Assembly: GCA_021791055.1 (NCBI GenBank)
Contig: JAJYXI010000049.1
Span: 31,977 to 95,976 of the forward strand
DNA from: Nitrospirota bacterium
GTDB lineage: Bacteria > Nitrospirota > Thermodesulfovibrionia > Thermodesulfovibrionales > Dissulfurispiraceae
Reading direction: 5' to 3'
DNA length: 64,000 nucleotides
Position numbers and translations under genes: made by a program
Part shown: positions 1 through 64,000 of the stretch, in pieces
How the letters are laid out: each line of letters opens with the position of its first letter
How positions within the stretch are numbered: position 1 is the first letter of the stretch
Notes under the pieces: generated by a model
What the model was told of the DNA's origin: nothing
Database searches by the model: none
Seen by the model: the letters and a program-made list of their open reading frames with translations, nothing else

Positions 1-455
1 CCGAATATGCCTCCTGCAACAGCGCCTATTGCAAGGGCAGAACGCCAGTCAAGGAGTGTGGTCACATTGCCGTTTATGTTTTTTCCTATCATAAGGATTG
101 AAGTGCTGTTGTTCGAATTTATCTCCTTTGCAGCAATAACGCCTGCAGCGCTCTTATTCATGGTTGTTTCGTCAGCAGAAACAGAAACAGGGGTAAAAGA
201 AAAGTTCAGGTTTGTGGTATTGCCTGCCGTAAAAACTCCTATGCTCTGGTTTAAAGAGAGATTAGCCCCCCTCATTAATACTGCGGCTCCCTGTGTTACC
301 TCGACACGCTCACCGTCTATGCTCAATGCGCCAACCTGCTGCAGCTCGATATGCCCCCCCTCCACCGACCTGACAGTGCTCTGTCTTATGTTCATGAACT
401 CTGCCTCAACCATACCGAGGTTTTTATTTTCCATCTCTATTATCTCTTTTTCCAT
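1..455 (-). CDS. Unknown protein, C-terminus cut by window edge
   Basis: Reading left from an ATG at 455 gives at least 151 codons without a stop, running off the window. A purine-rich AAGGGGG lies just upstream, a plausible ribosome binding site. The start is 15 bases beyond the valS stop, so the gene is probably co-transcribed with valS. The N-terminus (MEKEIIEMENKNLG) is charged. The middle reads like short beta-strand repeats rich in Val, Ser, Asn and Gly. The last visible residues (ALAIGAVAGGIFG) look like a glycine-rich hydrophobic segment, perhaps a membrane helix. I do not recognise the family. The gene is real on start, spacing and composition, but no function is assigned. Confidence 0.6.
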   Translation of the reverse strand, partial: MEKEIIEMENKNLGMVEAEFMNIRQSTVRSVEGGHIELQQVGALSIDGERVEVTQGAAVLMRGANLSLNQSIGVFTAGNTTNLNFSFTPVSVSADETTMNKSAAGVIAAKEINSNNSTSILMIGKNINGNVTTLLDWRSALAIGAVAGGIF

Positions 456-469
456 CTCATACCCCCTTT

Positions 470-3352
470 TTAGTGTTGAACTGTCTCTAAAAGCTTCATA
501 TTTTCCTCTATCTTTTTCTTTTTATGAACAAGGTCGTCAAACTTTGTCTTCTCTTTTTCTACCACAGCCTTTGGAGCATTTTTCAGAAAATCTTCATTTA
601 AGAGTTTTTTATCTAAAACCGCTATTGCATCATCTATCTTTGACTTCTCTTTCTGGAGTCTATCTACTTCAGATTTTATATCCAGAAGTCCTTCTATTGG
701 GATGTATATCTCCATTTTATCCTTTACAGACACTGCAGAGCCTTTTATTCTCTTAATATCAGCTCCTATACTTATCTCTTTGCACCGTGTCAATTTCATT
801 ATAGCGGTCAGATTATTTTTAAGGATACTTTCTGCATCTTTTGATGTGGTTTTTATATCGGCCTTTATTTCGAGAGACAGTGCAATATTCAATTCGCCTC
901 TTATGCTTCTTATGCCTGTGACCGCATCTATTATATAATTCATTTTCTCTTCTGCATCAGTGGATTTTGGCAACTCTAAAGGATATGGTGATATCATGAT
1001 GCTTTCGCTCTTCTTAAATACGCTGTTCCAAAGCTCCTCTGTAACATACGGCATGAATGGATGCAGCATTTGAATGGTTTTCTCAAGGACAAAAAACAGG
1101 CAGTTTACAACTGCCTCCTTCTCTCCGGCACTGCCGTGATACAGAACAGGCTTTGTAAGCTCGATATACCAATCGCAGAATTCGTGCCATACAAACTGGT
1201 ATATGCTGTTTGCAGCATCGTTAAATCTGTAGTTCGTCAGATGCCTGTTCACCTCTTCTAATGTAGATGCCAGTCTGCTAATTATCCATCTGCTCGGCAG
1301 GTCTAAGTCCTTATCGTTCAATGGCTGCCTTGTCCAAGACTCTTCATTAATAACTATGAATTTCGCGGCATTCCACAATTTATTTATGAAGTACCTGTAA
1401 CCCTCAACCCTGTCCTCAGAAAATCTCACATCCCTTCCCTGTGCGGCAAATGCAGCAAGCGTGAATCTAAATGCATCTGCACCGTATTTGTCTATCATCA
1501 CAAGCGGGTCTATAACATTGCCCTTTGATTTGGACATCTTCTGCCCCTTCGAGTCGCGGACAAGGGCATGTATATAAACATCTTTAAAAGGCACATCGCC
1601 CATGAATTTTAGTCCCATCATAATCATGCGGGCAACCCAGAAAAATAGTATGTCAAAGCCTGTGACAAGGACACTCGTCGGATAGAATGTCTTTAAATCC
1701 TCAGAACCTTTAATATCAGCGGCAGGCCAGCCGAGGGTTGAAAAAGGCCACAATGCTGATGAGAACCACGTATCAAGCACATCGGGATCGCGGATTATGT
1801 TTTTGCTCCCGCATTTAGGGCACTCCTTTAAATCCTCCCTCCGGCAGATTGGTTTGATACTCTTTGATATCCTTATAATCTTTGAATTTCTGACTATATC
1901 GGCATGGCTCATGCCCAGTTTTTTCAATTCAGAATATATGCCGCCGGACACAAATCCCCCCTTGCCCCCCTTTTCTAAAGGGGGAGTGGGGGGATTAGGA
2001 ATCTCTATCGGCTCAAAGAATATATGCTCCATCATTTCTCCCTGAGGAGGCATTCCATCCTCGCCCTTGCAGTCAGGACAGTACCAGACAGGTATCTGAT
2101 GCCCCCACCATATCTGCCGGGATATGCACCAGTCCTTTATATCTCTCATCCACGCAAAATAGTTGTTATCCCATGAGTCAGGGATAAGCCTTATTCTCTT
2201 ATCCTGCACTGCCTTTACAGCCTCCGATGCCAAGGATTCTATCTTCACATACCACTGAATCGTGAGAAGTGGCTCTATTATAGTCTTGCACCTGTAACAA
2301 TGGCCGACAGAATGAAGGTATTTTTTTTCGCCTTCCAGCAAACCAAGCTCTTTCAAATCTTCTATTATCTTTTTTCTGCACTGGTATCTATCAAGCCCGC
2401 TGTACCTTTCCCCTGCATCGGCAGACATACGGCCGTCTTCTGCGATTACGCTGATTGATTTAAGATTGTGCCGTTTGCCAATGGCCTCATCATTGAAGTC
2501 GTGGGCAGGCGTTACCTTTACTGCCCCTGTTCCAAAGGCAGGGTCGACTGCTGCATCTGCTATTACAGAAATCTTTCTGCCGGTTAAAGGCAAATCGAGA
2601 GTTTTACCGATAATGTTTTTATATCTCTCGTCTTCAGGGTGCACCGCAACTGCCATATCGCCAAGCATTGTCTCAGGTCTTGTAGTAGCAACAGTTATAT
2701 ACCCCCCCTTAACAAGGGGGGGAGTTGGGGGGGTAAGGGGATATTTTATGTTATATAGTTTGCCGTCTATTTCTTCGTATTCGACTTCAAGGTCGGACAG
2801 GGCTGTATGACATCTCGGACACCAGTTGATTAGACGATTGTCCCTGTATACAAGACCCTCTTCAAAGAGCCTCACAAAGACCTCCCTCACGGCCATTGAC
2901 AAGCCTTCGTCCAAGGTGAATCTTTCCCTCGACCAGTCGCACGATGAGCCGAGCTTCTTAAGCTGATGTATGATCCTGCCGCCGTACTCTGCCTTCCATC
3001 TCCATACCCTTTCGATAAATGCATCCCTTCCCAGTTTATGCCTGTCAATTCCCTCTTTTGAGAGCTCCCTTTCAACAACATTTTGGGTCGCTATTCCTGC
3101 ATGGTCTGTTCCGGGAAGCCACAGGACTTTATGTCCTGACATCCTTTTCCATCTCGAAAGAATATCCTGAACAGTGGCGTTGAGAGCATGACCCATGTGA
3201 AGGGAGCCTGTAACATTAGGCGGAGGTATGACTATGCAAAAAGGCGACATGACAGCATTTGGGTCGGGTTTGAAATACCCCTCTTCTTCCCAAAAAGCAT
3301 ACCACTTGTCTTCTATATCTTCCGGGCTGTAGCTCTTTTTTAATTCAATCAT
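470..3352 (-). CDS. valS: Valyl-tRNA synthetase
   Basis: Charges tRNA-Val with valine in the cytoplasm (class I synthetase). At 960 residues it has the family's usual length. The HIGH motif appears as HMGH at residues 52-55 after PPNVTGS, and KMSKS at 605-609. The editing domain lies between them and contains the conserved TTRPET segment. The last ~70 residues form the lysine/glutamate-rich coiled coil typical of ValRS. The ATG at 3352 gives the standard N-terminus (ELKKSYSPEDIEDKWYAFW). Two short insertions, near residues 205-218 and 450-468, read PPTPPL-V-KGG and PPTPPL-E-KGGKGG. They are encoded by C-rich palindromic repeats, and the frame stays open through both, so the essential enzyme apparently tolerates them. 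Identity is secure. Confidence 0.97.
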   Translation of the reverse strand: MIELKKSYSPEDIEDKWYAFWEEEGYFKPDPNAVMSPFCIVIPPPNVTGSLHMGHALNATVQDILSRWKRMSGHKVLWLPGTDHAGIATQNVVERELSKEGIDRHKLGRDAFIERVWRWKAEYGGRIIHQLKKLGSSCDWSRERFTLDEGLSMAVREVFVRLFEEGLVYRDNRLINWCPRCHTALSDLEVEYEEIDGKLYNIKYPLTPPTPPLVKGGYITVATTRPETMLGDMAVAVHPEDERYKNIIGKTLDLPLTGRKISVIADAAVDPAFGTGAVKVTPAHDFNDEAIGKRHNLKSISVIAEDGRMSADAGERYSGLDRYQCRKKIIEDLKELGLLEGEKKYLHSVGHCYRCKTIIEPLLTIQWYVKIESLASEAVKAVQDKRIRLIPDSWDNNYFAWMRDIKDWCISRQIWWGHQIPVWYCPDCKGEDGMPPQGEMMEHIFFEPIEIPNPPTPPLEKGGKGGFVSGGIYSELKKLGMSHADIVRNSKIIRISKSIKPICRREDLKECPKCGSKNIIRDPDVLDTWFSSALWPFSTLGWPAADIKGSEDLKTFYPTSVLVTGFDILFFWVARMIMMGLKFMGDVPFKDVYIHALVRDSKGQKMSKSKGNVIDPLVMIDKYGADAFRFTLAAFAAQGRDVRFSEDRVEGYRYFINKLWNAAKFIVINEESWTRQPLNDKDLDLPSRWIISRLASTLEEVNRHLTNYRFNDAANSIYQFVWHEFCDWYIELTKPVLYHGSAGEKEAVVNCLFFVLEKTIQMLHPFMPYVTEELWNSVFKKSESIMISPYPLELPKSTDAEEKMNYIIDAVTGIRSIRGELNIALSLEIKADIKTTSKDAESILKNNLTAIMKLTRCKEISIGADIKRIKGSAVSVKDKMEIYIPIEGLLDIKSEVDRLQKEKSKIDDAIAVLDKKLLNEDFLKNAPKAVVEKEKTKFDDLVHKKKKIEENMKLLETVQH
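1954..1997. repeat. C-rich palindromic element in valS
   Basis: Two short C-runs are followed by two matching G-runs around CTTTTCTAAAG, forming an inverted repeat. The element lies wholly inside valS and on the minus strand encodes NPPTPPLEKGGKGG in frame. It is one of five related elements in the window, all in coding sequence and all read in the same frame and orientation relative to the host gene. Confidence 0.8.
2702..2735. repeat. C-rich palindromic element in valS (second copy)
   Basis: A C-run, then TTAACAA, then G-runs form a short inverted repeat inside valS. On the minus strand it encodes LTPPTPPLVKGG, interrupting the conserved IKYP...GYITVATTRPE part of the editing domain. It is shorter than the other copies because its outermost arm is missing. 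Confidence 0.8.
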
Positions 3353-3356
3353 GATT

Positions 3357-3444
3357 TGGTTGATGGGTTGATGAGTAAATGGACAAATGGGTAAATGAGT
3401 AAAAAACTCATACTCATCTACTCATCCACACATCAACTCATTTA
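3357..3444. repeat. Heptamer-arm hairpin between receiver gene and valS
   Basis: The left arm is built of units like AAATGAG/TAAATGG in tandem. The right arm carries the complementary ACTCATC/ACTCATT units, with an A-rich loop, so the whole element could fold into a long imperfect hairpin. It fills the entire gap between the receiver-domain gene stop and the valS start. Confidence 0.75.
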
Positions 3445-4425
3445 CTAATTTATTTCCGAAGTAATCTTTTCTATCTCTTTTTTTATTAATGCCTCAGCAA
3501 CCTCTGGAACAATTCTCTTAATTGCAGCATCAATCTCGCCACGCAATGATTCGATCAAGTCCTTCATCAGTTCCCTCGTTACATTCTCAATAACACCGGG
3601 CGCAACTGTTGATACTGCCTGCTCGATAGAACTCTTTATTGCCGAAGAAATATGGGGCAGCATTTCACTGCCTATCACAAATGAAACCTTTTCTTCTAAT
3701 TGCTCTTTCGATTCCTCTGGGATTTCCTTTTGAGGCAGTTCGCCGGATACCTCTTCTTTCATTGCCTCGGCAAGCTCTTCCTCAAATCCCTTTATTTCGA
3801 CAGAAGCCTCAGATTCAACGGCAGATGCCAAACCCTCTGATGAGAATGCAATCTTTGCCTCATACTCCTCATCTAACATTTGCTGATCTTCGATCTTTTC
3901 CTCCACAGGGATTTCTTCGTCCCATCCGCCTGAGACGGGCTGTTCCTGAGCAGGAGTTGAGACTGATTCGGACAATTCAGCAGAAACCTCCGGGACGCCG
4001 GCAGATACAGGTTCTTCCTCGTATACCTCTTCGGTTTCGGTCTTTTTTGCAGGCTCAAAACTCTTAAGCAATGCCTTTACCTTACTTATCAGCTCCTGAG
4101 ATTCAAATGGTTTAATGATAAAATCGTCTGCAAAAACCGATTTTGCATACTCTTCGTCAAAAGGCTCAAAGGCGCCCGCGAGAAGAATAACAGGAATAGT
4201 AGCAGTAGCCATATTATTTTTAACCTTTTCGCAGAGCTGATAGCCGTTTAATTTAGGCATCTCAATGTCAGCAAGCACAATATCGGGGACAAATGACTCC
4301 AATGCCTGCAAGGCCTGTTCTCCATCATTAAATGCCCTTATCTCGAAATTCTCAGGTGCAAGGACAAGCTCAACAACCTTCTGTATAGTGAGGCTGTCAT
4401 CTGCTAACAATAATTTATAAGGCAT
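3445..4425 (-). CDS. Receiver-domain protein with long acidic linker
   Basis: A 326-residue protein. Residues 1-~122 form a CheY-like receiver: acidic pair D9/D10, probable phosphoacceptor D53 in LADIEMP, and lysine in FIIKPFES. Residues ~125-240 are a low-complexity linker very rich in Glu, Ser and Pro. The last ~80 residues look like an amphipathic helical region (IKSSIEQAV...EKITSEIN) without a DNA-binding motif that I can name. It is therefore not a standard transcription factor. It more likely acts through protein contacts, as several single-receiver regulators do in gliding or polarity systems; that is inference. It has its own sigma-70-like promoter overlapping the end of iscU, and valS follows after a hairpin repeat. 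Confidence 0.75.
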   Translation of the reverse strand: MPYKLLLADDSLTIQKVVELVLAPENFEIRAFNDGEQALQALESFVPDIVLADIEMPKLNGYQLCEKVKNNMATATIPVILLAGAFEPFDEEYAKSVFADDFIIKPFESQELISKVKALLKSFEPAKKTETEEVYEEEPVSAGVPEVSAELSESVSTPAQEQPVSGGWDEEIPVEEKIEDQQMLDEEYEAKIAFSSEGLASAVESEASVEIKGFEEELAEAMKEEVSGELPQKEIPEESKEQLEEKVSFVIGSEMLPHISSAIKSSIEQAVSTVAPGVIENVTRELMKDLIESLRGEIDAAIKRIVPEVAEALIKKEIEKITSEIN

Positions 4426-4454
4426 ATTTCCCCTCTGTCGTATAGGTTATAAAC

Positions 4455-4482
4455 TCTATAATGCTATAACGCTCTTTGTCAA
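4455..4482 (-). promoter_or_regulatory. Sigma-70-type promoter for the receiver gene
   Basis: On the minus strand TTGACA is followed after 16 bases by TATAGA, about 30 bases before the ATG at 4425. The -35 box touches the last codons of iscU (stop at 4479), so receiver-valS transcription could be independent of the iscR operon. Confidence 0.55.
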
Positions 4483-4850
4483 GATTTTTTCTTGCTTCTG
4501 TAATCCTCTATGGCCTTTCTCAAGGCATCGGCGCCGAGATTGGAACAGTGCATCTTCTGGGGCGGAAGTCCGCCCAACTCCTGCGCAACCGCCTCTTTGG
4601 ATATGCTTAAGGCCTCATCAAGGGTCTTGCCTTTTATCATCTCTGTAATCATGCTGCTTACAGCAATTGCAGCGCCGCATCCGAATGTCCTGAATTTTGC
4701 ATCAACAATCACATCATTTTCGACCTTTATGAATAGCTGCATTGCATCGCCGCATGTGGGATTACCCTCCATGCCTACACCGTCTGCATCGTTGATTTCG
4801 CCCACATTTCTCGGATTCATAAAATGGTCCATTACCTTTTCAGAATACAT
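4479..4850 (-). CDS. iscU: Fe-S cluster assembly scaffold IscU/NifU-like
   Basis: A 123-residue scaffold on which Fe-S clusters are built before transfer to target proteins. The three cluster cysteines are present: C33 in GNPTCGD (with D35), C58 in GCGAAIA, and C102 in MHCSNLG preceded by H101. The LPPQK motif (95-99) corresponds to the LPPVK site that recruits HscA/DnaK-type chaperones. The length matches stand-alone IscU rather than modular NifU. It is the last gene of the operon iscR, tusA-like, iscS-like, iscU. No hscA, hscB or fdx follows, so this is a minimal ISC operon. Confidence 0.92.
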   Translation of the reverse strand: MYSEKVMDHFMNPRNVGEINDADGVGMEGNPTCGDAMQLFIKVENDVIVDAKFRTFGCGAAIAVSSMITEMIKGKTLDEALSISKEAVAQELGGLPPQKMHCSNLGADALRKAIEDYRSKKKS

Positions 4851-4878
4851 CTTTATCCTCCTACACGGTTATCTTATT

Positions 4879-4948
4879 CGTCATTCCGCACTTGATGCGG
4901 AATCCAGTCATTTGTTTTTTATGATTCCTGCTTACGCAGGAATGACAT
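4879..4948. repeat. GTCATTCC-type dispersed inverted repeat
   Basis: Two back-to-back short hairpins: GTCATTCCGC..GCGGAATCCAG, and ATTCCTG CTTACG CAGGAAT followed by GACA. They sit between the iscS-like gene and iscU. Relatives occur at 14831-14886 and 59351-59418, so this is a dispersed family. Confidence 0.75.
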
Positions 4949-4973
4949 AAAATTTGATTATTGGTAATTGATT

Positions 4974-6182
4974 TTATCCTGTGTAACATTTTTCTCCTTC
5001 ACCTGCCTCGCCCCATCCCTTTGCAAACGGAGACATCTCCCTCAGCCTGTTAATAATCTGCGGAAACTCGTTGATGAAATAGTCCACATCTTCTTCCGTA
5101 TTGTCCATTCCAAGGCTGAATACGATAGAACCCTGTGCAAGGGCAGATGGAATTCCGAGGGATAGCAATACTGGTGAAGACTTAAGTGCCCTTGAAGAAC
5201 ATGCAGAGCCGCTCGCTGCATATATGCCCTTCATTGCGAGCATTAACAACATAGCCTCTCCTTCGATAAATTCAACAACAAAGCTCGCATGATGAGGCAG
5301 CCTTTTATTAAGATTATTGGCAGGATGCCCTGTGAGATATACATTTGGTATTTTGAGCACGCTCTCTACAATTCTGTCGCGAAGTTTTCTACAGTGCTGC
5401 ATCCTGTCTCCCATCTCATTTTTTGCAAGTTCAGCAGCCTTGCCCATTCCAACTATGGCAGGGACATTTTCTGTGCCTGCCCTCCTGCCTCCCTCCTGAA
5501 TGCCTCCGTAGATAAGGGGGACTATTCTTAATCCCTCCCTTACATAGAGGGCGCCTGCCCCCTTGGGTCCATAAAACTGGTGTGCTGCCATGCTCAGAAG
5601 GTCAACACCCAGCTCTTTCACATCAACAGGGATATTGCCTGTTGTTGCAACTGCATCTGTGTGAAATATTATATTCCTTTCCTTTGCTATGACTGCTATC
5701 TCTTTTATAGGCTCGATAGAGCCTATTTCACTGCTTGCATGTGCTACCGAGATGAGGATTGTCTCTTTTGTGATGGAGTTTTTTATTACATCAGGGTCAA
5801 CAATTCCGTGCTTGTCAACAGGCAGGTACGTAACTGTAAAACCGCTTTTTTCAAGAAACCTTGCAGAATTAAGTATGGAATGGTGTTCAACCTTGGATAC
5901 AATCACATGCTTACCCTGGCTTTGCTTTGCAATGGCTATTCCCCTGAGGGCAAAATTATTGGCCTCTGCGCCGCTTGCAGTAAAGACAATTGTTGATGGT
6001 TTTGCATTAATCAGGGAGGCTACCTCTGTTCTTGCCTTTTCTATTGCATCCCTTGCCCTCATTCCAAGATCATAGACGCTTAGAGGATTGCCAAAATCCT
6101 CATTGAAATACGGCATCATTGCATTGAGCACCTCCGGGTGCAATGGGTTGGTTGCAACATGATCAAAATAACACTTCCTCAT
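4974..6182 (-). CDS. Cysteine desulfurase homologue with altered PLP pocket
   Basis: A 402-residue aminotransferase-fold class V protein of the NifS/IscS family, normally the PLP enzyme that takes sulfur from cysteine for Fe-S and thiolation pathways. The active-site loop is intact (SGSACSS, C328), as are H101 in the EHHS segment, D176 in HTDA, and the RAGT motif near 234-237. The PLP Schiff-base lysine is missing, however: where IscS has AHK-IYGPKG, this protein reads AAHQFYGPKG, with Q202 encoded by CAG. The IscS Asn of NNEIG is Ser here (ASSEIG), and the Gln of DATQS is Ala (DAVAT). The gene sits between a TusA-like protein and IscU. It could be inactive, use another lysine, or act only as a persulfide or scaffold partner. 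Family assignment is sure, catalysis is not. Confidence 0.85.
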   Translation of the reverse strand: MRKCYFDHVATNPLHPEVLNAMMPYFNEDFGNPLSVYDLGMRARDAIEKARTEVASLINAKPSTIVFTASGAEANNFALRGIAIAKQSQGKHVIVSKVEHHSILNSARFLEKSGFTVTYLPVDKHGIVDPDVIKNSITKETILISVAHASSEIGSIEPIKEIAVIAKERNIIFHTDAVATTGNIPVDVKELGVDLLSMAAHQFYGPKGAGALYVREGLRIVPLIYGGIQEGGRRAGTENVPAIVGMGKAAELAKNEMGDRMQHCRKLRDRIVESVLKIPNVYLTGHPANNLNKRLPHHASFVVEFIEGEAMLLMLAMKGIYAASGSACSSRALKSSPVLLSLGIPSALAQGSIVFSLGMDNTEEDVDYFINEFPQIINRLREMSPFAKGWGEAGEGEKCYTG

Positions 6183-6199
6183 ATTGTCTCCTTTATCGG

Positions 6200-6277
6200 T
6201 TTATGAGTTAATGAGTAAATGAGTGAATGGTATAAAAGATTATCTCATTCACCCATTTACCCATCCACCCATTTACT
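6200..6277. repeat. Heptamer-arm hairpin between tusA-like and iscS-like genes
   Basis: The left arm has TGAGTTA/ATGAGTA/AATGAGT units and the right arm TCATTCA/CCCATTT/ACCCATC units, together forming a long hairpin. The right arm supplies the TAA stop codon of the TusA-like gene. Confidence 0.75.
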
Positions 6278-6524
6278 GAACTGTCTTTCTCACATAAAAC
6301 TTATAATAATCCTCATCTTCATCCATTCCTATAAACTCATTTCCTGTCTTTTCACACCATTGGGGTATGTCTTCAAGCGCACCGTCATAATCCGTAAGTA
6401 TCTCAAGCACCTGCCCCTTTTCAAGCCTCTTTATCATCTCATCAAGCTTGAGAAGGTGCATGGGACACATCATATACACAATATCGGCTGTTAAATCCGC
6501 CTTTACATCGTGGACAAATTTCAT
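6273..6524 (-). CDS. TusA-family sulfur carrier protein
   Basis: An 83-residue protein with the TusA (SirA/YedF) fold signature: an early cysteine followed by proline, C20-P21 in MMCPMHLLKLDEM, then an alternating strand-helix pattern. Canonical TusA has CPxP or CPEP; here the second proline is His (CPMH). Family members carry a persulfide on that cysteine from cysteine desulfurase to acceptors. Being encoded between iscR and the iscS-like gene fits sulfur relay to or from the desulfurase homologue. Its stop codon lies in a hairpin repeat. Confidence 0.8.
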   Translation of the reverse strand: MKFVHDVKADLTADIVYMMCPMHLLKLDEMIKRLEKGQVLEILTDYDGALEDIPQWCEKTGNEFIGMDEDEDYYKFYVRKTVQ

Positions 6525-6534
6525 AAAAGACCGG

Positions 6535-7020
6535 TTAATGTTGAGGTTGAGGTTGAGTTTTCAGCCTTAGAGTTCTCTTGACCTCGGTCTTAACCTTACC
6601 TCCTAATTTATAAAGGTCTCCTGTTATCAAATTCTTTAGTGTTATGGTTTTCAGAAATGCTTCGACCTGCTCGCCCAGCGCCTTCCAAAGAAGATGGGTT
6701 ACACAGCTGTCAACCCTCACACATCCTCCTTCCGGATCAAGACAGGATGTGAGAGCAACAGGGCCTTCCAGTTCATTTAAAATCGAAGCGATGCTTACCT
6801 TTTCAGGGCTTTTATTTAAAATATAACCGCCTCCCGGCCCCTTTATGCTCCTGATTAACCCTGCCTTTCTGAGCTTATTAAGTATCTGCTCGAGATAGGC
6901 AACAGAGACATCCTGCCTTTCGGATATCTCCTTAATGGTTACAGGGGTCTCGGGATACCCCCTTGCTATCTCATACATAGCCCTGACACCATACTGCCCT
7001 TTTGTAGATAATCTCAGCAT
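6535..7020 (-). CDS. iscR: Rrf2-family Fe-S sensing repressor (IscR-like)
   Basis: A 161-residue winged-helix regulator. It starts with the Rrf2 hallmark LSTKGQYGVRAMYEIA, followed by the recognition region ISERQDVSVAYLEQILNKL and the wing GPGGGY. Cysteines C93, C100 and C106, with H109 close by, match the [2Fe-2S] ligand set of IscR (three Cys and one His). A cluster-sensing repressor is therefore likely. It is the first gene of the sulfur-transfer operon. A 25-base sequence matching the type-1 IscR operator overlaps its promoter (7035-7059), which indicates autorepression. The C-terminus ends in a short repeat-derived QPQPQH tail. Confidence 0.9.
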   Translation of the reverse strand: MLRLSTKGQYGVRAMYEIARGYPETPVTIKEISERQDVSVAYLEQILNKLRKAGLIRSIKGPGGGYILNKSPEKVSIASILNELEGPVALTSCLDPEGGCVRVDSCVTHLLWKALGEQVEAFLKTITLKNLITGDLYKLGGKVKTEVKRTLRLKTQPQPQH

Positions 7021-7034
7021 GACATTATGCTATA

Positions 7035-7059
7035 ATACCCTACCATTTTTGTCAAGTAT
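7035..7059 (-). promoter_or_regulatory. Type-1 IscR operator overlapping the iscR promoter
   Basis: On the minus strand the 25-base site reads ATACTTGAC, then AAAAAT, then GGTAGGGTAT. Against the known E. coli type-1 IscR consensus (ATASYYGACT, RWWWY, AGTCRRSTAT) I count 22 of 25 positions compatible. The TTGACA inside it serves as a -35 box and TATAGC lies about 15 bases further on. The site ends 15 bases before the iscR ATG, ideally placed for autorepression. Confidence 0.7.
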
Positions 7060-7064
7060 TTCTA

Positions 7065-7097
7065 CTAAAAACAGGCGATAGGTGAAAACCTATCGCC
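7065..7097 (-). terminator. Rho-independent terminator after mlaC
   Basis: A perfect 10-bp stem (GGCGATAGGT paired with ACCTATCGCC around a 4-base loop) follows the mlaC stop. On the minus strand it is followed by TGTTTTTAG, a short U-tract. It separates the mla operon from the iscR promoter. Confidence 0.75.
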
Positions 7098-7098
7098 T

Positions 7099-7719
7099 CT
7101 ACTTCGTCTTTTCCTCAAATAGCTCTTGTTCCTGCTTGTTCTTCATCCTCTTGACAAGCTCTTCGTAGGAATCGGTGCGAATAATCTTATTGAACTGTGT
7201 CCTATAGTTATTAACAAGACTTACTCCTTCTATTACCACATCATATACTTCCCATTTGCCATTCTTCTTGAGAAGCCTGTATTCCATGGGAATTTCAACA
7301 TTCCTCTTTGTGATTATCTTGCTATCCACCTCGGCATACTCACCGTTTACCTTTTCATTTATATACAGAATCTTTTCATCCGTATAGCTCTCAATCTTTT
7401 TGATATATGATCTTTCAAGGAGATCTGTATATAACGGCACAAACTCTTTTCTCTCCTCCGGTGTCCTTTTCCTCCAGTGAAGGGCAAGCGACCTCTTTGC
7501 CATCTCTTCAAAATCAAACCTTTCTGAAATTGTCTTGCGTATTAACGCTCTCCGCTCCTTTGTTTTTTCAGGCCTTTTAAGCTCCTTATTCTTTAATATA
7601 TCAAGCACCTTATCAACCGTCTGTTTGACCTGCTGGGTAGGACTATCAGCGTATGCTGCATATGAATAACTCGATGTAAAAATAAAAAACAATACAAAGA
7701 ATAACTTGATAATTCTCAT
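7099..7719 (-). CDS. mlaC: Periplasmic lipid-binding protein MlaC
   Basis: A 206-residue secreted protein of the MlaC/Ttg2D (toluene tolerance) family, which shuttles phospholipids across the periplasm between outer- and inner-membrane Mla parts. Residues 1-~24 are a signal peptide (MRIIKLFFVLFFIFT...). The body has the typical pattern of paired helices (RKTISERFDFEEMAKRSL) followed by strands (KIITKRNVEIPMEYRLLKKNGKWEVYDVVIEGVS shortened here to the key VYDVVIEGVS motif). It is the last gene of mlaE-mlaF-mlaD-tolC-mlaC, 5 bases after the tolC-like stop, and is followed by a strong terminator. Confidence 0.9.
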   Translation of the reverse strand: MRIIKLFFVLFFIFTSSYSYAAYADSPTQQVKQTVDKVLDILKNKELKRPEKTKERRALIRKTISERFDFEEMAKRSLALHWRKRTPEERKEFVPLYTDLLERSYIKKIESYTDEKILYINEKVNGEYAEVDSKIITKRNVEIPMEYRLLKKNGKWEVYDVVIEGVSLVNNYRTQFNKIIRTDSYEELVKRMKNKQEQELFEEKTK

Positions 7720-7724
7720 AGAAC

Positions 7725-9083
7725 CTACTTTATCTCTTTCATATCCAGTCCTGTTGCGTATAAGAGATTCGCAAACGACATTCTGTGGTTATATATGGAA
7801 CGGAGATTATTTGCCTTCATCTGGGCATAAGCCATTGCAGCATCTGCTACTTCCTTTGCATCACCTATTCCAAGGTCAAAGTTTGCCACTGCTGCAACAA
7901 GCCACTTTCTTGCATTCTTATACGCCTTTTCTGTTTCAATAATATTTTTCTTTGCCTCTTCCATGTCGAGATATGCCTTTCTTACCTGAAACGGTATAGC
8001 CTCATCAGCAAACTTCTTTTTCTCCAGCAGTTTGTGGTATTCGGCCTGAGCCTCCTTAACCCTTCCCTCTGTTATTCCGAAATCAATAGACCATTTAAGC
8101 CCCATGAATGCAGCGCCATAGGTATGGTTAAAATAGTCATAGATATAGGGATTATCCACCTTATCTCTGTTCGTTGCGCCTGCTACGGATGCCTTCAGTC
8201 CTAAAAACAACTGAGGGTAATAGCTGCTCTTTTCTACACTAACAAGGGCATTTCTTGCATTCAGACCCTCTTTGAGCTGAATAAATTCAGGTCTTAACTC
8301 TATGGCATTTTTTATGTAATTGTTGAGTTCTTCCGGCAATTTGCTTTCAGGGGTCAGGGACGGCTCGGCAGTATCAAACTCTGTCCCCCTCGGAAGACCC
8401 ATGCTGGTAACAAGGGCGTCCTTTGCAAGTGCAATTCCCTTTTCTGTCTCGTTCAGATTTTTATCAATCTCGCCTAAAAATGCCCTGAGTTTAAATAAAT
8501 TAACTTCATCTGCCCACGGAGAGCCTATCTCTATCTGCTTTTCTGCCTTTTTTATGGATTCGACAAGCTCATCCTTGACTTCCAGCACAAGGTTTCTCAT
8601 ATCCTTTGCAAGGAGGAAGCCGTAATATAGTTCTTTTGTCCTTAAAACTATATCAGATGTCTTCTTATCCGCCCCTGCCTTTGCCACTTTTATGCCGCTT
8701 GAAGCAGCTTCTTTATAACTGCTTATCTTGCCGAATGTGTATATAGGCTGGATTAATGTGGCATCTGTACTGCCGAATATCCCGTTGACGGTTGTTCCTA
8801 CAGATGTATTGACAGTCGGACTTATCTGTTCCTTCTTTGCCCTTGGAGAGGGTCCTGTAATTGCAAGCACCTCTATTTGCGGATAGACTGCCGAATCCGC
8901 CTGCAGCTTTTTAGATTTATACACTTCTTCTTCATAGCGTGATTCTCCTATCTCAGGACTGACCTCGATGGCTTTTTTAATGCATTGGTCAAGGTTTAAG
9001 ACAACTTTCTGATTCGTATCCTGTCCATGTGCTGGTGATATAATGAGTAAGCAGAAAGCAATCAATAAAAGGCATCTCACCAT
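7725..9083 (-). CDS. TolC-family outer-membrane channel protein
   Basis: An outer-membrane efflux family protein (OEP, TolC-like) forming a trimeric periplasm-spanning channel. The preferred start is the ATG at 9083 (452 residues), because GGAGGG lies directly upstream. An upstream ATG at 9113 would overlap mlaD and lacks a site. A signal peptide covers residues 1-~20 (MVRCLLLIAFCLLIISPAHG). The rest shows two long heptad-rich halves with a repeated LDMEEAKKN/LNETEKG pattern, typical of the duplicated OEP fold. Its position inside the mla operon suggests it serves the same lipid or solvent export route as MlaEFD. That partnership is inferred from the operon. Confidence 0.88.
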   Translation of the reverse strand: MVRCLLLIAFCLLIISPAHGQDTNQKVVLNLDQCIKKAIEVSPEIGESRYEEEVYKSKKLQADSAVYPQIEVLAITGPSPRAKKEQISPTVNTSVGTTVNGIFGSTDATLIQPIYTFGKISSYKEAASSGIKVAKAGADKKTSDIVLRTKELYYGFLLAKDMRNLVLEVKDELVESIKKAEKQIEIGSPWADEVNLFKLRAFLGEIDKNLNETEKGIALAKDALVTSMGLPRGTEFDTAEPSLTPESKLPEELNNYIKNAIELRPEFIQLKEGLNARNALVSVEKSSYYPQLFLGLKASVAGATNRDKVDNPYIYDYFNHTYGAAFMGLKWSIDFGITEGRVKEAQAEYHKLLEKKKFADEAIPFQVRKAYLDMEEAKKNIIETEKAYKNARKWLVAAVANFDLGIGDAKEVADAAMAYAQMKANNLRSIYNHRMSFANLLYATGLDMKEIK

Positions 9084-9093
9084 AATTTCCCTC

Positions 9094-9537
9094 CTAAACT
9101 TCTCCAAACACATACTTTGATATGAGTTCTTCCAGATCCACTGCCGACTCGGTTTCCCTTATCCTTCCACCATTGGGTATTATCTTCTCAGAGCCTCCGG
9201 GTGCTATCTGGACATACTTCTCGCCTATAAGCCCCTTTGTCTTTATAGATGCAATGGCGTCTTCTTGAATCTTTACATCCTTATAAATTGTGAGCTCAAC
9301 CAATGCCTGATAGTCGTTAAGTCTTATGCTCTTTACCTTTCCGACCTCTACTCCTGCTATTTCGACTATAGAGCCTGATTTAATTCCGCCTGCCTTCTCA
9401 AACTCGGCATATACAGTATATCCCCCTCCGCCTATGACTTCAAGCTTTCCTAACTTTATGGATATATATCCGAGGGCAAGAATGCCCATTAAGACGAAGA
9501 GGCCTACAGCAAGCTCAAGGTCGAACTTTTTCATCAA
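9094..9537 (-). CDS. mlaD: MCE-domain lipid transport protein MlaD
   Basis: A 147-residue substrate-binding subunit of the MlaFEDB-type ABC transporter. An N-terminal membrane anchor (residues ~10-28, VGLFVLMGILALGYISI) is followed by one MCE domain (~37-115) with the family pattern KAGGIKSGSIVEIAGVEVG and the GLIGEKYVQIAPG turn. It is close to the shortest length for the family, having a single MCE domain and a short tail. It lies 23 bases after mlaF and just before the TolC-like gene. Confidence 0.92.
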   Translation of the reverse strand: MMKKFDLELAVGLFVLMGILALGYISIKLGKLEVIGGGGYTVYAEFEKAGGIKSGSIVEIAGVEVGKVKSIRLNDYQALVELTIYKDVKIQEDAIASIKTKGLIGEKYVQIAPGGSEKIIPNGGRIRETESAVDLEELISKYVFGEV

Positions 9538-9560
9538 TATCCTCCTGCGCCCCCACTCCT

Positions 9561-10304
9561 TTAAGGTTTGAATGAAGGAACTTCCATACCAATTATAAAC
9601 TGTCTCACTATCGGATTAAAAGAGTTTTTAATTTCATCAGGCGTTCCTACCTCTACAATCACGCCATTGTGCAGCATGGCAATCCTGTCGGCAACATCGA
9701 ATATTTCAGGAATATCATGGCTTATAATTACTCCTGTAAAACCATACTTATTATGTGTATCAACTATAAGCCTGTGAATCGAATTCAAAATGATAGGGTC
9801 AAGACCTGTTGTAGGTTCATCAAAAAATACTATCTGCGGCTCTGTTATCAATGCCCTCGCAAGTGCAACCCTTTTTTTCATGCCCCCGCTTATTTCAGCA
9901 GGGTACTTCTTTTCCATACCCCAGAGCCCTACATCCTCCAATGCCTGCATAACCCTATCCTGAATCTCTTTTTTGCTAACTTTTGTCTTTTCCTTAAGCG
10001 GAAAGGCCACATTTTCATATACGGTCAAGGAATCAAACAGCGCACCGCCCTGAAAAACAACTCCCAACTTTTCCCTTATCCTGTCAAGCTCCTTTGTGCC
10101 GAGCCTTGTAATATCGACGCCATCAACCAGCACGCTTCCTTTATCAGGCTTGAGAAGACCTATAAGGTGCTTTAAAAACACACTCTTGCCGCCGCCGCTC
10201 TTTCCTATTATAGCCATTAATTCTTTATCGAAGATCGTCAGATTTACACCATCCAAAACCTTCTGACTATCAAAGGACTTTTCAAGATCAATAACTTCTA
10301 TCAT
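9561..10304 (-). CDS. mlaF: ABC transporter ATPase MlaF
   Basis: A 247-residue ATP-binding subunit powering phospholipid movement at the inner membrane. Walker A is GKSGGGKS (about 34-41), the signature is SGGMKKR, and Walker B is IVFFDEPTTGLDP, followed by the SHD switch histidine. It has the C-terminal extension typical of MlaF (FNPIVRQFIIGMEVPS), which contacts a partner subunit. It is followed closely by mlaD and preceded by the permease mlaE. Confidence 0.94.
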   Translation of the reverse strand: MIEVIDLEKSFDSQKVLDGVNLTIFDKELMAIIGKSGGGKSVFLKHLIGLLKPDKGSVLVDGVDITRLGTKELDRIREKLGVVFQGGALFDSLTVYENVAFPLKEKTKVSKKEIQDRVMQALEDVGLWGMEKKYPAEISGGMKKRVALARALITEPQIVFFDEPTTGLDPIILNSIHRLIVDTHNKYGFTGVIISHDIPEIFDVADRIAMLHNGVIVEVGTPDEIKNSFNPIVRQFIIGMEVPSFKP

Positions 10305-10347
10305 ATTTTATCCAACACTCCAATGCTCCGGTACTCCATATCTATAT

Positions 10348-11118
10348 CTATAGTAAGACCGAACCAATGAAATAATCCCATATAAGAATCAATACAGAAG
10401 ACATGACAACAGCCTCTGTGGTTGCCTTGCTGACGCCTTCTGCGCCATAGCCCGTATAAAAGCCTTTATAACAGCATACCCATGAGACAATAACACCAAA
10501 ACTTACAGACTTGTATATTCCCTGCATTATGTCTTCCATATCGACAAAAACCTCCATCTGCGAGAAATATGTCCCCTCGCTCATGCCAAGAAGCTTCACT
10601 GCTATTGCATATCCGCCGTATATGCCGATTACATCGAATATTGCTGCGAGTAATGGAAACACCATTATGGCAGCGACTATATTCGGAACGATAAGATACC
10701 TCATTGGATTAAGCGCCATTGCTGTAAGCGCGTCTATCTGCTCGCTGATTCTCATTATTCCTATCTCGGCAGTAAGGGCAGAGCCTGCCCTTCCTGTAAC
10801 CATAAGGGCAGACAGCACAGGCCCTAATTCTCTTATGAGGCTTAAAGCGATGGCAGGACCGAGCAGGGCATCCGAGCCGAATTTCCTGAGTGTATAATAC
10901 AACTGGAGCGCAAGGACCATTCCTGTGAATGAGCCTGTAAGGAGAATAATCGCCATTGATTTATTACCGAAAAACCTCATCTGTCTTAAAAGCAGATTGA
11001 ATTTAAAAGGAGGGACAAATACAAAATAAAAGGAATTCATTAGGAATGTGAACATATGTCCCATTCTTCTTATCATGGACAGCGCCCATGAGCCTAATAT
11101 CCTCAATAATCTTTCCAT
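10348..11118 (-). CDS. mlaE: ABC transporter permease MlaE
   Basis: A 256-residue MlaE/YrbE-family permease. It has an N-terminal interface helix, several membrane segments (for example MAIILLTGSFTGMVLALQLY and IVPNIVAAIMVFPLLAAIFD), and the family motifs RELGPVLSALMVTGRAGSA and EIGIMRISEQIDAL. These allow firm assignment. It forms the membrane core to which MlaF and MlaD bind. It is the first gene of the mla unit and is preceded by a sigma-70-type promoter. Confidence 0.94.
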   Translation of the reverse strand: MERLLRILGSWALSMIRRMGHMFTFLMNSFYFVFVPPFKFNLLLRQMRFFGNKSMAIILLTGSFTGMVLALQLYYTLRKFGSDALLGPAIALSLIRELGPVLSALMVTGRAGSALTAEIGIMRISEQIDALTAMALNPMRYLIVPNIVAAIMVFPLLAAIFDVIGIYGGYAIAVKLLGMSEGTYFSQMEVFVDMEDIMQGIYKSVSFGVIVSWVCCYKGFYTGYGAEGVSKATTEAVVMSSVLILIWDYFIGSVLL

Positions 11119-11155
11119 TTGAATAATTTTTCGGCTAATTTATTATTAGCTTTTA

Positions 11156-11184
11156 ATAATAAAAAAAGCCTGTAGTGTTGTCAA
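11156..11184 (-). promoter_or_regulatory. Sigma-70-type promoter for the mla operon
   Basis: On the minus strand TTGACA, a 17-base spacer, then TATTAT, ending 37 bases before the mlaE ATG. It begins directly after the stop of the SAM hydrolase gene. Confidence 0.6.
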
Positions 11185-11973
11185 TTAAATTTGCTTTAAA
11201 ACAGTGACTTTTTCGTCCTTGTTAATATCAAAGAGCTGTGAAGCGCTGCCCATATTTACAAATATCTCTAAGTGGCTGGAGCTGTTGACAAGACAGTAAA
11301 GACCTCTACCCGCTGCCTGAGAATAATTTTTTACAGGCTGGATGACCCTTCCTTTTATCTCCACACAGAACTGTTCTCCGAATTTCTGGAGGTCGGTTTT
11401 TCTAATATTTGTAATTGCATTGCCGAACCTGTCTATATAAATGACTTCCCCTGAAATTATATCCCCCTTAACCTTTGGCAGCGGTATTTCGAACCTTTTA
11501 AAATCATCAATTACACATCCGAATCTATCTAATTCAACTACTCTCGATAACCATGCTGCAACAGGGGCAAAGATATCCCTTCCCTGAAATGTAGGACTGT
11601 CTTTGGAAAGCATATATTCCTCTTCGGCGATATGGATAACTTTTAATTCCTGAGAAAAAGACATTACATATGAAAATATACCGTTATCAGGCCCTACAAA
11701 ATAATGGCCATCAGCCTCAAGAATAATCGCTCTCCTTTCAGAGCCGACACCCGGGTCAACAACTGCAATATGGATTGTGCCCGGTGGGAAATACTTACAG
11801 CTTGAGCCTATAACAAATGCCCCTTCTTCTATATTATGCGGTTCTATTCCGTGGGTTATGTCAACAAGAGTTACAGAAGGGTTTATGGATAAAATAACGC
11901 CCTTCATCTCTCCCACAAATGGGTCTTTGTATCCGAAGTCTGTAGTTAGGGTTATTATTCGCTCATGGCTCAT
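11185..11973 (-). CDS. SAM hydroxide adenosyltransferase (DUF62) family protein
   Basis: A 262-residue protein of the fluorinase/SAM-hydrolase family, whose characterised members hydrolyse S-adenosylmethionine to adenosine and methionine. Seen here are the N-terminal ITLTTDFGYKDPFVGEMKG, the segment VDPGVGSERRAI, and the GPDNGIFS loop. These are the conserved nucleoside-binding motifs of the N-terminal domain. A C-terminal beta domain follows, with IDRFGNAITNI. The fluorinase-specific loop was not looked for beyond this, and hydrolase is the likelier activity. The first codons (MSHE) arise from a heptamer hairpin repeat. It lies between pyrD and mlaE without an obvious functional link. Confidence 0.88.
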   Translation of the reverse strand: MSHERIITLTTDFGYKDPFVGEMKGVILSINPSVTLVDITHGIEPHNIEEGAFVIGSSCKYFPPGTIHIAVVDPGVGSERRAIILEADGHYFVGPDNGIFSYVMSFSQELKVIHIAEEEYMLSKDSPTFQGRDIFAPVAAWLSRVVELDRFGCVIDDFKRFEIPLPKVKGDIISGEVIYIDRFGNAITNIRKTDLQKFGEQFCVEIKGRVIQPVKNYSQAAGRGLYCLVNSSSHLEIFVNMGSASQLFDINKDEKVTVLKQI

Positions 11974-12029
11974 GGATCATGGCTCATAGTTTTATAGTTT
12001 TTTTGCTATGAGCAATCAGCTATGAGCCA
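11961..12029. repeat. Heptamer-arm hairpin supplying pyrD stop and next gene's start
   Basis: The left arm has GCTCATG/GCTCATG/GATCATG units and the right arm GCTATGA/GCAATCA/GCTATGA units. The pyrD stop (GGC TCA TAG) lies in one arm and the ATG of the SAM hydrolase gene in the other. Confidence 0.75.
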
Positions 12030-13018
12030 ATTTTCAGGCTTCCAATTATTTCATTTATATCAGACAGCCCTTCTTCTTTAAGAAATCTCTCCATCCCTTC
12101 TATTATTTCGATTGTCGCAGTTGGATTTACGAAATTTGCAGTGCCCACAGCAACAGCCCTTGCGCCTGCTATTAAAAATTCGAGGGCATCGCTGGCATTC
12201 ATTATCCCGCCCATACCTATAATCGGAATCTTTACTGCCTTATATACCTCCCATACCATCCTGACTGCAATGGGCCTCACAGCAGGGCCTGAAAGTCCGC
12301 CGGTATTATTTGCGAGTACAGGCCTTCGTCTTTTCACATCCACAACCATACCCGTTATGGTGTTTATCAGAGATACCGCATCTGCACCGGAGTTTTCCGC
12401 CACCTTTGCCATAAGACCAATATCCGTGACATTGGGCGAAAGTTTGACTATCAGAGGAAGATTTGTTGTCTTTCTAACAGCAGTGACAACCTGCTCCATT
12501 ATTTTAGGATCTGTACCGAAGACTATCCATCCTGCCTGCTTATTCGGACATGATATATTCATCTCAATGGCATGAACACCATCTGCATTGCTTAATTCCT
12601 CTGCTGCCTGAATATATTCATCAATGCGGTCTCCAAAGAAATTTACAATAACAGGAGTTCTGAATTGCCTTAGAAATGGAAGTTTTTCCTTTATGAATGC
12701 CCTAACCCCTATATTCTGAAGACCAATGGCATTGAGCATCCCTGCAGGCGTCTCCACAATTCGCGGGGTTGGATTGCCTTGCCTCGGCGTAATTGAAAGC
12801 CCTTTAACTACAACAGCCCCAAGCCTGTTCAGATCAAAAAATTCCGAATATTCCTCGCCGTATCCGAATGTGCCTGATGCAGTCATCACAGGATTCTTAA
12901 GTTTAAGAGACGCAATGTTTACTGAGAGGTTACCCCCCCCATGCCCCCCCTTACCAAGGGGGGGATTAGGGGGGGTAACCGACTTCTGACTCCTGTCTTC
13001 TGGCTTCTCTATTCCCAT
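12020..13018 (-). CDS. pyrD: Dihydroorotate dehydrogenase, class 1B catalytic subunit
   Basis: A 332-residue FMN TIM-barrel enzyme oxidising dihydroorotate to orotate in pyrimidine synthesis. Family motifs include [19 protein letters not shown] (FMN site), the catalytic-loop segment [11 protein letters not shown] with the class-1B cysteine, [10 protein letters not shown] and [10 protein letters not shown]. It pairs with PyrK, whose stop overlaps its start by 10 bases. GAGGAG sits 5 bases before the ATG, so translation really begins there. This makes the first ~30 residues (containing [15 protein letters not shown]) an extension coded by a heptamer arm plus a C-rich palindrome. The normal enzyme would start near [14 protein letters not shown]. 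Confidence 0.95.
12930..13006. repeat. C-rich palindrome plus heptamer arm at pyrD start
   Basis: Positions 12930-12978 are a near-perfect C-run/G-run palindrome centred on CCTTACCAAGG. Positions 12981-13006 are TTCTGAC/TCCTGTC/TTCTGGC heptamer units. Together they encode most of the first 30 residues of PyrD. The same composite order (heptamer arm next to palindrome) recurs at the start of flgJ. Confidence 0.8.
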
Positions 13019-13815
13019 ACGATCTCCTCAATATCAAAAACTGGCCCCTCTTTACACACCCTTTTATAGCCTGAAACAGTTTTGACAACACAGCCAAGGC
13101 ATGCGCCCACACCGCATGCCATGTGTTCCTCCAGAGAAACATAACACTTAACCCCACCCATCCTCCCCTTATTTAAGGGGAGGAGTGAGGAGGGGTATTC
13201 TGCGACAACCTTGGAAAGTTCTTTCAGCATTGGGGTAGGGCCGCAAGCATAAATCGGTAATGCGTAATGCGTAATGCGTGATGGGTTAAGAAAATCGCTT
13301 AAAGAATCTGTTATCAATCCTTTCTCACCTTCAGAGCCGTCATCCGTTGTTATAAATATTTCCTTTGATAATGACCGGGCTTCATTCAGCATTATCAGCT
13401 CATCCTTATTCCGTGCGCCATAGAAAAGATATGCCCTCTTCTTAAATCTCCTTAGAAGAGGCAATAATGAGGCAATGCCTATCCCGCCTGCAATTGCTAT
13501 AAAATCTCCCTCCGGCGCTGAATAGCTGTTGCCAAGAGGGCCGATTACATCAATAATGTCACCACTTTTAAGATTTGAAAGAGACAATGTGCCCTTGCCC
13601 CTTATCCTGTATAGAAATTTCAGCGTGTTGTCTTCGTGTCTGAAAATGCTGAATGGCCTTTTTAAAAGAGGGTCGTAGGTATCTCCTGTCCGAAGCATGT
13701 AAAACTGCCCGGGCTCAGGAACTATGATATCCGATAAAGGGCTGAGATTTAATAATCTGAAATGTTCATTTAACAGGATGTTTTCTGTGATGTTTGCTTT
13801 GAAGTTCTTAGGCAA
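13009..13815 (-). CDS. pyrK: Dihydroorotate dehydrogenase electron-transfer subunit
   Basis: A 268-residue ferredoxin-reductase-like partner of PyrD that passes electrons to NAD via FAD and a [2Fe-2S] cluster. The FAD-binding segment is RPFSIF. The nucleotide-binding stretch [12 protein letters not shown] and the CGPTPML motif follow. The C-terminal cluster motif is [13 protein letters not shown] followed by a fourth cysteine in RVCKEGPVF. Two repeat insertions lie inside the gene: heptamers encoding ITHYALPIY just before CGPTP, and a C-rich palindrome encoding [13 protein letters not shown] just before the Fe-S motif. Both keep the frame. The gene overlaps greA by 8 bases and pyrD by 10. Confidence 0.94.
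13148..13197. repeat. C-rich palindromic element in pyrK
   Basis: A diverged copy (CCCCACCCATCCTCCCCTTA with the complementary arm TAAGGGGAGG...GGGGTA) that encodes [11 protein letters not shown] in frame inside PyrK. It has more substitutions than the other four copies, suggesting an older insertion. Confidence 0.7.
13257..13289. repeat. Heptamer tandem repeat inside pyrK
   Basis: Four units of GTAATGC/GTGATGG type in tandem, contributing [10 protein letters not shown] to PyrK. Only one arm is evident, so this may be a remnant of a hairpin element. Confidence 0.65.
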
Positions 13816-14281
13816 AGTTAATCTCTACAATTTCGTATTCGATTGTCCTTGCAGGGGCCTTTACTACTGCAACATCGCCGACCTCTTTCCCTATTAATGC
13901 CCTTCCAACAGGCGAGCTTATAGATATCTTCCCGCTCTTGACATCAGCCTCGTCAGGCCCCACAAGGGCAAATTCATACTCCGTATCTGCCTCTATGTCA
14001 ACAACCTTCACCTTTGCTCCAAAGGCAATTCTTGACTGATTTATTTTAGCAGGGTCTATAACATCAGCCATTGCCAGTTTTGCCTGAAGCTCCTGAATGC
14101 GGCCTTCTATAAAGGACTGCCTCTCCTTTGCAGCGTGATACTCCGCATTCTCAGAAAGGTCGCCATGCGCCCTTGCCTCTGCTATATCCTGTATGTTCTT
14201 TGGCCTCTCGACCTTTAGAAGTCTGTCAAGCTCGCCCTTAAGCTTCTGATAACCTTCAGGTGTCATTGGAACACGGTTCAT
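13808..14281 (-). CDS. greA: Transcription elongation factor GreA
   Basis: A 157-residue factor that rescues backtracked RNA polymerase by stimulating transcript cleavage. The N-terminal coiled coil carries the conserved tip ARAHGDLSENAEYHAAKERQ, with the acidic pair in DLSE. A C-terminal FKBP-like domain has the ISISSPVGRALIGKEVGD segment. It has the standard GreA length. GGAGGG lies 11 bases before the ATG. Its stop overlaps the start of pyrK, so greA probably leads a greA-pyrK-pyrD transcript. Confidence 0.96.
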   Translation of the reverse strand: MNRVPMTPEGYQKLKGELDRLLKVERPKNIQDIAEARAHGDLSENAEYHAAKERQSFIEGRIQELQAKLAMADVIDPAKINQSRIAFGAKVKVVDIEADTEYEFALVGPDEADVKSGKISISSPVGRALIGKEVGDVAVVKAPARTIEYEIVEINFA

Positions 14282-14331
14282 TATCGATGCATCCCTCCTT
14301 TAGTATTTCTTGTGGTTAAATACTGTTATTA

Positions 14332-14360
14332 AAATAACACTTTCATAATGATTTTTTCAA
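14332..14360 (-). promoter_or_regulatory. Possible promoter for greA
   Basis: On the minus strand TTGAAA and TTATTT are 17 bases apart, about 50 bases before the greA ATG. The -10 match is weak, and read-through from fliW is the alternative. Confidence 0.35.
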
Positions 14361-14375
14361 AATGGGAAGGTAAAA

Positions 14376-14810
14376 TTATGCCTTTTCTGCTTCTTTTGAA
14401 AAGGCCGGCACCGGCACTCTGAAGGAATAACGGTCGTCTTCGAGGATTATCTGTGTTGCCTTTAATTTTGAAGAATTAACGATTATCGGGGCTTTTAGGT
14501 TTGCGTTCAGTCTATTGTCAGCAACATTCAGGATTACAAGGATGGCGGTATCTGCCAAATCCTTTATCTCCAGAAATTCCTCTACATCATCTTCGACTGT
14601 AAGGGAATAATCTGGAAACAGGCCAAATGGCTCTGTAACTATAAACGCAGTGTCGGGATCGTCCACTGCATGAAGCCATTTAATCGGGTCTTTATAGTCT
14701 AAGAGAACATATCTCTTTAAGTGTGGAAATCCGGGGATTCCCATCGGGAAACTGATAATTTTATTCTCTTCTATATCTATTTCGCCAAACCTTGTCGTGC
14801 TTATCTTCAC
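14376..14810 (-). CDS. fliW: Flagellar assembly factor FliW
   Basis: FliW binds CsrA and flagellin in turn, linking flagellin supply to CsrA repression. The body shows the family start KISTTRFGEIDIEENKIISFPMGIPGF and the motifs DDPDTAFIVTEPF and NLKAPIIVNSSK. I place the start at the GTG at 14810 (144 residues), because GGAGG lies 4 bases upstream and the protein then begins like other FliW. An ATG at 14837 would add nine residues encoded partly by a GTCATTCC-type repeat and lacks a clear site. It follows csrA, the classic csrA-fliW pair. Confidence 0.92.
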   Translation of the reverse strand: MKISTTRFGEIDIEENKIISFPMGIPGFPHLKRYVLLDYKDPIKWLHAVDDPDTAFIVTEPFGLFPDYSLTVEDDVEEFLEIKDLADTAILVILNVADNRLNANLKAPIIVNSSKLKATQIILEDDRYSFRVPVPAFSKEAEKA

Positions 14811-14830
14811 TGTGCCTCCACCTCTTTTTA

Positions 14831-14886
14831 ATGTCATTCCTGCGGAAGCAGGAATCCAGACTTTTCATTTTTTACTGGATTCCCAC
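14831..14886. repeat. GTCATTCC-type dispersed inverted repeat
   Basis: GTCATTCCTGC..GCAGGAATCCAG forms a short hairpin, followed by a partial second copy ACTGGATTCC. It sits between csrA and fliW, in the fliW leader. Confidence 0.7.
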
Positions 14887-14893
14887 TTTCTCT

Positions 14894-15121
14894 TTACCCT
14901 TCCTTCATGCCAAGGAAATCCTTTAATTTGTCCATATCTAATTTTGCCGACTCCACATTCAACTGTTTCAATTTTTCATAAAGTTCTTCCCTGTAAATAG
15001 GAAGTTCGCGAGGCGCTTCAATTCCGAGCTTAACAAAGCCGTTGCCGATTTCGACAATCTTGATTCGTATATTGTCACCGATGTTTATTGTCTGGTTGGC
15101 CTTTCGGGTTAGAACAAGCAT
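14894..15121 (-). CDS. csrA: Carbon storage regulator CsrA
   Basis: A 75-residue dimeric RNA-binding repressor of translation that binds GGA motifs in leaders. It starts with the invariant [16 protein letters not shown] and contains [19 protein letters not shown], the RNA-binding strand and loop. The start at ATG 15121 is fixed by AAGGA seven bases upstream and by the family's N-terminus. A longer reading from 15157 would overlap flgL and add an unrelated dozen residues. The C-terminal ~15 residues ([16 protein letters not shown]) extend beyond E. coli CsrA. Located between flgL and fliW, it probably controls flagellin translation. Confidence 0.95.
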
Positions 15122-15140
15122 TTTATCCTTATATTCGGCC

Positions 15141-16595
15141 TCATTTGATGAAGTCAAAGAGACTTGCTCTTAGAAAATCCGAAGATACTGTCCTGAGGCT
15201 CTGCAATGCAGCCTGACTTTGTACCAGCTCCGATGTCAGTCTTGGAATATCGGCATCCTGGTCATTGGAGATGTATGTACTCATATCATACTCCCTGTTA
15301 TCCTGGAATCTCCCTTCTGCATCGAGTTTATTCAATCTGGCTCCCACCTCTGCCTGCTGTTGAAATACCTTTTCAGCCACCTTGCCGACATAATCAATTG
15401 CCTTCTGTATTCTGCCTACATCATCCATTTCAAGTGCAACCTTTAAAAAATGCATTGCGCGCATGATATTGGTTTCATTGAGGTAGTTGTTGTTAAAGCT
15501 GTAGTAGTTGTCATTATTGGTTCTATCAGTAATATAGTTGTAATTTGTAATATTTGTGCCGAGGGTCATATTCTGCGTTCCCTGTGGGTCATATGCAAGC
15601 AGGTTAAGCCCTGTTCCTGCAGCATCTGTAGTGTTCACAATTATTTTAATTTTATCGGATTGCCCAACGGGCTCTGACCTTATAACAAGCCTGTAGTCGT
15701 TGGTTCCAAACTTTACAATATTTGCCTTTACCTTTGATCCAGCTTGATTATTTATTGCATCACGAACTTCATTAAGAGAATAAGGAGCAGCATGGCCCAA
15801 AGGAGGTTGAGCAATCGTAACGGTTGCAGGTGATGTATCATTATCTCCAACGGCAATAGTTAAAGAACCTCCGTTATTTGTAAATGTTAGCGCACCTGGG
15901 TTAGCAACGCCCGATGAAATATATAATGCAGATAACGGGTCTGCATCAGGTGGTGTTTCAGGCTCTCCGGTAAGAGGATCGTTAGTTGAGTCGAAGTTGT
16001 AATTATACGGCGGCAGGACAGCATTTGACGGGTCTGTTGAATTGACGCGTTTGAAGCTGAACAGTTCGCTTGCAGGGATGTTGAGTCCAATCTCTATGCT
16101 CTGGCTGATATTTATTTCAAAGATATTTGTATCTGCAACGAACTCACCTGTGTTGACATCGATGGGTGCAATATTCGATTTGAATCCTGAGAATATATAT
16201 CTATCACCGACTTTCGTATTGGCGATACCAACGGCGCTTTCAAACAGAACGCCCACTTCCCGTGCAATCATAAGTCTCGAATTTGGATCCGTAGTCCCTG
16301 TTGCTCCGCTCAATGCAAGTTCCTTTGCCCTTATTAAGATATCATTTAACCCTGAGAAGGACGAATCTGCAGCCTCAAGAGAGCCTTTAGCTGAATCTAT
16401 TGCCCTTTTGTACTCACCGATTGCCGATATATGCGTTGTGTAACCGATAATCCTCGACATTGCCGTAGGATCATCGGACGGACGGTTAATCTTCTTACCG
16501 GTGGAAATCTGCTCACTGGCATTGAATATAGCTTCCATGTTTTTCTGCATATCCGAAAGGAATCTATCGTAAAACATTTTTGTAGTAATTCTCAT
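15141..16595 (-). CDS. flgL: Flagellar hook-filament junction protein FlgL
   Basis: A 484-residue hook-associated protein 3. Its flagellin-like N-terminus ([33 protein letters not shown], conserved core [19 protein letters not shown]) and C-terminus ([20 protein letters not shown]) form the D0/D1 helices. The centre is a large insertion (~190-360) with beta-rich, Thr/Asn-rich sequence resembling hook-type variable domains. It is longer than E. coli FlgL (about 317 residues) because of this insertion. It lies 34 bases after flgK, with csrA immediately downstream. Confidence 0.94.
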
Positions 16596-16629
16596 CTTAT
16601 ACCTCCATGACGCTTAACGCACAACGCTA

Positions 16630-19053
16630 TTATCTTCCTGTCATATTTATAAGCGCCGAGAGTAGTTCATCAGCAACGCTTATCATTTTTGCAGCAGCCT
16701 CAAAGGACTTTTGATATTTGATAAGATTGGCAGCCTCTTCATCAAGATTCACACCGGAGGTCTCCTGTCTTTTCCTTTCCAGCTCTTCCACCATGGTGTT
16801 ATGGAATTTCTGGCTTATTTTCGCCGAATTTGCCTCAACGCCGACGCCGGTGACAACCGAACGGTAAAAATCAGAAGGATTGCTGCCGTTTATAAAACCG
16901 CTGCCTGAAAGGGCGGCAATCAGTTTTGCGTTCATATTGTCGCCAGGTAAAAATGGATAAACTGCAAAATCACTCGCATCAGAACTGCCTGAAGCAATAA
17001 CAGAATTGGAGCTGAATCCAAAAATACTCTCTGCGGTAGTTGTAGAATTGGTCCAGTCTAAAATAATGCTGTTGGGATTTATATTAATAGGAGGCGTAGT
17101 ATCATTATTGGTAATTGTATATTTTTTAGTAGTTGGGTTATAGCTAACCTCGTATTCATAATTTGTACCTGTATCAGCACCTTCCAAAGCATTCTTCAAT
17201 ACCTTTGCAAGCTCGCTCCTTGTGTATGTCCCCCTGGGTATGGTAACAGTCGTATATGTAGTCCCTCCGTCTTCGCTGAATCTGAGTGTATTGTTGGAAC
17301 TGTCTATAAGGATTGAGCCGCCTTTGATTTCATTAACACTTTCCGCATAACCGCTAACCGGAATAACGGAATCAGCATCGGAGGTAAATCCGAAAAGGTC
17401 TTCTGCTGTTGTATTTTGCGACGTCCAGCTAATGGTAGTGCCGCCTGCAACTGTGTTGTTTGTAACCTTAAACTTATTTGTCTGGGCGTCGAATGTTACA
17501 GTGGCAGCGCCGGCTCCAAGCAAGGCATTTAATTGTGTCTGGAGTTCATTTGCGAGTTCGAATCTGTTATAGCTGCCGTTGGAAAGCGTAACAGGATTCC
17601 CGTTAACAATAATTGTGTCATTTACACCTGTGGTAATCGTAAACTTCGTATCCAGATCCCCTGCTGCTGCCGCTATTTTATTCGGATCGGTGATCGCCAC
17701 ACCCATGCCCATTGCAGCATTCGTATTAGGCCGCACAGTGAAGGTTTCGAAGGTTGGAGAGGTACCTAATAAAGTAGCCTGCGCACCGTCTATCTTGACA
17801 TTTATACCAGAAAACTGAAGTGTCCTCGTGTTTGCTACAGTGGTATCAATATTAATCTTTGTGGGATCAATTGTTGTCCATGTCTTCCCATCGGTGGATT
17901 CCTGAATGCGCCAGTATATGCCTGTAGCCCCCTCCTGTTGATAACCAGTTCCCCCAGTGGTGTTATAATTTATCTGGTACTGCTTTTCGAAATTCACCTG
18001 ACTGAGATTTGATATGGTCACATTAGCGTCTGTAATAGACCCGCCGGATGTGCTTGAGTCCTTTGTTGTAAAAGGTGAGCTTATATTAGTGAAGAAATAA
18101 TTTCCTGTAGAGTTATCGAGCCCATAACCGCTTGTATGATATTGATTTGTTGTTAAGGTAAGTTCAAGGGCAAAGGCATTCAGCCTGTTCATAATGGAAG
18201 TAGTCTCTGTCTCTCTTAAATCAATATTAGCCTTCAGTTCGCCGCCTGTTATATAACTGGTGACCTCCTTTATTTCGTCTGGTAAATCTACATAAAAGTG
18301 CATATTGTTCTCTGTGTCTGTAGAAACACTCATCTCATATATCTTACCGCCGTCAACAATAGGCGTTCCGCCTATGAGTACAGAATACCTTCCGACACTA
18401 TCTTCAAAGGTGCTAACCTTAACTATTTCATTCAATCTTTCGATGAGATAATCCCTTTGGTCTTTTAGATCCAGAGCCCCGGGAGATGTGGCAATCTTCT
18501 CATTTAAGTCTGCAATTTTTGATGCAATGCTCTTTACCTCATCTACAAGGCTCTGGCTGCTCTTGTATAACTCTGTGCGTTCATCATCAACAGAGACATA
18601 AGCCCTGTTTAGTCGTGAGGCAAGATATTCGGCCTTTTTAATTAACAGCGTTCTCTGTGCATACCCCTCGGGATTCTGGGAAACCTCCTGCCATGCATTG
18701 AAAAAATCTGTAATGGCTGGACTTATGCCTGTATCGGATGCCTCGTTAAAAATATTCTCTATCTTTAAGATGCCTTTCTGGTAAGCATCCCAGTATGAAA
18801 GGTTTGATTTTTCCGTCCTCACCTGAAGGGTCGTAAAGGCATCGTACATCCTCTTTATTTCTGTAATCCTGACCCCCCTACCGGTCATTCCAATGGAAGT
18901 TACTGTTCCTGTTGGTATATTTTCTAAAATTAGATCCTGTCTTGTATAACCAGGTGTTGAGGCATTGGCAACATTATGGGCTGTGGTATCGAGTGCCCTT
19001 CTTGTCGTCAGCAGGGCGGTTTTGCCGATGTCAAACAGACCCAATACAGACAT
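16630..19053 (-). CDS. flgK: Flagellar hook-filament junction protein FlgK
   Basis: An 807-residue hook-associated protein 1, much longer than E. coli FlgK (about 547). The N-terminal rod/hook motif is GLFDIGKTALLTTRRALDTT with ANASTPGYTRQD. The C-terminus (SGVNLDEEAANLIKYQKSFEAAAKMISVADEL) is the family signature. The extra length lies in residues ~330-720. It includes two tandem related modules, each with a Gly-x-Tyr start, an ELA..L helix, a Lys-x-(K/Y)-x-TNN strand and a TTAE-x-(L/I)-FGF end. The same module occurs once in the larger FlgE. These are probably surface-exposed variable domains. It begins directly at the flgN stop. Confidence 0.95.
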   Translation of the reverse strand: MSVLGLFDIGKTALLTTRRALDTTAHNVANASTPGYTRQDLILENIPTGTVTSIGMTGRGVRITEIKRMYDAFTTLQVRTEKSNLSYWDAYQKGILKIENIFNEASDTGISPAITDFFNAWQEVSQNPEGYAQRTLLIKKAEYLASRLNRAYVSVDDERTELYKSSQSLVDEVKSIASKIADLNEKIATSPGALDLKDQRDYLIERLNEIVKVSTFEDSVGRYSVLIGGTPIVDGGKIYEMSVSTDTENNMHFYVDLPDEIKEVTSYITGGELKANIDLRETETTSIMNRLNAFALELTLTTNQYHTSGYGLDNSTGNYFFTNISSPFTTKDSSTSGGSITDANVTISNLSQVNFEKQYQINYNTTGGTGYQQEGATGIYWRIQESTDGKTWTTIDPTKINIDTTVANTRTLQFSGINVKIDGAQATLLGTSPTFETFTVRPNTNAAMGMGVAITDPNKIAAAAGDLDTKFTITTGVNDTIIVNGNPVTLSNGSYNRFELANELQTQLNALLGAGAATVTFDAQTNKFKVTNNTVAGGTTISWTSQNTTAEDLFGFTSDADSVIPVSGYAESVNEIKGGSILIDSSNNTLRFSEDGGTTYTTVTIPRGTYTRSELAKVLKNALEGADTGTNYEYEVSYNPTTKKYTITNNDTTPPININPNSIILDWTNSTTTAESIFGFSSNSVIASGSSDASDFAVYPFLPGDNMNAKLIAALSGSGFINGSNPSDFYRSVVTGVGVEANSAKISQKFHNTMVEELERKRQETSGVNLDEEAANLIKYQKSFEAAAKMISVADELLSALINMTGR

Positions 19054-19491
19054 TTATGCCTCCACCGATATTTTCTGGCGTGCACTTACATCAAAGCTGC
19101 TCAAAAAATTATATGAGGTCTTTATGTAATAGAGCGACTTTTCAATCAATACGCTGTTGAATCTGTTCAGTTCGGATATGCTGTGTATTATGGATGTAAA
19201 CTTGGATGCTATAGCTGTCAGTTTTTCCCTGTACCCGCTGTCTGCCATTCTGGCAACCTCTGATATGGTTTTATTTTTAAAACCAAGTGCATCAAGTATC
19301 CTCTCGCGAGTCTCATCGCATACCCTTATCTGGGTCGTTATTGCCTCCTTGTCGCTCAACAGCGACTCAAGTGCCCTTGGGTCGAGACTTACTATCACAT
19401 CCTTTTCCTTCTGTAATAGATCGACCATCTGTGTACAAAGGGAAAACTCCTTCTCCAGCGCATTAATTAAGTCCTCATATAATTGAGTCAA
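19054..19491 (-). CDS. flgN: Export chaperone FlgN for FlgK/FlgL
   Basis: A 145-residue, almost wholly helical protein matching the FlgN family, which holds FlgK and FlgL unfolded for export. It sits between flgM and flgK, the classic position. The start is TTG at 19491 with GGAGG six bases upstream; no in-frame ATG is better placed. It overlaps the flgM end by 17 bases, which suggests coupled translation. Sequence similarity within this family is low, so the call rests mainly on helical pattern, length and position. Confidence 0.85.
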   Translation of the reverse strand: MTQLYEDLINALEKEFSLCTQMVDLLQKEKDVIVSLDPRALESLLSDKEAITTQIRVCDETRERILDALGFKNKTISEVARMADSGYREKLTAIASKFTSIIHSISELNRFNSVLIEKSLYYIKTSYNFLSSFDVSARQKISVEA

Positions 19492-19768
19492 TTATAGCCT
19501 CCTCTAAAAGTTTGCCTGCTACCGCCTCACCTTTGACATTGTAAGTGCCGGCATTGATAGCATTTTTAATTTCATCCACCCGGTCTGTCCTTATCTCAGG
19601 GAGTTTGCTGACCTCTATCTGAAGTCTGCCAATCTCCTTGGCTTTTTCGGAGACCGTTACCTGATCCTTGGATAAAACCTCCTCAGACCTTTCTCCTGCC
19701 TTTTCCTTAGCCCTGTCAGGCTTCTGCAAATTAGACCCGACAACTTCAATCTTATCCGTTATCCTCAT
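19475..19768 (-). CDS. flgM: Anti-sigma-28 factor FlgM
   Basis: A 97-residue small protein that binds sigma-28 (FliA, encoded at 44360-45091) until export after hook completion. The N-terminus is polar and probably disordered. The C-terminal half carries the FlgM pattern SEKAKEIGRLQIEV...RTDRVDEIKNAINAGTYNVKGEAVAGKLLE, here recognisable from the RVDEIKNAINAGTYNV core. A GGAGG-type site precedes the ATG. It is the first gene of flgM-flgN-flgK-flgL-csrA-fliW and has a sigma-28-like promoter, giving the usual feedback loop. Confidence 0.92.
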   Translation of the reverse strand: MRITDKIEVVGSNLQKPDRAKEKAGERSEEVLSKDQVTVSEKAKEIGRLQIEVSKLPEIRTDRVDEIKNAINAGTYNVKGEAVAGKLLEEAIIDSII

Positions 19769-19815
19769 CTTTAAATCCTCCTTTCTATGGCTATTAGCAC
19801 ATAGTTCTATATATT

Positions 19816-19842
19816 ATATCGGAGGATTTAGCTAAAAATTAA
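19816..19842 (-). promoter_or_regulatory. Sigma-28-like promoter for flgM operon
   Basis: On the minus strand TTAATTTT, 11 bases, then TCCGATAT, against the consensus TAAAGTTT-N11-GCCGATAA (6/8 and 6/8 matches, correct spacing). It lies about 50 bases before the flgM ATG and suits a late-class operon controlled by FliA and FlgM. Confidence 0.55.
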
Positions 19843-19852
19843 CCAACCATAA

Positions 19853-20605
19853 TTAACCAATCATATTGGCAGGATCCACAGGCACCCCGCCTTTCCTCAC
19901 CTCAAAGTGGAGATGTGGACCTGTTGATCTCCCTGTCGAGCCTGACAACGCTATAGTCTTGTTTTTATCCACAACATCTCCGGTCTTAACAAGGTTAACA
20001 GAATTATGGGCATAAAGGCTTGTCAGACCATTTTCATGCTCCACAATTACACAGTTCCCGTACCCTGATGAAAATCCGCTGAAAACCACCCTGCCCGATG
20101 CCGCAGATGCCACCGGTGTACCCTCCGGCATAGCAATATCTATCCCATTGTGATGCCGTAGTTTTCCATCAATAGGGTCGTGTCTCAAGCCGTATCCCGA
20201 GGTTATTCTGCTGTCTGCAGGGATATTTAGTTTTCCATCGAAATGCAGGCTATGTTTATCCGCTTTTGGAAAAACATTAAGTTCTGGTTTGGAATTCTGA
20301 TTTCCTGACAGTGGACTTCTCAAAAAGAAATCTCCAAATCCGATTCCCCTTTCGGCAAGGGATTTGGAAATCTCTGATGTTATATAAGGCATATATGTCG
20401 AAACAGTCCTGTCTTTGCCAAAAGATGTCTGTTCCATCATTACCTTCAAAAACTCGTTCAGAAAAACGGTTTCCATCTGTTTTGCTATAGCCTTTGGGTC
20501 ATTTGAGTTAAGAGTTTGGAGTTTAGGATTTACCCCCCCTTGCCCCCCCTTACCAAGGGGGGGATTAGGGGGGGTATCTGACTGCTGATTGCTGACTATC
20601 TTCAC
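19853..20605 (-). CDS. flgJ: Rod-binding FlgJ with C-terminal M23 peptidase domain
   Basis: A 250-residue protein. Residues ~35-97 are the rod-binding FlgJ N-domain (PKAIAKQMETVFLNEFLKVM, ending GIGFGDFF). Residues ~125-250 are a LytM/M23 metallopeptidase: H152 in HHNGID with D156, H200 in YAH, and HLHFE at 231-235, the full Zn site. E. coli FlgJ instead has a muramidase there, so here the rod gap in peptidoglycan is probably opened by cutting peptide cross-links. The start is GTG overlapping the flgI stop. The first ~25 residues are encoded by a heptamer arm and a C-rich palindrome and replace any normal N-terminus. The gene is the last of the flgF operon. Confidence 0.9.
   Translation of the reverse strand: MKIVSNQQSDTPPNPPLGKGGQGGVNPKLQTLNSNDPKAIAKQMETVFLNEFLKVMMEQTSFGKDRTVSTYMPYITSEISKSLAERGIGFGDFFLRSPLSGNQNSKPELNVFPKADKHSLHFDGKLNIPADSRITSGYGLRHDPIDGKLRHHNGIDIAMPEGTPVASAASGRVVFSGFSSGYGNCVIVEHENGLTSLYAHNSVNLVKTGDVVDKNKTIALSGSTGRSTGPHLHFEVRKGGVPVDPANMIG
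20530..20598. repeat. C-rich palindrome plus heptamer arm at flgJ start
   Basis: Positions 20530-20576 hold the C-run/G-run palindrome centred on CCTTACCAAGG. Positions 20577-20598 are CTGCTGA/TTGCTGA units. They encode [20 protein letters not shown] of FlgJ. Arrangement and frame match the copy at pyrD. Confidence 0.8.
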
Positions 20606-21741
20606 ATTATCACCAGTTCTGCCCTAAGACTTCCTGAAGTCTTAATCGCCTGTAAAATTGCCACGAGGTCTTTTGGCGTTACACCCAGCACATTAAGCGC
20701 TTTGACCAACTCGCCTATTGTTGCTCCTTTTACTTCAACCAGAGGGGCCTTCTTTTCTTCCGCCTTCATTTCTACCTTAGGAACTATAACCGTTTCTGCA
20801 GATGGAGGAGCAAACGGAGGGGGCTGAACAACTTCATACTCAACTTTAATTTCTATTGTTAACCCGCCATGAGCAAGGGCAATCGGATTTATGCGGACAT
20901 TTTCACCGATGACAACCGTACCGGTCCTTTCATTAATCACAACCCTTGCAGGCATATCCACATCTACGTTTATAAGTTCGATTTTTGACATTAACTCTAC
21001 TACCCTGTTCGCGTAGACATCAGGAGCTTTTATGGAGACAACCGATGGTCCCTCAGCTTTAGCAAAGCTTCCTCCAAGACTCCCATTTATTCCATCAGCT
21101 ATTTTTTTTGCAGTTGTAATATCCTGAACCGTTAATAAAAGATCCAGCCTGTGCTTATCATTTAATTGCACAGGGACCTCTTTTTCCACAATTGCGCCAT
21201 TAGGCACAGAACCCACATTAGGATGATTCTTAATCGCCTGAGCGCCTGTTCCACCAGCCACAAAACCACCGATGGATACAGAACCCTGCGCAACTGCATA
21301 AACATTACCATCAGGCCCCTTCAATGGCGTCATCAAGAGAGTTCCTCCCTGAAGACTTTTTGCATCGCCGATAGACGATACCTGCACATCCACCTTCGAT
21401 CCGGGTCTTACCATCGTGGGCAATTTTGCAGTAACTATTACCGCTGCTATATTCTTTGTCTTTCCCTTTAAATCGGCAGCATTTATACTGATTCCCATTC
21501 TTGTAAGCATGTTGGCAAAGGGCTGGAATATGTACGTACCAATTTTATCCCCGGTGCCGTTAAGCCCGGCAACAATTCCGTATCCTATAAGCTCATTTTC
21601 CCTTATGCCCGAGAATGAGGCGACATCCTTTATCCTCTCAGCATGAACGACAGTGAACAGTGAACAGTGAACAGTGAACAGTAAAAAACAAAAAACAACA
21701 GCTTTTTTCATTTTTTCAATATATCCGGTTTTTGAATTCAT
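20602..21741 (-). CDS. flgI: Flagellar P-ring protein FlgI
   Basis: A 379-residue periplasmic ring protein around the rod in the peptidoglycan layer. After the signal peptide the mature part starts ERIKDVASFSGIRENELIGYG, the family hallmark, and it continues with GLNGTGDK and TRMGI. The ending AIKTSGSLRAELVIM is also typical. The ATG at 21741 has AGGAG upstream. The signal peptide (hydrophobic FCFLLFTVHCSLFTVVHA) is encoded by four tandem TGTTCAC heptamers, read in successive frames. It overlaps flgJ by 4 bases. Confidence 0.96.
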   Translation of the reverse strand: MNSKTGYIEKMKKAVVFCFLLFTVHCSLFTVVHAERIKDVASFSGIRENELIGYGIVAGLNGTGDKIGTYIFQPFANMLTRMGISINAADLKGKTKNIAAVIVTAKLPTMVRPGSKVDVQVSSIGDAKSLQGGTLLMTPLKGPDGNVYAVAQGSVSIGGFVAGGTGAQAIKNHPNVGSVPNGAIVEKEVPVQLNDKHRLDLLLTVQDITTAKKIADGINGSLGGSFAKAEGPSVVSIKAPDVYANRVVELMSKIELINVDVDMPARVVINERTGTVVIGENVRINPIALAHGGLTIEIKVEYEVVQPPPFAPPSAETVIVPKVEMKAEEKKAPLVEVKGATIGELVKALNVLGVTPKDLVAILQAIKTSGSLRAELVIM

Positions 21742-21792
21742 TCTTTATGCTCCTTTTTGCTATTCACTAACCACTGTTCACTATTCACTGTC
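21650..21792. repeat. Heptamer-arm hairpin around the flgI start
   Basis: The arm at 21650-21682 has GTGAACA units in tandem, and the arm at 21761-21792 has the complementary TTCACTA/TTCACTG units. They bracket the flgI ribosome site and start codon. The inner arm encodes LFTVHCSLFTV of the signal peptide. Folding of the mRNA could mask the start, which is inference. Confidence 0.75.
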
Positions 21793-21793
21793 T

Positions 21794-22564
21794 TTAAAAC
21801 GGCCATACCTTATCCAAAAATCTCACTAACCATCCCTGTGACTGCTTGTCATCCAGAACACCATCTCCAACAAAGTATATCTGGGCATCAGCTACATATT
21901 GCGACAAGACTGTGTTACTCGGAGATATATCATCCGGTCTCACAATACCTCTTAATACCAGTATCTCCTTTTCATTGTTCACGACCACCTCTTTCCTTGA
22001 TTCAAGCACAAGGTTCGAGTTAGGCAAAACCTCCACAACCTTTGCAGTTATCGTGCCGGCAAGCTTTCCTTCCCTTGCTGTATCGCCCTTGCCTTTAAAA
22101 TCAGACTTCCCGCTGCCTTTTGCAGACGGAGAAAACACATTGGTACCTTTATAAAAACCATTTACCATAGGTAGCTTTTGTATGCCAAAGTCTTTATCCA
22201 TCCCGAAAAGGTCGTCCAACCCATAATCTCCAGATGAATCACGATTTGCATTGGTCGTCGCCTTCTTAGATGCAACAGATTTTTCATTAATAACTATTGT
22301 CACAAGATCGTTTGTTCTCCTCGCCCTTCTGTCTTCAAAAAGAGATGCACCGTCTTTCCACAGAGAGCCTTCGGATGAGTATGTCTCTTTCTCCTTTGTC
22401 TCCACATATTTCTGAGGCATTGGTGCGCTCTTTATATCACGGGCATCCTTTAAGCCGGAACAACCAATAAGGACTGCAGATAGTAGCCAGTAGCCAGTAG
22501 TCAATAGCAAAAATTTTATCTTTGACTCTTGACTCTTGACTCTCGACTCTCGACTCTCTTTCAT
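21794..22564 (-). CDS. flgH: Flagellar L-ring lipoprotein FlgH
   Basis: A 256-residue outer-membrane ring lipoprotein. The lipobox is VLIGC with the lipidated cysteine at about residue 35. Family motifs follow: SLWKDGASLFEDRRARRTNDLVTI and NSNLVLESRKEVVVNNEKEILVLRGIVRPDDI, with GIVRPDDIS the best known. The n-region and hydrophobic core of the signal peptide (MKESRESRVKSQESKI, then LLLTTGYWLLS) come entirely from two heptamer arrays. The start ATG overlaps the flgA stop (ATGA), so coupled translation is likely. Confidence 0.95.
   Translation of the reverse strand: MKESRESRVKSQESKIKFLLLTTGYWLLSAVLIGCSGLKDARDIKSAPMPQKYVETKEKETYSSEGSLWKDGASLFEDRRARRTNDLVTIVINEKSVASKKATTNANRDSSGDYGLDDLFGMDKDFGIQKLPMVNGFYKGTNVFSPSAKGSGKSDFKGKGDTAREGKLAGTITAKVVEVLPNSNLVLESRKEVVVNNEKEILVLRGIVRPDDISPSNTVLSQYVADAQIYFVGDGVLDDKQSQGWLVRFLDKVWPF
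22479..22558. repeat. Heptamer arrays encoding the FlgH signal peptide
   Basis: On the plus strand 22479-22506 has TAGCCAG units, and 22521-22558 has GACTCTT/GACTCTC units. On the minus strand the second encodes ESRESRVKSQES and the first TTGYWLLS. The arms are partly complementary (AGTCAA/TTGACT). Confidence 0.75.
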
Positions 22565-23310
22565 ATCTTCACCCTCACTGTATTTGATGATGTCAGAACT
22601 CCGCTCACCTCTTTTTTAGAGACATCGCATAAAACCCGTGCCGTCCCGCCTATAACAGCATCGCTCCTAAGCACCCCTTGAGTTGTTATAATCATATTAC
22701 TCCCTTCCACAACAACATCAACCTTTTGCCCCCTTTTAATGCTCAATTGAGTTGTTAAATGATCAACTCTTATAATAACCCCCTGCCCTATATTTGCCCT
22801 AAGAACCTTCTTCTCGATATCGTTTCTGTTTAATGCCGCACCAGCAGGCAATTTTGAGCTTTTTTGTCTTACGGCATAGAAATCTTCTGGAGTCAATGCC
22901 GTTCCCTTCGTGAGAGGCCTTGAGGTAATAAAAACATCCACAAGGACATCATAAGACGCCTCAACAATTATATTTTTCCTGCCCATCCTCTTATCTCTAA
23001 GGCCAACCGTAAAATTAATCTTATTACGCCCGGCATATCCATTCATTACTACAGTGCTAACTTTATAACCCTCTAAACCATCTAAAGCGTCCATCCCTTC
23101 AACCACTCTCAATCCATTAATCTCAACATCTTCAGAAACCGAATTTTTCAGCTCCTTCAGTATCATCCGGTTAATATCTGACATCAGGTTTTCCTTTTCA
23201 GCAGATTCAGATATACCGGTGAGCAGTAAGCAGCAAGCGCTAAACACTAACAGATAGAAGATGATTTTCTTCCTATCGCCTATTGCCCATTGCCTATCGC
23301 CTTTCATCAT
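22561..23310 (-). CDS. flgA: P-ring assembly chaperone FlgA
   Basis: A 249-residue periplasmic chaperone for FlgI polymerisation. It has a signal peptide at residues 1-~37, then an N-terminal domain. The SAF domain (~115-180) begins VFITSRPLTKGTALTPEDF and contains VLRANIGQGVIIRVDHL. The C-terminal ending (GTARVLCDVSKKEVSGVLTSSNTVRVKI) is typical. GAGGAG lies before the first ATG. The charged n-region GDRQWAIGDRKK and the hydrophobic core both lie in heptamer arrays. Confidence 0.92.
   Translation of the reverse strand: MMKGDRQWAIGDRKKIIFYLLVFSACCLLLTGISESAEKENLMSDINRMILKELKNSVSEDVEINGLRVVEGMDALDGLEGYKVSTVVMNGYAGRNKINFTVGLRDKRMGRKNIIVEASYDVLVDVFITSRPLTKGTALTPEDFYAVRQKSSKLPAGAALNRNDIEKKVLRANIGQGVIIRVDHLTTQLSIKRGQKVDVVVEGSNMIITTQGVLRSDAVIGGTARVLCDVSKKEVSGVLTSSNTVRVKI
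23219..23301. repeat. Heptamer-arm hairpin encoding the FlgA signal peptide
   Basis: The left arm has GAGCAGT/AAGCAGC/AAGCGCT units and the right arm CTATCGC/CTATTGC/CCATTGC units, separated by a T-rich spacer. On the minus strand these encode GDRQWAIGDR and SACCLLL of the FlgA signal peptide. Confidence 0.7.
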
Positions 23311-24099
23311 CTATCTCCTCAATGCAGCTGCGGTCTGGAGCATCTCATCAGATGCCTGAACAGCCTTTGAATTAAGGTCATACGCCCTCTGAGCGACTAT
23401 AAGATTTGCCAATTCTTCCACAACATTAACATTGGACATCTCAAGAACACCTTGATTTATGGTACCGCGTCCCTCAGTTCCAGGAGTGCCGGTAATAGCC
23501 TCGCCAGAGGCATCTGTGGATAAAAACAGATTCTTACCCATTGCAAGAAGACCTGCGGGATTAATAAATCTTGATGTTTCGATTGTACCAATCTCAACAG
23601 GTGTAGTGCTGCCTGCCTGCAACACAGTCACGCGTCCGTCAGAAGCTATGGTAATTTTAGTCGTATCTGAGGGAATCGTAATCGCCGGCTCAAGGGGATA
23701 GCCGTCTGAAGTTACAATCCTGCCGTCTCTGTCGAGCTTAAATGCCCCTGCTCTTGTATATGCAATAGTCCCATCAGGCCTCGTAACCTGAAAAAAGCCG
23801 TCACCTTCTATAACGAGGTCGAGGTCATTGCCTGTATTCACAAAATCACCCTGCGTAAAAAGCTTCTGGACTGCAACAGGCTTAACGCCAAGACCTACCT
23901 GGATTCCGGTGGGTATCTGAATTCCCTCTCCTGATGGAGCGCCGGGCGCCTTTATTGTCTGATAAATCAAATCCTGAAAATCAGCCCTGCCTCTCTTATA
24001 GCCAACAGTATTTACATTTGCGAGATTGTTTGATATGACATCCACATTAAGCGACTGTGCATGCATGCCTGTTGCTGCCGTAAAAAGCGATCTTATCAT
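23311..24099 (-). CDS. flgG: Flagellar distal rod protein FlgG
   Basis: A 262-residue distal rod subunit. It starts [33 protein letters not shown], of which [18 protein letters not shown] is the rod-family signature, and it has the FlgG-specific stretch following it ([14 protein letters not shown]). The C-terminus is [33 protein letters not shown], typical for FlgG. Length equals E. coli FlgG. It follows flgF by 12 bases and abuts flgA. Confidence 0.96.
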
Positions 24100-24111
24100 T
24101 CCAATACCCCC

Positions 24112-24846
24112 TTATACTTTTGCAATCTCAGATACAGCCCTCTGAGACAAGTCGTCAAAGTTTTTAATAACCTTCTGAGCTGTTTCGTACTGCCTTAATG
24201 CAGTTATTATGCCAACCATCTCCTGAATCGGATTTACATTAGACATCTCAATGCTTCCTTGCAATATTTCGCCTTTAGATGCACCTGCTTCATCGCCGGA
24301 GAACAATGAATTTCCGACATGCTGCACATTGTTAAGATTTACCAGCTTGAGCCTGCCTGCGACATTGCCGTTTACATAAATATTCCCGTCGGGAGCTATG
24401 TTTATATTGGCTGTGCTTATGCTTTCTCCCTCAATCCTGATCGGCTTATTTGCCGTATCCATAACCCTCTGTCCATTTCCTGTAACCATGTATCCGCCTT
24501 TATCCATGCTAAAAGAACCATTTCTGGTGTAATAAATCCTTCCCTTGCTTTCGACTGCAAAAAAACCATCCCCTTTTATTGCGAGATCGAGAGGGTTTCC
24601 TGTTGTCTTTATATTTCCTTCAGAGGTGTCTATATGATATGTCCCCAAATATGCCATTGCCCTTGCATCAGGATAAACTGCATTATGTTTTTGCGCAACA
24701 CCTTCTAATAAAGGATAGAGACGGGAAGAAAATGAAGTTTTTTTGTAGCCTGCAGTGCCGGCATTCGCCAAATTATTGGCGACACTGTCCAGTTCTTGAC
24801 TTCTCAGCACCGCCCCTGTCATTGCTATGTACACGCCTTTATACAT
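24112..24846 (-). CDS. flgF: Flagellar proximal rod protein FlgF
   Basis: A 244-residue rod protein of the FlgF/FlgG family with N-terminal SVANNLANAGTAGYKK and C-terminal EMSNVNPIQEMVGIITALRQYETAQKVIKNFDDL, both resembling FlgF. It is distinguished from FlgG by sequence and by its place just before flgG. AAGGAT precedes the ATG. It is the first gene of flgF-flgG-flgA-flgH-flgI-flgJ, with a sigma-54 promoter upstream. Confidence 0.92.
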   Translation of the reverse strand: MYKGVYIAMTGAVLRSQELDSVANNLANAGTAGYKKTSFSSRLYPLLEGVAQKHNAVYPDARAMAYLGTYHIDTSEGNIKTTGNPLDLAIKGDGFFAVESKGRIYYTRNGSFSMDKGGYMVTGNGQRVMDTANKPIRIEGESISTANINIAPDGNIYVNGNVAGRLKLVNLNNVQHVGNSLFSGDEAGASKGEILQGSIEMSNVNPIQEMVGIITALRQYETAQKVIKNFDDLSQRAVSEIAKV

Positions 24847-24897
24847 AATTATCCTTTTTGGCAGCCATCCTTTTCTTTCAGAGTTGTAAGTATAAAA

Positions 24898-24912
24898 GCA
24901 ATATTGATGCCA
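24898..24912 (-). promoter_or_regulatory. Sigma-54 promoter for flgF operon
   Basis: On the minus strand TGGCATC-AATA-TTGC then TTT, with the exact GG-N10-GC spacing of the sigma-54 consensus TGGCACG-N4-TTGC. It lies about 52 bases before the flgF ATG, with a transcription start expected near 24887. Confidence 0.75.
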
Positions 24913-24916
24913 ATAA

Positions 24917-25018
24917 TTTTAAACTGTTTAAACGATTTGAACAAAGCGGCATATAACAACCAATGGCTTAAACTTGTTCCGTACGGTTCAAATGGTTCAA
25001 ACAGTTCGAGGGTTCAAA
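24917..25018. repeat. Nine-base-unit inverted repeat upstream of flgF
   Basis: The left arm has TTTAAACTG/TTTAAACGA/TTTGAACAA units and the right arm GGTTCAAAT/GGTTCAAAC/AGTTCGAGG units, complementary to each other. It resembles the heptamer hairpins but has a 9-base period. It lies directly upstream of the sigma-54 promoter, where an activator would bind, and could also serve as a terminator structure. Confidence 0.65.
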
Positions 25019-25050
25019 ATGGTGGGAAATTTTTTCCTGAGGTAGGAAAA

Positions 25051-25233
25051 TTATACCTCTATGTCTATTCCTTCTCTCTTTTCTTCTTTTGATTTTTTAG
25101 GAAGTTCTTTTTCTTCTTTAGTCGCTTTTTTAGCCTTGCGGGTAATGCGTGTTTTTGGAAAGACATGGGCTGGCCCTATGCTGCGTACACCTGCAATCCT
25201 GTAAGGCTCTCTTATGCCCTCGTCATTTGCCAT
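25051..25233 (-). CDS. Small charged protein of unknown function
   Basis: A 60-residue open frame fills the gap between the HDOD gene and the flgF promoter on the coding strand of its neighbours. The first half reads like folded protein (IREPYRIAGVRSIGPAHVFP). The second half is Lys/Glu-rich (KKATKEEKELPKKSKEEK) and ends GIDIEV. The ribosome site is weak. Small, highly charged proteins of this kind are common next to flagellar genes in related bacteria, but I cannot name a family. It is probably real by position and composition. Confidence 0.45.
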   Translation of the reverse strand: MANDEGIREPYRIAGVRSIGPAHVFPKTRITRKAKKATKEEKELPKKSKEEKREGIDIEV

Positions 25234-25289
25234 CTTAATTTTTTATCGGGCAAAAAAGAAAATCCTTTACTCCATTACTCCAATTTTAT

Positions 25290-26132
25290 TTATTCCAGAA
25301 GCTTGGCCTTTTGTTCTGTATATGCCTTCTTTATCTTGTCTTGCAGTTCAGCGAATTTATCTTCAGACATGCCGAGACGCTCCAGCTCAATGTTCGAAAC
25401 ATTTACAGGCCTCCTCAGGCCTATACCCATGTTCAGGCAAACCGCATCAGCTATCCTGATTATCTCGCAGAGTGTTTCAAAATTGCTGTCTTCAAAGGCA
25501 GGAAATGTTTCTGAGTGATGATACTCTATGACCACTTCGAGGTTTTTGGGCAGCTTCCACTTTCTTGCAATAAGACCCCCAACATTGCAGTGGTTAAACC
25601 CAAGCATCTCATCCTCAACCTCTATAAAAGACAACCCCTCTTCATAAACCTTTTCTATAACCACAGAATAGGACTCAGACATGCTGTTGTTGAGAACAGT
25701 CTTCCCGACATCATGTATCAATCCTGCAACAAGCGCCTCCTCTGATTGAATCATCTTTGTCTCATGGGCAATAATGGATGCCGCAATGGATACGCCAAGG
25801 CTGTGTTCCCAGAGTCTCTGCTCGAAGAGACCGAACTTCCTGTGCAAGTCCTTCAATGAGGCGGCAACCACAAGATTTTTCATGGTATTAAAACCAATAA
25901 GAATTATTGCAGTGGATATTGTGTCTATGCTCTTGCCCCTGCCGTAATACGGCGAGTTGGCAATCCTCAGAAGCCTTGTAGAAAATGCCTGATCGTTGGA
26001 AATAATCTTTTCGAGTTCGTTTATAGATGAGTAGTCGTCATTCATAAGCTGTAAGACCTTCATTGCAACAGGAGGAAGGCTTGGAATGTCAACGGTTTCT
26101 AAAATAATTTTTTCTAATATCTCTTCTTTCAT
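25290..26132 (-). CDS. HDOD-domain signalling protein
   Basis: A 280-residue protein with one HDOD domain (residues ~10-210), a catalytically silent relative of HD phosphohydrolases. Seen are IPSLPPVAMKVLQLMNDD, FSTRLLRIANSPYYGRGKSIDTISTAIILIGFNTMKNLV and VAGLIHDVGKTVL. The LIHDVGK region retains HD residues. HDOD proteins act in two-component and c-di-GMP signalling, often next to response regulators as here. The preceding receiver gene stops 3 bases upstream, so this is the last member of the HD-GYP, kinase, receiver, HDOD block. Confidence 0.88.
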   Translation of the reverse strand: MKEEILEKIILETVDIPSLPPVAMKVLQLMNDDYSSINELEKIISNDQAFSTRLLRIANSPYYGRGKSIDTISTAIILIGFNTMKNLVVAASLKDLHRKFGLFEQRLWEHSLGVSIAASIIAHETKMIQSEEALVAGLIHDVGKTVLNNSMSESYSVVIEKVYEEGLSFIEVEDEMLGFNHCNVGGLIARKWKLPKNLEVVIEYHHSETFPAFEDSNFETLCEIIRIADAVCLNMGIGLRRPVNVSNIELERLGMSEDKFAELQDKIKKAYTEQKAKLLE

Positions 26133-26135
26133 CTT

Positions 26136-26507
26136 CTATCTTTCAGCCTTTTCAAACTCCACGAGTATATTTTTAATCTCTTCGAGTTTAAAAGGCTTGT
26201 TTATAACCCTTATACCCTCTTTTTTCACGAATTCATCAAGTTTCTCATTAAGCACCGCACCGGTAATCATGATAAATCTCTCTGCCAGCTCGCTGTTTGT
26301 CTCTCTAATTCTATAATACAGATTATCTCCGGTAGCATACGGCATCATATAATCGCAGAATACCGCCCAGTATTTATTGTTAAGCACCGCCTCCATGGAC
26401 TCCTCGCAAGATAAAAATATATCTGTCTTATAGCCTAAGCTGTCAAGAAAAAACCTCATCAGCTCAGCCACATCAGGCTCATCGTCCACCACAAGAATCT
26501 TCTTCAT
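26136..26507 (-). CDS. Single-domain response regulator
   Basis: A 123-residue lone receiver domain: acidic pair D8/D9 in VVDDE, probable phosphoacceptor D52 in FCDYMMPYATG, and the lysine of VINKPFK. I choose the ATG at 26507, which follows GGGAG at a good distance and lies just after the kinase stop. The alternative ATG at 26519 overlaps the kinase and has its purine stretch too close. No output domain exists, so it likely relays from the adjacent kinase to the HDOD or HD-GYP proteins by contact or phosphotransfer. Confidence 0.85.
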   Translation of the reverse strand: MKKILVVDDEPDVAELMRFFLDSLGYKTDIFLSCEESMEAVLNNKYWAVFCDYMMPYATGDNLYYRIRETNSELAERFIMITGAVLNEKLDEFVKKEGIRVINKPFKLEEIKNILVEFEKAER

Positions 26508-26508
26508 T

Positions 26509-27843
26509 TTATCTCCCATGCCTCTTGAGACTGATTATAACAGATAATCCATTATTAGTTACAAAGTCAATATCACCGCCGTAATTTTTTATAATGGAAT
26601 AGGCTATTGACAATCCAACACCAAGACGGCCGAATTCCTTTGTCGTAAAAAACGGCTCAATCAGTCTGTTAATAAGTTCCTGAGATACCCCTGCACCTGT
26701 ATCTTTGAATGTAATTATTACATTGCCGTTTTCTGTTTTAGATTTCACGGTCAATACTCTTTTATCCCTACCGCTCATGGCCTCTATGGCATTCACTGCA
26801 ATATTATAAAACGACCTTATTATGTCCTCCCTCGCCATTATATAAGGCTCTGATGTATCAAATTCTGTTACGACAGATATTGAGCTGCTTTCTATCTCGT
26901 TTTGTAAAATAGATATGGTATTTTTTAATGCCTCATTGATAGGCACAGGGTGAAATGGTGTGTTGTCAACTCCTGCAAAATCCATTAATATTCTCATAAG
27001 CTTACTTATTCTCTCTGTTGCATCTTTAATTTTGCAGCAGATTTCTCCAATTTTCTCTTTATCGGAAAAACCTATCTCTGAAGCAAACTGTGTATAACCG
27101 CTTATTATTGCAAGGGGATTGTTTATCTCGTGAGCAAGACCTGATATAAGCCTTCCCACCGCAGCCATCTTTTCGGAATCCTTAATTCTTTCCTGCATCT
27201 CAACCACATCGGTAATATCCCTTATGTCCTCGATGACAAACTGTATGTTGCCTTCCTTGTCTCTGAAAGGTGTATAGACAATATTATGGATATATTTTTT
27301 GCCTTTTATCATGTGGATATGTGTTGCATCTCTTTGAACGCCGTCCCTATAGACCTCATCTAAATAACATTTCTTTTCCTGTTCTTCGCACGGCTTGTCA
27401 TACGAGTGAACTACTTCCCAGCATTTTTTCCCTATTACCTCATCACGGCTTAGTCCTGTATCTTCTAAAAATTTCTCATTCACTTCTACGATAGACTTGT
27501 TGGGAGATACGATAATCACATAATTTGATATGGAATCATAGAGCTGTTTAAAATAATTCTTGGTATCGTCCAGTTCCTTTGTAAGCAGATTAATATCCTT
27601 AGCCATTTTATTAAAGGCATCATTAACCATCTGAAAATCCTCGACATCCACATCAGGGACCCTGTAGTTGAATTCTCCACTCGAAAATCTCTCTGCAGCA
27701 GTCAGCAGATCCTTTAACGGCTTCTCCGTCTTTGAGGCAAAGATGTATGAAATAATAAAGGAGAAAATAATTAAAGAGAGGATAAACAGGCATGCAATAC
27801 TTACAATAAGCTCTTCCGAATTATGGTAGAGATAGCCTTTCAT
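26509..27843 (-). CDS. Membrane histidine kinase with HAMP and PAS domains
   Basis: A 444-residue kinase with one evident membrane helix (~13-36, VSIACLFILSLIIFSFIISY) and almost no periplasmic part. A HAMP domain (~37-88) follows, then a PAS domain (~95-215) with a cluster of cysteines (KKCWEVVHSYDKPCEEQEKKC). HisKA has GLAHEINNPLAIISGY (phosphoacceptor His) and HATPase_c has NAIEAM, DTGAGV and GVGLSIAYSII. The Cys-rich PAS pattern is common in sensors of redox or gas signals, though no ligand can be inferred. It lies 12 bases after the HD-GYP gene and before a receiver gene, a natural pair. Confidence 0.88.
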   Translation of the reverse strand: MKGYLYHNSEELIVSIACLFILSLIIFSFIISYIFASKTEKPLKDLLTAAERFSSGEFNYRVPDVDVEDFQMVNDAFNKMAKDINLLTKELDDTKNYFKQLYDSISNYVIIVSPNKSIVEVNEKFLEDTGLSRDEVIGKKCWEVVHSYDKPCEEQEKKCYLDEVYRDGVQRDATHIHMIKGKKYIHNIVYTPFRDKEGNIQFVIEDIRDITDVVEMQERIKDSEKMAAVGRLISGLAHEINNPLAIISGYTQFASEIGFSDKEKIGEICCKIKDATERISKLMRILMDFAGVDNTPFHPVPINEALKNTISILQNEIESSSISVVTEFDTSEPYIMAREDIIRSFYNIAVNAIEAMSGRDKRVLTVKSKTENGNVIITFKDTGAGVSQELINRLIEPFFTTKEFGRLGVGLSIAYSIIKNYGGDIDFVTNNGLSVIISLKRHGR

Positions 27844-27855
27844 ATCATAATTATA

Positions 27856-29121
27856 TCAGCCCATAAACTGTTTTACACCCATATACTCCTCACCTGCCTT
27901 AAGCTGGGTATCCATACGCACATCATTCAGGTGCCTGAAATATGTGCCTGCAACGCCAACAACACTTGGATCAAGACTATTAGTTTTAGCCATATCTTCT
28001 ATTATCTTCAAGGCGTCCTCTCCTGACATCCCTTTTCTGTAAGGTCTGTCCTCCGTAATAGCAGTAAAAACATCCGAAACAGCCATAATCCTTGAGCCAA
28101 TCGGCAATTCATTGCCTCTTATATGGAATGGATAGCCTTTTCCATCCATTCGTTCATGATGGAAAGAAGCCCATGTATTTATAATATCAAGCCCTGATAC
28201 TGCTTCAAGTATTCTGTAAGAGTGATAAACATGACTTTTCATTACATTAAACTCTTCAACAGAAAGCTTAGCAGGCTTTTCGAGTATTTCTGCCGGAACA
28301 GCCAATTTGCCGACATCGTGGAGATAGCCTGCAACCCTCATCATCTGACATTCTATTTCTGAGAAACCTATCATCCGCGCCAATAATGTAGCTACTGCAC
28401 TGACGCCTGCTGAATGAACTGCTGTAAAATGGCTTCTGTAATCTATGATATGGCTGAAGAGTTTTGCTATGTTTATAAGCTCATTCATATTCAGTTCAGT
28501 ATCGGGCAGAACATTTCTATCTGAAATTATCTGGTCGATCTCCGGCGATGCTGCATCAAACCAGAAAGATTCTTTAGCTGATAGGTTCTCAAAGACTTCT
28601 ACAAGCTCAGGCACAAATATACTATCAGAGCGAGATTTAATTGCATCCACTATATTCTTCCTCTGATTCAGCACTTCCTGCTGTCTATTAATAAGCACTT
28701 CTATTCTGTCGGCAAGATGAATAATATGGCCGCCTGCAGGGACTTCCTCCCTATTAACCTGAGAACCTGCACCTTCTGCCCATGGAACATGATGGTAAAG
28801 GATAAGCTTTGAAATGGCTGAAAACAGATCAAAGTCCTTAATGAGCAAGTATCCCCTTTCAGCGTGCAGATATGGGTTTGTAATTTCAAGTTCAAGGGCG
28901 TCAATCTTTTCTTTTGCAGAAAAAAAACCAATGTCATGAATTGCCGATGCAAGGAATATATTATTTATCTCCTCGCGGGACATGCCAAATGATCGGGCTA
29001 TTTCACTTGCGATAATCCCAACCCTCAGATGGTGATTTGCAACCCTTGGATTAACAAAGTCCAGCGCCCTCGAAAATGAAAGAATCAAATCAGACAGCTT
29101 TATTCTTATATTACTTATCAC
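27856..29121 (-). CDS. Tandem HD / HD-GYP phosphodiesterase
   Basis: A 421-residue protein with two HD-superfamily domains. The N-terminal one (~20-125) has [23 protein letters not shown] and LYHHVPW. The C-terminal one (~225-400) is a full HD-GYP domain: [11 protein letters not shown], then [14 protein letters not shown] with the GYP triad, then [16 protein letters not shown]-like sequence (here [14 protein letters not shown]). HD-GYP proteins hydrolyse cyclic di-GMP, linking this gene to motility control. There is no membrane segment. The gene overlaps the upstream chemoreceptor by 4 bases, so it is translationally coupled to the chemotaxis operon. Confidence 0.88.
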
Positions 29122-31094
29122 GCCTCAGCCTCAAGCTTCGTTAGTATGGAGATTGTCTCGTCAACCAGTCTCACTGATTCTGTCACATGATGTTTTATTG
29201 ATTCCCTGTCTCCTTTTTTCGCTGCCTCGTATGCCTTCTGTCCGAGCTCATGCAGCCTATTGTGAGGGCCCTCCATTTCCCTGAAAGCTCCGAGATTGCC
29301 GAAGAACTCCCTTCCCTCTCCGTAATACCATTTACCCATCCTTGATTTATCGGACTGCAATTCAGCAGCGTCGATGGATATATCCCTCGCGTCCATTAAA
29401 TCCATTATTCTGTAAAGCCACAATACATAGTCGGCCTTTGCCACTCCTATTTTCATCTTCGGATCATAGAAGCCGTCCAGCAATTTGAGGAATTCCTTTG
29501 CATTGGCGCCGAATTTATTGAAAGACAATGTCATGTCCTTTACTGCATTCGAACTTTCTTTTGCATCTTCAGCTATACTTGTTAAATTGATTGATATCTC
29601 GGTTACGGTGGCTGACTGCTCTTCTGTGGCTGTAACAATCTGGTGTACCATGTCGGCAACCCTCTGGAAACTGCCATGTATCTCTACAAAGGATTCATCA
29701 AGTCGCCGTGCTATATCGGCGGTAGTCTTTACCTTTTCCACTGCCACATCCATCATATCGGTTGCGCTTACAGTTCCTGTATGGATTGAGCTCAAGATAT
29801 TATTTATCTCGGCTGTGGCGTTTGTAGTCCTCTGGGCAAGTTTTCTCACCTCATCTGCCACGACCGCAAACCCCCTTCCCTGCTCTCCTGCACGGGCCGC
29901 CTCGATGGCCGCATTTAGGGCAAGGAGATTTGTCTGGTCTGCTATGTCCTTTATCATGACCACAATCTCATCAATCTTCTTTGAAAACTCCGCCAGGTCC
30001 CTGACCTTATCGGATGCCATTTCTATCTGCCTGTTCACGCCATCTATGGAGGAGACGGTTTCATCTATCATCCCTTTGCCTTTAAGGGATATATTCATGG
30101 CGTTTTCCGATGCCTGCGATGCAACATTGATATTTCTTGCTATATCGCCTATGGTGGACGACATCTCCTCTGTTGCGGTTGCAGCAGTGGTTGTGCGCTC
30201 GAGATCTTTGTCAACCCTCTGTGATACATCCTTGCCGTAAAGTGTGAGGTTGGTAGCGTCCTTGAGGATATGGACCGTCTTATTGGCTACATCCCGCATA
30301 ACATATCGCATTGCCTTTATTATGCTCGTTACATCGTTTGCTACTTTTCCGAACTCATCAGCCGTCTTTGATTCGATCTTGACTGTAAGGTCTCCTTTGG
30401 CAACCTTCTCTGCTGAAGAGCTGATGTCGTGCAGGACGCCGACGACATACCTGCTGATAAACCAGAAGGAAAATACAAAGGCTGCAGCAAAAACAGCAAC
30501 AACAATGATTATCACTGTAGTTGTAGTAGTCTTAATATCCCTATTAATGGACTCCATGTTGCTGATGAACTCCCTCCTTGAAGACTCTACTATCTCATTG
30601 GCAATACCCAAAAATGCCTTTGACCTTTCTGCCTGAATCGTTCCGAGGATGTTCACGGCCTCGCTGACCTTACCTGCTTTAACGAGAGGCACCAGCTCAT
30701 TGAAAATGGTCTGTGTAAAGGGTATAAGAGTCTTTTCCATCTCATCCACTTTATTCTTAAATGCTCCCTTCTTTAGGTTTGATATGTTTTCAAATAACTT
30801 TTCAAAATAAGAACTAATAACACTTTCCTGATTCTCCCAGACATCAGTGTCCTTTGCTACTGCCATTCTTAAAAAGGCTGCCCTTATTCCATTAATATCA
30901 GCCTTAAGCTGTGTAATTAACTGGATGTCGTTGCCCATGGCATTCATGGAATCGTACCGGGACTTAATGTTCATAAAATTGACGCCTACCAGTCCGAGTA
31001 TTCCGAATATCAGAACGCTCATGAAAATGTACCCCATCAATACTTTTTTCTTAAGGCTTATGGACAATATGCGTTCAATCAACAACTTCATCAT
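29118..31094 (-). CDS. Transmembrane chemoreceptor with C-terminal CZB-like domain
   Basis: A 658-residue methyl-accepting chemotaxis protein. TM1 is ~17-38. The periplasmic four-helix-bundle sensor ends at TM2 (~190-213, [21 protein letters not shown]). HAMP and the signalling domain with the hairpin tip [20 protein letters not shown] follow. The C-terminal ~115 residues match the CZB (chemoreceptor zinc-binding) domain: [16 protein letters not shown] and [10 protein letters not shown]. Two of the four usual Zn ligands look changed: the first His is Tyr (KADYVLW) and the Cys before GKW is Ser (KSRMGKW). The two C-terminal histidines remain. Zn or HOCl sensing is therefore doubtful. It lies 14 bases after the soluble receptor. 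Confidence 0.9.
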
Positions 31095-31108
31095 TCCTCC
31101 ATGAATTC

Positions 31109-31984
31109 TTAGAACTTAACCATTTTGTTTATTTCCACATTGACCTTTGCAACCGTGGAAAAGACCTTATGGGCCTCTTCAAGGGTTGATACAACAAGGG
31201 AAACTCTTTTTGTCACATCGGTGAGCACCTGGCTCTGCTCTTCAATGGCTGAAGAAAGATTATTGACAGAATCTCCAACATTATCCGAAAGCACCTTTGT
31301 ATTTTCAAAGGTTGACCTTATGGACTTTATGTCCTGCTCGAAGGCAGTGATTATTTCAGAAATCTTATCCACTTCTCCAACTGCAGTGGTGACCTTTTCC
31401 TTTAAATCCTCAAGTATATCTGCAATGCCCTTTGTCAATTTCTCTGTCTTCTGGGCGAGCTTTCTAACCTCATCAGCCACGACCGCAAAACCCCTCCCCT
31501 TGTCACCAACCCTTGCTGCCTCTATCGCAGCATTAAGGGCAAGTAGGTTTGTCTGGTCTGCTATGTCAGAAATGGATACAACGATATTGCCGATATTTTC
31601 CGTTGCAGCGCCTAAATTCTGGATGTTATTGACAACCTCTGTAACCTTCTCCTGCTGTCTCGATATGTCCTCAACCCTTTTGCCAAGCTCGACATCCAGC
31701 GTATCATTGTGCCTGACCATATCCTGCACCTGTGTGTTAATGGATGATACATTGCCGGACATATCCCTTATGGTGGCATCTATCTCCTCTATGGCCGTGG
31801 CAACGGATGTGGTTTCGTCCTTTATCCTCGAAAAATTACTATCGATTAAATCCATGGTGTTGGTAATAGTAGAGCCTAAAAGGGTGGATTTAATAAGCCC
31901 TATTGAAATTTTCTGAACTATAGGCAGAAGATTATCTTGTGCGACAACTTGCTGTTCTTTTCTTGCAAAAAGTCTGAATGCCAT
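31109..31984 (-). CDS. Soluble short chemoreceptor
   Basis: A 291-residue methyl-accepting protein without membrane helices, HAMP or a recognisable sensor domain. It is essentially the signalling hairpin (tip [23 protein letters not shown] near the middle) with ~40 extra N-terminal residues. Such receptors take their input from a partner. The upstream neighbour, 30 bases away, is an ODP-like di-iron protein. In Treponema denticola, ODP is known to signal through a soluble receptor encoded beside it, so a cytoplasmic oxygen/iron sensor pair is the likely role. A short ACTCCAT heptamer array (31990-32012) lies in its leader and contributes a GGAG-type site. Confidence 0.88.
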
Positions 31985-32014
31985 ATTTTCTCCTCCATTA
32001 CTCCATCACTCCAT

Positions 32015-32809
32015 TTATTTATATATCTCGTTTATAATGTCAGAACCGCACCTGAGTCCCGAGAGCCAATCCCAGAATCTCTTTACATGCTCTCTTTTAA
32101 ATATGGCGCCGTGCTGGGGAGCAATCATGTCTATATCATATTTCGATATCTTCTCCATGTACGTCCTGCAAACAGAATTGGATGCCATGTATCTTTTATG
32201 GAAGCCTTCCATAAGCTTCACATGGGAATCAAAGTCCCTGACAAAGGGATGCCTCTCTCCCTTCGGAAATAGTGCTGCACCGAGGTCTCCGGTGAAGAGT
32301 ATCTTTGCCTTGGGATCATAAACATGGAAATTGGCAACAGAGTGTAAGAAATGGGCAGGAATTAACTCCAGAGAGTCGCCGGAAGGAAGCTGGATCCTTC
32401 CACCGTTATCATCTATTGGAACTATCCTGTTCATATCGAACATGCCGTAATGCGGCAGAAACCTCACCCACCACTTTGAGAGATGTATCTTTGCCGGTGT
32501 AACACTGAGCCAGAGGGCTATTCCGGAAGAAACATCAGGGTCCTGATGGGAGAAGAATATGTGCTGAATCTTGCTTAAATCTATGTATCTCGATGTATTG
32601 GCAACAACGCGGGGGAATACATGAATTCCGCCGGGGTCAAGCAAAATGCCCACTCCTTTATTCTCAATGAGGTACTGGTTCACCTGAACAAGACCTTCCT
32701 CTTCATGCTCCTCCCACCCGAGCCATACAAAGCGATGAGTGCCGTCATCATAAAGGACTTCGCCTTTGACAATGTCTACATCATTTCCAGTGTTCGTAAC
32801 CTTTGCCAT
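32015..32809 (-). CDS. ODP-like di-iron metallo-beta-lactamase-fold protein
   Basis: A 264-residue protein with the metallo-beta-lactamase fold of flavodiiron proteins but no flavodoxin domain. The metal motif is SHQDPDVSSG (H88, D90, D92) in place of the enzyme HxExDH, followed by HFLHS (H153, H156), TGDLG (D175) and PQHG (H233). A Val where FDPs have the second His is the pattern reported for ODP, the oxygen-binding di-iron protein of spirochaete chemotaxis. The placement between cheB and a soluble chemoreceptor makes an O2/Fe(II) sensor likely rather than a reductase. The mapping to ODP ligands is from memory, not alignment. Confidence 0.82.
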   Translation of the reverse strand: MAKVTNTGNDVDIVKGEVLYDDGTHRFVWLGWEEHEEEGLVQVNQYLIENKGVGILLDPGGIHVFPRVVANTSRYIDLSKIQHIFFSHQDPDVSSGIALWLSVTPAKIHLSKWWVRFLPHYGMFDMNRIVPIDDNGGRIQLPSGDSLELIPAHFLHSVANFHVYDPKAKILFTGDLGAALFPKGERHPFVRDFDSHVKLMEGFHKRYMASNSVCRTYMEKISKYDIDMIAPQHGAIFKREHVKRFWDWLSGLRCGSDIINEIYK

Positions 32810-32818
32810 AAAAACCTC

Positions 32819-33871
32819 CTACACCGCATTTATAATCTCGCCTGCCATCTCTTCCAGAGACAACACCTTGTCTGCAATGCCTGCATCCACTACTGCCTTT
32901 GGCATTCCATACACAACACATGTATCTTCGTTTTGTGCAAATATCCTTCCGCCTGTATTTTTCAGGGCAGTAAGTCCTTTAAGACCATCGTTTCCCATGC
33001 CTGTTAGTATTACGCCGAGCGCCCTGCCGGGGAAAAATTCTGACACAGAAAACATCAGCGCATCGACAGATGGGCGATAAATAAACTCCTCTTTATTCTC
33101 GGAAATGGTAACAACGGTCTCTATACCCCTCGGTCTTCTCACCCTCATATGGCCCCTTCCGGGCGCTATAAGGGCAACTCCCGGCTTTAGAGGTTCTCCC
33201 TCTTCTGCCTCTTTTACCGTAATCTGACTGAGCTGATTGAGCCTTTCGGCAAATGGCCCGGTGAAGTTTGGCGGCATGTGCTGGGCTATTACAATAGGCG
33301 TGGGAAAGTCCTTGGGCAATTTAGGAATTATCTCCTGAAGCGCCTTCGGCCCGCCGGTAGAAGTCCCTATGGACACTATGCCGACCCTTCTTTCGCCTGT
33401 CGTCCTCACAGGCATGGATTTAGGAATCTCTATCGTTCTTGGCGCAGTTGTAGGCCTGATGCGCTTCCTAATAATTCCTGCTCTGGCTATATGCTTTATC
33501 TTGTCAATTAAAATCTCCCTTATCTTCACAATGTTTACAGAAAGGTCAGAGAGATTCTTGGGAATAAAATCCACTGCGCCAAGGTCAAGGGCATCCAGTG
33601 TTACCTTAGCTCCTTCTGTGGTAATTGAGCTGACCATAATTACAGGGACAGGGCTTCTCTCCATTATGTGCTTCAGGGCAGAGATGCCGTCCATCCTCGG
33701 CATCTCGACATCCATAGTCACAACATCAGGATTGAGACTCTCGACTTTTTCGAGGGCCTCAAGGCCGTCCCTCGCTGTGCCAACAATCTTAATCTCAGGG
33801 TCTGAGGAAAGCATGTTGGACAATGCATTCCTCATAAACGCAGAATCATCAACAATAAGAACCTTTACCAT
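32819..33871 (-). CDS. cheB: Chemotaxis methylesterase/response regulator CheB
   Basis: A 350-residue protein: N-terminal receiver (D54 in TMDVEMPRMDG, lysine in DFIPKNLSD), linker with a Pro/Arg-rich stretch, then the CheB esterase/deamidase. Catalytic Ser is at about 171 in SIGTSTGGPKAL, with AQHMPP and the Asp of GMGNDG. It removes methyl groups from chemoreceptors for adaptation. The ATG at 33871 overlaps the receptor stop (TGATG). A GTG one codon upstream is possible. It is followed by the ODP-like gene. Confidence 0.96.
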   Translation of the reverse strand: MVKVLIVDDSAFMRNALSNMLSSDPEIKIVGTARDGLEALEKVESLNPDVVTMDVEMPRMDGISALKHIMERSPVPVIMVSSITTEGAKVTLDALDLGAVDFIPKNLSDLSVNIVKIREILIDKIKHIARAGIIRKRIRPTTAPRTIEIPKSMPVRTTGERRVGIVSIGTSTGGPKALQEIIPKLPKDFPTPIVIAQHMPPNFTGPFAERLNQLSQITVKEAEEGEPLKPGVALIAPGRGHMRVRRPRGIETVVTISENKEEFIYRPSVDALMFSVSEFFPGRALGVILTGMGNDGLKGLTALKNTGGRIFAQNEDTCVVYGMPKAVVDAGIADKVLSLEEMAGEIINAV

Positions 33872-36321
33872 CACACCTTAAACCAGCCTGCCATAGAATT
33901 CAATTCGGTTGCAAGTCTCGAAAGGTCTTCCGATGCACGCTTTATTTCAACCATGGAGTTGCTTAACTCTCTCGTTATTCCTGCAATGTTTTCCATATTA
34001 TGGGAGACTTCCTCGGAGGCTGATGACTGCTCCTCTGTAGCTGCCGCAATCCTCTGCACCATGTCCGCAACCTGCTCCACATATGTCACTATTTCGTCTA
34101 TAGACCTTAATGTACTGCCCACATGATCAAGCACCTTGCCTATAGATTCCCTCTCCTCTTTCATAAAATTGACAGATGCCGACACCTCTGTTTGCATTGT
34201 CCTCACGGTATTTCCAATATCGTCGGTCGCAACCGTTGTCCTCTCCGCAAGCTGCCTTACATTATCCGCCACTACAGCAAATCCCCTCCCCTGCTCTCCG
34301 GCACGTGCTGCTTCTATAGCGGCATTCAGTGCTAAAAGGTTTGTCTGATCAGCTATCCCCTTTATCAATGTTATTATGTTGTTTATCTCTTCAGACTTCT
34401 GACCGAGGGATTCCACCTTTTCTGCAGACTCCTTGACTGTGTCTGCAAATCTCTGCAATTCCTGCATAGTGACATCCATTGCATTCTTACCCTGCATTGC
34501 AATTTTCTTCATTTTCTGTGCGGCCTCTGCTGTGTGTGAGGCATTTTTTGCTACATCAAGCGTTGTCTGGGACATTTCTGTCATCGCTGTTGCCGACTGT
34601 TCTATCTGAGAGGTCTGTTCATTCGATCCCTTCTCCAGAGATGTGGCTGTAGCCGACAACTCCTCCGAGCTGCTTGCGAGGCTTCCTGTGGATGTCCTTA
34701 TCTTTCCGACTATTTCCTTGAGATTCGTAACCATCGTACACATTGATGATTGAACCGTGCCAATCTCATCAACTGGACGCGCGCATATCTCGGTCGTCAG
34801 GTCGCCATTGGCAACATCATTTGAAATCCCTATAAGGTCGTTTAAAGGCCTTGCTATCGACCTGTAAACCCATGTGCCAAAGGCAATGCCGAATACAGCC
34901 GCACCTATTCCTATGGCACCTATAAGTATCGTGCTGAAACGGACCATCTTGTTCACTGTTCCGATAGCCTTCTCCTGTTCACCCTGAGCAGTTGTAACAG
35001 TCTGCTTACCCTTTTCTGCCTGTTTCAGAACAATATCTCTCAATTTCCCGGTAGCCTGCAATGCCTTCTCCCTCATATTCAGGTCGTGACGAATCTTTGC
35101 AATCACACCATCTCTGGCTAATAATACACCTTTGATTGAGTTTAAAGCCCCTTCTGCGTTAATGAGTATTTTTAACTCCTCTCTTGCATCCAGTTTAGCC
35201 AAAGCCTTTTTCAGAGAGCCTTCAACAGTGCCTATTTTCTCAAATATCTTCTTAATTTCAGACTCAACAGCATCCACCTCTTTTGTAGATACAAGAGTAA
35301 AAAGCTTTGTAGATAAGCCTTCTATGGATAGACCTTGAGACAGAAGTTCAGAATTGCCCGTTAAAACATTGGTCGCAATGTTTGCCTGAGTGAAAACATC
35401 TCCCTGTCTATTTGTCTCGATTCCGTATTTTTCGCTTGCCGAGGCCACTTCCTGTTCGATCGTAAGCATAACAGAAGACAGTTTCTCGCTAACATCCCTG
35501 TTTAGCGCTTCAAACTTGTTTTTTATGTCGCTATTCGCCTGACCTAAAAGAGATGTCTGGAGTTTTACAATCTCCTCTATCTTCTCACCCAAGGATTTTA
35601 CATCTGCCATGAGATTTTTCGATTCCTTCAAATACTCATTCTGAATCGCCCTATTTATTGCAGAATTGACTTTTCCACGGGCTATTATCAATGTCTTTTT
35701 ATCCCGAGCATGCTGTATTTCGAAAATAGCAACCTGAAGGTCCTTCAATGTTGCCTTTAATACTTCTATATTTCTGAGTTTTGACGAAATGCTTTTCGTA
35801 TCCTCCAGAGATGTCACAAAAGCTGCTGAACGATTGAGCTGAAGACCCTTTATCTTTGCATCCAACTCTTTTAATCTATTTGAAGCATCCTTTAATTTCT
35901 GCGTAATTGTTTTATTTGCTGCTCCTGCCTCTTCTCCGGCATGAAGTCTGCCCGCTGTTATCTCAAAAAGCTCTTTTGCAACACGATCCAGTTCGCTGTA
36001 AGTCTCCATCTTCTCACCGGATAGAGATTCCAATGCCTCCTGCGTATTTTTAACCTCTAACATCGACTTTTCAGCTTCGGTGCAATAGGTCTTGTACTCC
36101 TCGATACTTCTCGCTGCGCTTACCTTAACAAGGTCTGCGGTAGTACCTTGTATTGCCCTTTGAAACTCAACTGTCCTCATTTGAAAGGGTGTGCTTCGCT
36201 CCGTCAGGTAAAATAACTTGCTCTTGACAAACCCCATCCCTATGATGCTCGTGGCGGCAACGGCGCCAATAATCACAAGGACAATGATAACGTTCCATGT
36301 CAGCTTAGTCTTTATTGTCAT
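33871..36321 (-). CDS. Transmembrane chemoreceptor with large helical sensor
   Basis: An 816-residue methyl-accepting chemotaxis protein. TM1 is ~9-30 (WNVIIVLVIIGAVAATSIIG) and TM2 ~467-492 (TILIGAIGIGAAVFGIAFG). Between them is an unusually long (~430-residue) helical periplasmic region, perhaps tandem helical bundles. After TM2 come HAMP and the signalling domain with tip [20 protein letters not shown]. The C-terminus lacks a NWETF-type CheR/CheB tether. It follows the phosphate-type binding protein and the rhodanese gene, which may be sensing partners (inference). Its ribosome site lies in a GAGAGGGAGAG-rich repeat. Confidence 0.92.
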   Translation of the reverse strand: MTIKTKLTWNVIIVLVIIGAVAATSIIGMGFVKSKLFYLTERSTPFQMRTVEFQRAIQGTTADLVKVSAARSIEEYKTYCTEAEKSMLEVKNTQEALESLSGEKMETYSELDRVAKELFEITAGRLHAGEEAGAANKTITQKLKDASNRLKELDAKIKGLQLNRSAAFVTSLEDTKSISSKLRNIEVLKATLKDLQVAIFEIQHARDKKTLIIARGKVNSAINRAIQNEYLKESKNLMADVKSLGEKIEEIVKLQTSLLGQANSDIKNKFEALNRDVSEKLSSVMLTIEQEVASASEKYGIETNRQGDVFTQANIATNVLTGNSELLSQGLSIEGLSTKLFTLVSTKEVDAVESEIKKIFEKIGTVEGSLKKALAKLDAREELKILINAEGALNSIKGVLLARDGVIAKIRHDLNMREKALQATGKLRDIVLKQAEKGKQTVTTAQGEQEKAIGTVNKMVRFSTILIGAIGIGAAVFGIAFGTWVYRSIARPLNDLIGISNDVANGDLTTEICARPVDEIGTVQSSMCTMVTNLKEIVGKIRTSTGSLASSSEELSATATSLEKGSNEQTSQIEQSATAMTEMSQTTLDVAKNASHTAEAAQKMKKIAMQGKNAMDVTMQELQRFADTVKESAEKVESLGQKSEEINNIITLIKGIADQTNLLALNAAIEAARAGEQGRGFAVVADNVRQLAERTTVATDDIGNTVRTMQTEVSASVNFMKEERESIGKVLDHVGSTLRSIDEIVTYVEQVADMVQRIAAATEEQSSASEEVSHNMENIAGITRELSNSMVEIKRASEDLSRLATELNSMAGWFKV

Positions 36322-36324
36322 AAC

Positions 36325-36410
36325 TCTCTCCCTCTCCCCTCACCCTTTCCCTCATACTTTCCCCTCTCCTGTAAGGAGAGAGGAAAGTATTTCTTATGAC
36401 ATGAGGGAGT
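36325..36410. repeat. CCCTCACCC-type inverted repeat in receptor leader
   Basis: Nested inverted repeats: CCCTCAT...ATGAGGG outside and CTTTCCCCTCTCCT/AGGAGAGAGGAAAG inside. The outer arm contains the purine-rich sequence that serves as the ribosome site of the chemoreceptor. It has a different unit from the other repeat families in this window. Confidence 0.65.
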
Positions 36411-36434
36411 AATATATCTTGCTATTATTTATCT

Positions 36435-36911
36435 CTACTCTGTAGGATAACCCCTCTTTTTCCAGTCAGGAATCCCTTCCCTGTACCAGTGTATTTTTTT
36501 AAACCCAAGATGTTGAAGGATTATAGCTGCAGCAGGAGAGCGCCAGCATCTAACCCCGTTACAATAAAGTATTAAATCTTCATCCTTATTGTATTTGTCT
36601 GCAAGAGAAGGATTTTTTAACAACTCGTCCACGGTAAGCAACTGGGCGCCTGCGATACGTTCTGTGTCATATTGCGTCTTTATGCGGTTATCGATAACCT
36701 TTGCACCCTTTGCCTTCATCTTGGAAACTTCGTCACCTTTGATTACAGATATGCCTGGAAGTGCTTCGGGCATTTCTTTCTTGTTCTTCTCAAGCTCCTT
36801 AATGTCGTCAATCTTTTTCATCACATCATCGGGATACGGCCCTGCAAATGCGAGTCCTGCTGCAAAGAATGTTACCAATAGCATTATCCCAAACAATTGT
36901 TTCCTGTTCAT
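36435..36911 (-). CDS. Exported rhodanese-domain protein
   Basis: A 158-residue secreted protein. The signal peptide is residues 1-~24 (MNRKQLFGIMLLVTFFAAGLAFA). A single rhodanese domain has active loop CNGVRCWRS, with the C-x4-R pattern of sulfurtransferases plus an extra cysteine. The ATG at 36911, with AGGGGG eight bases upstream, is preferred to a TTG at 36944. Periplasmic single-domain rhodaneses often serve in sulfur or redox chemistry. Its place between a phosphate-type binding protein and a chemoreceptor suggests a link to sensing, which is inference. Confidence 0.85.
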   Translation of the reverse strand: MNRKQLFGIMLLVTFFAAGLAFAGPYPDDVMKKIDDIKELEKNKKEMPEALPGISVIKGDEVSKMKAKGAKVIDNRIKTQYDTERIAGAQLLTVDELLKNPSLADKYNKDEDLILYCNGVRCWRSPAAAIILQHLGFKKIHWYREGIPDWKKRGYPTE

Positions 36912-36916
36912 AGCAG

Positions 36917-36954
36917 TCCCCCTAAATTGAGATACAACCACCAACGGTGGTTAG
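36917..36954 (-). promoter_or_regulatory. Leader hairpin element before rhodanese gene (copy 1)
   Basis: On the minus strand CCACC-GTT-GGTGG forms a small hairpin, then TGTATCTCAATTT and the GGGGG ribosome site. An almost identical leader precedes the next upstream gene (37723-37762), so the element is duplicated and conserved in order: hairpin, ATCTCAATTT, G-run, start codon. Confidence 0.6.
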
Positions 36955-36958
36955 CTCT

Positions 36959-37720
36959 TTATGGTTTTACATACTTCTGTCCTTCTCCTTTAATATAGTC
37001 TATGAGTTTCTGGACATTGGCAGACGGTTTGCCCTTGGTAACAAGGATTATGTCGCTTGTTGCCTCAGGCTGTTCAGGAACCTTTACAGTGTCATCAGCC
37101 ACGGACAATGCTGAAATACCTATTGCCTCCTGGTTAGATGCCACATTTTGTCTTAAATCAGGGCCTGTAGTTGCCTCAAGGAGATCCTTTATTACAGCAG
37201 CGCCATCAAGGGCTTGATTTACGAATAATGAGTTCATTCCCGGTGTAAGCTTTGCCCATACTATAATGATTGGCATGTCCTTTCCGCCTACATCTTTCCA
37301 GTTTGTTATCTTACCTGTGAATATACCCTTTAATTGCTCCTTAGTAAGCTTCGTGACCGGATTAGCCTTATTTATCATAACCACTGCCCTGCTTTTTCCA
37401 ATAACCTGAACCTGTAATTCGGCCTTATTGACTTCAATCCCCTCTTTTTTCATCATGGAAATCCACTCATCCAGTGTAAGACCTGCACCGGCTGCATCTA
37501 TAGTGCCTTTCAGAACATCCTGCATTGCTAATTTTGGACCCTGCTCAATAAGGGTGAATTTAATACCAGTGGCCTTTTCAAAGTGCTCTTTTACAGGTTT
37601 TAATATGCTGTTTGAAGGCGCCGCCCCGGCCCCCACCTTGACTTCCTGTGCAAAGGCGCCGATGGACAATGCTAATACAAAAGCAATTGCAATTGTTAAA
37701 ACCAATCCATACTTTTTCAT
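36959..37720 (-). CDS. Phosphate-type periplasmic substrate-binding protein
   Basis: A 253-residue exported protein with signal peptide residues 1-~24 (ending SIGAFA). It matches the PstS-like (PBP-like) superfamily: VGAGAAPSNSILKPVKEHFEKATG, then TIDAAGAGLTLDEWI, then NPVTKLTKEQLKGIFTGKITNWKDVGG, in which LTKEQLKGIFTGKITNW is the family signature. No ABC transporter partner genes are nearby. It is encoded inside the chemotaxis cluster, just before a rhodanese and a chemoreceptor, and may present an oxyanion to that receptor. Substrate cannot be read from sequence. Confidence 0.88.
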   Translation of the reverse strand: MKKYGLVLTIAIAFVLALSIGAFAQEVKVGAGAAPSNSILKPVKEHFEKATGIKFTLIEQGPKLAMQDVLKGTIDAAGAGLTLDEWISMMKKEGIEVNKAELQVQVIGKSRAVVMINKANPVTKLTKEQLKGIFTGKITNWKDVGGKDMPIIIVWAKLTPGMNSLFVNQALDGAAVIKDLLEATTGPDLRQNVASNQEAIGISALSVADDTVKVPEQPEATSDIILVTKGKPSANVQKLIDYIKGEGQKYVKP

Positions 37721-37722
37721 AT

Positions 37723-37762
37723 TCTCCCCCCAAAAATTGAGATATTACCACCAAAGGTGGAT
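37723..37762 (-). promoter_or_regulatory. Leader hairpin element before binding-protein gene (copy 2)
   Basis: On the minus strand CCACC-TTT-GGTGG, then TAATATCTCAATTT and GGGGGGAG just before the ATG. It matches copy 1 at 36917-36954 in nearly every position of the core ATCTCAATTT and hairpin. Confidence 0.6.
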
Positions 37763-37773
37763 TTATTTGCCCT

Positions 37774-38952
37774 TTAAAACCCGAAGTCCTTCAGAAGGTC
37801 ATCCACATCTTCCTGAGACACCTTTTCAGGCACAACAGCCTCCACCTTTTTGCCTTCCTCTATCTTCACGCCAAATGTTGCTATCAGCTTCACAAGCTCT
37901 TCCTCTATGTCACCCACAAGCTTAATCACCTTTTTTATTGTCTGTCCTGTAATATCCTGAAAGGACTGTGCAGTAAGTATTTCCGTCAAATCATCTTCAA
38001 GCCTGTTCTTAAAATCTTTCAAATAAGCCACCGACTCTTCTGGCTCTTTGAGGTTTCTTATGTGCGTAGCAAGCTCGTCCATTCCTATAATATATTTTTC
38101 TATGACACTCATCGTCTTGTTTGCCGCATCCTCCGTCTTTTCAATAACAAACTGCAGTTTGTCGATTGCACTGGGCATATCCGTTATTGCCATATCCTTA
38201 AGCCTCGGGTCTATGGCCTCTTTAAAACTCCTGATCGCATCGTGAAGCTTCCTTGTGACCTTTCCAACCTCTTTGAAAAGATCACTCTGGCCTTTGTTCA
38301 TCATATTTTGTATGGCATCATCAGCCTTTTCGTAGTCCTGGCTTGCTATGGCATTCATAAAATTGACCATATCATCAAAAAGAGCGTATCTCGGGTCATT
38401 TGAGCTTATCCCCCTCTTTTCGAAGAAGCTCTTTGCATCCATCACCTCTTTAACAACCATCTCTCCGCCCATTCCCTCTATCTTCTTTACAACCTCGACC
38501 TTGTCGCCGGTCTCTTTGACTTCAAAAACCTCGTCCTCAAAAATACTCATGTCCTCAACAGGTATAAGCTTCTTTGTATCAAGAAGCACGACAAGTTTGT
38601 CGTCAACCTTAGCAACACCCGATACAATGTCAGAGGCATTAAAATCCGTAGGCGGCTCTATCTCTGATTCCTCTATAGTGACAACTCCTGTTATGCTGTC
38701 AACAAGGATTCCGAATGTAATGCGTCCGCTGGTAACAACAATCACCTTCTCTCCAACCGTCCCTCCGTTCAGTCCAGCAAGCTTTTTGAGGTCAACAACA
38801 GGTATTATCCTTCCTCTGAGATTCGCAATCCCCTCTATATAACTTGGCGCCTGCGGCAGTTTTGTCAGAGAAGGCAGGTTTATAATCTCCTGAACCTTTA
38901 AAATGGGTATGGTGTATTCGTTGTTGTTCATTGTAAAGCCTATATACTGCAT
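37774..38952 (-). CDS. CheW-CheZ fusion: coupling protein joined to CheY-P phosphatase
   Basis: A 392-residue protein of two chemotaxis modules. Residues 1-~135 are a complete CheW domain (VQEIINLP, IANLRGRIIPVVDL). After an acidic linker, residues ~185-365 are a long helical CheZ domain with the active-site segment TAQSFQDITGQTIKKVI, giving the D-x3-Q pair D333/Q337. It ends with the CheY-binding tail of CheZ, VSQEDVDDLLKDFGF. Fusion would fix the phosphatase in the receptor-CheA array, making a signal sink at the array. No separate cheW or cheZ exists in the window. It lies 15 bases after cheA. Both domains are clear; the functional consequence is inference. Confidence 0.9.
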   Translation of the reverse strand: MQYIGFTMNNNEYTIPILKVQEIINLPSLTKLPQAPSYIEGIANLRGRIIPVVDLKKLAGLNGGTVGEKVIVVTSGRITFGILVDSITGVVTIEESEIEPPTDFNASDIVSGVAKVDDKLVVLLDTKKLIPVEDMSIFEDEVFEVKETGDKVEVVKKIEGMGGEMVVKEVMDAKSFFEKRGISSNDPRYALFDDMVNFMNAIASQDYEKADDAIQNMMNKGQSDLFKEVGKVTRKLHDAIRSFKEAIDPRLKDMAITDMPSAIDKLQFVIEKTEDAANKTMSVIEKYIIGMDELATHIRNLKEPEESVAYLKDFKNRLEDDLTEILTAQSFQDITGQTIKKVIKLVGDIEEELVKLIATFGVKIEEGKKVEAVVPEKVSQEDVDDLLKDFGF

Positions 38953-38967
38953 ATGTCCTCCCTGAAA

Positions 38968-40746
38968 TTATTTATTGCTCGTTTTAAATATTCCCCTTGA
39001 AAGCACTGCAGGGTCGAGGATTAAAACGACCTTTCCATCACCTGTGATTGTAGCCCCTAAAATACCGCACTCCTCGGACTCTATGCCATTGATAGTTTTA
39101 ATGACGATCTCTTCCTGACCTAACAGTTCATCAACGGATATGCAGAATCTCCTGTCGCCGACTGTAGCCACAAGCACATAACTGTTGTCGTGGTCGATAT
39201 CAGACCCTCTTCTCACTCCAAGGACCTCTGACATTTCAAACATGGGCAGGACCTTACCGCGTATGGTTAATACCTTCTGTCCTGTTACATCCTTTATATC
39301 GCTCTTTTTAACCCTTAATGTCTCTTCTATCATTGACTGGGGTATTGCATAATACTCGCCGCCTATTCTCACCATCATTGCCTGGATTATTGCGAGGGTC
39401 AGAGGCAGGCTTATCCTGAATGTGCTTCCTATGTCTTTCTTAGTGATTACTTCAACATATCCATTCAGTTTTGCCACATTTGTCTTTACAACATCCATCC
39501 CGACGCCGCGGCCGCTAAGCTCTGTGGAAACCTCCTTTGTGGAGAATCCGGGCAGGAATATGAGGTTTATAGCCGCATCGTCTGACATCCTCTGTGCTTC
39601 TTCTTCCGATATAAGCCCCTTTGACAATGCCTTTTTCTTAACAGACTCTACATCTATGCCCTTTCCATCATCAGATACCTCTATAACAATCTGTGTGCCT
39701 TTCTGATAAGCGCTGAGAATTATCCTTCCCTTTTTGGGCTTGCCTTTGCTCTCCCGCTCTTCAGCGAATTCTATGGCGTGGTCTATGGAATTTCTTATGA
39801 TATGAACGAGCGGGTCGCCTATGTTCTCGATAACGGTTTTATCAACTTCGGTCTCTTCTCCGAACATCTCAAGATCAATATCCTTGCCGAGGTTCCTCGA
39901 CATGTCCCTCACCATTCTCGGGAACTTGCCGAAGACCTTCTGGATGGGCTGCATTCTCATCTTCATTACAGCAAGCTGCAAGTCTGATGTAACCCTGTCG
40001 AGGAAGCCCGTTGTCTCAAGAAGGCTCTCCACATGGGGATCTCCCGAATAACTGAGATCAAGCTTGGAGGCAAGGTTAAGGAGTCTGTTTCTCGCAAGCA
40101 CAATCTCTCCGGCGAGGTCCATTACCTTATCAATCCTTGACACATCAACCCTGAGGGTCGAGACAACTTCTTTCTCCTTGGTTATCTGCTGAACCTGCTC
40201 CTCGGCTGCAGGCTGAGGCTGTGGTTGAGGCTGTGGTCTGGGTTTAGGCTCAGGTTCAGGCTGAATTATTTCTTCTGCCTTTAGTTCTTCCTTAGCCTCA
40301 ACCTGTTTTTCTGCTTCCTCTATCTTAACTTCTGCCTTTTCCTGTATACCGCCAGACACAGCTAATTCCAGCGAAGAATCAAGTTCTCTTAAAAGGCCGG
40401 AGGTGTCTTCTTCTATCCCGTCTTTAAGTTTTATATGAAATATAAGGAGCCTTAAGGTATCAACACTCTTAAGGATTACATCCATTAATTCCCTTGAGAG
40501 GGCTATTTCACCGTCACGGAGCCTCTTCATAATGCTCTCGGCCCTGTGGGCGACATCGACAATCTGCTGAAATCCTAAAAATCCTGCAGCGCCTTTAAGG
40601 GTATGCATTCCGCGGAATATCTCATTGAGGATGTCTTTATCATACCCCTTTGCCTCGAGCTCCACAAACATGGGGTCGATTTTTTCGAGAGTCTCTTCAG
40701 CCTCTGTAACAAATTCGGTTATAATCTCATCCATTTCATCAGCCAT
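38968..40746 (-). CDS. cheA: Chemotaxis histidine kinase CheA
   Basis: A 592-residue kinase. The P1 Hpt domain carries H48 in MHTLKGAAGFLG. A low-complexity Pro/Gln/Glu linker (~135-190) replaces any clear P2 (CheY-docking) domain. P3 dimerisation begins VDVSRIDKVMDLAGEIVLARN. P4 ATPase has HIIRNSIDHAIE, DDGKGID and GRGVGMDVV. P5 is a CheW-like domain (~450-590). It phosphorylates CheY and CheB under receptor control. Lack of P2 is seen in several lineages. It lies 16 bases after cheY and before the CheW-CheZ gene. Confidence 0.96.
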   Translation of the reverse strand: MADEMDEIITEFVTEAEETLEKIDPMFVELEAKGYDKDILNEIFRGMHTLKGAAGFLGFQQIVDVAHRAESIMKRLRDGEIALSRELMDVILKSVDTLRLLIFHIKLKDGIEEDTSGLLRELDSSLELAVSGGIQEKAEVKIEEAEKQVEAKEELKAEEIIQPEPEPKPRPQPQPQPQPAAEEQVQQITKEKEVVSTLRVDVSRIDKVMDLAGEIVLARNRLLNLASKLDLSYSGDPHVESLLETTGFLDRVTSDLQLAVMKMRMQPIQKVFGKFPRMVRDMSRNLGKDIDLEMFGEETEVDKTVIENIGDPLVHIIRNSIDHAIEFAEERESKGKPKKGRIILSAYQKGTQIVIEVSDDGKGIDVESVKKKALSKGLISEEEAQRMSDDAAINLIFLPGFSTKEVSTELSGRGVGMDVVKTNVAKLNGYVEVITKKDIGSTFRISLPLTLAIIQAMMVRIGGEYYAIPQSMIEETLRVKKSDIKDVTGQKVLTIRGKVLPMFEMSEVLGVRRGSDIDHDNSYVLVATVGDRRFCISVDELLGQEEIVIKTINGIESEECGILGATITGDGKVVLILDPAVLSRGIFKTSNK

Positions 40747-40762
40747 TGCTATCCCCCTGCCT

Positions 40763-41167
40763 TTATCCCGCTTTTAGGGATGTTTTCTTGTCAGCTATCT
40801 TTTCAAGTTTTTCTTTCAGAACCTCTGCTGTAAATGGTTTAACTATGTAATTATCAACACCTGCCTTAATCGCCTCTATAACCTTTTCCTTCTCAGCCTC
40901 GGCAGTTACCATGAGGAATGGTATATTCTTTAACGGTTCAGCCTCCTGCCTGATAGTTCTGAGGAGGTCTATGCCTTCCATAGCTGGCATGTTCCAATCA
41001 GATACAACAAGCCCGTAATTTCCGCTCTTGAGCTTATTAAGTGCCTGTACCCCATCCTCAGCCTCATCTATATTTTCAAAACCTATCTGTTTTAAAAGGT
41101 TTTTCACTATTCTTCTCATAGTCGGGAAGTCGTCAACCACAAGCACCTTAATTCCAAAGTTAAACAT
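40763..41167 (-). CDS. cheY: Chemotaxis response regulator CheY
   Basis: A 134-residue receiver very like E. coli Che[24 protein letters not shown], phosphoacceptor D57 in [12 protein letters not shown] in MVTAEAEKE and lysine in YIVKPFTAE. Phospho-CheY binds FliM to change rotation, and the FliM in this window has the matching N-terminal motif. Start overlaps the preceding receiver gene stop (TAATG). Confidence 0.96.
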
Positions 41168-41553
41168 TACTCTTCACCTCCTGTGCTAAACATCTTTTTA
41201 AGAATCTTTTTTATACTTTCATTTATCTGGTCTGCATTCGTAGGTTTGACTAAATAATCATCGGCTCCTGCCTCAAACGCCCTTTTCTTCTCATCCTCAT
41301 CCGCCTCGGTAGTAACCATAACAATAGGAATACCGCTTAGAGTCGGGTCTGACTTTAAATTTTTTGTCAGCTCTATCCCATCCATATAAGGCATATTCAT
41401 ATCGGTAAGAATGAAATTAATATTCTCTGTTCCGACCTTCTCCATTGCATCAAGTCCGTTTTCTGCCGTTACCACCTCGTATCCCTTTCCCTTAAGATAC
41501 AAACTTAACAGCTTCCTTGTAGTTTTGTCATCATCAACAACCAATATCTTCAT
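41167..41553 (-). CDS. Second CheY-like response regulator
   Basis: A 128-residue lone receiver: acidic triad at D7-D9, phosphoacceptor D51 in [12 protein letters not shown] in MVTTEADED, and lysine in YLVKPTNAD. It differs from the adjacent CheY in the region around D51 (no Trp) and may be a phosphate sink or serve another output. It lies between cheR and cheY. Confidence 0.88.
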
Positions 41554-41572
41554 CTATAACCTCCTGAGACCT

Positions 41573-42403
41573 TTATACCTTCTGATAGACAATAACTTTA
41601 TTAATAACAACAGGTCTGAATGCCCTCGTAACACTGTGAAGACTCTCAGATGTACCCACAAAAAGATACCCGTTAGGCCTTAATGCATCGTATAGATTGG
41701 AAACAGCCTTCTGTTTTGCCTTATCATCAAAGTATATGAGGACATTTCTGCAGAATATTACATCAACTCCGCGCACCGCCTTGACATCCCTATCCTCTAT
41801 AAGGTTAATCTTCATAAATTTTGTCAAGGACTTAACGCTTGATGATATGGAATACTGTTGATTGGCGTTAGTGAAGTATTTTTTTAAATATGCATCCGGG
41901 ATATTTCTGATTGCATAAGAACCATAAATGCCTGCCTTTGCAGAGCCCAAAACAGATTCGCTTAAATCCGAGGCATATATCTCTTTTCTGAGAGCGCCTG
42001 CCTCTGGCTTTTCAAGGAGAATCATCGAAATCGTATAAGGCTCTTCGCCGGTTGAGCATGCAGCAGACCATATCTTTATGTCTTTGCGGCCAGCTTTGGC
42101 ATTTTCAGCCGCAATCCGATTAAGGAGCTCTCCTTCAAAGACATCGAACTGCTGCGGCTCCCTGAAAAAAAATGTCTCATTTGTGGTTATCAGGTTAAAC
42201 AGTATCGTAAGCTCATTTTTGTCAGAGCCGTATTTCAGGATATACAGATAATCTTCGTATCCCTTCAGGTTCTTTTCCTGAACTCTTCTTCCGAGCCTGT
42301 TTTCAAGGAAATATTTCTTGTTATCGGGGATGAAAATGCCGCTCCTCTCGTATATAAAATCCCTGAGCTGTTTGAAAACATCATCGGTCATTAATAGACT
42401 CAT
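41573..42403 (-). CDS. cheR: Chemotaxis methyltransferase CheR
   Basis: A 276-residue SAM-dependent methyltransferase that methylates receptor glutamates. The N-terminal helical domain includes FIYERSGIFIPDNKKYFLENRL. The catalytic domain has NETFFFREPQQFD, IWSAACSTGEEPYTISMIL (SAM site), DVIFCRNVLIYFD and the GYLFVGTSESL ending. It overlaps the HEAT-repeat gene by 4 bases. No C-terminal TPR extension is present. Confidence 0.96.
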   Translation of the reverse strand: MSLLMTDDVFKQLRDFIYERSGIFIPDNKKYFLENRLGRRVQEKNLKGYEDYLYILKYGSDKNELTILFNLITTNETFFFREPQQFDVFEGELLNRIAAENAKAGRKDIKIWSAACSTGEEPYTISMILLEKPEAGALRKEIYASDLSESVLGSAKAGIYGSYAIRNIPDAYLKKYFTNANQQYSISSSVKSLTKFMKINLIEDRDVKAVRGVDVIFCRNVLIYFDDKAKQKAVSNLYDALRPNGYLFVGTSESLHSVTRAFRPVVINKVIVYQKV

Positions 42404-44250
42404 AGAGAGCTTAAGGCCTCCTTTATCTTGTCTCTCACGTCAGGATTGGGATGTTCCTCGTGAACCGCCAATGCCTCATATGCGGCACTTCCGCCTATCT
42501 CCTTGATAGCATCTATTGCAGACATAACAACCGGGATAAACTCATCATTTAACATTGTGCTTATCATCTCAATAGCCTTTTCCCTGTCGCAGGAGAAGGC
42601 TACTGCCTTGATAGTGTAAAACCTTACCCATGGGTCGTCATCGTGAAGGGCATTAAACAGCTCAGGAGAGCAATACCTCGCCTCGCCGAGCCCGACAACA
42701 GCAGCCTTTCTTATGTCAGGATCGCTGTCTCCTAAAAACCAGATGAGCCTCGACACTGCCCTGTCAGTGCCCACACGGCCAAGCCCGTATATTGCAGCAA
42801 TCTTCACCCTCTTATTCAGGTCGTCAGCCAGCGTTAAAAGCATATCCACATCAAATACTGTCTTTGCTATCACATCCCTGACATTATCGCGGTACTTTGA
42901 GATGTCCGACAAAAAACTTTCGGCATCTATTTTTATAAGCGCCTCAACAATTCTCTCGATGACATCATAATATTTCTCTACCTCTAATAAATCCATCAGA
43001 GGCTTAAATGCATCTTCTGCCTGTATATTCCCGAGAGCCTCAATTGCAGAGCGCCTGACATGGGCATCCACATCCTTTATGGATACTTCAAGCAGATGTT
43101 CTGTTGATTCCGGCTCAGCTATCTCGCCAAGCGCCTCAGCAGATGCCCTTCTTAAATCCCTCCTCATATCATTCAGATAATCGACCAGTTTGGAGACAGC
43201 CTTTTTGCTTCTGGTTGCGCCCAGAATTTCGATTGCAAAGGACTTCCCCCTGTATTTGATACCGGGAGACTCAAGCAATTTAAGCATTTCTTCTTCCGAA
43301 TCCATAGAGCTGATAGAATCCCTCAATAATGCAATCCTCTCCTCGCTCTCCGGCAATGAGGGGTCTAAGGAACCGGCAATATCAACTATCAGCGGTACGG
43401 CTTCCTTGCAATTTAGGGAGGCAATGCCCTTCAGCGCTATCTCCTTTTCTTCCCAATCGCCCTCCTTCAGCACCTTTATGAGATGTCCTGACAAATCAGC
43501 CATCTCAGGGGTAATCCCTATCTGAATCAGGCTCTTTATAACCGCACTCCCTTCATCAACAGATGCCTTTGGCAAATATGCGATAAGAGCATCCACAGCT
43601 TTATCAGAGCCGAGTTTTCCAAGTGTTTCGATAGCAGCAAAACAGACCGCCGCTTCGGATGAAACAGAAAGCAGGGATGCTATATCCCTTACAGCCTCCT
43701 CAGCCTTTAACTCTCCGAGTGCATCCAGGGCAGAAAAACATACCCACTCCTCATCTTTAAGGGCTTCTATTAATTCTGGAATAGCCTCCCTATATCCCAA
43801 TAAACCAAGGCTTTTTGCAGCAGCAGCCCTTACATTTGCATTCGGGTCTTTAATAAGAGGTACAATTTTAGAGGGCTCAACCCCTTTCTTTATATCCCCC
43901 ATAAGGTCAATAGCAAACTTCCTCATATCATCATCCTTGTCCTCTAATAACGGATAAAGAAGGGGAATCACAATTTCTCCCAGTGCCGTAAGAATAATCA
44001 AAGCAGTATTTCTGAGATAGGAGTTTTCCCTCAATAAGGGCAATACCATATAACCGGCAACCTCTCCGCCTATGGCAATGAGAGAGCGCATAGAGGCATC
44101 CTGAACGCCTGCATTTTCATCGCTCAGCGCCTTAATAAGCGGGAATATTGCCCGCTCGTCGCCTTCCGATAAATCTTCCGCTGCCCTTCTTCTGACAGAA
44201 GGGTCTTTATCGCTGAGTCTCTGAATCAGCTTTTTAATATTCTTGACCAT
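42400..44250 (-). CDS. HEAT-repeat protein of chemotaxis operon
   Basis: A 616-residue protein made of about 15-18 HEAT/PBS-lyase-type repeats, each near 31 residues with the pattern D-x-VR-x-AA-x-ALG (for example LSDKDPSVRRRAAEDL, IKDPNANVRAAAAKSLG, DVDAHVRRSAIEALG). No enzyme domain is visible. It should form a long superhelical binding scaffold. It is cytoplasmic, as no signal peptide is present. Overlap with cheR by 4 bases and a strong promoter just upstream make it the first gene of the chemotaxis transcript. HEAT proteins accompany chemotaxis genes in some deltaproteobacteria, with unknown role. Confidence 0.88.
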   Translation of the reverse strand: MVKNIKKLIQRLSDKDPSVRRRAAEDLSEGDERAIFPLIKALSDENAGVQDASMRSLIAIGGEVAGYMVLPLLRENSYLRNTALIILTALGEIVIPLLYPLLEDKDDDMRKFAIDLMGDIKKGVEPSKIVPLIKDPNANVRAAAAKSLGLLGYREAIPELIEALKDEEWVCFSALDALGELKAEEAVRDIASLLSVSSEAAVCFAAIETLGKLGSDKAVDALIAYLPKASVDEGSAVIKSLIQIGITPEMADLSGHLIKVLKEGDWEEKEIALKGIASLNCKEAVPLIVDIAGSLDPSLPESEERIALLRDSISSMDSEEEMLKLLESPGIKYRGKSFAIEILGATRSKKAVSKLVDYLNDMRRDLRRASAEALGEIAEPESTEHLLEVSIKDVDAHVRRSAIEALGNIQAEDAFKPLMDLLEVEKYYDVIERIVEALIKIDAESFLSDISKYRDNVRDVIAKTVFDVDMLLTLADDLNKRVKIAAIYGLGRVGTDRAVSRLIWFLGDSDPDIRKAAVVGLGEARYCSPELFNALHDDDPWVRFYTIKAVAFSCDREKAIEMISTMLNDEFIPVVMSAIDAIKEIGGSAAYEALAVHEEHPNPDVRDKIKEALSSL

Positions 44251-44297
44251 TAAATACCCCCCGAAGACAGTAAAAAGTAAGGAAATAAAACCTAATT

Positions 44298-44326
44298 ATT
44301 ATAATGCCCTGCGAAGACTAATTCAA
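44298..44326 (-). promoter_or_regulatory. Sigma-70-type promoter for the chemotaxis operon
   Basis: On the minus strand TTGAAT, a 17-base spacer, then a perfect TATAAT, about 48 bases before the ATG of the HEAT-repeat gene. A second TTGACA lies further upstream (near 44340). This suggests that chemotaxis genes are expressed independently of the flagellar sigma cascade. Confidence 0.65.
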
Positions 44327-44359
44327 TGTAAAATACTTGTCAAACTTAACCGCACGTCC

Positions 44360-45091
44360 TTATGCACTTCCATCCCTGAATTGCTCCATTTTATTTCTAA
44401 GTTTAATAATGACCTTTCCATGCAGTTGACAGACCCTCGACTCGCTTATGTCCAGAATCTTTCCTATCTCCTTCATTGTGAGTTCTTCAAAGTAATAAAG
44501 CGTTACTACAAGCCTTTCCTTCTCCGGGAGTCCATCTATGGCATTTCCGAGCGCAGACCTCAATTCCTTCAGGTTCAATTCATCCAGCATGTCCCTCTCG
44601 TCCTCCCTCGATATGCATTCAAGAATATCAAGGGACTCGCCATCCTTGCTCACGCCTAAATCTTCCAGATTTACCATATTCATGGTGTTGGCTGTAGAAA
44701 GGGTCTTATAGAGTTCATCAAGTGTTATATTCAGCCTCTCGGCAACCTCCTCATCAGTGGCTATCCTGTTAAGGCTTTTTTCGAGCTCTGAATAAGTATT
44801 CCTTACCTCTTCCAGCTTCTTCCTTGCATCTTTTGATGCCCATTGCATGGAGCGAATCTCGTCAATTATTGCTCCCCTTATCCTGAAGTCCGCAAAGGTG
44901 CTGAGAGTAGCGTTCATAGAAGGGTCGTATCTTTCTATTGCCTCTAAAAGCCCGACTATTCCTGCTGACACCAAATCTTCTATGCTTAATTCAGGAGGGA
45001 GGCAGAATGCATATTTACCGGCATAATACTTCACCCTCGGCAAAAACTGTTCGACAATCCGCTCCTTTTGTTTTCCGGTTACTCTCTTCAT
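44360..45091 (-). CDS. fliA: Flagellar sigma factor FliA (sigma-28)
   Basis: A 243-residue sigma factor lacking region 1. Region 2 includes DLVSAGIVGLLEAIERYDPS and FADFRIRGAIIDEIRSMQW, the sigma-28 signature. Region 3 includes ATDEEVAERLNI. Region 4 is LPEKERLVVTLYYFEELTMKEIGKIL plus SESRVCQLH. It directs late flagellar genes and is held back by FlgM. It is the last gene of the fliL-flhG operon, 34 bases after flhG. Confidence 0.96.
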   Translation of the reverse strand: MKRVTGKQKERIVEQFLPRVKYYAGKYAFCLPPELSIEDLVSAGIVGLLEAIERYDPSMNATLSTFADFRIRGAIIDEIRSMQWASKDARKKLEEVRNTYSELEKSLNRIATDEEVAERLNITLDELYKTLSTANTMNMVNLEDLGVSKDGESLDILECISREDERDMLDELNLKELRSALGNAIDGLPEKERLVVTLYYFEELTMKEIGKILDISESRVCQLHGKVIIKLRNKMEQFRDGSA

Positions 45092-45125
45092 TTATAAATA
45101 TTATCACACTATCATCCAATTCTTA

Positions 45126-45944
45126 TCACCCGATCCTCAATGCCTTTTTCAAAAAGAACTGTATATTGCCCTTTACCTCGTTCAGGGGATTATCAAGGAC
45201 TTTCTTCCCTATGTTGGCCAGCTTCTTTGTGAAAGCGCTGTTCGGATACATGGCTATAAAGCCTTTCTGGGCGATTATTGCATCCTTCACATGCTGGTCA
45301 TAAGGCAGATAACCAAGATAGTCTATTGATAGATTAAGGAATTTATCAGCCACTATTGCCAGTTTCCTGAAGGTGTCAAACGCCTCCTTCTCCGAGCGCG
45401 CTGTATTTACGAGCACCCTGAGATGCCTCTCGCCGAAATCCCTTGAAAGCACTTTTATCAGCGCATAAGCGTCTGCTATCGATGTAGGCTCAGGCGTTAC
45501 AACTACTATTGTCTCCTGTGCGGCGCTGCAGAAAAACAACACATTGTCGGATATGCCGGCCCCGGTATCGATTAAAAAAACATCAAACTCTATATCAAAA
45601 TCATCCAGTTCTGAAACGAGTTTTAATCTGTGCTTGTCTGTAAGTTTAGTAAGCTCCCTGATACCGGAGCTTGCCGGAAGAATCATTATTCCCAGAGGTC
45701 CTGAAACAATAATATCCTTTATCCTCTTTTCTCCGAACAGTACATGTTTGAGGTTGTGTTTAGGAGCTATGCCGAACAATACATCTATATTGCTCAGTCC
45801 CAAATCGGCATCAAGTATAAGCACCCTCTTGTTGAGGCTTGCATAGAACAGGGCAAGATTAGCAACGAAGTTAGTCTTTCCAACGCCGCCCTTTCCGCTG
45901 GAGACGGCTATTATCCGTGGACTGTTAGCATTATTAATGTTCAT
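45126..45944 (-). CDS. flhG: Flagellar number regulator FlhG (MinD-like ATPase)
   Basis: A 272-residue ParA/MinD-type ATPase with deviant Walker A SSGKGGVGKTN (about 16-25), VLILDADLGLSNIDVLFG, and FLIDTGAGISDNVLFF. FlhG (FleN/YlxH) limits flagellar number, in part by stimulating FlhF. It starts on the last base of flhF's stop (TAATG), so it is translationally coupled. Confidence 0.94.
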   Translation of the reverse strand: MNINNANSPRIIAVSSGKGGVGKTNFVANLALFYASLNKRVLILDADLGLSNIDVLFGIAPKHNLKHVLFGEKRIKDIIVSGPLGIMILPASSGIRELTKLTDKHRLKLVSELDDFDIEFDVFLIDTGAGISDNVLFFCSAAQETIVVVTPEPTSIADAYALIKVLSRDFGERHLRVLVNTARSEKEAFDTFRKLAIVADKFLNLSIDYLGYLPYDQHVKDAIIAQKGFIAMYPNSAFTKKLANIGKKVLDNPLNEVKGNIQFFLKKALRIG

Positions 45945-46975
45945 TAAGCACCTCCGACAATAAGGCCTGCAAGAAATTCAGGGGTAGGAATCCTTATGTC
46001 ATCAGGAACATCGGGGCCTGTAGCCACAAAGGATAAAGGACGACTTGTAAGCAGGGAGAGATTATAAAGGCTTCCATACTGGCTCGCCATATCAAGTTTT
46101 GTAAAGCCTATGGAGTCAATCATATCGGCATTACAGCTCTGCCACGCCTTAAGCGCTGCATGGGTATCCATAGATGCATCCATAAGAAAACACTTCTTAA
46201 CAGGAAACCCTGATGGAAATATATCTCTTATATCCTCCAGTATTTCCTTGTACTCATACCCTGGGGTGTCGATAAGGATAGGCCCCCTTCCCATCTCTTT
46301 ATATACGATCTTCGGAAGGTCGCTTACCTTGCTTATAACCTTTAATGAGCACTTCAACTGCTTTGAGAGGTCCTTCATATATGCTATAGAGCCTATCCTG
46401 TTGTCATCAAGCGATATCAGATTGACATGTTTTTTATTTGATGAAAGCAGATGCGCTACCTTTGACATGGTCGTGGTCTTGCCTACGCCAGGAGGGCCAA
46501 GAAATATGAGTCCGCTTTCTTCGGCAGGCAGCATTCCCTGTATCCTCAAATCGCTCTTTATTACCCCCTTAAGGCTGTCAAGCGATTCCTGCGCCCTTTC
46601 AAGAAGGATTATGGCAAACTGGGTATCAACACCCTGCCTTACAAGCAGGTTGAATAATCCTTTTTTATCCTTTCCAATCCTGAGTGTCGGCACTATAGGC
46701 CTCAGGGTTTCCTTTAGAAAACCCATCTCATCCCTCAGTCCTCTTATCTCTCTCAGTATATCTTCAACCTCTGAAGATACTGTCTTTTCAATACTCGGTA
46801 TATTCCCTGATTCATCTATGGCAGCAGTGACTTCTACGGCATCTTTATTTATTATTCCAAAAGGCCCTGTCTTCACAGACTTGCTCGAAAGTATTATTGC
46901 ATCAGGCCCGAGCTCTTTCTTGACCGTTTCAAGAGCCTCCTTGAAGCTGCGACCGACAAATTTCTTGATTTTCAT
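45944..46975 (-). CDS. flhF: Flagellar placement GTPase FlhF
   Basis: A 343-residue SRP-type GTPase that fixes the site of flagellar assembly. It has N-terminal B-domain KKFVGRSFKEALETVKKELGPDAIILSS, N-domain helices, then the G-domain with P-loop GPPGVGKTT at 160-168. ILIDTPGYEYKE (G3) and the FTKLDMASQYG segment (G4) follow. It lies 14 bases after flhA and one base into flhG. Confidence 0.95.
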   Translation of the reverse strand: MKIKKFVGRSFKEALETVKKELGPDAIILSSKSVKTGPFGIINKDAVEVTAAIDESGNIPSIEKTVSSEVEDILREIRGLRDEMGFLKETLRPIVPTLRIGKDKKGLFNLLVRQGVDTQFAIILLERAQESLDSLKGVIKSDLRIQGMLPAEESGLIFLGPPGVGKTTTMSKVAHLLSSNKKHVNLISLDDNRIGSIAYMKDLSKQLKCSLKVISKVSDLPKIVYKEMGRGPILIDTPGYEYKEILEDIRDIFPSGFPVKKCFLMDASMDTHAALKAWQSCNADMIDSIGFTKLDMASQYGSLYNLSLLTSRPLSFVATGPDVPDDIRIPTPEFLAGLIVGGA

Positions 46976-46989
46976 TTAGCTGCCCTCCT

Positions 46990-49053
46990 TTAATCTATCT
47001 TTATCGTTCCGATCGAATAGAGCCTTGTATTCGGTGCAATTTCACCGTGCGATACAACCATAATGCTGCCCGAAACCCTCTCTGACAGCTTCTTCACAAA
47101 CCTCCTTATCGCCGGTGAACAGAGAAGCACCGGCTGATACCCCTTCATAATGCCTTCTTCGAAATTCTTCTTTATGCCTTCGATAATCTTTTCTGTTGAT
47201 ACAGGGTCAAGGGCAAGATATGAGCCCTGAGCTGTGGTTTGCACTGCTTCAATAATTACCCTTTCGACCCTCGGTTCAACTAATATTACAGACACAGAGC
47301 CGTCAGGATTCTGCAACTGCCTTGTTATGCTTCGGGCCAATGCCTGTCGTACATACTCCGTGAGAATATCCGTATCCTTTGTAACATTTGCATAGTCCGA
47401 CAGTGTCTCCAGAATTGTCTGCAAGTCTCTTATGCATACCCTCTCCCTGAGGAGATTCTGGAGCACCTTCTGAACAGCTCCTAAATTCAGGAGTCCAGGA
47501 ATAAGGTCTTCGACTACCTTTGGATGTGTCTTTGACAGATTATCGATCAATTTCTGTACATCCTGCTTTCCGAGCAGCTCGTGAGCATAGTTCTTTATAA
47601 CCTCTGTAAGATGGGTTGTAATAACAGACGGTACATCCACAACCGTATAACCTGCAAGCTGTGCCCTTTCAGCATCCCTTTCATCTATCCATAGAGCAGG
47701 CAGCCCGAAGGTCGGGTCTTTGGCCGGGATGCCTTCTATCTTAGCCTTCTCCGCCCCGGACGAGACAGCAAGATATTTGTTAATCATCACCTCTGCAGAC
47801 GCAACCTCGACCCCTTTTATGAGAATGGAGTATTGTGTAGGCTTCAGAGACAAATTATCCTTTATATGAACAGGCGGGACGATAAATCCCATATCTGTGA
47901 CCATCTGCTTTCTGATTGCCTTAATCCTTGTTAAAAGAGGGCCTCCCTCTTCAACAAGGGGTATAAGTCCATAGCCGATTTCTAAGGAGAGAGGATCCAG
48001 CGGAAGCAGTGACTCAAGGGTTTCAACCGGTCTTGCCTCTTCTGCTGCTGCAGGTGCAGCCTCTTCCTCTTTCTTAGCCGCCTTGCTTAAAAAATAAGCG
48101 CCTGTGCCTGTAATTGTAGCGAGCATTAAGAACGGGATATGAGGCAGTCCCGGAATAAGGCCGAAAAATGCAAGTATGCCTGCAGCAGTGCCCAATGCCT
48201 TTGGGTTTACCAATAACTGTTTTACCACCTCTGCACCTAAATTGGCTTCTGTAGCCGCCCTGCTGACAATAATACCTGCTGCTGTCGATGTAATAAGCGC
48301 AGGTATCTGGGCAACAAGCCCGTCGCCTATTGTGAGTATTGTGTAAGTCTTTGCAGCCTCGGCAATAGGCATGCCTTTTTGCAAGACGCCGATAAGAAAA
48401 CCTCCTATTATGTTAATGACCATTATAATTATGGCTGCTATGGCATCGCCCCTCACAAATTTGCTTGCACCGTCCATAGCTCCGTAAAAATCAGCCTCCC
48501 TGCTTATCTCCTGCCTCCTTCTTCTCGCCTCTGTCTCATCGATCAGGCCGGCATTCAAATCAGCATCAATGCTCATCTGCTTGCCCGGCATGGCATCGAG
48601 TGTAAACCTTGCAGAGACCTCTGCAATCCTTCCAGCTCCCTTTGTTATGACTACGAAATTTATTAGTATCAGGATTAAAAATATGACAAAACCGACAACA
48701 AAGTTGCCGCCGACAACAAACTCTCCAAAAGACTTAATAACCTTTCCTGCCGCCTCGGTGCCTATATCTCCCTTCATCAGTATCAGCCTTGTGGCTGCTA
48801 TGTTTAGCGAAAGCCTTAGCAGCGTGGAGATCAGAATAATTGACGGGAACACAGAAAAGTCGAGGGGCTTGTAAATATATGCAGAGACAAGGAGCACTAC
48901 AATAGCTAAAGTAATGCTGAATGACAGGGCCAAATCCAGCAATATCGAAGGAATCGGTATTATCATCAATCCGAGGATTACGACAACACCGACTGCCAGC
49001 ACAAGGTCGCTCTGTCTCAATAATCTATCAAGCATAACGTTCCTTTTTGGCAA
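46990..49053 (-). CDS. flhA: Flagellar export gate protein FlhA
   Basis: A 687-residue integral membrane protein forming the nonameric export gate. The N-terminal half has about eight helices and the conserved FHIPEP loop, here seen as RFTLDAMPGKQMSIDADLNAGLIDETEARRRR, with core DAMPGKQMSIDADLNAG. The cytoplasmic half (~350-687) has LLPLDPLSLEIGYGLIPLV and binds chaperone-substrate pairs. The start lies in a heptamer repeat region that also covers the flhB end. Confidence 0.97.
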   Translation of the reverse strand: MPKRNVMLDRLLRQSDLVLAVGVVVILGLMIIPIPSILLDLALSFSITLAIVVLLVSAYIYKPLDFSVFPSIILISTLLRLSLNIAATRLILMKGDIGTEAAGKVIKSFGEFVVGGNFVVGFVIFLILILINFVVITKGAGRIAEVSARFTLDAMPGKQMSIDADLNAGLIDETEARRRRQEISREADFYGAMDGASKFVRGDAIAAIIIMVINIIGGFLIGVLQKGMPIAEAAKTYTILTIGDGLVAQIPALITSTAAGIIVSRAATEANLGAEVVKQLLVNPKALGTAAGILAFFGLIPGLPHIPFLMLATITGTGAYFLSKAAKKEEEAAPAAAEEARPVETLESLLPLDPLSLEIGYGLIPLVEEGGPLLTRIKAIRKQMVTDMGFIVPPVHIKDNLSLKPTQYSILIKGVEVASAEVMINKYLAVSSGAEKAKIEGIPAKDPTFGLPALWIDERDAERAQLAGYTVVDVPSVITTHLTEVIKNYAHELLGKQDVQKLIDNLSKTHPKVVEDLIPGLLNLGAVQKVLQNLLRERVCIRDLQTILETLSDYANVTKDTDILTEYVRQALARSITRQLQNPDGSVSVILVEPRVERVIIEAVQTTAQGSYLALDPVSTEKIIEGIKKNFEEGIMKGYQPVLLCSPAIRRFVKKLSERVSGSIMVVSHGEIAPNTRLYSIGTIKID

Positions 49054-49123
49054 GAGGCAAAAGGCTATAAGCTATAGGAAAAAACTCTTTCTTCATTGCC
49101 TATCGCCCATTGCCTATTGCCTT
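49047..49123. repeat. Heptamer-arm hairpin at the flhB-flhA junction
   Basis: The left arm has GGCAAGA/GGCAAAA/GGCTATA units and the right arm TGCCTAT/CGCCCAT/TGCCTAT units. It supplies the last codons and stop of flhB (KKAIGNGR) and the 5' leader of flhA. Confidence 0.7.
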
Positions 49124-50173
49124 CTTGTTTTTCAGTTTATACACATTGGCAAGTATGGTTGCAACCGCCCTGTACAGTGTTTCGGGAATCTCCTGACCTA
49201 TATTCAGCTTAAACAGTATCCTTGCAAGGGGTTTGTCCTCAAAAACAGGGACACCGCTCTTATTCGCAATCTCCTTTATCTTCTCTGCAATAAGATTCGC
49301 TCCTTTTGCGATAACTGTCGGAGCCCCCATCTTTAATGACTCATATTTCAAGGCAACAGCAAAATGTGTAGGGTTCGTTATCACCACATCAGCCTTTGGA
49401 ACCTCCTGCATCATCCTCTTCCTTGCCATCTCTCTCTGCAGGCTCTTTATCCTTGCCTTAACGCGGGGATCGCCCTCTACTTCTTTGTGTTCCTCTTTCA
49501 CTTCCTGTTTGGTCATCCTTAGATTGCGTCCATACTGCCATCTCTGGTAGGCAAAATCAGCAACTGCAAAAACACTAAGGACAGTTGCCGATATGAGCAA
49601 GAGCTTTTTTATCTGGTTAAAAGAGAAGCCTGCAATTGACTGTATGTCCATATCAACAAGAAGCGGCAGATTTATCAGTTCCTTCTTTATAAGCAGGTAC
49701 AGTATCAGACCGAGAACAATAATCTTGAATATTCCCTTTATGGTCTCAAAAATTGTATTGAGGCTGAAAAATTTCTTTATCCCCTCAATAGGATTAATCT
49801 TGTTGATGTCCGGGCTCAATGGAGCCGGAGATATTAGAAAACCTGTCTGCAGAAAATGGACAACTACAATAGCCATCAGCATAACTCCCCAGAAAGGAGC
49901 CATCATCAATCCAACATGGAAGGTATCGGCCCTGAATATATCCACAAAAGAGACATCATTCAATGAAACTTCAAAACCCCTTTTCAGTGATGTCCTTAGG
50001 TATACGAGCAGGGCAGTAAGCATGAAGCCTCCAAATGAAAGGTATAAAAACACCACCCATAGAGGCATTATTCCTGTAAGCTCCCTGCTCCTCGGTACTT
50101 CGCCTTTTTCCCTTGCCTTTTGCCGTCTTCGGGGCGTCGCTTGTTCCGTCTTTTCTTCAAATTCTTCCGGCAT
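49100..50173 (-). CDS. flhB: Flagellar export switch protein FlhB
   Basis: A 357-residue membrane protein that switches export from hook to filament substrates. It starts EFEEKTEQATPRRRQKAREKGEVPRSREL (key EKTEQATPRR). Four membrane segments lie in ~35-205. The cytoplasmic domain has the self-cleavage motif NPTH at 267-270 in VVITNPTHFAVALKY. The last eight residues (KKAIGNGR) come from a heptamer repeat. It lies 3 bases after fliR. Confidence 0.96.
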   Translation of the reverse strand: MPEEFEEKTEQATPRRRQKAREKGEVPRSRELTGIMPLWVVFLYLSFGGFMLTALLVYLRTSLKRGFEVSLNDVSFVDIFRADTFHVGLMMAPFWGVMLMAIVVVHFLQTGFLISPAPLSPDINKINPIEGIKKFFSLNTIFETIKGIFKIIVLGLILYLLIKKELINLPLLVDMDIQSIAGFSFNQIKKLLLISATVLSVFAVADFAYQRWQYGRNLRMTKQEVKEEHKEVEGDPRVKARIKSLQREMARKRMMQEVPKADVVITNPTHFAVALKYESLKMGAPTVIAKGANLIAEKIKEIANKSGVPVFEDKPLARILFKLNIGQEIPETLYRAVATILANVYKLKNKKAIGNGR

Positions 50174-50176
50174 ACG

Positions 50177-50923
50177 TTACCTCGTAAAAACCATTATTGC
50201 GTCCTTTACATTTATAAAGGCCTTTGAAATAACCATTAATACAAGCGGCATTGACAGCGCAATGAAAATAATCCCGCCGGCTATAAGCAGTGGAAAACTT
50301 ACAAAGAATATGTTCGCCTGCGGTAAAGCCCTTGAAAGAAAACCCATGGCGAGATTAATCAGCACCTGAACAAGGATTACAGGCGCCGCTATTTTAAAAG
50401 CCAACGGAAACATAACAGAGCTCAGCTTTACAATAGACTCGAATATCCCTTTATACTGAATGCTGCTAATATCAAAGCTGCGCACAATACCCTCGATGAA
50501 ATAGTGATGCATATCGAGTATGAAAAAAATACCCATTGAAAGGAAACTGTAAAAAAGGCTCAAAGGCCCCAATACCTCGCCAAACTGAGGATTAAAGACA
50601 GCCGCAATTCCAAGCCCCATCTCTATGCTCATCCACTGGGCTGCCATCTCGACCGCTCCGAGTATTATCCTTGCTGTCAGGCCTATTGCAGAGCCGATAA
50701 AAAATGCCTCAAAAGCAGTCCTTACAGGATTATCCATCTTTATATTTTCAACCGGCACAACAGGCAGCAGGAGCAATGTGAGCGCAATAGCAAGGCCTGC
50801 CCTCACCATTATCGGCGTCATCCTCGCTCCGATAAAAGGGATAAAAGAGAGGATAACGGCAACCCTTATAAATACCGGGATGAACTTTTCGGAATATGTG
50901 TTTATCAGGTTATAGAGTTCCAT
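50177..50923 (-). CDS. fliR: Flagellar export gate protein FliR
   Basis: A 248-residue membrane protein of the FliP5-FliQ4-FliR1 export channel. It has about six hydrophobic segments and the FliR pattern IPVFIRVAVILSFIPFIGARM at the start, with MSIEMGLGIAAVFNPQFGE in the middle. It follows fliQ with an 87-base gap filled by a heptamer hairpin. Confidence 0.94.
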   Translation of the reverse strand: MELYNLINTYSEKFIPVFIRVAVILSFIPFIGARMTPIMVRAGLAIALTLLLLPVVPVENIKMDNPVRTAFEAFFIGSAIGLTARIILGAVEMAAQWMSIEMGLGIAAVFNPQFGEVLGPLSLFYSFLSMGIFFILDMHHYFIEGIVRSFDISSIQYKGIFESIVKLSSVMFPLAFKIAAPVILVQVLINLAMGFLSRALPQANIFFVSFPLLIAGGIIFIALSMPLVLMVISKAFINVKDAIMVFTR

Positions 50924-50929
50924 ACCATT

Positions 50930-51008
50930 AGCTCATAGTTCATAGCTGATAGCTCATAGTTTTTTAAAAATTTTATATGCATCCATGAGCTATGAGCCAT
51001 GAGCTATT
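50930..51008. repeat. Heptamer-arm hairpin between fliQ and fliR
   Basis: The left arm has AGCTCAT/AGTTCAT/AGCTGAT units and the right arm ATGAGCT/ATGAGCC units, around an AT-rich centre. Near-identical hairpins lie at 52676-52738 and 54375-54449, and a related one at 59281-59495. Confidence 0.8.
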
Positions 51009-51010
51009 AT

Positions 51011-51280
51011 TCACCTCACATACATTGGTATATTTTCAAATATACTCCTCGTAAATCCCACCAATATTTTGACCATCCACGGCAGCGCAACGAGCAATGT
51101 AATGAAAACAGCTATTATCTTGGGCACAAAGGTCATGGTCATTTCCTGAAGCTGGGTTATTGCCTGAAAAATACTTATTAATATTCCGATAATAAGGCTG
51201 ACCAGCAATACAGGACCTCCCACCAGCAGTATTGTTTCGAAGGTCTGCCTTGATATCTGATTTAATAATTCAACTGTCAT
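51011..51280 (-). CDS. fliQ: Flagellar export gate protein FliQ
   Basis: An 89-residue protein with two membrane helices and the family pattern ETILLVGGPVLLVSLIIGILISIFQAITQLQE, in which GILISIFQAITQ is most typical. Full FliQ length. Its ATG overlaps the FliO-FliP stop (ATGA), indicating coupling. Confidence 0.96.
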   Translation of the reverse strand: MTVELLNQISRQTFETILLVGGPVLLVSLIIGILISIFQAITQLQEMTMTFVPKIIAVFITLLVALPWMVKILVGFTRSIFENIPMYVR

Positions 51281-52326
51281 CTAAATCCTCCAATCAGCGA
51301 ACCTATCAGCAGATCCCATCCATCTACAAGGACAAACAGAAGCAGTTTAAAAGGCATGGAGATCATAATTGGAGGAAGCATCATCATACCCATAGAAAGA
51401 AGCACGCTCGCAACAACCATATCGATGACGAGAAAGGGCAGGAAGATAAGAAAACCTATCTCAAATGCCTTCTTAAGTTCGCCAATTGAGAAGGCAGGAA
51501 TAACAACCCTCATCGGCAGGTCCATAGGAGTTGCAGGCCTCTCGGATTTCGACATCTTTAAAAAAAGCGCAAGGTCTTTTTCCCTTGTCTGCTTCAGCAT
51601 AAATTCCTTCAATGGAACTCCTGCCCTATTAAGCGCCTCTTCCGCATTTATTTCCTTTTTTGAATAAGGCTGATATGCATTTGTATAAATATTGTCAACA
51701 ACCGGTGACATAATGAACAGTGTAATAAAAAGCGCCAGGCCGATTATTACCTGTGTAGGCGGAACCTGCGGTGTTCCAAGCGCCTGTCTAAGAAATGAGA
51801 GCACAACCACTATCCTCGTAAAGGATGTAGTCATAACGAGTATTGCAGGCAGTATAGAGAGCAGTGTAAGGAATAAAAGCAATTCAAGGGGAGTGGTTAA
51901 ACCGAGGAATCCTCCACCGGCAGGCGGAGGAGGCACAGGTGCAGCAAAGACAGAAGAAGACAGAACACAGAACACAGAAGACAGAGCACAGACAAAGATA
52001 AAAAACTTGCTTCTCTTTAATAAATCTTTTATTCTGACTTCTGACTTCTGACTTCTGTCTTCTGTCTTCTGAAGTGCTTCTTCCACATCAATAGGATTGG
52101 GTTTGCTGAGAAGGGATATGTTTTCATCAGCAACGCCTACAACGAGATACTCCTTTAAGACCTTAATAACTGCAATTCCCCTTTTGGGTCCGAATGGCTG
52201 ATATTGAACTATTTCGATCATTCCTTTATGTGGTAAAATCCTCTGCTTTAGAAATCTGAGAAGCAGATAGAGCCCGCCGAGGACAATCAGCAGTGCAAGT
52301 GTAACTTTAATTAGCTCTATACCCAT
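51277..52326 (-). CDS. fliP: FliO-FliP fusion of the flagellar export gate
   Basis: A 349-residue single open frame. Residues 1-~86 are FliO (one membrane helix ~7-24, then the small cytoplasmic domain GMIEIVQYQPFGPKRGIAVIKVL). Residues ~129-349 are FliP with its signature stretches (PAILVMTTSFTRIVVVLSFLRQ, GTPQVPPTQVIIGLALF). The junction (~87-128) is encoded by two heptamer arrays. It contains a signal-peptide-like core ending SSSVFA before APVPP. FliP normally has a cleaved signal, so signal peptidase could separate the two halves after synthesis. No ATG, GTG or TTG with a ribosome site lies in the junction, so an independent FliP start is unlikely. Confidence 0.9.
   Translation of the reverse strand: MGIELIKVTLALLIVLGGLYLLLRFLKQRILPHKGMIEIVQYQPFGPKRGIAVIKVLKEYLVVGVADENISLLSKPNPIDVEEALQKTEDRSQKSEVRIKDLLKRSKFFIFVCALSSVFCVLSSSVFAAPVPPPPAGGGFLGLTTPLELLLFLTLLSILPAILVMTTSFTRIVVVLSFLRQALGTPQVPPTQVIIGLALFITLFIMSPVVDNIYTNAYQPYSKKEINAEEALNRAGVPLKEFMLKQTREKDLALFLKMSKSERPATPMDLPMRVVIPAFSIGELKKAFEIGFLIFLPFLVIDMVVASVLLSMGMMMLPPIMISMPFKLLLFVLVDGWDLLIGSLIGGFR
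51949..52071. repeat. Heptamer arrays joining fliO and fliP
   Basis: The left arm (51949-51997) has ACAGAAG/ACAGAAC units and the right arm (52033-52071) has the complementary TTCTGAC/TTCTGTC units. On the minus strand they encode the linker KTEDRSQKSEV and the FliP signal core ALSSVFCVLSSSVFA. Confidence 0.8.
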
Positions 52327-52329
52327 TAA

Positions 52330-52659
52330 CTACCTCAACTGCCTTACCCTTTCTGTAGGGCTTATAATATCGGTCAGTCTGATTCCGAATTTCTCGTTCA
52401 CAACAACAACCTCCCCCCTGCCGATAAGCCTGTCATTAACATATACCTCCATAGGCTCGCCTGCCAGCTTTTCGAGGGCTATAACAGACCCCTGACCAAG
52501 CTGAAGAAGCTCCTGAACAAGAATCTTAGTCCTACCAATAACCACGGTCAGCTCCAGCGGGACATCAAGGATAAAGTTTATATCTCTCTGGGCAACCTGT
52601 GGAGATTGTGCTTCTCCCTGGAATTCCTGTACATCTAAGTTTTTTACCTCATCTGCCAT
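52330..52659 (-). CDS. fliN: Flagellar switch protein FliN
   Basis: A 109-residue C-ring protein. The N-terminal ~30 residues are polar, then a SpoA domain covers the rest: LDVPLELTVVIGRTKILVQELLQLGQGSVIALEKLAGEPMEVYVN, with LDVPLELTVVIGRT the hallmark. It ends in FGIRLTDIISPTERVRQL. It lies 3 bases before the FliO-FliP gene. Confidence 0.95.
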   Translation of the reverse strand: MADEVKNLDVQEFQGEAQSPQVAQRDINFILDVPLELTVVIGRTKILVQELLQLGQGSVIALEKLAGEPMEVYVNDRLIGRGEVVVVNEKFGIRLTDIISPTERVRQLR

Positions 52660-52675
52660 TTTCTTCCTCCATATT

Positions 52676-52738
52676 TAGCTCATAGTTGATAGCTCATAGC
52701 TGATAGGTTTTATCCATGAGCTATGAGCCATGAGCTAT
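52676..52738. repeat. Heptamer-arm hairpin between fliM and fliN
   Basis: AGCTCAT/AGTTGAT/AGCTCAT units on the left and ATGAGCT/ATGAGCC units on the right. The right arm encodes the FliM end AHGS and its stop codon TAG. Confidence 0.8.
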
Positions 52739-53695
52739 TACTTTTGTTATTTTTAATGCATACGATCCTTTATATATTCCAAACCTTCCCTTAAACTTCG
52801 GAGTTTCCTCAACAAGGACATCAATATCATCATCAACCCTCTGATTAAGAATTATTAAATCCGATGTCTTCAGGTTGAGAACTTCCTCCACCGTGAGCCT
52901 TGTTGTGCCAAGCTTGCCTGTCAAAACAACCGTAATCTCCTTCAGCCTTTCCTTCAGCCTCTCCAGCCACTTTATATCAAGCTCATCCCTGTCAGCCGAA
53001 AATGCACTGTAAAGCTTTTCCTTAATCGGCTCGACAGTGCCGTACGGTATGCAGAGGAAGGCCCTGCACTGCTTGCCTTCGATTTCAAGCACAAATTCAA
53101 CCTTTATTACAACATCAACAGGCGTTACAATGGTAACAAACTGCGGGTTCATTTCCGAGCGCACATATGTCGGGATTATCGGATAGATGGGCTTCCACGC
53201 CTCTTCCATATCACTAAAGAACATCATCACAACCTTGTGTATTATCTTCTGCTCTATCGGTGTGAATTCCCTTCCTTCAGGCTTGTAGTATCCTTTGCCT
53301 GTCCCGCCGAAAAAGAATTCGATAAGACTGAATATCATCGGTGCATCAAAAACAAGAAGGCCAAAGCCCCTGAGGGGCTCCATCCTGAATACATTAATGC
53401 TCGACGGAAAGGGAACGCCGCGCATGAAGTCATAGAACTTTGTAATATTGACATTCACATTGGTAACATCCACCATACGCCTGATAGCAGCAGAAAGCGT
53501 CAGGCGGAAATTTCTGGCAAGCCTTTCATTGGCGATGTCAAGGGAGGGCATCCTGCCCCTGACAATCTTTTCCTGCCCGGTGAAGTCATAGGGCTTTACG
53601 CCTGAAACTTCTTCTACTTTTTCTGTTTCTACCTCGCCCTGCGAAATCCCTTTTAACAGCGCATCGACTTCTTCTTGAGAAAGAATATCTTCCAT
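52721..53695 (-). CDS. fliM: Flagellar switch protein FliM
   Basis: A 324-residue C-ring protein. The N-terminal CheY-binding motif is ILSQEEVDALLKG (residues 4-16). The middle domain (~40-230) contains NITKFYDFMRGVPFPSSINVF, and the C-terminal SpoA domain (~245-320) follows. It is 11 bases after fliL. Its last residues (AHGS) and stop are supplied by a hairpin repeat. The N-terminal motif resembles the tail of the CheW-CheZ fusion, both expected to bind phospho-CheY. Confidence 0.96.
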   Translation of the reverse strand: MEDILSQEEVDALLKGISQGEVETEKVEEVSGVKPYDFTGQEKIVRGRMPSLDIANERLARNFRLTLSAAIRRMVDVTNVNVNITKFYDFMRGVPFPSSINVFRMEPLRGFGLLVFDAPMIFSLIEFFFGGTGKGYYKPEGREFTPIEQKIIHKVVMMFFSDMEEAWKPIYPIIPTYVRSEMNPQFVTIVTPVDVVIKVEFVLEIEGKQCRAFLCIPYGTVEPIKEKLYSAFSADRDELDIKWLERLKERLKEITVVLTGKLGTTRLTVEEVLNLKTSDLIILNQRVDDDIDVLVEETPKFKGRFGIYKGSYALKITKVIAHGS

Positions 53696-53706
53696 CTACA
53701 CCTCTT

Positions 53707-54195
53707 TTACTGCATTACAAAGTCTGTTAGGTACACATTTTTTACAGAGTTTTCTCCTAATACCTGATTAACCCTGATATTTATCTCATCCTTAAGCTGC
53801 AATTTGCCTTCTGGAGAAATCAGCGCATCTGATGTCTTGCTTGTAAGAAGCGTAATAACTGCATCCCTTATCTGCGGGGTCTTTGTCTTTGCCTTTTCCA
53901 TAACAGCAGGCCCGGCAAGCTCAAGCTGCAATGATACCTTTAGAAATCTTGTTCCTGTAGGGTCGCTGAGGTTAACAACAAAAGGCTCAAGGGCAAATGT
54001 TACCCCTTCTTCTGCCTTTGTCTCTTCCTTCTTGGGTTTATCTCCCGATTTTGAGAAAACGAATAGATACAAGCCAGCACCCACTGCAAGAGCAACAACA
54101 GCAATGATAATGATAAGAATCAGGTTCTTTCCTTTCTTCTTCGGCTCTTGACCTTCTTCTTCGCCTTCTAATTTTTCGTCCTTCTCGTCAACCAT
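53707..54195 (-). CDS. fliL: Flagellar basal-body protein FliL
   Basis: A 162-residue inner-membrane protein that supports stator function. A charged N-terminus with Glu/Lys-rich sequence is followed by one membrane helix (~24-46, LILIIIIAVVALAVGAGLYLF). The periplasmic FliL domain has FALEPFVVNLSDPTGTRFLKVSLQLEL and ends NVYLTDFVMQ. It is the first gene of a ten-gene-plus export operon ending with fliA, with a sigma-54 promoter upstream. Confidence 0.93.
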   Translation of the reverse strand: MVDEKDEKLEGEEEGQEPKKKGKNLILIIIIAVVALAVGAGLYLFVFSKSGDKPKKEETKAEEGVTFALEPFVVNLSDPTGTRFLKVSLQLELAGPAVMEKAKTKTPQIRDAVITLLTSKTSDALISPEGKLQLKDEINIRVNQVLGENSVKNVYLTDFVMQ

Positions 54196-54252
54196 ACAAA
54201 ACCTCCTTTAAATTAATTCATAATTACAGTGAATGATAGCTGCTATTATTAA

Positions 54253-54267
54253 GCATGGATTGTGCCA
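54253..54267 (-). promoter_or_regulatory. Sigma-54 promoter for fliL operon
   Basis: On the minus strand TGGCACA-ATCC-ATGC-TT, matching TGGCACG-N4-TTGC with correct GG-N10-GC spacing and one mismatch in the -12 box. It lies about 58 bases before the fliL ATG and just after the terminator of the preceding operon. Confidence 0.75.
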
Positions 54268-54311
54268 ACGGGCAACCGATTGAATTGTAACAGATTTTAG
54301 CCAATTAGGTC

Positions 54312-54356
54312 AAAAAAATGACGGTTAGATTAATTAGATAGCTAATCTAACCGTCA
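54312..54356 (-). terminator. Rho-independent terminator after the larger flgE
   Basis: A perfect 14-bp stem (TGACGGTTAGATTA with its complement, 10-base loop). On the minus strand a run of seven Ts follows. It ends the fliK-flgD-flgE-flgE transcript and separates it from the fliL promoter. Confidence 0.88.
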
Positions 54357-54374
54357 AAGTGTTAACTACCAATC

Positions 54375-54449
54375 AAGCTCATAGCTGATAGCTCACGGAT
54401 GCTAAAAATATTTCAATGCTATGAACTATGAGCCATGAGCTAAGAGCTA
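54375..54449. repeat. Heptamer-arm hairpin downstream of the larger flgE
   Basis: AGCTCAT/AGCTGAT/AGCTCAC units pair with CTATGAA/CTATGAG/CCATGAG units. It lies between the gene stop (54453) and the terminator. Confidence 0.78.
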
Positions 54450-54452
54450 ATT

Positions 54453-56126
54453 TTATCTCTTAATATTCATCAACTCAGTCAACATGTCATCTGTTGTGGT
54501 AATAACCCTTGTGTTTGCCTGGAAGCCCCTCTGATAAGCAATCATTCTTACGAACTCCTCTGCCAGGTCCACATTTGATGTCTCAAGGGAACTTGCCATA
54601 ACCCTACCCCTTCCTGAGGTATTTGGAGAGCCTATGATCGGGCTGCCCGATGCGGCTGATTCTGTATAGAGGTTTCTACCCTGTTTTGTAAGCATGGTAG
54701 GGGCTATGAACCTTGCGAGATAAATCTCCGCTATCTCAAGTGTCTGCCCATTGGTAAATGCGCCAACCATTGTCCCTGTGTTGTCGATGGTAAGACTCTT
54801 CAGGCTGCCTGAGGCATAGCCATCCTGTGTCTGGAATATGACGGATGAGGAAGATCCATACTGAGTCGTTGCATCACGACCGCTTCCGCCCTGTGCCGTG
54901 CCTGTCCCAAATTCAAAACCTATAGTCTGTGCCTGCGTCACACCGCCTGAGAAGTCAAAAGCTGCGCCTGCTGTATTTCCATACTCCTGAATATCCCTTA
55001 CAAGTCTTCCATCCGTATCAAATTCAAGATAGCCCTCTGCTCCAACCTGTATCTGTCCCTGTGTGCTGTCTGCTGCCTGAACAACAGCATAATAGTGCCA
55101 TCTGTTTCCTGTGGTTGTCTCAGAGCCCGTACCGTCGAGGTCTACGGATTCTGCTGTTTTTCTGAAATACACGGTAACAAGGTGACCATAACCGAGGGAG
55201 TCATAAACAGTGATGGATGTAGAAAAATCAGATGTAGTTGAGGCTTTACTAGGGTCAAAGCCGACCGCAACATAATCGGCTGTGAATGAAGCGGCTGCTG
55301 CAGACGGTGTAGTAGACCTAAAACCAATAATCTGCTCGGCTGTTGTGGCTGAATCTCCCCAATGAGGTCTAAAAGTGCCGGCGGTAATGGAAATTACAAA
55401 TTTCGGCGGTCTGCCATCAGCACCGGCAGTGTAAGTTACGTTATAAGTAGCGCCGGCAGCATCAAGGGCATTCTTGATCGCAGTGGCAAGACCGGCGCCG
55501 TCATAAGTGCCTGGGCTGATGGTTGCTGTAAGATTTCCAGCGCCTTCATCGAACACAATAGTATTATTTGATGTATCAATAGTAAATGAATCGGCAGTAC
55601 CGCTCAAGGGGTTTTTTACAGTAGTTGATGAATCAAGGTTTGATGCTATTTCGACCGAAGATGTTGGATTTGGCGGGCTATTCAGAGATGCCACATTTAT
55701 TGTGCTTACCTGCCCTGCCTGAGTTCCTGTCAGAAGCTTTCCCTGCAGCAACAGACCTTCGGGATTAACCACATTACCATCTTTGTCAAGTGCAAATTGT
55801 CCGGCCCTTGTGTAGTATTGGGTCCCGGCAGTCTCCTTTAAAATGAAAAATCCGTCTCCCTCAATTGCCATATCCAGAGGATTCGACGAGGTCTCCATGC
55901 TGCCCTGCCCAAATACAGCCTGGACAGTCTGAATAATGGCGCCTCTTCCTACCTGGAAAGAACTTCCGCCCCCTAACGAGGAACTAAGGATATCAGCAAA
56001 GACAGTTCTGCTTCCCTTGAATCCAACAGTATTTGAATTGGCAATATTATCACCAACAACGGACAATCCCTGTCCGTTTGAACTAAGCCCGCTAACACCT
56101 GTAAAAAGCGATGTCAACATTCCCAT
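54453..56126 (-). CDS. flgE: Flagellar hook protein FlgE (larger copy)
   Basis: A 557-residue hook protein. The N-terminal rod/hook motif is GLSVVGDNIANSNTVGFKGSR with AIEGDGFFILK following. The C-terminus is SNVDLAEEFVRMIAYQRGFQANTRVI. The central region (~160-290) holds a module (STYDGAG-type start, helix ATAIKNALDAAG, strand KFVISI, end TTAEQIIGF) related to two modules in FlgK. It is larger than E. coli FlgE (about 402 residues). A second hook-type gene lies 55 bases upstream. Which is the main hook subunit cannot be told from sequence; this one is followed by the operon terminator. Confidence 0.9.
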   Translation of the reverse strand: MGMLTSLFTGVSGLSSNGQGLSVVGDNIANSNTVGFKGSRTVFADILSSSLGGGSSFQVGRGAIIQTVQAVFGQGSMETSSNPLDMAIEGDGFFILKETAGTQYYTRAGQFALDKDGNVVNPEGLLLQGKLLTGTQAGQVSTINVASLNSPPNPTSSVEIASNLDSSTTVKNPLSGTADSFTIDTSNNTIVFDEGAGNLTATISPGTYDGAGLATAIKNALDAAGATYNVTYTAGADGRPPKFVISITAGTFRPHWGDSATTAEQIIGFRSTTPSAAAASFTADYVAVGFDPSKASTTSDFSTSITVYDSLGYGHLVTVYFRKTAESVDLDGTGSETTTGNRWHYYAVVQAADSTQGQIQVGAEGYLEFDTDGRLVRDIQEYGNTAGAAFDFSGGVTQAQTIGFEFGTGTAQGGSGRDATTQYGSSSSVIFQTQDGYASGSLKSLTIDNTGTMVGAFTNGQTLEIAEIYLARFIAPTMLTKQGRNLYTESAASGSPIIGSPNTSGRGRVMASSLETSNVDLAEEFVRMIAYQRGFQANTRVITTTDDMLTELMNIKR

Positions 56127-56181
56127 GATAAGCCTCCTTTTTAATTACTAATCGTTGTAATGTTTATTACTATGCCTGTTT

Positions 56182-57483
56182 CTAAATATTGACCAACTTA
56201 GTTAACATCTCATCTGTTGTGGACATAACCACACTGTTAGCCTGAAATGCCCTCTGTATTGTAATCATCTTGACGAACTCTTCTGCCATGTCGATATTGC
56301 TTGCCTCAAGGGAATTTGCAAACACCTTTCCCGCTCCTTTCGTGTTAGGGGTTGCTTCTATTCTCTGTCCTGAGGCAGACGACTCTGCAAATAAATTTTT
56401 TCCTATCTTATTAAGCTCTGTCGGGGCATTGAATTTTGCCAAAACAAGCCGGGCAACCGACCTTTCCTGTCCGTTTGAGTATTTGCCGTAAAGCATCCCG
56501 TCCTGAGCCAATCTAAAGCCCACGAGTCCCCCTTCGGGATAACCGTCTATGCTCTGGAATACTGTAGAATGCGGAGAGGCATATTGAGTTGAGTCATTAA
56601 AATCTATGGCGACTGCCTGAGCAGCAGGTGTTGTCGGCGGTGTTACAAGGTCTCCATCCCAGTCATCAGCACCCCATGTCAGATTGACACTTGTAGGCAC
56701 TGTCGGGCTTGTAAGGGCACCGCTCGTGTCGAAAGTAAGATTCGATATTATCTGCTCCTGATAGTTATTACTCGTTCTCATAGAATTCCACACAACATGC
56801 GCATCCCATGTTGTGCCAACATTTGGAGTAGAGCTTGTCTTTCTGAAGAATATCTCTACAGGATGTGTGCCTCCTGAGCTGTCATAAACCATCATTGTGT
56901 TGCTGTAATTATATGAGCCGGAAGCAGGACCGTTAAGCGGACTGAGCGACCATGCAGTAGTAGGTATATCATCGCTTGCATTTAGGTTTAACTGTATTGT
57001 TGCCGTTGATGTTGCCTGAGCATTCATTACAGGGACACCTTCGGCATTTAAGGGCTGTATCTGAATATCGCCAAGAGTTTGGGTAATATTGCCAGAACTA
57101 TCCGCCGGATACGCTTGAAGCTTCAATCCATTGGGGTTTGCTATAAAATAATCCTTATCGAGGGAAAAATTTCCAGCCCTTGTATAGTATTCTGCATTGT
57201 TTGCATCCTTTACGATAAAGAAGCCGCTGCCATCAATTGCAAAATCAAGCGGATTATCGGTAGGCTCAAGCGGACCTTGCGTGAATTGTGTTTGTATCTC
57301 ATTAATCGAGACACCATTTCCCACCTCGTCGAGAGCCGAGGTCAATACATCGTTGAACAAAGTACGGCTGCCTTTAAACCCGACAGTGTTCGTGTTCGCT
57401 ATATTATTGCCTATAACCGAAAGACCTGTTCCAGTCACATTAAGACCATTCACACTTGTATAAATAGCCGATACCAATCCCAT
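56182..57483 (-). CDS. flgE: Flagellar hook-family protein FlgE (smaller copy)
   Basis: A 433-residue FlgE-family protein with N-terminal GLSVIGNNIANTNTVGFKGSR and AIDGSGFFIVKD. The C-terminus is SNIDMAEEFVKMITIQRAFQANSVVM. It is close in length to classical FlgE and directly follows flgD (its capping scaffold), so it is a good candidate for the ordinary hook subunit. The paralogue downstream may be an alternative or distal hook protein. The two share family ends but differ strongly in the middle. Confidence 0.9.
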   Translation of the reverse strand: MGLVSAIYTSVNGLNVTGTGLSVIGNNIANTNTVGFKGSRTLFNDVLTSALDEVGNGVSINEIQTQFTQGPLEPTDNPLDFAIDGSGFFIVKDANNAEYYTRAGNFSLDKDYFIANPNGLKLQAYPADSSGNITQTLGDIQIQPLNAEGVPVMNAQATSTATIQLNLNASDDIPTTAWSLSPLNGPASGSYNYSNTMMVYDSSGGTHPVEIFFRKTSSTPNVGTTWDAHVVWNSMRTSNNYQEQIISNLTFDTSGALTSPTVPTSVNLTWGADDWDGDLVTPPTTPAAQAVAIDFNDSTQYASPHSTVFQSIDGYPEGGLVGFRLAQDGMLYGKYSNGQERSVARLVLAKFNAPTELNKIGKNLFAESSASGQRIEATPNTKGAGKVFANSLEASNIDMAEEFVKMITIQRAFQANSVVMSTTDEMLTKLVNI

Positions 57484-57499
57484 AGAAATCTCCTTTCGC

Positions 57500-57928
57500 T
57501 TAAGCTGCAGCCGGATTTTTTATCTCTTTAATCTCAGTAAATGCTATCTTCTTACCGTTGACCGTAAGATAAACGCCACTGTCTTCCATATTAATGCCTG
57601 AAACAATGCCCTTTTCGCCGTCAACGCTCGTTATTTCTTTTCCGATCATGCTTACGGCTGCGACGCTGTTCTGGTACTGCTGCTGCTTTAAAAACTCCTC
57701 TAAATTCTTATTCATATTGCTTACCTGTTCGAGACTGCTGAAGTTTGCAAGCTGTGCTATAAATTCTGTATCCTTCATCGGGTTAAGCGGGTCCTGGTTC
57801 TTGAGCTGCGCTATCAGCAGATTCAGAAAATCATCCTTGCCCAACTCCTTCTTTGCCGTTACACTGCTCTGGCTGTCAACCGTCTTTGTGTATGAAGAAT
57901 CACTTAAAATAGGCGACATGTACCCCAT
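57500..57928 (-). CDS. flgD: Flagellar hook cap protein FlgD (short form)
   Basis: A 142-residue scaffold for hook assembly. The N-terminal half has KKELGKDDFLNLLIAQLKNQDPLNPMKDTEFIAQLANFSSLEQV, whose core DFLNLLIAQLKNQDPLNP is the family signature. The C-terminal part is short, with SMIGKEITSVDGEKG and few further residues. The FlgD Ig-like insert of E. coli (about 231 residues) is missing. Short FlgD forms are known in several phyla. It lies 14 bases after fliK. Confidence 0.93.
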   Translation of the reverse strand: MGYMSPILSDSSYTKTVDSQSSVTAKKELGKDDFLNLLIAQLKNQDPLNPMKDTEFIAQLANFSSLEQVSNMNKNLEEFLKQQQYQNSVAAVSMIGKEITSVDGEKGIVSGINMEDSGVYLTVNGKKIAFTEIKEIKNPAAA

Positions 57929-57942
57929 AATCTACCTCCTGA

Positions 57943-59226
57943 TTACGCAAAGTAATCAAAAAACTGAAATTTCGATTCCTTATTCTGTTTATGTTGCTGC
58001 TGATTTGTATCATCCTGCTGCCTTCCCCCATCCGAATAATAATCTTCTTCTTTTACATCAACAAAGAAGTCGCTGACCTTGATGCCTGAATCCTCAAGAG
58101 ATGCCCTGATCTGTGGGATTGCAGCAGAAAACAAATCTCTCACTGCATTTGAATCCACCCTGATATCAGCAGTCAGAACTCCATTGGTCATTCTGAGCTT
58201 TATCTGTATACTTCCAAGGTCAGGCGGTTCAAGCTTTATTACGAGATGCTTATCGCCTGTACCAAGAGTCTTTATAATAGGCTCTCCAAGCTCATTCAGC
58301 CTGCTCACATGCAGCGATTCTTTCACGGCAGGGTCATTCTTAGCATAAGATGTCTGATAACTATGCGCTGCTGAAACAGGGATATTCCCGCTTTTCTCAT
58401 CAATATCAGGCATTGCCTGAGCATCGGAAATATTGATAACAGACTCTACATTCTCTCCGTTCATTGCTTCCTTAATTTGTTCCTGCAAGTGGTTAACTGC
58501 ATTGTTATTGCGCGCTAAAGATGAAGCAGCCTCAGAAAGTTTAGACTGAAGCGGCTGCAAAGCATCGGCAAGATTGCTTTTGAGTTCTGATAGTTTTACC
58601 GATGTTTTAAGTTCTGATGGTTTTACTGGCGATTGAAGAGTCTCAGTCTCTGGAATCATATTTTGATTTTGAGGTTCCTGCCCGATGACTGCGCTTGTCT
58701 TTGTCTTCATCTGCAACTGAAAACCTGCATCAGGATTAGTATTAGCGTGGATTTTAATCTTTTGCATTCCATCTTCCGACCTCAGCATCAAGGTCATGAC
58801 AGCATTGCCATTTGCCATATGCATATTTAACTTGCCAATCCCATCTGCAAGATTCTGGCTTTCCTGAATGCCGTTACTCACCGGCTGAACTGCCGGCAAA
58901 ATCTGTCCGCCCAATGCGGAAGACATCATCTGCTGAAGAATATCTGTAATGTCCGCATCAGCGATAACCTCTACCTTTGTATCTGCAAACAAGCCGTTTG
59001 CCAATTCATTAAAGTCAATCGCCTGACCATCTTTATTTGCAAACAGACCGCTGCCTGCATCTATCGCAGCATTGTTGAATCCTAACAATATGGCAGAAAG
59101 GATTTTAATAAAATTATTGGCATCGAGAGAGCCCTGATTGGTCTGGAAATTCTGGGCAAAAATTGAATTTGTATTACTGCCTGAGCCAGCCCCATTCATA
59201 CCTACCTGCATCATATTAGAAAACAT
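57943..59226 (-). CDS. fliK: Hook-length control protein FliK
   Basis: A 427-residue protein. The long N-terminal part is Gln/Asn/Ser-rich and low in structure, the ruler. The C-terminal domain (~310-400) has the hook-length-control core LVIKLEPPDLGSIQIKLRMTNGVLTADIR, here with the signature L-x-P-x-DLG-x-I. It measures hook length and triggers FlhB switching. It is the first gene of fliK-flgD-flgE-flgE, with a sigma-54 promoter directly upstream. Confidence 0.9.
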   Translation of the reverse strand: MFSNMMQVGMNGAGSGSNTNSIFAQNFQTNQGSLDANNFIKILSAILLGFNNAAIDAGSGLFANKDGQAIDFNELANGLFADTKVEVIADADITDILQQMMSSALGGQILPAVQPVSNGIQESQNLADGIGKLNMHMANGNAVMTLMLRSEDGMQKIKIHANTNPDAGFQLQMKTKTSAVIGQEPQNQNMIPETETLQSPVKPSELKTSVKLSELKSNLADALQPLQSKLSEAASSLARNNNAVNHLQEQIKEAMNGENVESVINISDAQAMPDIDEKSGNIPVSAAHSYQTSYAKNDPAVKESLHVSRLNELGEPIIKTLGTGDKHLVIKLEPPDLGSIQIKLRMTNGVLTADIRVDSNAVRDLFSAAIPQIRASLEDSGIKVSDFFVDVKEEDYYSDGGRQQDDTNQQQHKQNKESKFQFFDYFA

Positions 59227-59263
59227 CCATTAACCTCCAGATGGATTTATAGATGGAAATAAA

Positions 59264-59278
59264 GCAAGAGACATGCCA
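59264..59278 (-). promoter_or_regulatory. Sigma-54 promoter for fliK operon
   Basis: On the minus strand TGGCATG-TCTC-TTGC-TTT, one mismatch from the consensus and correct spacing. It lies 38 bases before the fliK ATG. It is immediately downstream of a large hairpin repeat at 59281-59495. Confidence 0.78.
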
Positions 59279-59280
59279 GA

Positions 59281-59495
59281 ATGGCTGATAGCTCATCGCT
59301 CATTGCTCATAGGTGTCCTGTCCCTAACAGTTCCATACACAATTTTTTTTCGTCATTCCCGTGAAAACGGGAATCCAGAAGGCAAAAAAACTGGATTCCT
59401 GCTTCCGCAGGAATGACAAGTTATTTATGAGACAGGACAATAGCTTGCAATTCATGTTTTTTCTATGAGCTATGAGCTATCAGCTATGAGCTAAA
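59281..59495. repeat. Nested 215-base inverted repeat between motE and fliK
   Basis: Three layers share one centre. The outer arms are heptamers (GCTCATC/GCTCATT against CTATGAG/CTATGAG). The middle arms are GTCCTGTC and GACAGGAC. The inner part is a GTCATTCC-type double hairpin (59351-59418). It looks like repeat insertion within repeat. It fills most of a 288-base intergenic space, and I see no gene in it. Confidence 0.8.
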
Positions 59496-59514
59496 TATGG
59501 CGTGAAAATTTTTC

Positions 59515-60030
59515 CTACTGGGAAGTTTTTTCCTGCAGAACTTTCCCCTTTATGAGTATCTTCTTTGAAAGTGATGCAGCCCTGTCGCTTTCCATCTGCG
59601 CCAGTATCTTGCCGGCAATCTTAGGCTTGAGTGAGTTTAATATAATTACTGCCGTATCTTCATCAAGTTTTTCCAATTTTCTTGCAGCCTCTTCAGGAGG
59701 CATTGCCTCGTACATCTTTGCAACTTTGAGCAGGCCTTCCTGAATCTTAAGATCTAAAGCCTTCTGAACTCCTTCCATCTCTTTTTTAAGCTTTTCAAGG
59801 CGTTCGATTTCTTTCTTAATATCTGCCTTGAGGATGTTAAGCCTATCTTCTTCCAGAGACCTCTGTTGTGCTGCTGGTTGCTGTTCCTTTTGTTGAGCAA
59901 AAGACAGGTGATAGGTAATAGGTAATAGGTTATAGGTCATAAAGAATAGGAAAAAAATAAAAAGCCTTAACCTATAACCCATAACCCATGACCTATGATC
60001 CTTTTTTTCTGTGATGTCCTGTGGCAGCAT
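59515..60030 (-). CDS. motE: Flagellar protein MotE-like (MgtE N-domain, coiled coil)
   Basis: A secreted or anchored protein of up to 171 residues. A hydrophobic signal/anchor lies at ~20-46. A coiled coil (~55-100, EEDRLNILKADIKKEIERLEKLK region) follows. The C-terminal ~60 residues match the MgtE N-domain found in MotE/FlbB: YEAMPPEEAARKLEKLDEDTAVIILNSLKPK, with MPPEEAA the hallmark. MotE supports stator proteins in the periplasm. The start is uncertain: ATG 60030 overlaps fliJ by 38 bases, while ATG 59982 lies just after it and would give MGYRLRLFIFF. The signal region is encoded by heptamer arrays. Confidence 0.85.
   Translation of the reverse strand: MLPQDITEKKDHRSWVMGYRLRLFIFFLFFMTYNLLPITYHLSFAQQKEQQPAAQQRSLEEDRLNILKADIKKEIERLEKLKKEMEGVQKALDLKIQEGLLKVAKMYEAMPPEEAARKLEKLDEDTAVIILNSLKPKIAGKILAQMESDRAASLSKKILIKGKVLQEKTSQ
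59903..60000. repeat. Heptamer-arm hairpin encoding the MotE signal region
   Basis: The left arm has ACAGGTG/ATAGGTA/ATAGGTT units and the right arm AACCTAT/AACCCAT/AACCCAT units. On the minus strand these encode WVMGYRL and MTYNLLPITYHLS, the hydrophobic start of MotE. Confidence 0.78.
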
Positions 60031-60433
60031 GTTCGTCTGTTCCTATCTGCTCCTTCCTCTTAAGCTCTTTTTTAGACGCAGACTTTTGTTTTTCATCAAG
60101 CTTCTCAAATATCTTTTTCTCCTTCGACGCCTCAACAAGAGACCTCCTTGACTCCTCTACCTGCTTCTCTTTATCTGCAATCACTTTTTTCTGTTGATGT
60201 ATCCTAATCAATAAATGTTCCAGATATTCGTTTAATTTTCTTATCTCATCGATATTTACAAGCTCATCCGTATTGCATTCTAATTTTTTACTGACAGAAT
60301 TATACTGTTCTTCCAAATCATAAAGCCTTTTTTCTTCCACTGAAAGCTCTTTAAGGAGTATTGCAAAACGGTTCTTTGCCTCATCCTCTTTCCACCGTTT
60401 AATATTTAAAAGGCTTTCAAGGGGAGTCCTCAT
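59993..60433 (-). CDS. fliJ: Flagellar export coiled-coil protein FliJ
   Basis: A 146-residue protein that is nearly all coiled coil (heptad Leu/Ile with Lys/Glu), beginning TPLESLLNIKRWKEDEAKNRFA, as in FliJ, the stalk of the export ATPase. Length (147 in E. coli) and position right after fliI support the call; sequence similarity in this family is always weak. It overlaps the longest motE reading by 38 bases. Confidence 0.88.
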   Translation of the reverse strand: MRTPLESLLNIKRWKEDEAKNRFAILLKELSVEEKRLYDLEEQYNSVSKKLECNTDELVNIDEIRKLNEYLEHLLIRIHQQKKVIADKEKQVEESRRSLVEASKEKKIFEKLDEKQKSASKKELKRKEQIGTDEHAATGHHRKKGS

Positions 60434-60435
60434 AA

Positions 60436-60519
60436 GCGTTAATGCGTAAATGAGTAAATGAGTGAATGAGTGAAAAATTTAAACCCATATACCCATTTAC
60501 TCATTAACACATTTACCTT
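60436..60519. repeat. Heptamer-arm hairpin between fliI and fliJ
   Basis: GTTAATG/CGTAAAT/GAGTAAA-type units against ACCCATT/TACTCAT units around a short A/T centre. It occupies the whole gap between the two genes, right before the fliJ start. Confidence 0.72.
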
Positions 60520-60523
60520 TTCG

Positions 60524-61873
60524 CTACTCAAATAATCTATACAGTTCATTCAGACCGTCTTCAAAGGAAACCTTGTCTGTTATATTCTGCTTTAAGAATG
60601 ACCTTATCCTGTCCATCATCTTTATTGCATAATCAAGCTTCGGGTTAGTGCCCTCTTTGTATGCGCCTATTGTAATAACATCCTCATATCTCTTATAAAT
60701 CGCCATTATGTCGAGCGTTTTTTCAACATGCATCTTATGCTTTTCATCCGTTATATCTTTCATTAATCTGCTTATGCTCTGGAGTATGTCTATGGCAGGA
60801 TAATGGTTGTGGTTAGCCAGCTCCCTCGACAGGACTATATGACCGTCAAGTATAGACCGGGCTGCATCGGCAATAGGCTCGTTCATGTCATCCCCTTCCA
60901 CCAGGACTGTATAAAGCCCTGTAATTGTACCTCTACCATCGCATGTGCCTGCCCTTTCAAGGAGTTTCGGCAGGAGATTAAAAACAGATGGCGGATAGCC
61001 CTTTGTTGTCGGCGGCTCGCCTGCAGCAAGACCTATCTCCCTCTGTGCCATAGCAAATCGTGTAACCGAATCCATCATAAAAAGGACATTCCTGCCGTGC
61101 AACCTGAAGTATTCGGCAATGGCAGTCGCAACAAAGGCGCCTCTTATTCTTATCAGCGGAGAGGTGTCTGATGTGGCAACAATAATCACGGAACGCCTGA
61201 GCCCTTCATCGCCCAGGTCCTTTTCTATGAACTCCCTTACCTCCCTGCCTCTCTCGCCGATCAAGGCGATGACATTTACATCAGCAGTGGTATTCCTTGC
61301 CATCATACCGAGCAAAACGCTCTTTCCAACACCGCTTCCGGCCATTATGCCGATCCTTTGTCCCTTGCCGCAGGTAAGCATCGCATTTATAGCCTTTATG
61401 CCGAGATCAAGCGGTTCTGAAATACGCCGTCTGTGCAAAGGATTGATAGGCTCGTTGTAGATAGGATAGAGCTGTCCGGTTATGTGTCCTTTGCCATCCA
61501 TAGGGTTTCCAAGACCATCAAGCACCCTGCCTAAAAGCCCCTGCCCAACCCTTACATACCGCTGCCTTCCCTTTGCTATTATTCTGGAGCCCGGACCAAC
61601 GCCCATAAGGTCTCCGAGGGGCATAAGAAGTATCTTGTCTTCTTTAAATCCAATAACCTCAGCCTCTACAAACTGCCCTCCGCCTACGCCGTTTGCCGAA
61701 CTTCCTCCTGATGCGGATGATTGTATCTGACATACATCTCCGATGTTCGCCCTCGGACCAAGTCCCTCGATAACAAGCCCTACCCCTTTGCTTACCCTGC
61801 CGTAAACTTTAACAGGGTCGGTATCCTTTAGAAAGTCCTTACACCTCTCTATCAGTTGCTGTGCCGATGACAT
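60524..61873 (-). CDS. fliI: Flagellar export ATPase FliI
   Basis: A 449-residue hexameric ATPase, related to F1-beta, driving export. Walker A is AGSGVGKSVLL at 178-188. Walker B is VLFMMDSVTRFAMAQREIGL, and the conserved GEPPTTKGYPPSVF and ALIGERGREV segments are present. Typical length. It overlaps fliH by 35 bases, consistent with co-translation of ATPase and stator. Confidence 0.97.
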   Translation of the reverse strand: MSSAQQLIERCKDFLKDTDPVKVYGRVSKGVGLVIEGLGPRANIGDVCQIQSSASGGSSANGVGGGQFVEAEVIGFKEDKILLMPLGDLMGVGPGSRIIAKGRQRYVRVGQGLLGRVLDGLGNPMDGKGHITGQLYPIYNEPINPLHRRRISEPLDLGIKAINAMLTCGKGQRIGIMAGSGVGKSVLLGMMARNTTADVNVIALIGERGREVREFIEKDLGDEGLRRSVIIVATSDTSPLIRIRGAFVATAIAEYFRLHGRNVLFMMDSVTRFAMAQREIGLAAGEPPTTKGYPPSVFNLLPKLLERAGTCDGRGTITGLYTVLVEGDDMNEPIADAARSILDGHIVLSRELANHNHYPAIDILQSISRLMKDITDEKHKMHVEKTLDIMAIYKRYEDVITIGAYKEGTNPKLDYAIKMMDRIRSFLKQNITDKVSFEDGLNELYRLFE

Positions 61874-62486
61874 CTTGTACTTCCTTTATCTGCTCCTCAA
61901 TCCTCGCATCTATTTCTCCGGTCCGGGTCTCAATATAACATCCGCCCGGAGAGATTGTTGATTGCGGCTCAACAGAGATATCTTTCAACCCTGATTGCTC
62001 CTTCAGCAGATTTATATTGGCGATTATCACCTCATAATCCAGAGGATTCACTTTTATAACTACATTCTCCTCTCCCTCTTCAATCTTCTTTACAGCATCC
62101 TGAGCCACATACATCACGATATTTCTATCCAATTCTATCTCTTTATGTACAACCTTTTTTGCAATTTCTAAAGAAAGGTCTATAATCAGGGGCATCAGCT
62201 CATTAATTCTTCTCCTTTTAAAGCCTTCCAATTCCCTGATTATTCCTTCAAGCCGCTTAATCTTTAGTGCGGTCTCTTTCTCTCCATCCTTTATCCCTTT
62301 GTCATAGCCTGCAGCATAACCTTTTTCATAGCCTTCGCTCTCGGATGCCTTTATTCTTGCCTGAATATCTTCTTTTGTGTCATGCTTTTTTAAAGGGCTC
62401 TTTACAGACATGTCTTCTTCAAATTGAACAGGTTTATAGGGCTTAACCGAATCATGGCCGTTATTAAGCGATGACTTCTTCTCCAC
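61839..62486 (-). CDS. fliH: Flagellar export stator FliH
   Basis: A 215-residue regulator of FliI. The N-terminal polar region is followed by GYEKGYAAGYDKGIKDGEK, the Gly-x3-Gly repeat region of FliH. The C-terminal domain resembles the V/F-ATPase stator (IIDLSLEIAKKVVHKEIELD, ISPGGCYIETRTGEIDARI). Overlaps fliG by 23 and fliI by 35 bases. Confidence 0.93.
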   Translation of the reverse strand: MEKKSSLNNGHDSVKPYKPVQFEEDMSVKSPLKKHDTKEDIQARIKASESEGYEKGYAAGYDKGIKDGEKETALKIKRLEGIIRELEGFKRRRINELMPLIIDLSLEIAKKVVHKEIELDRNIVMYVAQDAVKKIEEGEENVVIKVNPLDYEVIIANINLLKEQSGLKDISVEPQSTISPGGCYIETRTGEIDARIEEQIKEVQDVIGTATDREV

Positions 62487-63444
62487 CCTTGCCCCCTATG
62501 ACAATCTTGCCCTCTTCCTCCAATCTCCTTGCCACCCTCACTATATTCATCTGAGCCTTCTCAACATCAGAAACCCTGACAGCTCCCTTTGCCTCCATCT
62601 CCTCTTTTAATATCTGAACCGCTCTCTGGGACATGTTCTTGAATATCTTTCCCTTTAACTCATCGGATGCCATCTTTAATCCGAGCGCAAGGTCATCGGT
62701 CGTTATCTCCTTAAGCACCATTTGTATGCCTCTGTCGTCAATATGAATAAGGTCATCAAAGGTGAACATGAGTTTCCTGATTTCATCTGCAAGTATTTGG
62801 TCTTTTTCTTCGATGTTCTTTAAAATTAGATCTTCCGAGGCCCTATCCATCTGGTTCATTATTTCTGCCACTGTCCTGATTCCGCCGATTTTCCTTCCCC
62901 TTGTATAGCTCTGAAGCTGTGACTGGAGGACATCTTCCAGTTCTCCGAGTATAGAAGGAGAAATCTGGTCAAGGCTCGCAATTCTCAGCGAAACATCTAT
63001 CTTTATATGCTCCGGGAGTTTTGCAAGCACTTCAGCCGCCTGCATAGGTTCAAGATGCGCAAGTACAATGGCGATAGTCTGGGGATGTTCACGGGTAAGC
63101 ATACTGGCTACCGCGCCTGAATCGAGCCACCGCAGTATGTCAAAGGCGCTGGCTCCGCTCTCGATTTTCTCCATTAATTTTTTTGCCTGCTCTTCTCCAA
63201 ATGCCTTCATCAGTATTTTCTTGATGTACTCCTCATCCACTGCGAGCATGGCGGTTTCTGCCTTATCATAAAAATCCTTAATCACTACCTTTGCCTCATC
63301 CGGAGAAAGCTTTACCTTTGCCATCATAGGAACAATCCTTGCTAATTCAAGAGGGTCAAGATGTTTGAAGATTTGTGTAGCAGCTTCTTCTCCTATTACG
63401 GAAAGAAATGCAGCAACCTTTTCCGCACCGCTCAGTTTTCTCAT
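62464..63444 (-). CDS. fliG: Flagellar motor switch protein FliG
   Basis: A 326-residue C-ring protein transmitting torque. The N-domain starts KLSGAEKVAAFLSVIGEEAATQIFKHLDP. The middle domain has the EHPQTIAIVLAHL motif, and the C-domain the charged torque helix DLIHIDDRGIQMVLKEI and QRAVQILKEEMEAKG. Typical length. It starts 4 bases after the fliF stop. Confidence 0.97.
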   Translation of the reverse strand: MRKLSGAEKVAAFLSVIGEEAATQIFKHLDPLELARIVPMMAKVKLSPDEAKVVIKDFYDKAETAMLAVDEEYIKKILMKAFGEEQAKKLMEKIESGASAFDILRWLDSGAVASMLTREHPQTIAIVLAHLEPMQAAEVLAKLPEHIKIDVSLRIASLDQISPSILGELEDVLQSQLQSYTRGRKIGGIRTVAEIMNQMDRASEDLILKNIEEKDQILADEIRKLMFTFDDLIHIDDRGIQMVLKEITTDDLALGLKMASDELKGKIFKNMSQRAVQILKEEMEAKGAVRVSDVEKAQMNIVRVARRLEEEGKIVIGGKGGEEVIA

Positions 63445-63448
63445 TGTG

Positions 63449-64000
63449 CTATTCTGACAGCCACTCCTTCAATATCATGGCGGCTTTTCTGGAATCTTTT
63501 TTAACCATCTCCAGTACTTCCTCTTTCATTATCTCCTCAGGTGCTGCCTCAGAAGGTGTCGGCATAGGCGCAGTCGGCATAGGTACCCCCTCCGGCGCTC
63601 TCCTTATCACCGGAGCCTTCAGCGTCTCGATGATAGGCTTTATAACAAAGAGGATGAGAAGCAAAATTACAATGATAGGAATGATATACTTTAACAAAGA
63701 CATCGCAAGCTTTATAAAATCTATCTTTTCAGGAGGAAGCTCTTCTATGGCTGCCTCAAAAGGCACATTTTCAACGATCACCTGATCACCTCTTTCTTTA
63801 TTATAGCCGATAGCAGCCATAATTATCTCCTTGTACTTCTTCATATCATCTTCGGTTCTCGGCAGATAAACCTTCTTTCCTTTCTCTTTCTTGTATGTTC
63901 CGTCAACAAGCACTGCAACAGAAATGCTCTTAACATCTCCCCTCGGCTGTATTATTTTGCTGACGCTCCTGCTGACCTCATAATTTATGCTTTCAGACTG
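63449..64000 (-). CDS. fliF: Flagellar MS-ring protein FliF, C-terminal part
   Basis: The last 183 codons of fliF, cut at the right window edge (the N-terminus lies beyond 64000). The frame is open to the edge and reads QSESINYEVSRSVSKIIQPRG and SVAVLVDGTYKK, the periplasmic end of FliF. A membrane segment (~KYIIPIIVILLLILFVIKPII) and the cytoplasmic tail ending KDSRKAAMILKEWLSE, the FliG-binding region, follow. The next genes are fliG and fliH in the usual order. Confidence 0.95.
   Translation of the reverse strand, partial: QSESINYEVSRSVSKIIQPRGDVKSISVAVLVDGTYKKEKGKKVYLPRTEDDMKKYKEIIMAAIGYNKERGDQVIVENVPFEAAIEELPPEKIDFIKLAMSLLKYIIPIIVILLLILFVIKPIIETLKAPVIRRAPEGVPMPTAPMPTPSEAAPEEIMKEEVLEMVKKDSRKAAMILKEWLSE

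Follow-up and report, generated by a model that had tools for sequence, protein, structure and literature searches.

Tandem heptanucleotide arrays code the n- and h-regions of predicted signal peptides in flagellar and other exported proteins of Nitrospirota and have probably overwritten them repeatedly

Signal peptides are degenerate, and the origin of their sequences is poorly documented. Among short repeats, the STRR repeats of cyanobacteria are heptanucleotide tandem arrays. Heptanucleotide long simple sequence repeats (LSSR) occur in bacteria (Mrazek et al. 2007, as relayed in PMC4679880), and TAACTGA repeats have been described in Beggiatoaceae, cyanobacteria and Bacteroidetes in a paper whose text nowhere mentions signal peptides (MacGregor 2015, PMC4679880). 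Geobacter metallireducens carries elements of four tandem heptamers, with other classes of 5 heptamers or 4 octamers, according to the excerpted text of PMC2700814. Protein-coding palindromes include the Rickettsia palindromic elements (RPE; Ogata et al. 2000, as reviewed in PMC2229807 and PMC2996958), and in Yersinia a YPAL/RU-2 palindromic repeat supplies part of the predicted signal peptide of YPO1552, a putative exported protein (Delihas, PMC2229807). We found no report of a systematic coding of signal peptides by heptamer arrays in the open-access literature.

The window, i.e. the whole 64,000-nucleotide stretch of DNA that was analysed, belongs to genome G000 (2.55 Mb), and among named FlgI loci the closest come from Nitrospirae/Nitrospirota records. 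Perfect lag-7 runs of at least 12 bases number 9 in the window versus ∼0 in Markov shuffles, relative to which lags 14 and 21 are raised too and the remaining lags hardly. As determined by TRF, translation and lag-7 identity, the n- and h-regions of the FlgI, FlgH and FlgA signals are coded by period-7 arrays (Table 1). The TGTTCAC array codes the hydrophobic core of FlgI, LLFTVHCSLFTV, with an LFTVHCS period. The original prediction, that TGTTCAC units yield LFTVHCSLFTV in FlgI and a heptamer array TTGYWLLS in FlgH, is borne out by a TRF array (4.7 perfect copies in flgI) and an agreeing translation in each gene. Its view that a DNA repeat family supplies n- and h-regions, with the heptamer units read in every frame, is likewise supported. 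For FlgA, the proposed array origin is clear for the n-region, whereas the core array is degenerate, with a 63% lag-7 identity that is matched by just 0.7% of windows; a clean CTTACTGCTTACTGCT is found at this h-region in the sibling genome G003. The three N-termini, together with many others, exhibit a basic n-region, a hydrophobic core and an A-X-A motif or lipobox as judged by sequence and heuristic, and are predicted Sec signals (SPase I or SPase II). A non-repeat cleavage site or lipobox is kept in each (FlgI VHA/ER, FlgH LIGC, FlgA ESA/EK), so that the repeats may be regarded as a source of the n- and h-regions of the secretion signals but not of their cleavage region.

The repeats had also been described as hairpins, which is so for flgI and flgH but not for flgA; the RNA fold z-scores are −8.96 (strong; fold of 21650-21795 with both arms), −2.5 (modest) and −0.38 (absent), respectively. 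A Shine-Dalgarno-like AGGAG and the flgI ATG sit between the two flgI arms, and the 5′ arm could not be coding, as its unit has TGA on the gene strand (translation EQ*TVNS). Elsewhere in the window, arrays code the FliP signal, which lies at the join of a combined FliO-FliP ORF that is present too in the sibling genome G002 (locus L162), and the N-terminus of a MotE-like protein whose G002 orthologue (L162:14781-15290) is built from other units, TGTTTTC.

Table 1. Genes, predicted signals and arrays in the window (positions count from its first letter; a slash marks the predicted cleavage point).
Feature	Position	Strand	Basis
flgI, flagellar P-ring protein	20602..21741	-	Pfam FlgI 7.9e-128; ORF
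FlgI predicted signal, MNSKTGYIEKMKKAVVFCFLLFTVHCSLFTVVHA/ERIKD			cleavage point inferred from conserved ...HAERIKD in homologues
FlgI array, 3′ arm, 4.7 perfect TGTTCAC units	21650..21682	-	TRF, 100% match; lag-7 identity 1.00
flgI 5′ arm in the spacer between flgH and flgI, AGTGAATAGTGAACAGTGGTTAGTGAATAG; complementary to the FlgI array	21763..21791	-	TRF
flgH, L-ring lipoprotein	21794..22564	-	Pfam FlgH 3.5e-59; lipobox LIGC
FlgH predicted signal, MKESRESRVKSQESKIKFLLLTTGYWLLSAVLIG/C			lipobox LIGC
FlgH core array, CTACTGG, codes LLTTGYWLLS	22482..22508	-	TRF; lag-7 identity 0.75
FlgH second array, GAGAGTC/AAGAGTC, codes n-region KESRESRVKSQESK	22522..22557	-	TRF; lag-7 identity 0.85
flgA, P-ring chaperone	22561..23310	-	Pfam ChapFlgA 1.6e-21
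FlgA predicted signal, MMKGDRQWAIGDRKKIIFYLLVFSACCLLLTGISESA/EK			translation
FlgA n-region array, AGGCGAT/AGGCAAT, codes MMKGDRQWAIGDR	23272..23302	-	TRF
FlgA core array, degenerate TTACTGC-type, codes SACCLLLT	23219..23255	-	lag-7 identity 0.63
One ORF, FliO-like then FliP-like sequence, FliP signal at join	51277..52326	-	translation; family by reading, not profile
FliP core, 3′ arm, TCTGTGT/TCTGTCT, codes VCALSSVFCVLSSSVFA	51955..51992	-	TRF
FliP n-region, 5′ arm CAGAAGACAGAAGTC, codes KTEDRSQKSEVR	52032..52071	-	TRF; arm pairing
Exported MotE-like protein, MgtE_N-like domain (predicted)	59515..60030	-	profile search, translation
MotE-like N-terminus from two arms	59968-59993 and 59906-59941	-	TRF

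The arrays of the window are members of a chromosome-wide family. Sampled stretches of G002 (800 kb of its single 2.37 Mb contig) and G000 (619 kb), in which gene starts were taken from a crude caller, contain 147 period-7 arrays of 71 different units in 1.42 Mb; the genomes used in this study are mostly MAGs. In earlier, smaller samples (400 kb of G002 and 325 kb of G000), the spectrum of periods 4-24 is dominated by period 7 with 53 and 74 arrays, and period 8 follows with 18-21; most other non-multiples give 0-8 arrays, and periods 6, 9, 10 and 11 are rare. Arrays occur in intergenic DNA, at the ends of genes and, in frame, in mid-gene; they abound in the cobalamin clusters of G002 and G000 alike. 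Two samples have 35 and 49 internal arrays in open frames, the host genes being unrelated protein genes, and the coding-strand unit is stop-free in 68/77 of internal arrays, while the antisense strand has a stop in 44/77. Neighbouring arrays match as reverse complements at 5.0 of 7 positions compared with 3.98±0.16 by permutation, an above-chance complementarity which implies that many arrays are hairpin arms. Some sites have one arm only or unrelated arms, and the fold z-scores over nine sites range from −8.96 to +1.75 (M16 +1.75, CbiM +0.19). We abandoned the view of every array as a hairpin, as several signal-peptide arrays fold no better than shuffles and some arms are non-complementary; stable RNA hairpins are missing at some of the signal-peptide arrays and hence dispensable.

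Signal-peptide genes were called by a simple in-house hydropathy/charge heuristic that the arrays themselves can sway, a bias that profile-based family calls lessen without removing. On this basis, the first 35 codons of signal-peptide genes are the densest site found for arrays in the G002 and G000 samples, with 83.5/98.9 arrays per 100 kb (G002/G000), compared with 36.6/30.5 in intergenic DNA, 16.3/23.1 in the equivalent 35 codons of other genes and 6.5/11.7 in the remaining coding sequence (P=0.003 against intergenic DNA and P=1.7e-9 against coding sequence). Arrays at the starts of exported proteins thus recur in the sampled stretches, as had been anticipated, with 15/173 signal-peptide windows bearing an array versus 18/1257 others (P=1.4e-6). 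At least 10 exported families are affected, and those identified by profile comprise OEP/TolC (twice), M16, M23, a YfiO-type TPR lipoprotein, HlyD, LolA (twice), TPS, SLH, NosL and LptA in addition to FlgI, FlgH and FlgA. Non-exported proteins with N-terminal arrays are FlpD, HycI, CbiG, RapZ, PyrH, a fumarase C-terminal domain and CbiO.

The notion that the repeats are special to signals fails: arrays are found between genes and throughout coding sequence, the majority in the G002 and G000 samples lie in other coding sequence or intergenic DNA, and a confinement to signal peptides was dropped.

A density in signal-peptide segments that exceeds the intergenic density is not obviously predicted by pure tolerance.

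Orthologues, compared with one genome per species, carry unrelated units, or none, at the same place, while the cleavage site and the mature protein stay aligned. For FlgI, the units within the genus are TTCACTG (G000), TCTGTTA (G001, G003) and TTGTCTG with TCTTCTG (G002), those elsewhere in the family are of ACGCATT type (G015, G006), and those at the order level are CTTATCA and TTACTCG (G028); many other relatives (e.g. G017, G026, G024, G008) have an ordinary, repeat-free FlgI signal. While the units differ, the cleavage region, ...HAERIKD, is conserved. Similar trends are observed for TolC and LolA, whose orthologues were searched with the mature sequence only and retain their cleavage region despite different units. 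TolC carries TCTGTCT in G000 and G012, octamers in G002, G003, G015 and G028, and CTTCAGT in a distant homologue from G026, with G001 lacking an array. LolA carries TTTAGCC (G000, G001, G003), TTTTGCC (G015), TCTGTGT (G012), TTCACTG (G028) or an octamer (G002), with no array in G026. As regards spread, only 4 of 80 named FlgI loci are array-rich (L077, L078, L079, L110), so the trait is patchy. With other units in each case, arrays lie in the FlgA, FlgH and FlgI signals of L077 (Nitrospirae HyVt-268), the FlgA and FlgH signals of L078 (a deltaproteobacterial MAG) and the FlgI signal of L079 (Thermodesulfovibrio sp.). A three-unit TTCACTG array is present in 28/296 Nitrospirota genomes, with a reversed-pattern control that is low in nearly all genomes; such a control is uninformative for TCTGTCT, as this unit is mirror-symmetric. 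Thirty TTCACTG loci taken from these 28 genomes are distributed between signal peptides or prepilin leaders (15, with hosts that by resemblance include M16, LolA and prepilins), elsewhere in genes (7, of which 4 are at one CbiB site) and outside genes (8).

The genetic code probably accounts for much of what such arrays would contribute to a signal. When all the 16384 heptamers are translated as arrays, those rich in pyrimidines are on average stop-free and hydrophobic (mean hydropathy +1.05 with zero purines). A high purine content instead gives basic and hydrophilic peptides, with a mean hydropathy of −3.07 and +1.75 charges per heptapeptide at seven purines. As a matter of arithmetic rather than measurement, an array yields the same cyclic peptide in every frame, since neither 7 nor 8 shares a factor with 3. 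In the signals, arrays before residue 20 are purine-rich in 7/8 cases and arrays after it are pyrimidine-rich in 9/9 (P=4e-4), implying that a hairpin in one orientation codes the n-region and then the core. The layout of the arms is set by the unit, with a stop-bearing arm outside the ORF and open arms inside: TTCACTG has a TGA on its purine strand, and the flgI arm with this strand precedes the ATG; TCTGTCT, with no stop on either strand, has its two arms within the ORF (TolC, FliP).

From these data we consider it probable that fast-turnover, genome-wide arrays of 7 or 8 nt, often hairpin arms, have time and again replaced the n- and h-regions of Sec signals that already existed, a turnover that is supported by the predicted signals of the orthologues. 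Arrays would arise chromosome-wide, presumably by slippage or hairpin copying, and signal-peptide segments would be their most permissive coding target. There they would take the place of the n- and h-regions and spare the start of the protein as well as the cleavage site. A purine-rich arm would supply basic residues and the pyrimidine-rich arm opposite it a stop-free hydrophobic stretch, such that a hairpin with the purine arm first may represent a ready-made n-region and core whatever the frame of entry. Arrays are likely tolerated in signals because the signal machinery appears to sense gross chemistry alone, and the array-made predicted signals presumably work in export. We infer that the enrichment reflects tolerance more than benefit. 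The excess over intergenic DNA does hint that some arrays are retained for benefit, and explaining it may require some positive selection or that the hydrophobic strand is retained. A bolder version, in which the arrays are an active generator of frame-independent n+h cassettes giving rapid signal replacement in array-rich lineages and, occasionally, new exported proteins, split polyproteins or phase-variable export, can be entertained only tentatively.

Of the alternatives, the one that survives best is that the arrays are regulatory (5′ hairpins, repeat-binding sites for translation or mRNA life, or phase-variable tracts) with the signal peptide as a by-product. The very stable flgI hairpin (z=−8.96) with its Shine-Dalgarno sequence and ATG between the arms fits this, as do the proposal by MacGregor of translational control by TAACTGA repeats upstream of starts (PMC4679880) and the frameshift that a one-unit change would cause. 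We nevertheless regard it as unlikely, given that arrays are as often gene-internal and intergenic, that several signal-peptide arrays have no fold above shuffles and that 71 units offer no common sequence to a binding protein.

Less likely still is that arrays confer export on proteins previously without it. Arrays do appear to create new signal sequences (predicted for FlgI, TolC, LolA and TTCACTG loci), and the Yersinia repeat in YPO1552 (PMC2229807) is a precedent. The new secretion of cytosolic proteins that this would entail did not materialize: the array-signal families identified by profile are all ordinarily exported, and no cytosolic family gaining secretion via an array was found among the profile-identified families of the G000 and G002 samples. 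The cytosolic proteins PyrH, RapZ, FlpD and CbiO have N-terminal arrays and are still without a hydrophobic core. Repeat-free FlgI, TolC and LolA homologues have ordinary signals made of other peptides, and an identical N-terminal peptide without the DNA repeat was not seen in distant genomes, in keeping with the original prediction.

A classical mobile element (MITE/RPE-like), inserted in frame as copies of one ancestral sequence, would account for two-arm hairpins with short loops, for in-frame presence in unrelated protein genes, and for that at equivalent sites (CobB linker, CbiB, FliO-FliP). It is nonetheless improbable, as no core or conserved element sequence common to the copies was found among the 71 units of 147 arrays, the loops and flanks look unrelated by eye, and many arrays are one-armed or have non-complementary arms. 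Finally, ordinary low-complexity hydrophobic coding, in which leucine/phenylalanine codon slippage gives chance repeats, can practically be dismissed although signal cores are pyrimidine-rich and of low complexity: it is refuted by a period spectrum confined to periods 7 and 8, in the signal-peptide windows 0-1 arrays are obtained at lags 3, 6 and 9 and 0 after codon shuffling, and signal peptides at array-poor loci have an array in just 2/120 windows.

Repeated overwriting by arrays would mean that the signals of conserved proteins are replaced again and again by DNA repeats, from one species to the next, the old cleavage site remaining as a landmark. This would constitute a natural experiment on the minimal sequence that a signal needs, and ties, in a testable way, the composition of the repeat's strands to the topology of the coded peptide. 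It is also a warning for annotators, as N-termini such as LFTVHCSLFTV represent convergent translation of repeats rather than homology.

Compared with known systems, the arrays resemble LSSR/STRR in being short tandem units with a dominant period of 7, far above chance and patchy across bacteria; they differ in that the units vary by site, the arms pair as hairpins, and the arrays are abundant within genes and densest in signal-peptide coding DNA. The TAACTGA repeats share the period of 7 and a strand logic, one strand having stops in all frames and the other being open (LSVISYQ), that parallels VNSEQ* versus LFTVHCS here, but have one fixed unit placed mostly upstream of starts, though it can also fall inside a gene (PMC4679880). 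The window has TTCACTG, CTACTGG, GAGAGTC and AGGCGAT, and TAACTGA/TCAGTTA is absent among the 45 commonest of the 71 units in the G002 and G000 samples. Geobacter heptamer elements likewise lie between and within genes, but in the excerpted text of PMC2700814 they have a fixed consensus per class and are filed as regulatory, with no link to signal peptides. RPE are similar in placing palindromic DNA in frame at tolerant sites of many unrelated genes; they are copies of one 105-146 bp element, whereas the sequence here is site-specific and made of 7- or 8-nt tandem units. YPAL/RU-2 is a single fusion in one putative new protein, as opposed to recurrent replacement in many conserved exported families. 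Bacterial heptanucleotide repeats are thus already known, and what appears to be new is the systematic, recurrent and unit-changing construction of predicted signals in conserved exported proteins.

The FliO-like and FliP-like sequences, so labelled from reading of the translation, form a single open frame without an intervening stop in the window, and the frame is likewise uninterrupted by a stop in the sibling species (G002). The stretch that joins them consists of a heptamer hairpin and encodes the signal of FliP. Judged from the sequence, the joined frame would represent either a FliO-FliP polyprotein that is cleaved at the signal or the use of an unusual start codon.

The TTCACTG array also makes up prepilin leaders (KKLFTVHCSLFT.KKGFTLIE) at four loci (L230, L232, L240 and L241). 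In CbiB, it occupies one shared internal site (SRSLFTVHCSLKTM) in four genomes (L223, L224, L226 and L234), which is among the few array positions that are conserved. Arrays of 7/8-nt units are concentrated in the cobalamin gene cluster, at about 20–27 per 20 kb (L051 of the source genome, G000, and L050 of G002), where almost all are intragenic and their positions often correspond between the two genomes, with differing units.

A second, palindrome-like type of in-frame insert codes PPxPPLxKGGxGG and is present in several copies in G000; one example lies N-terminally in an M23 peptidase that is FlgJ-like. In G002, a larger intergenic repeat holds a period-7 and a period-8 array together in at least three similar copies, and may be a mobile carrier.

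Coordinates of the joined frame, the second insert type and the larger intergenic repeat.
Feature	Locus	Positions
FliO-like/FliP-like frame	window	51277-52326 (-)
FliO-like/FliP-like frame, G002	L162	6850-7120
PPxPPLxKGGxGG insert	window	20533-20605
PPxPPLxKGGxGG insert	L051	14568-15899, 17352-19295, 9436-10464
Larger intergenic repeat, G002	L047	9192-9283, 10692-10794
Larger intergenic repeat, G002	L049	9635-9731
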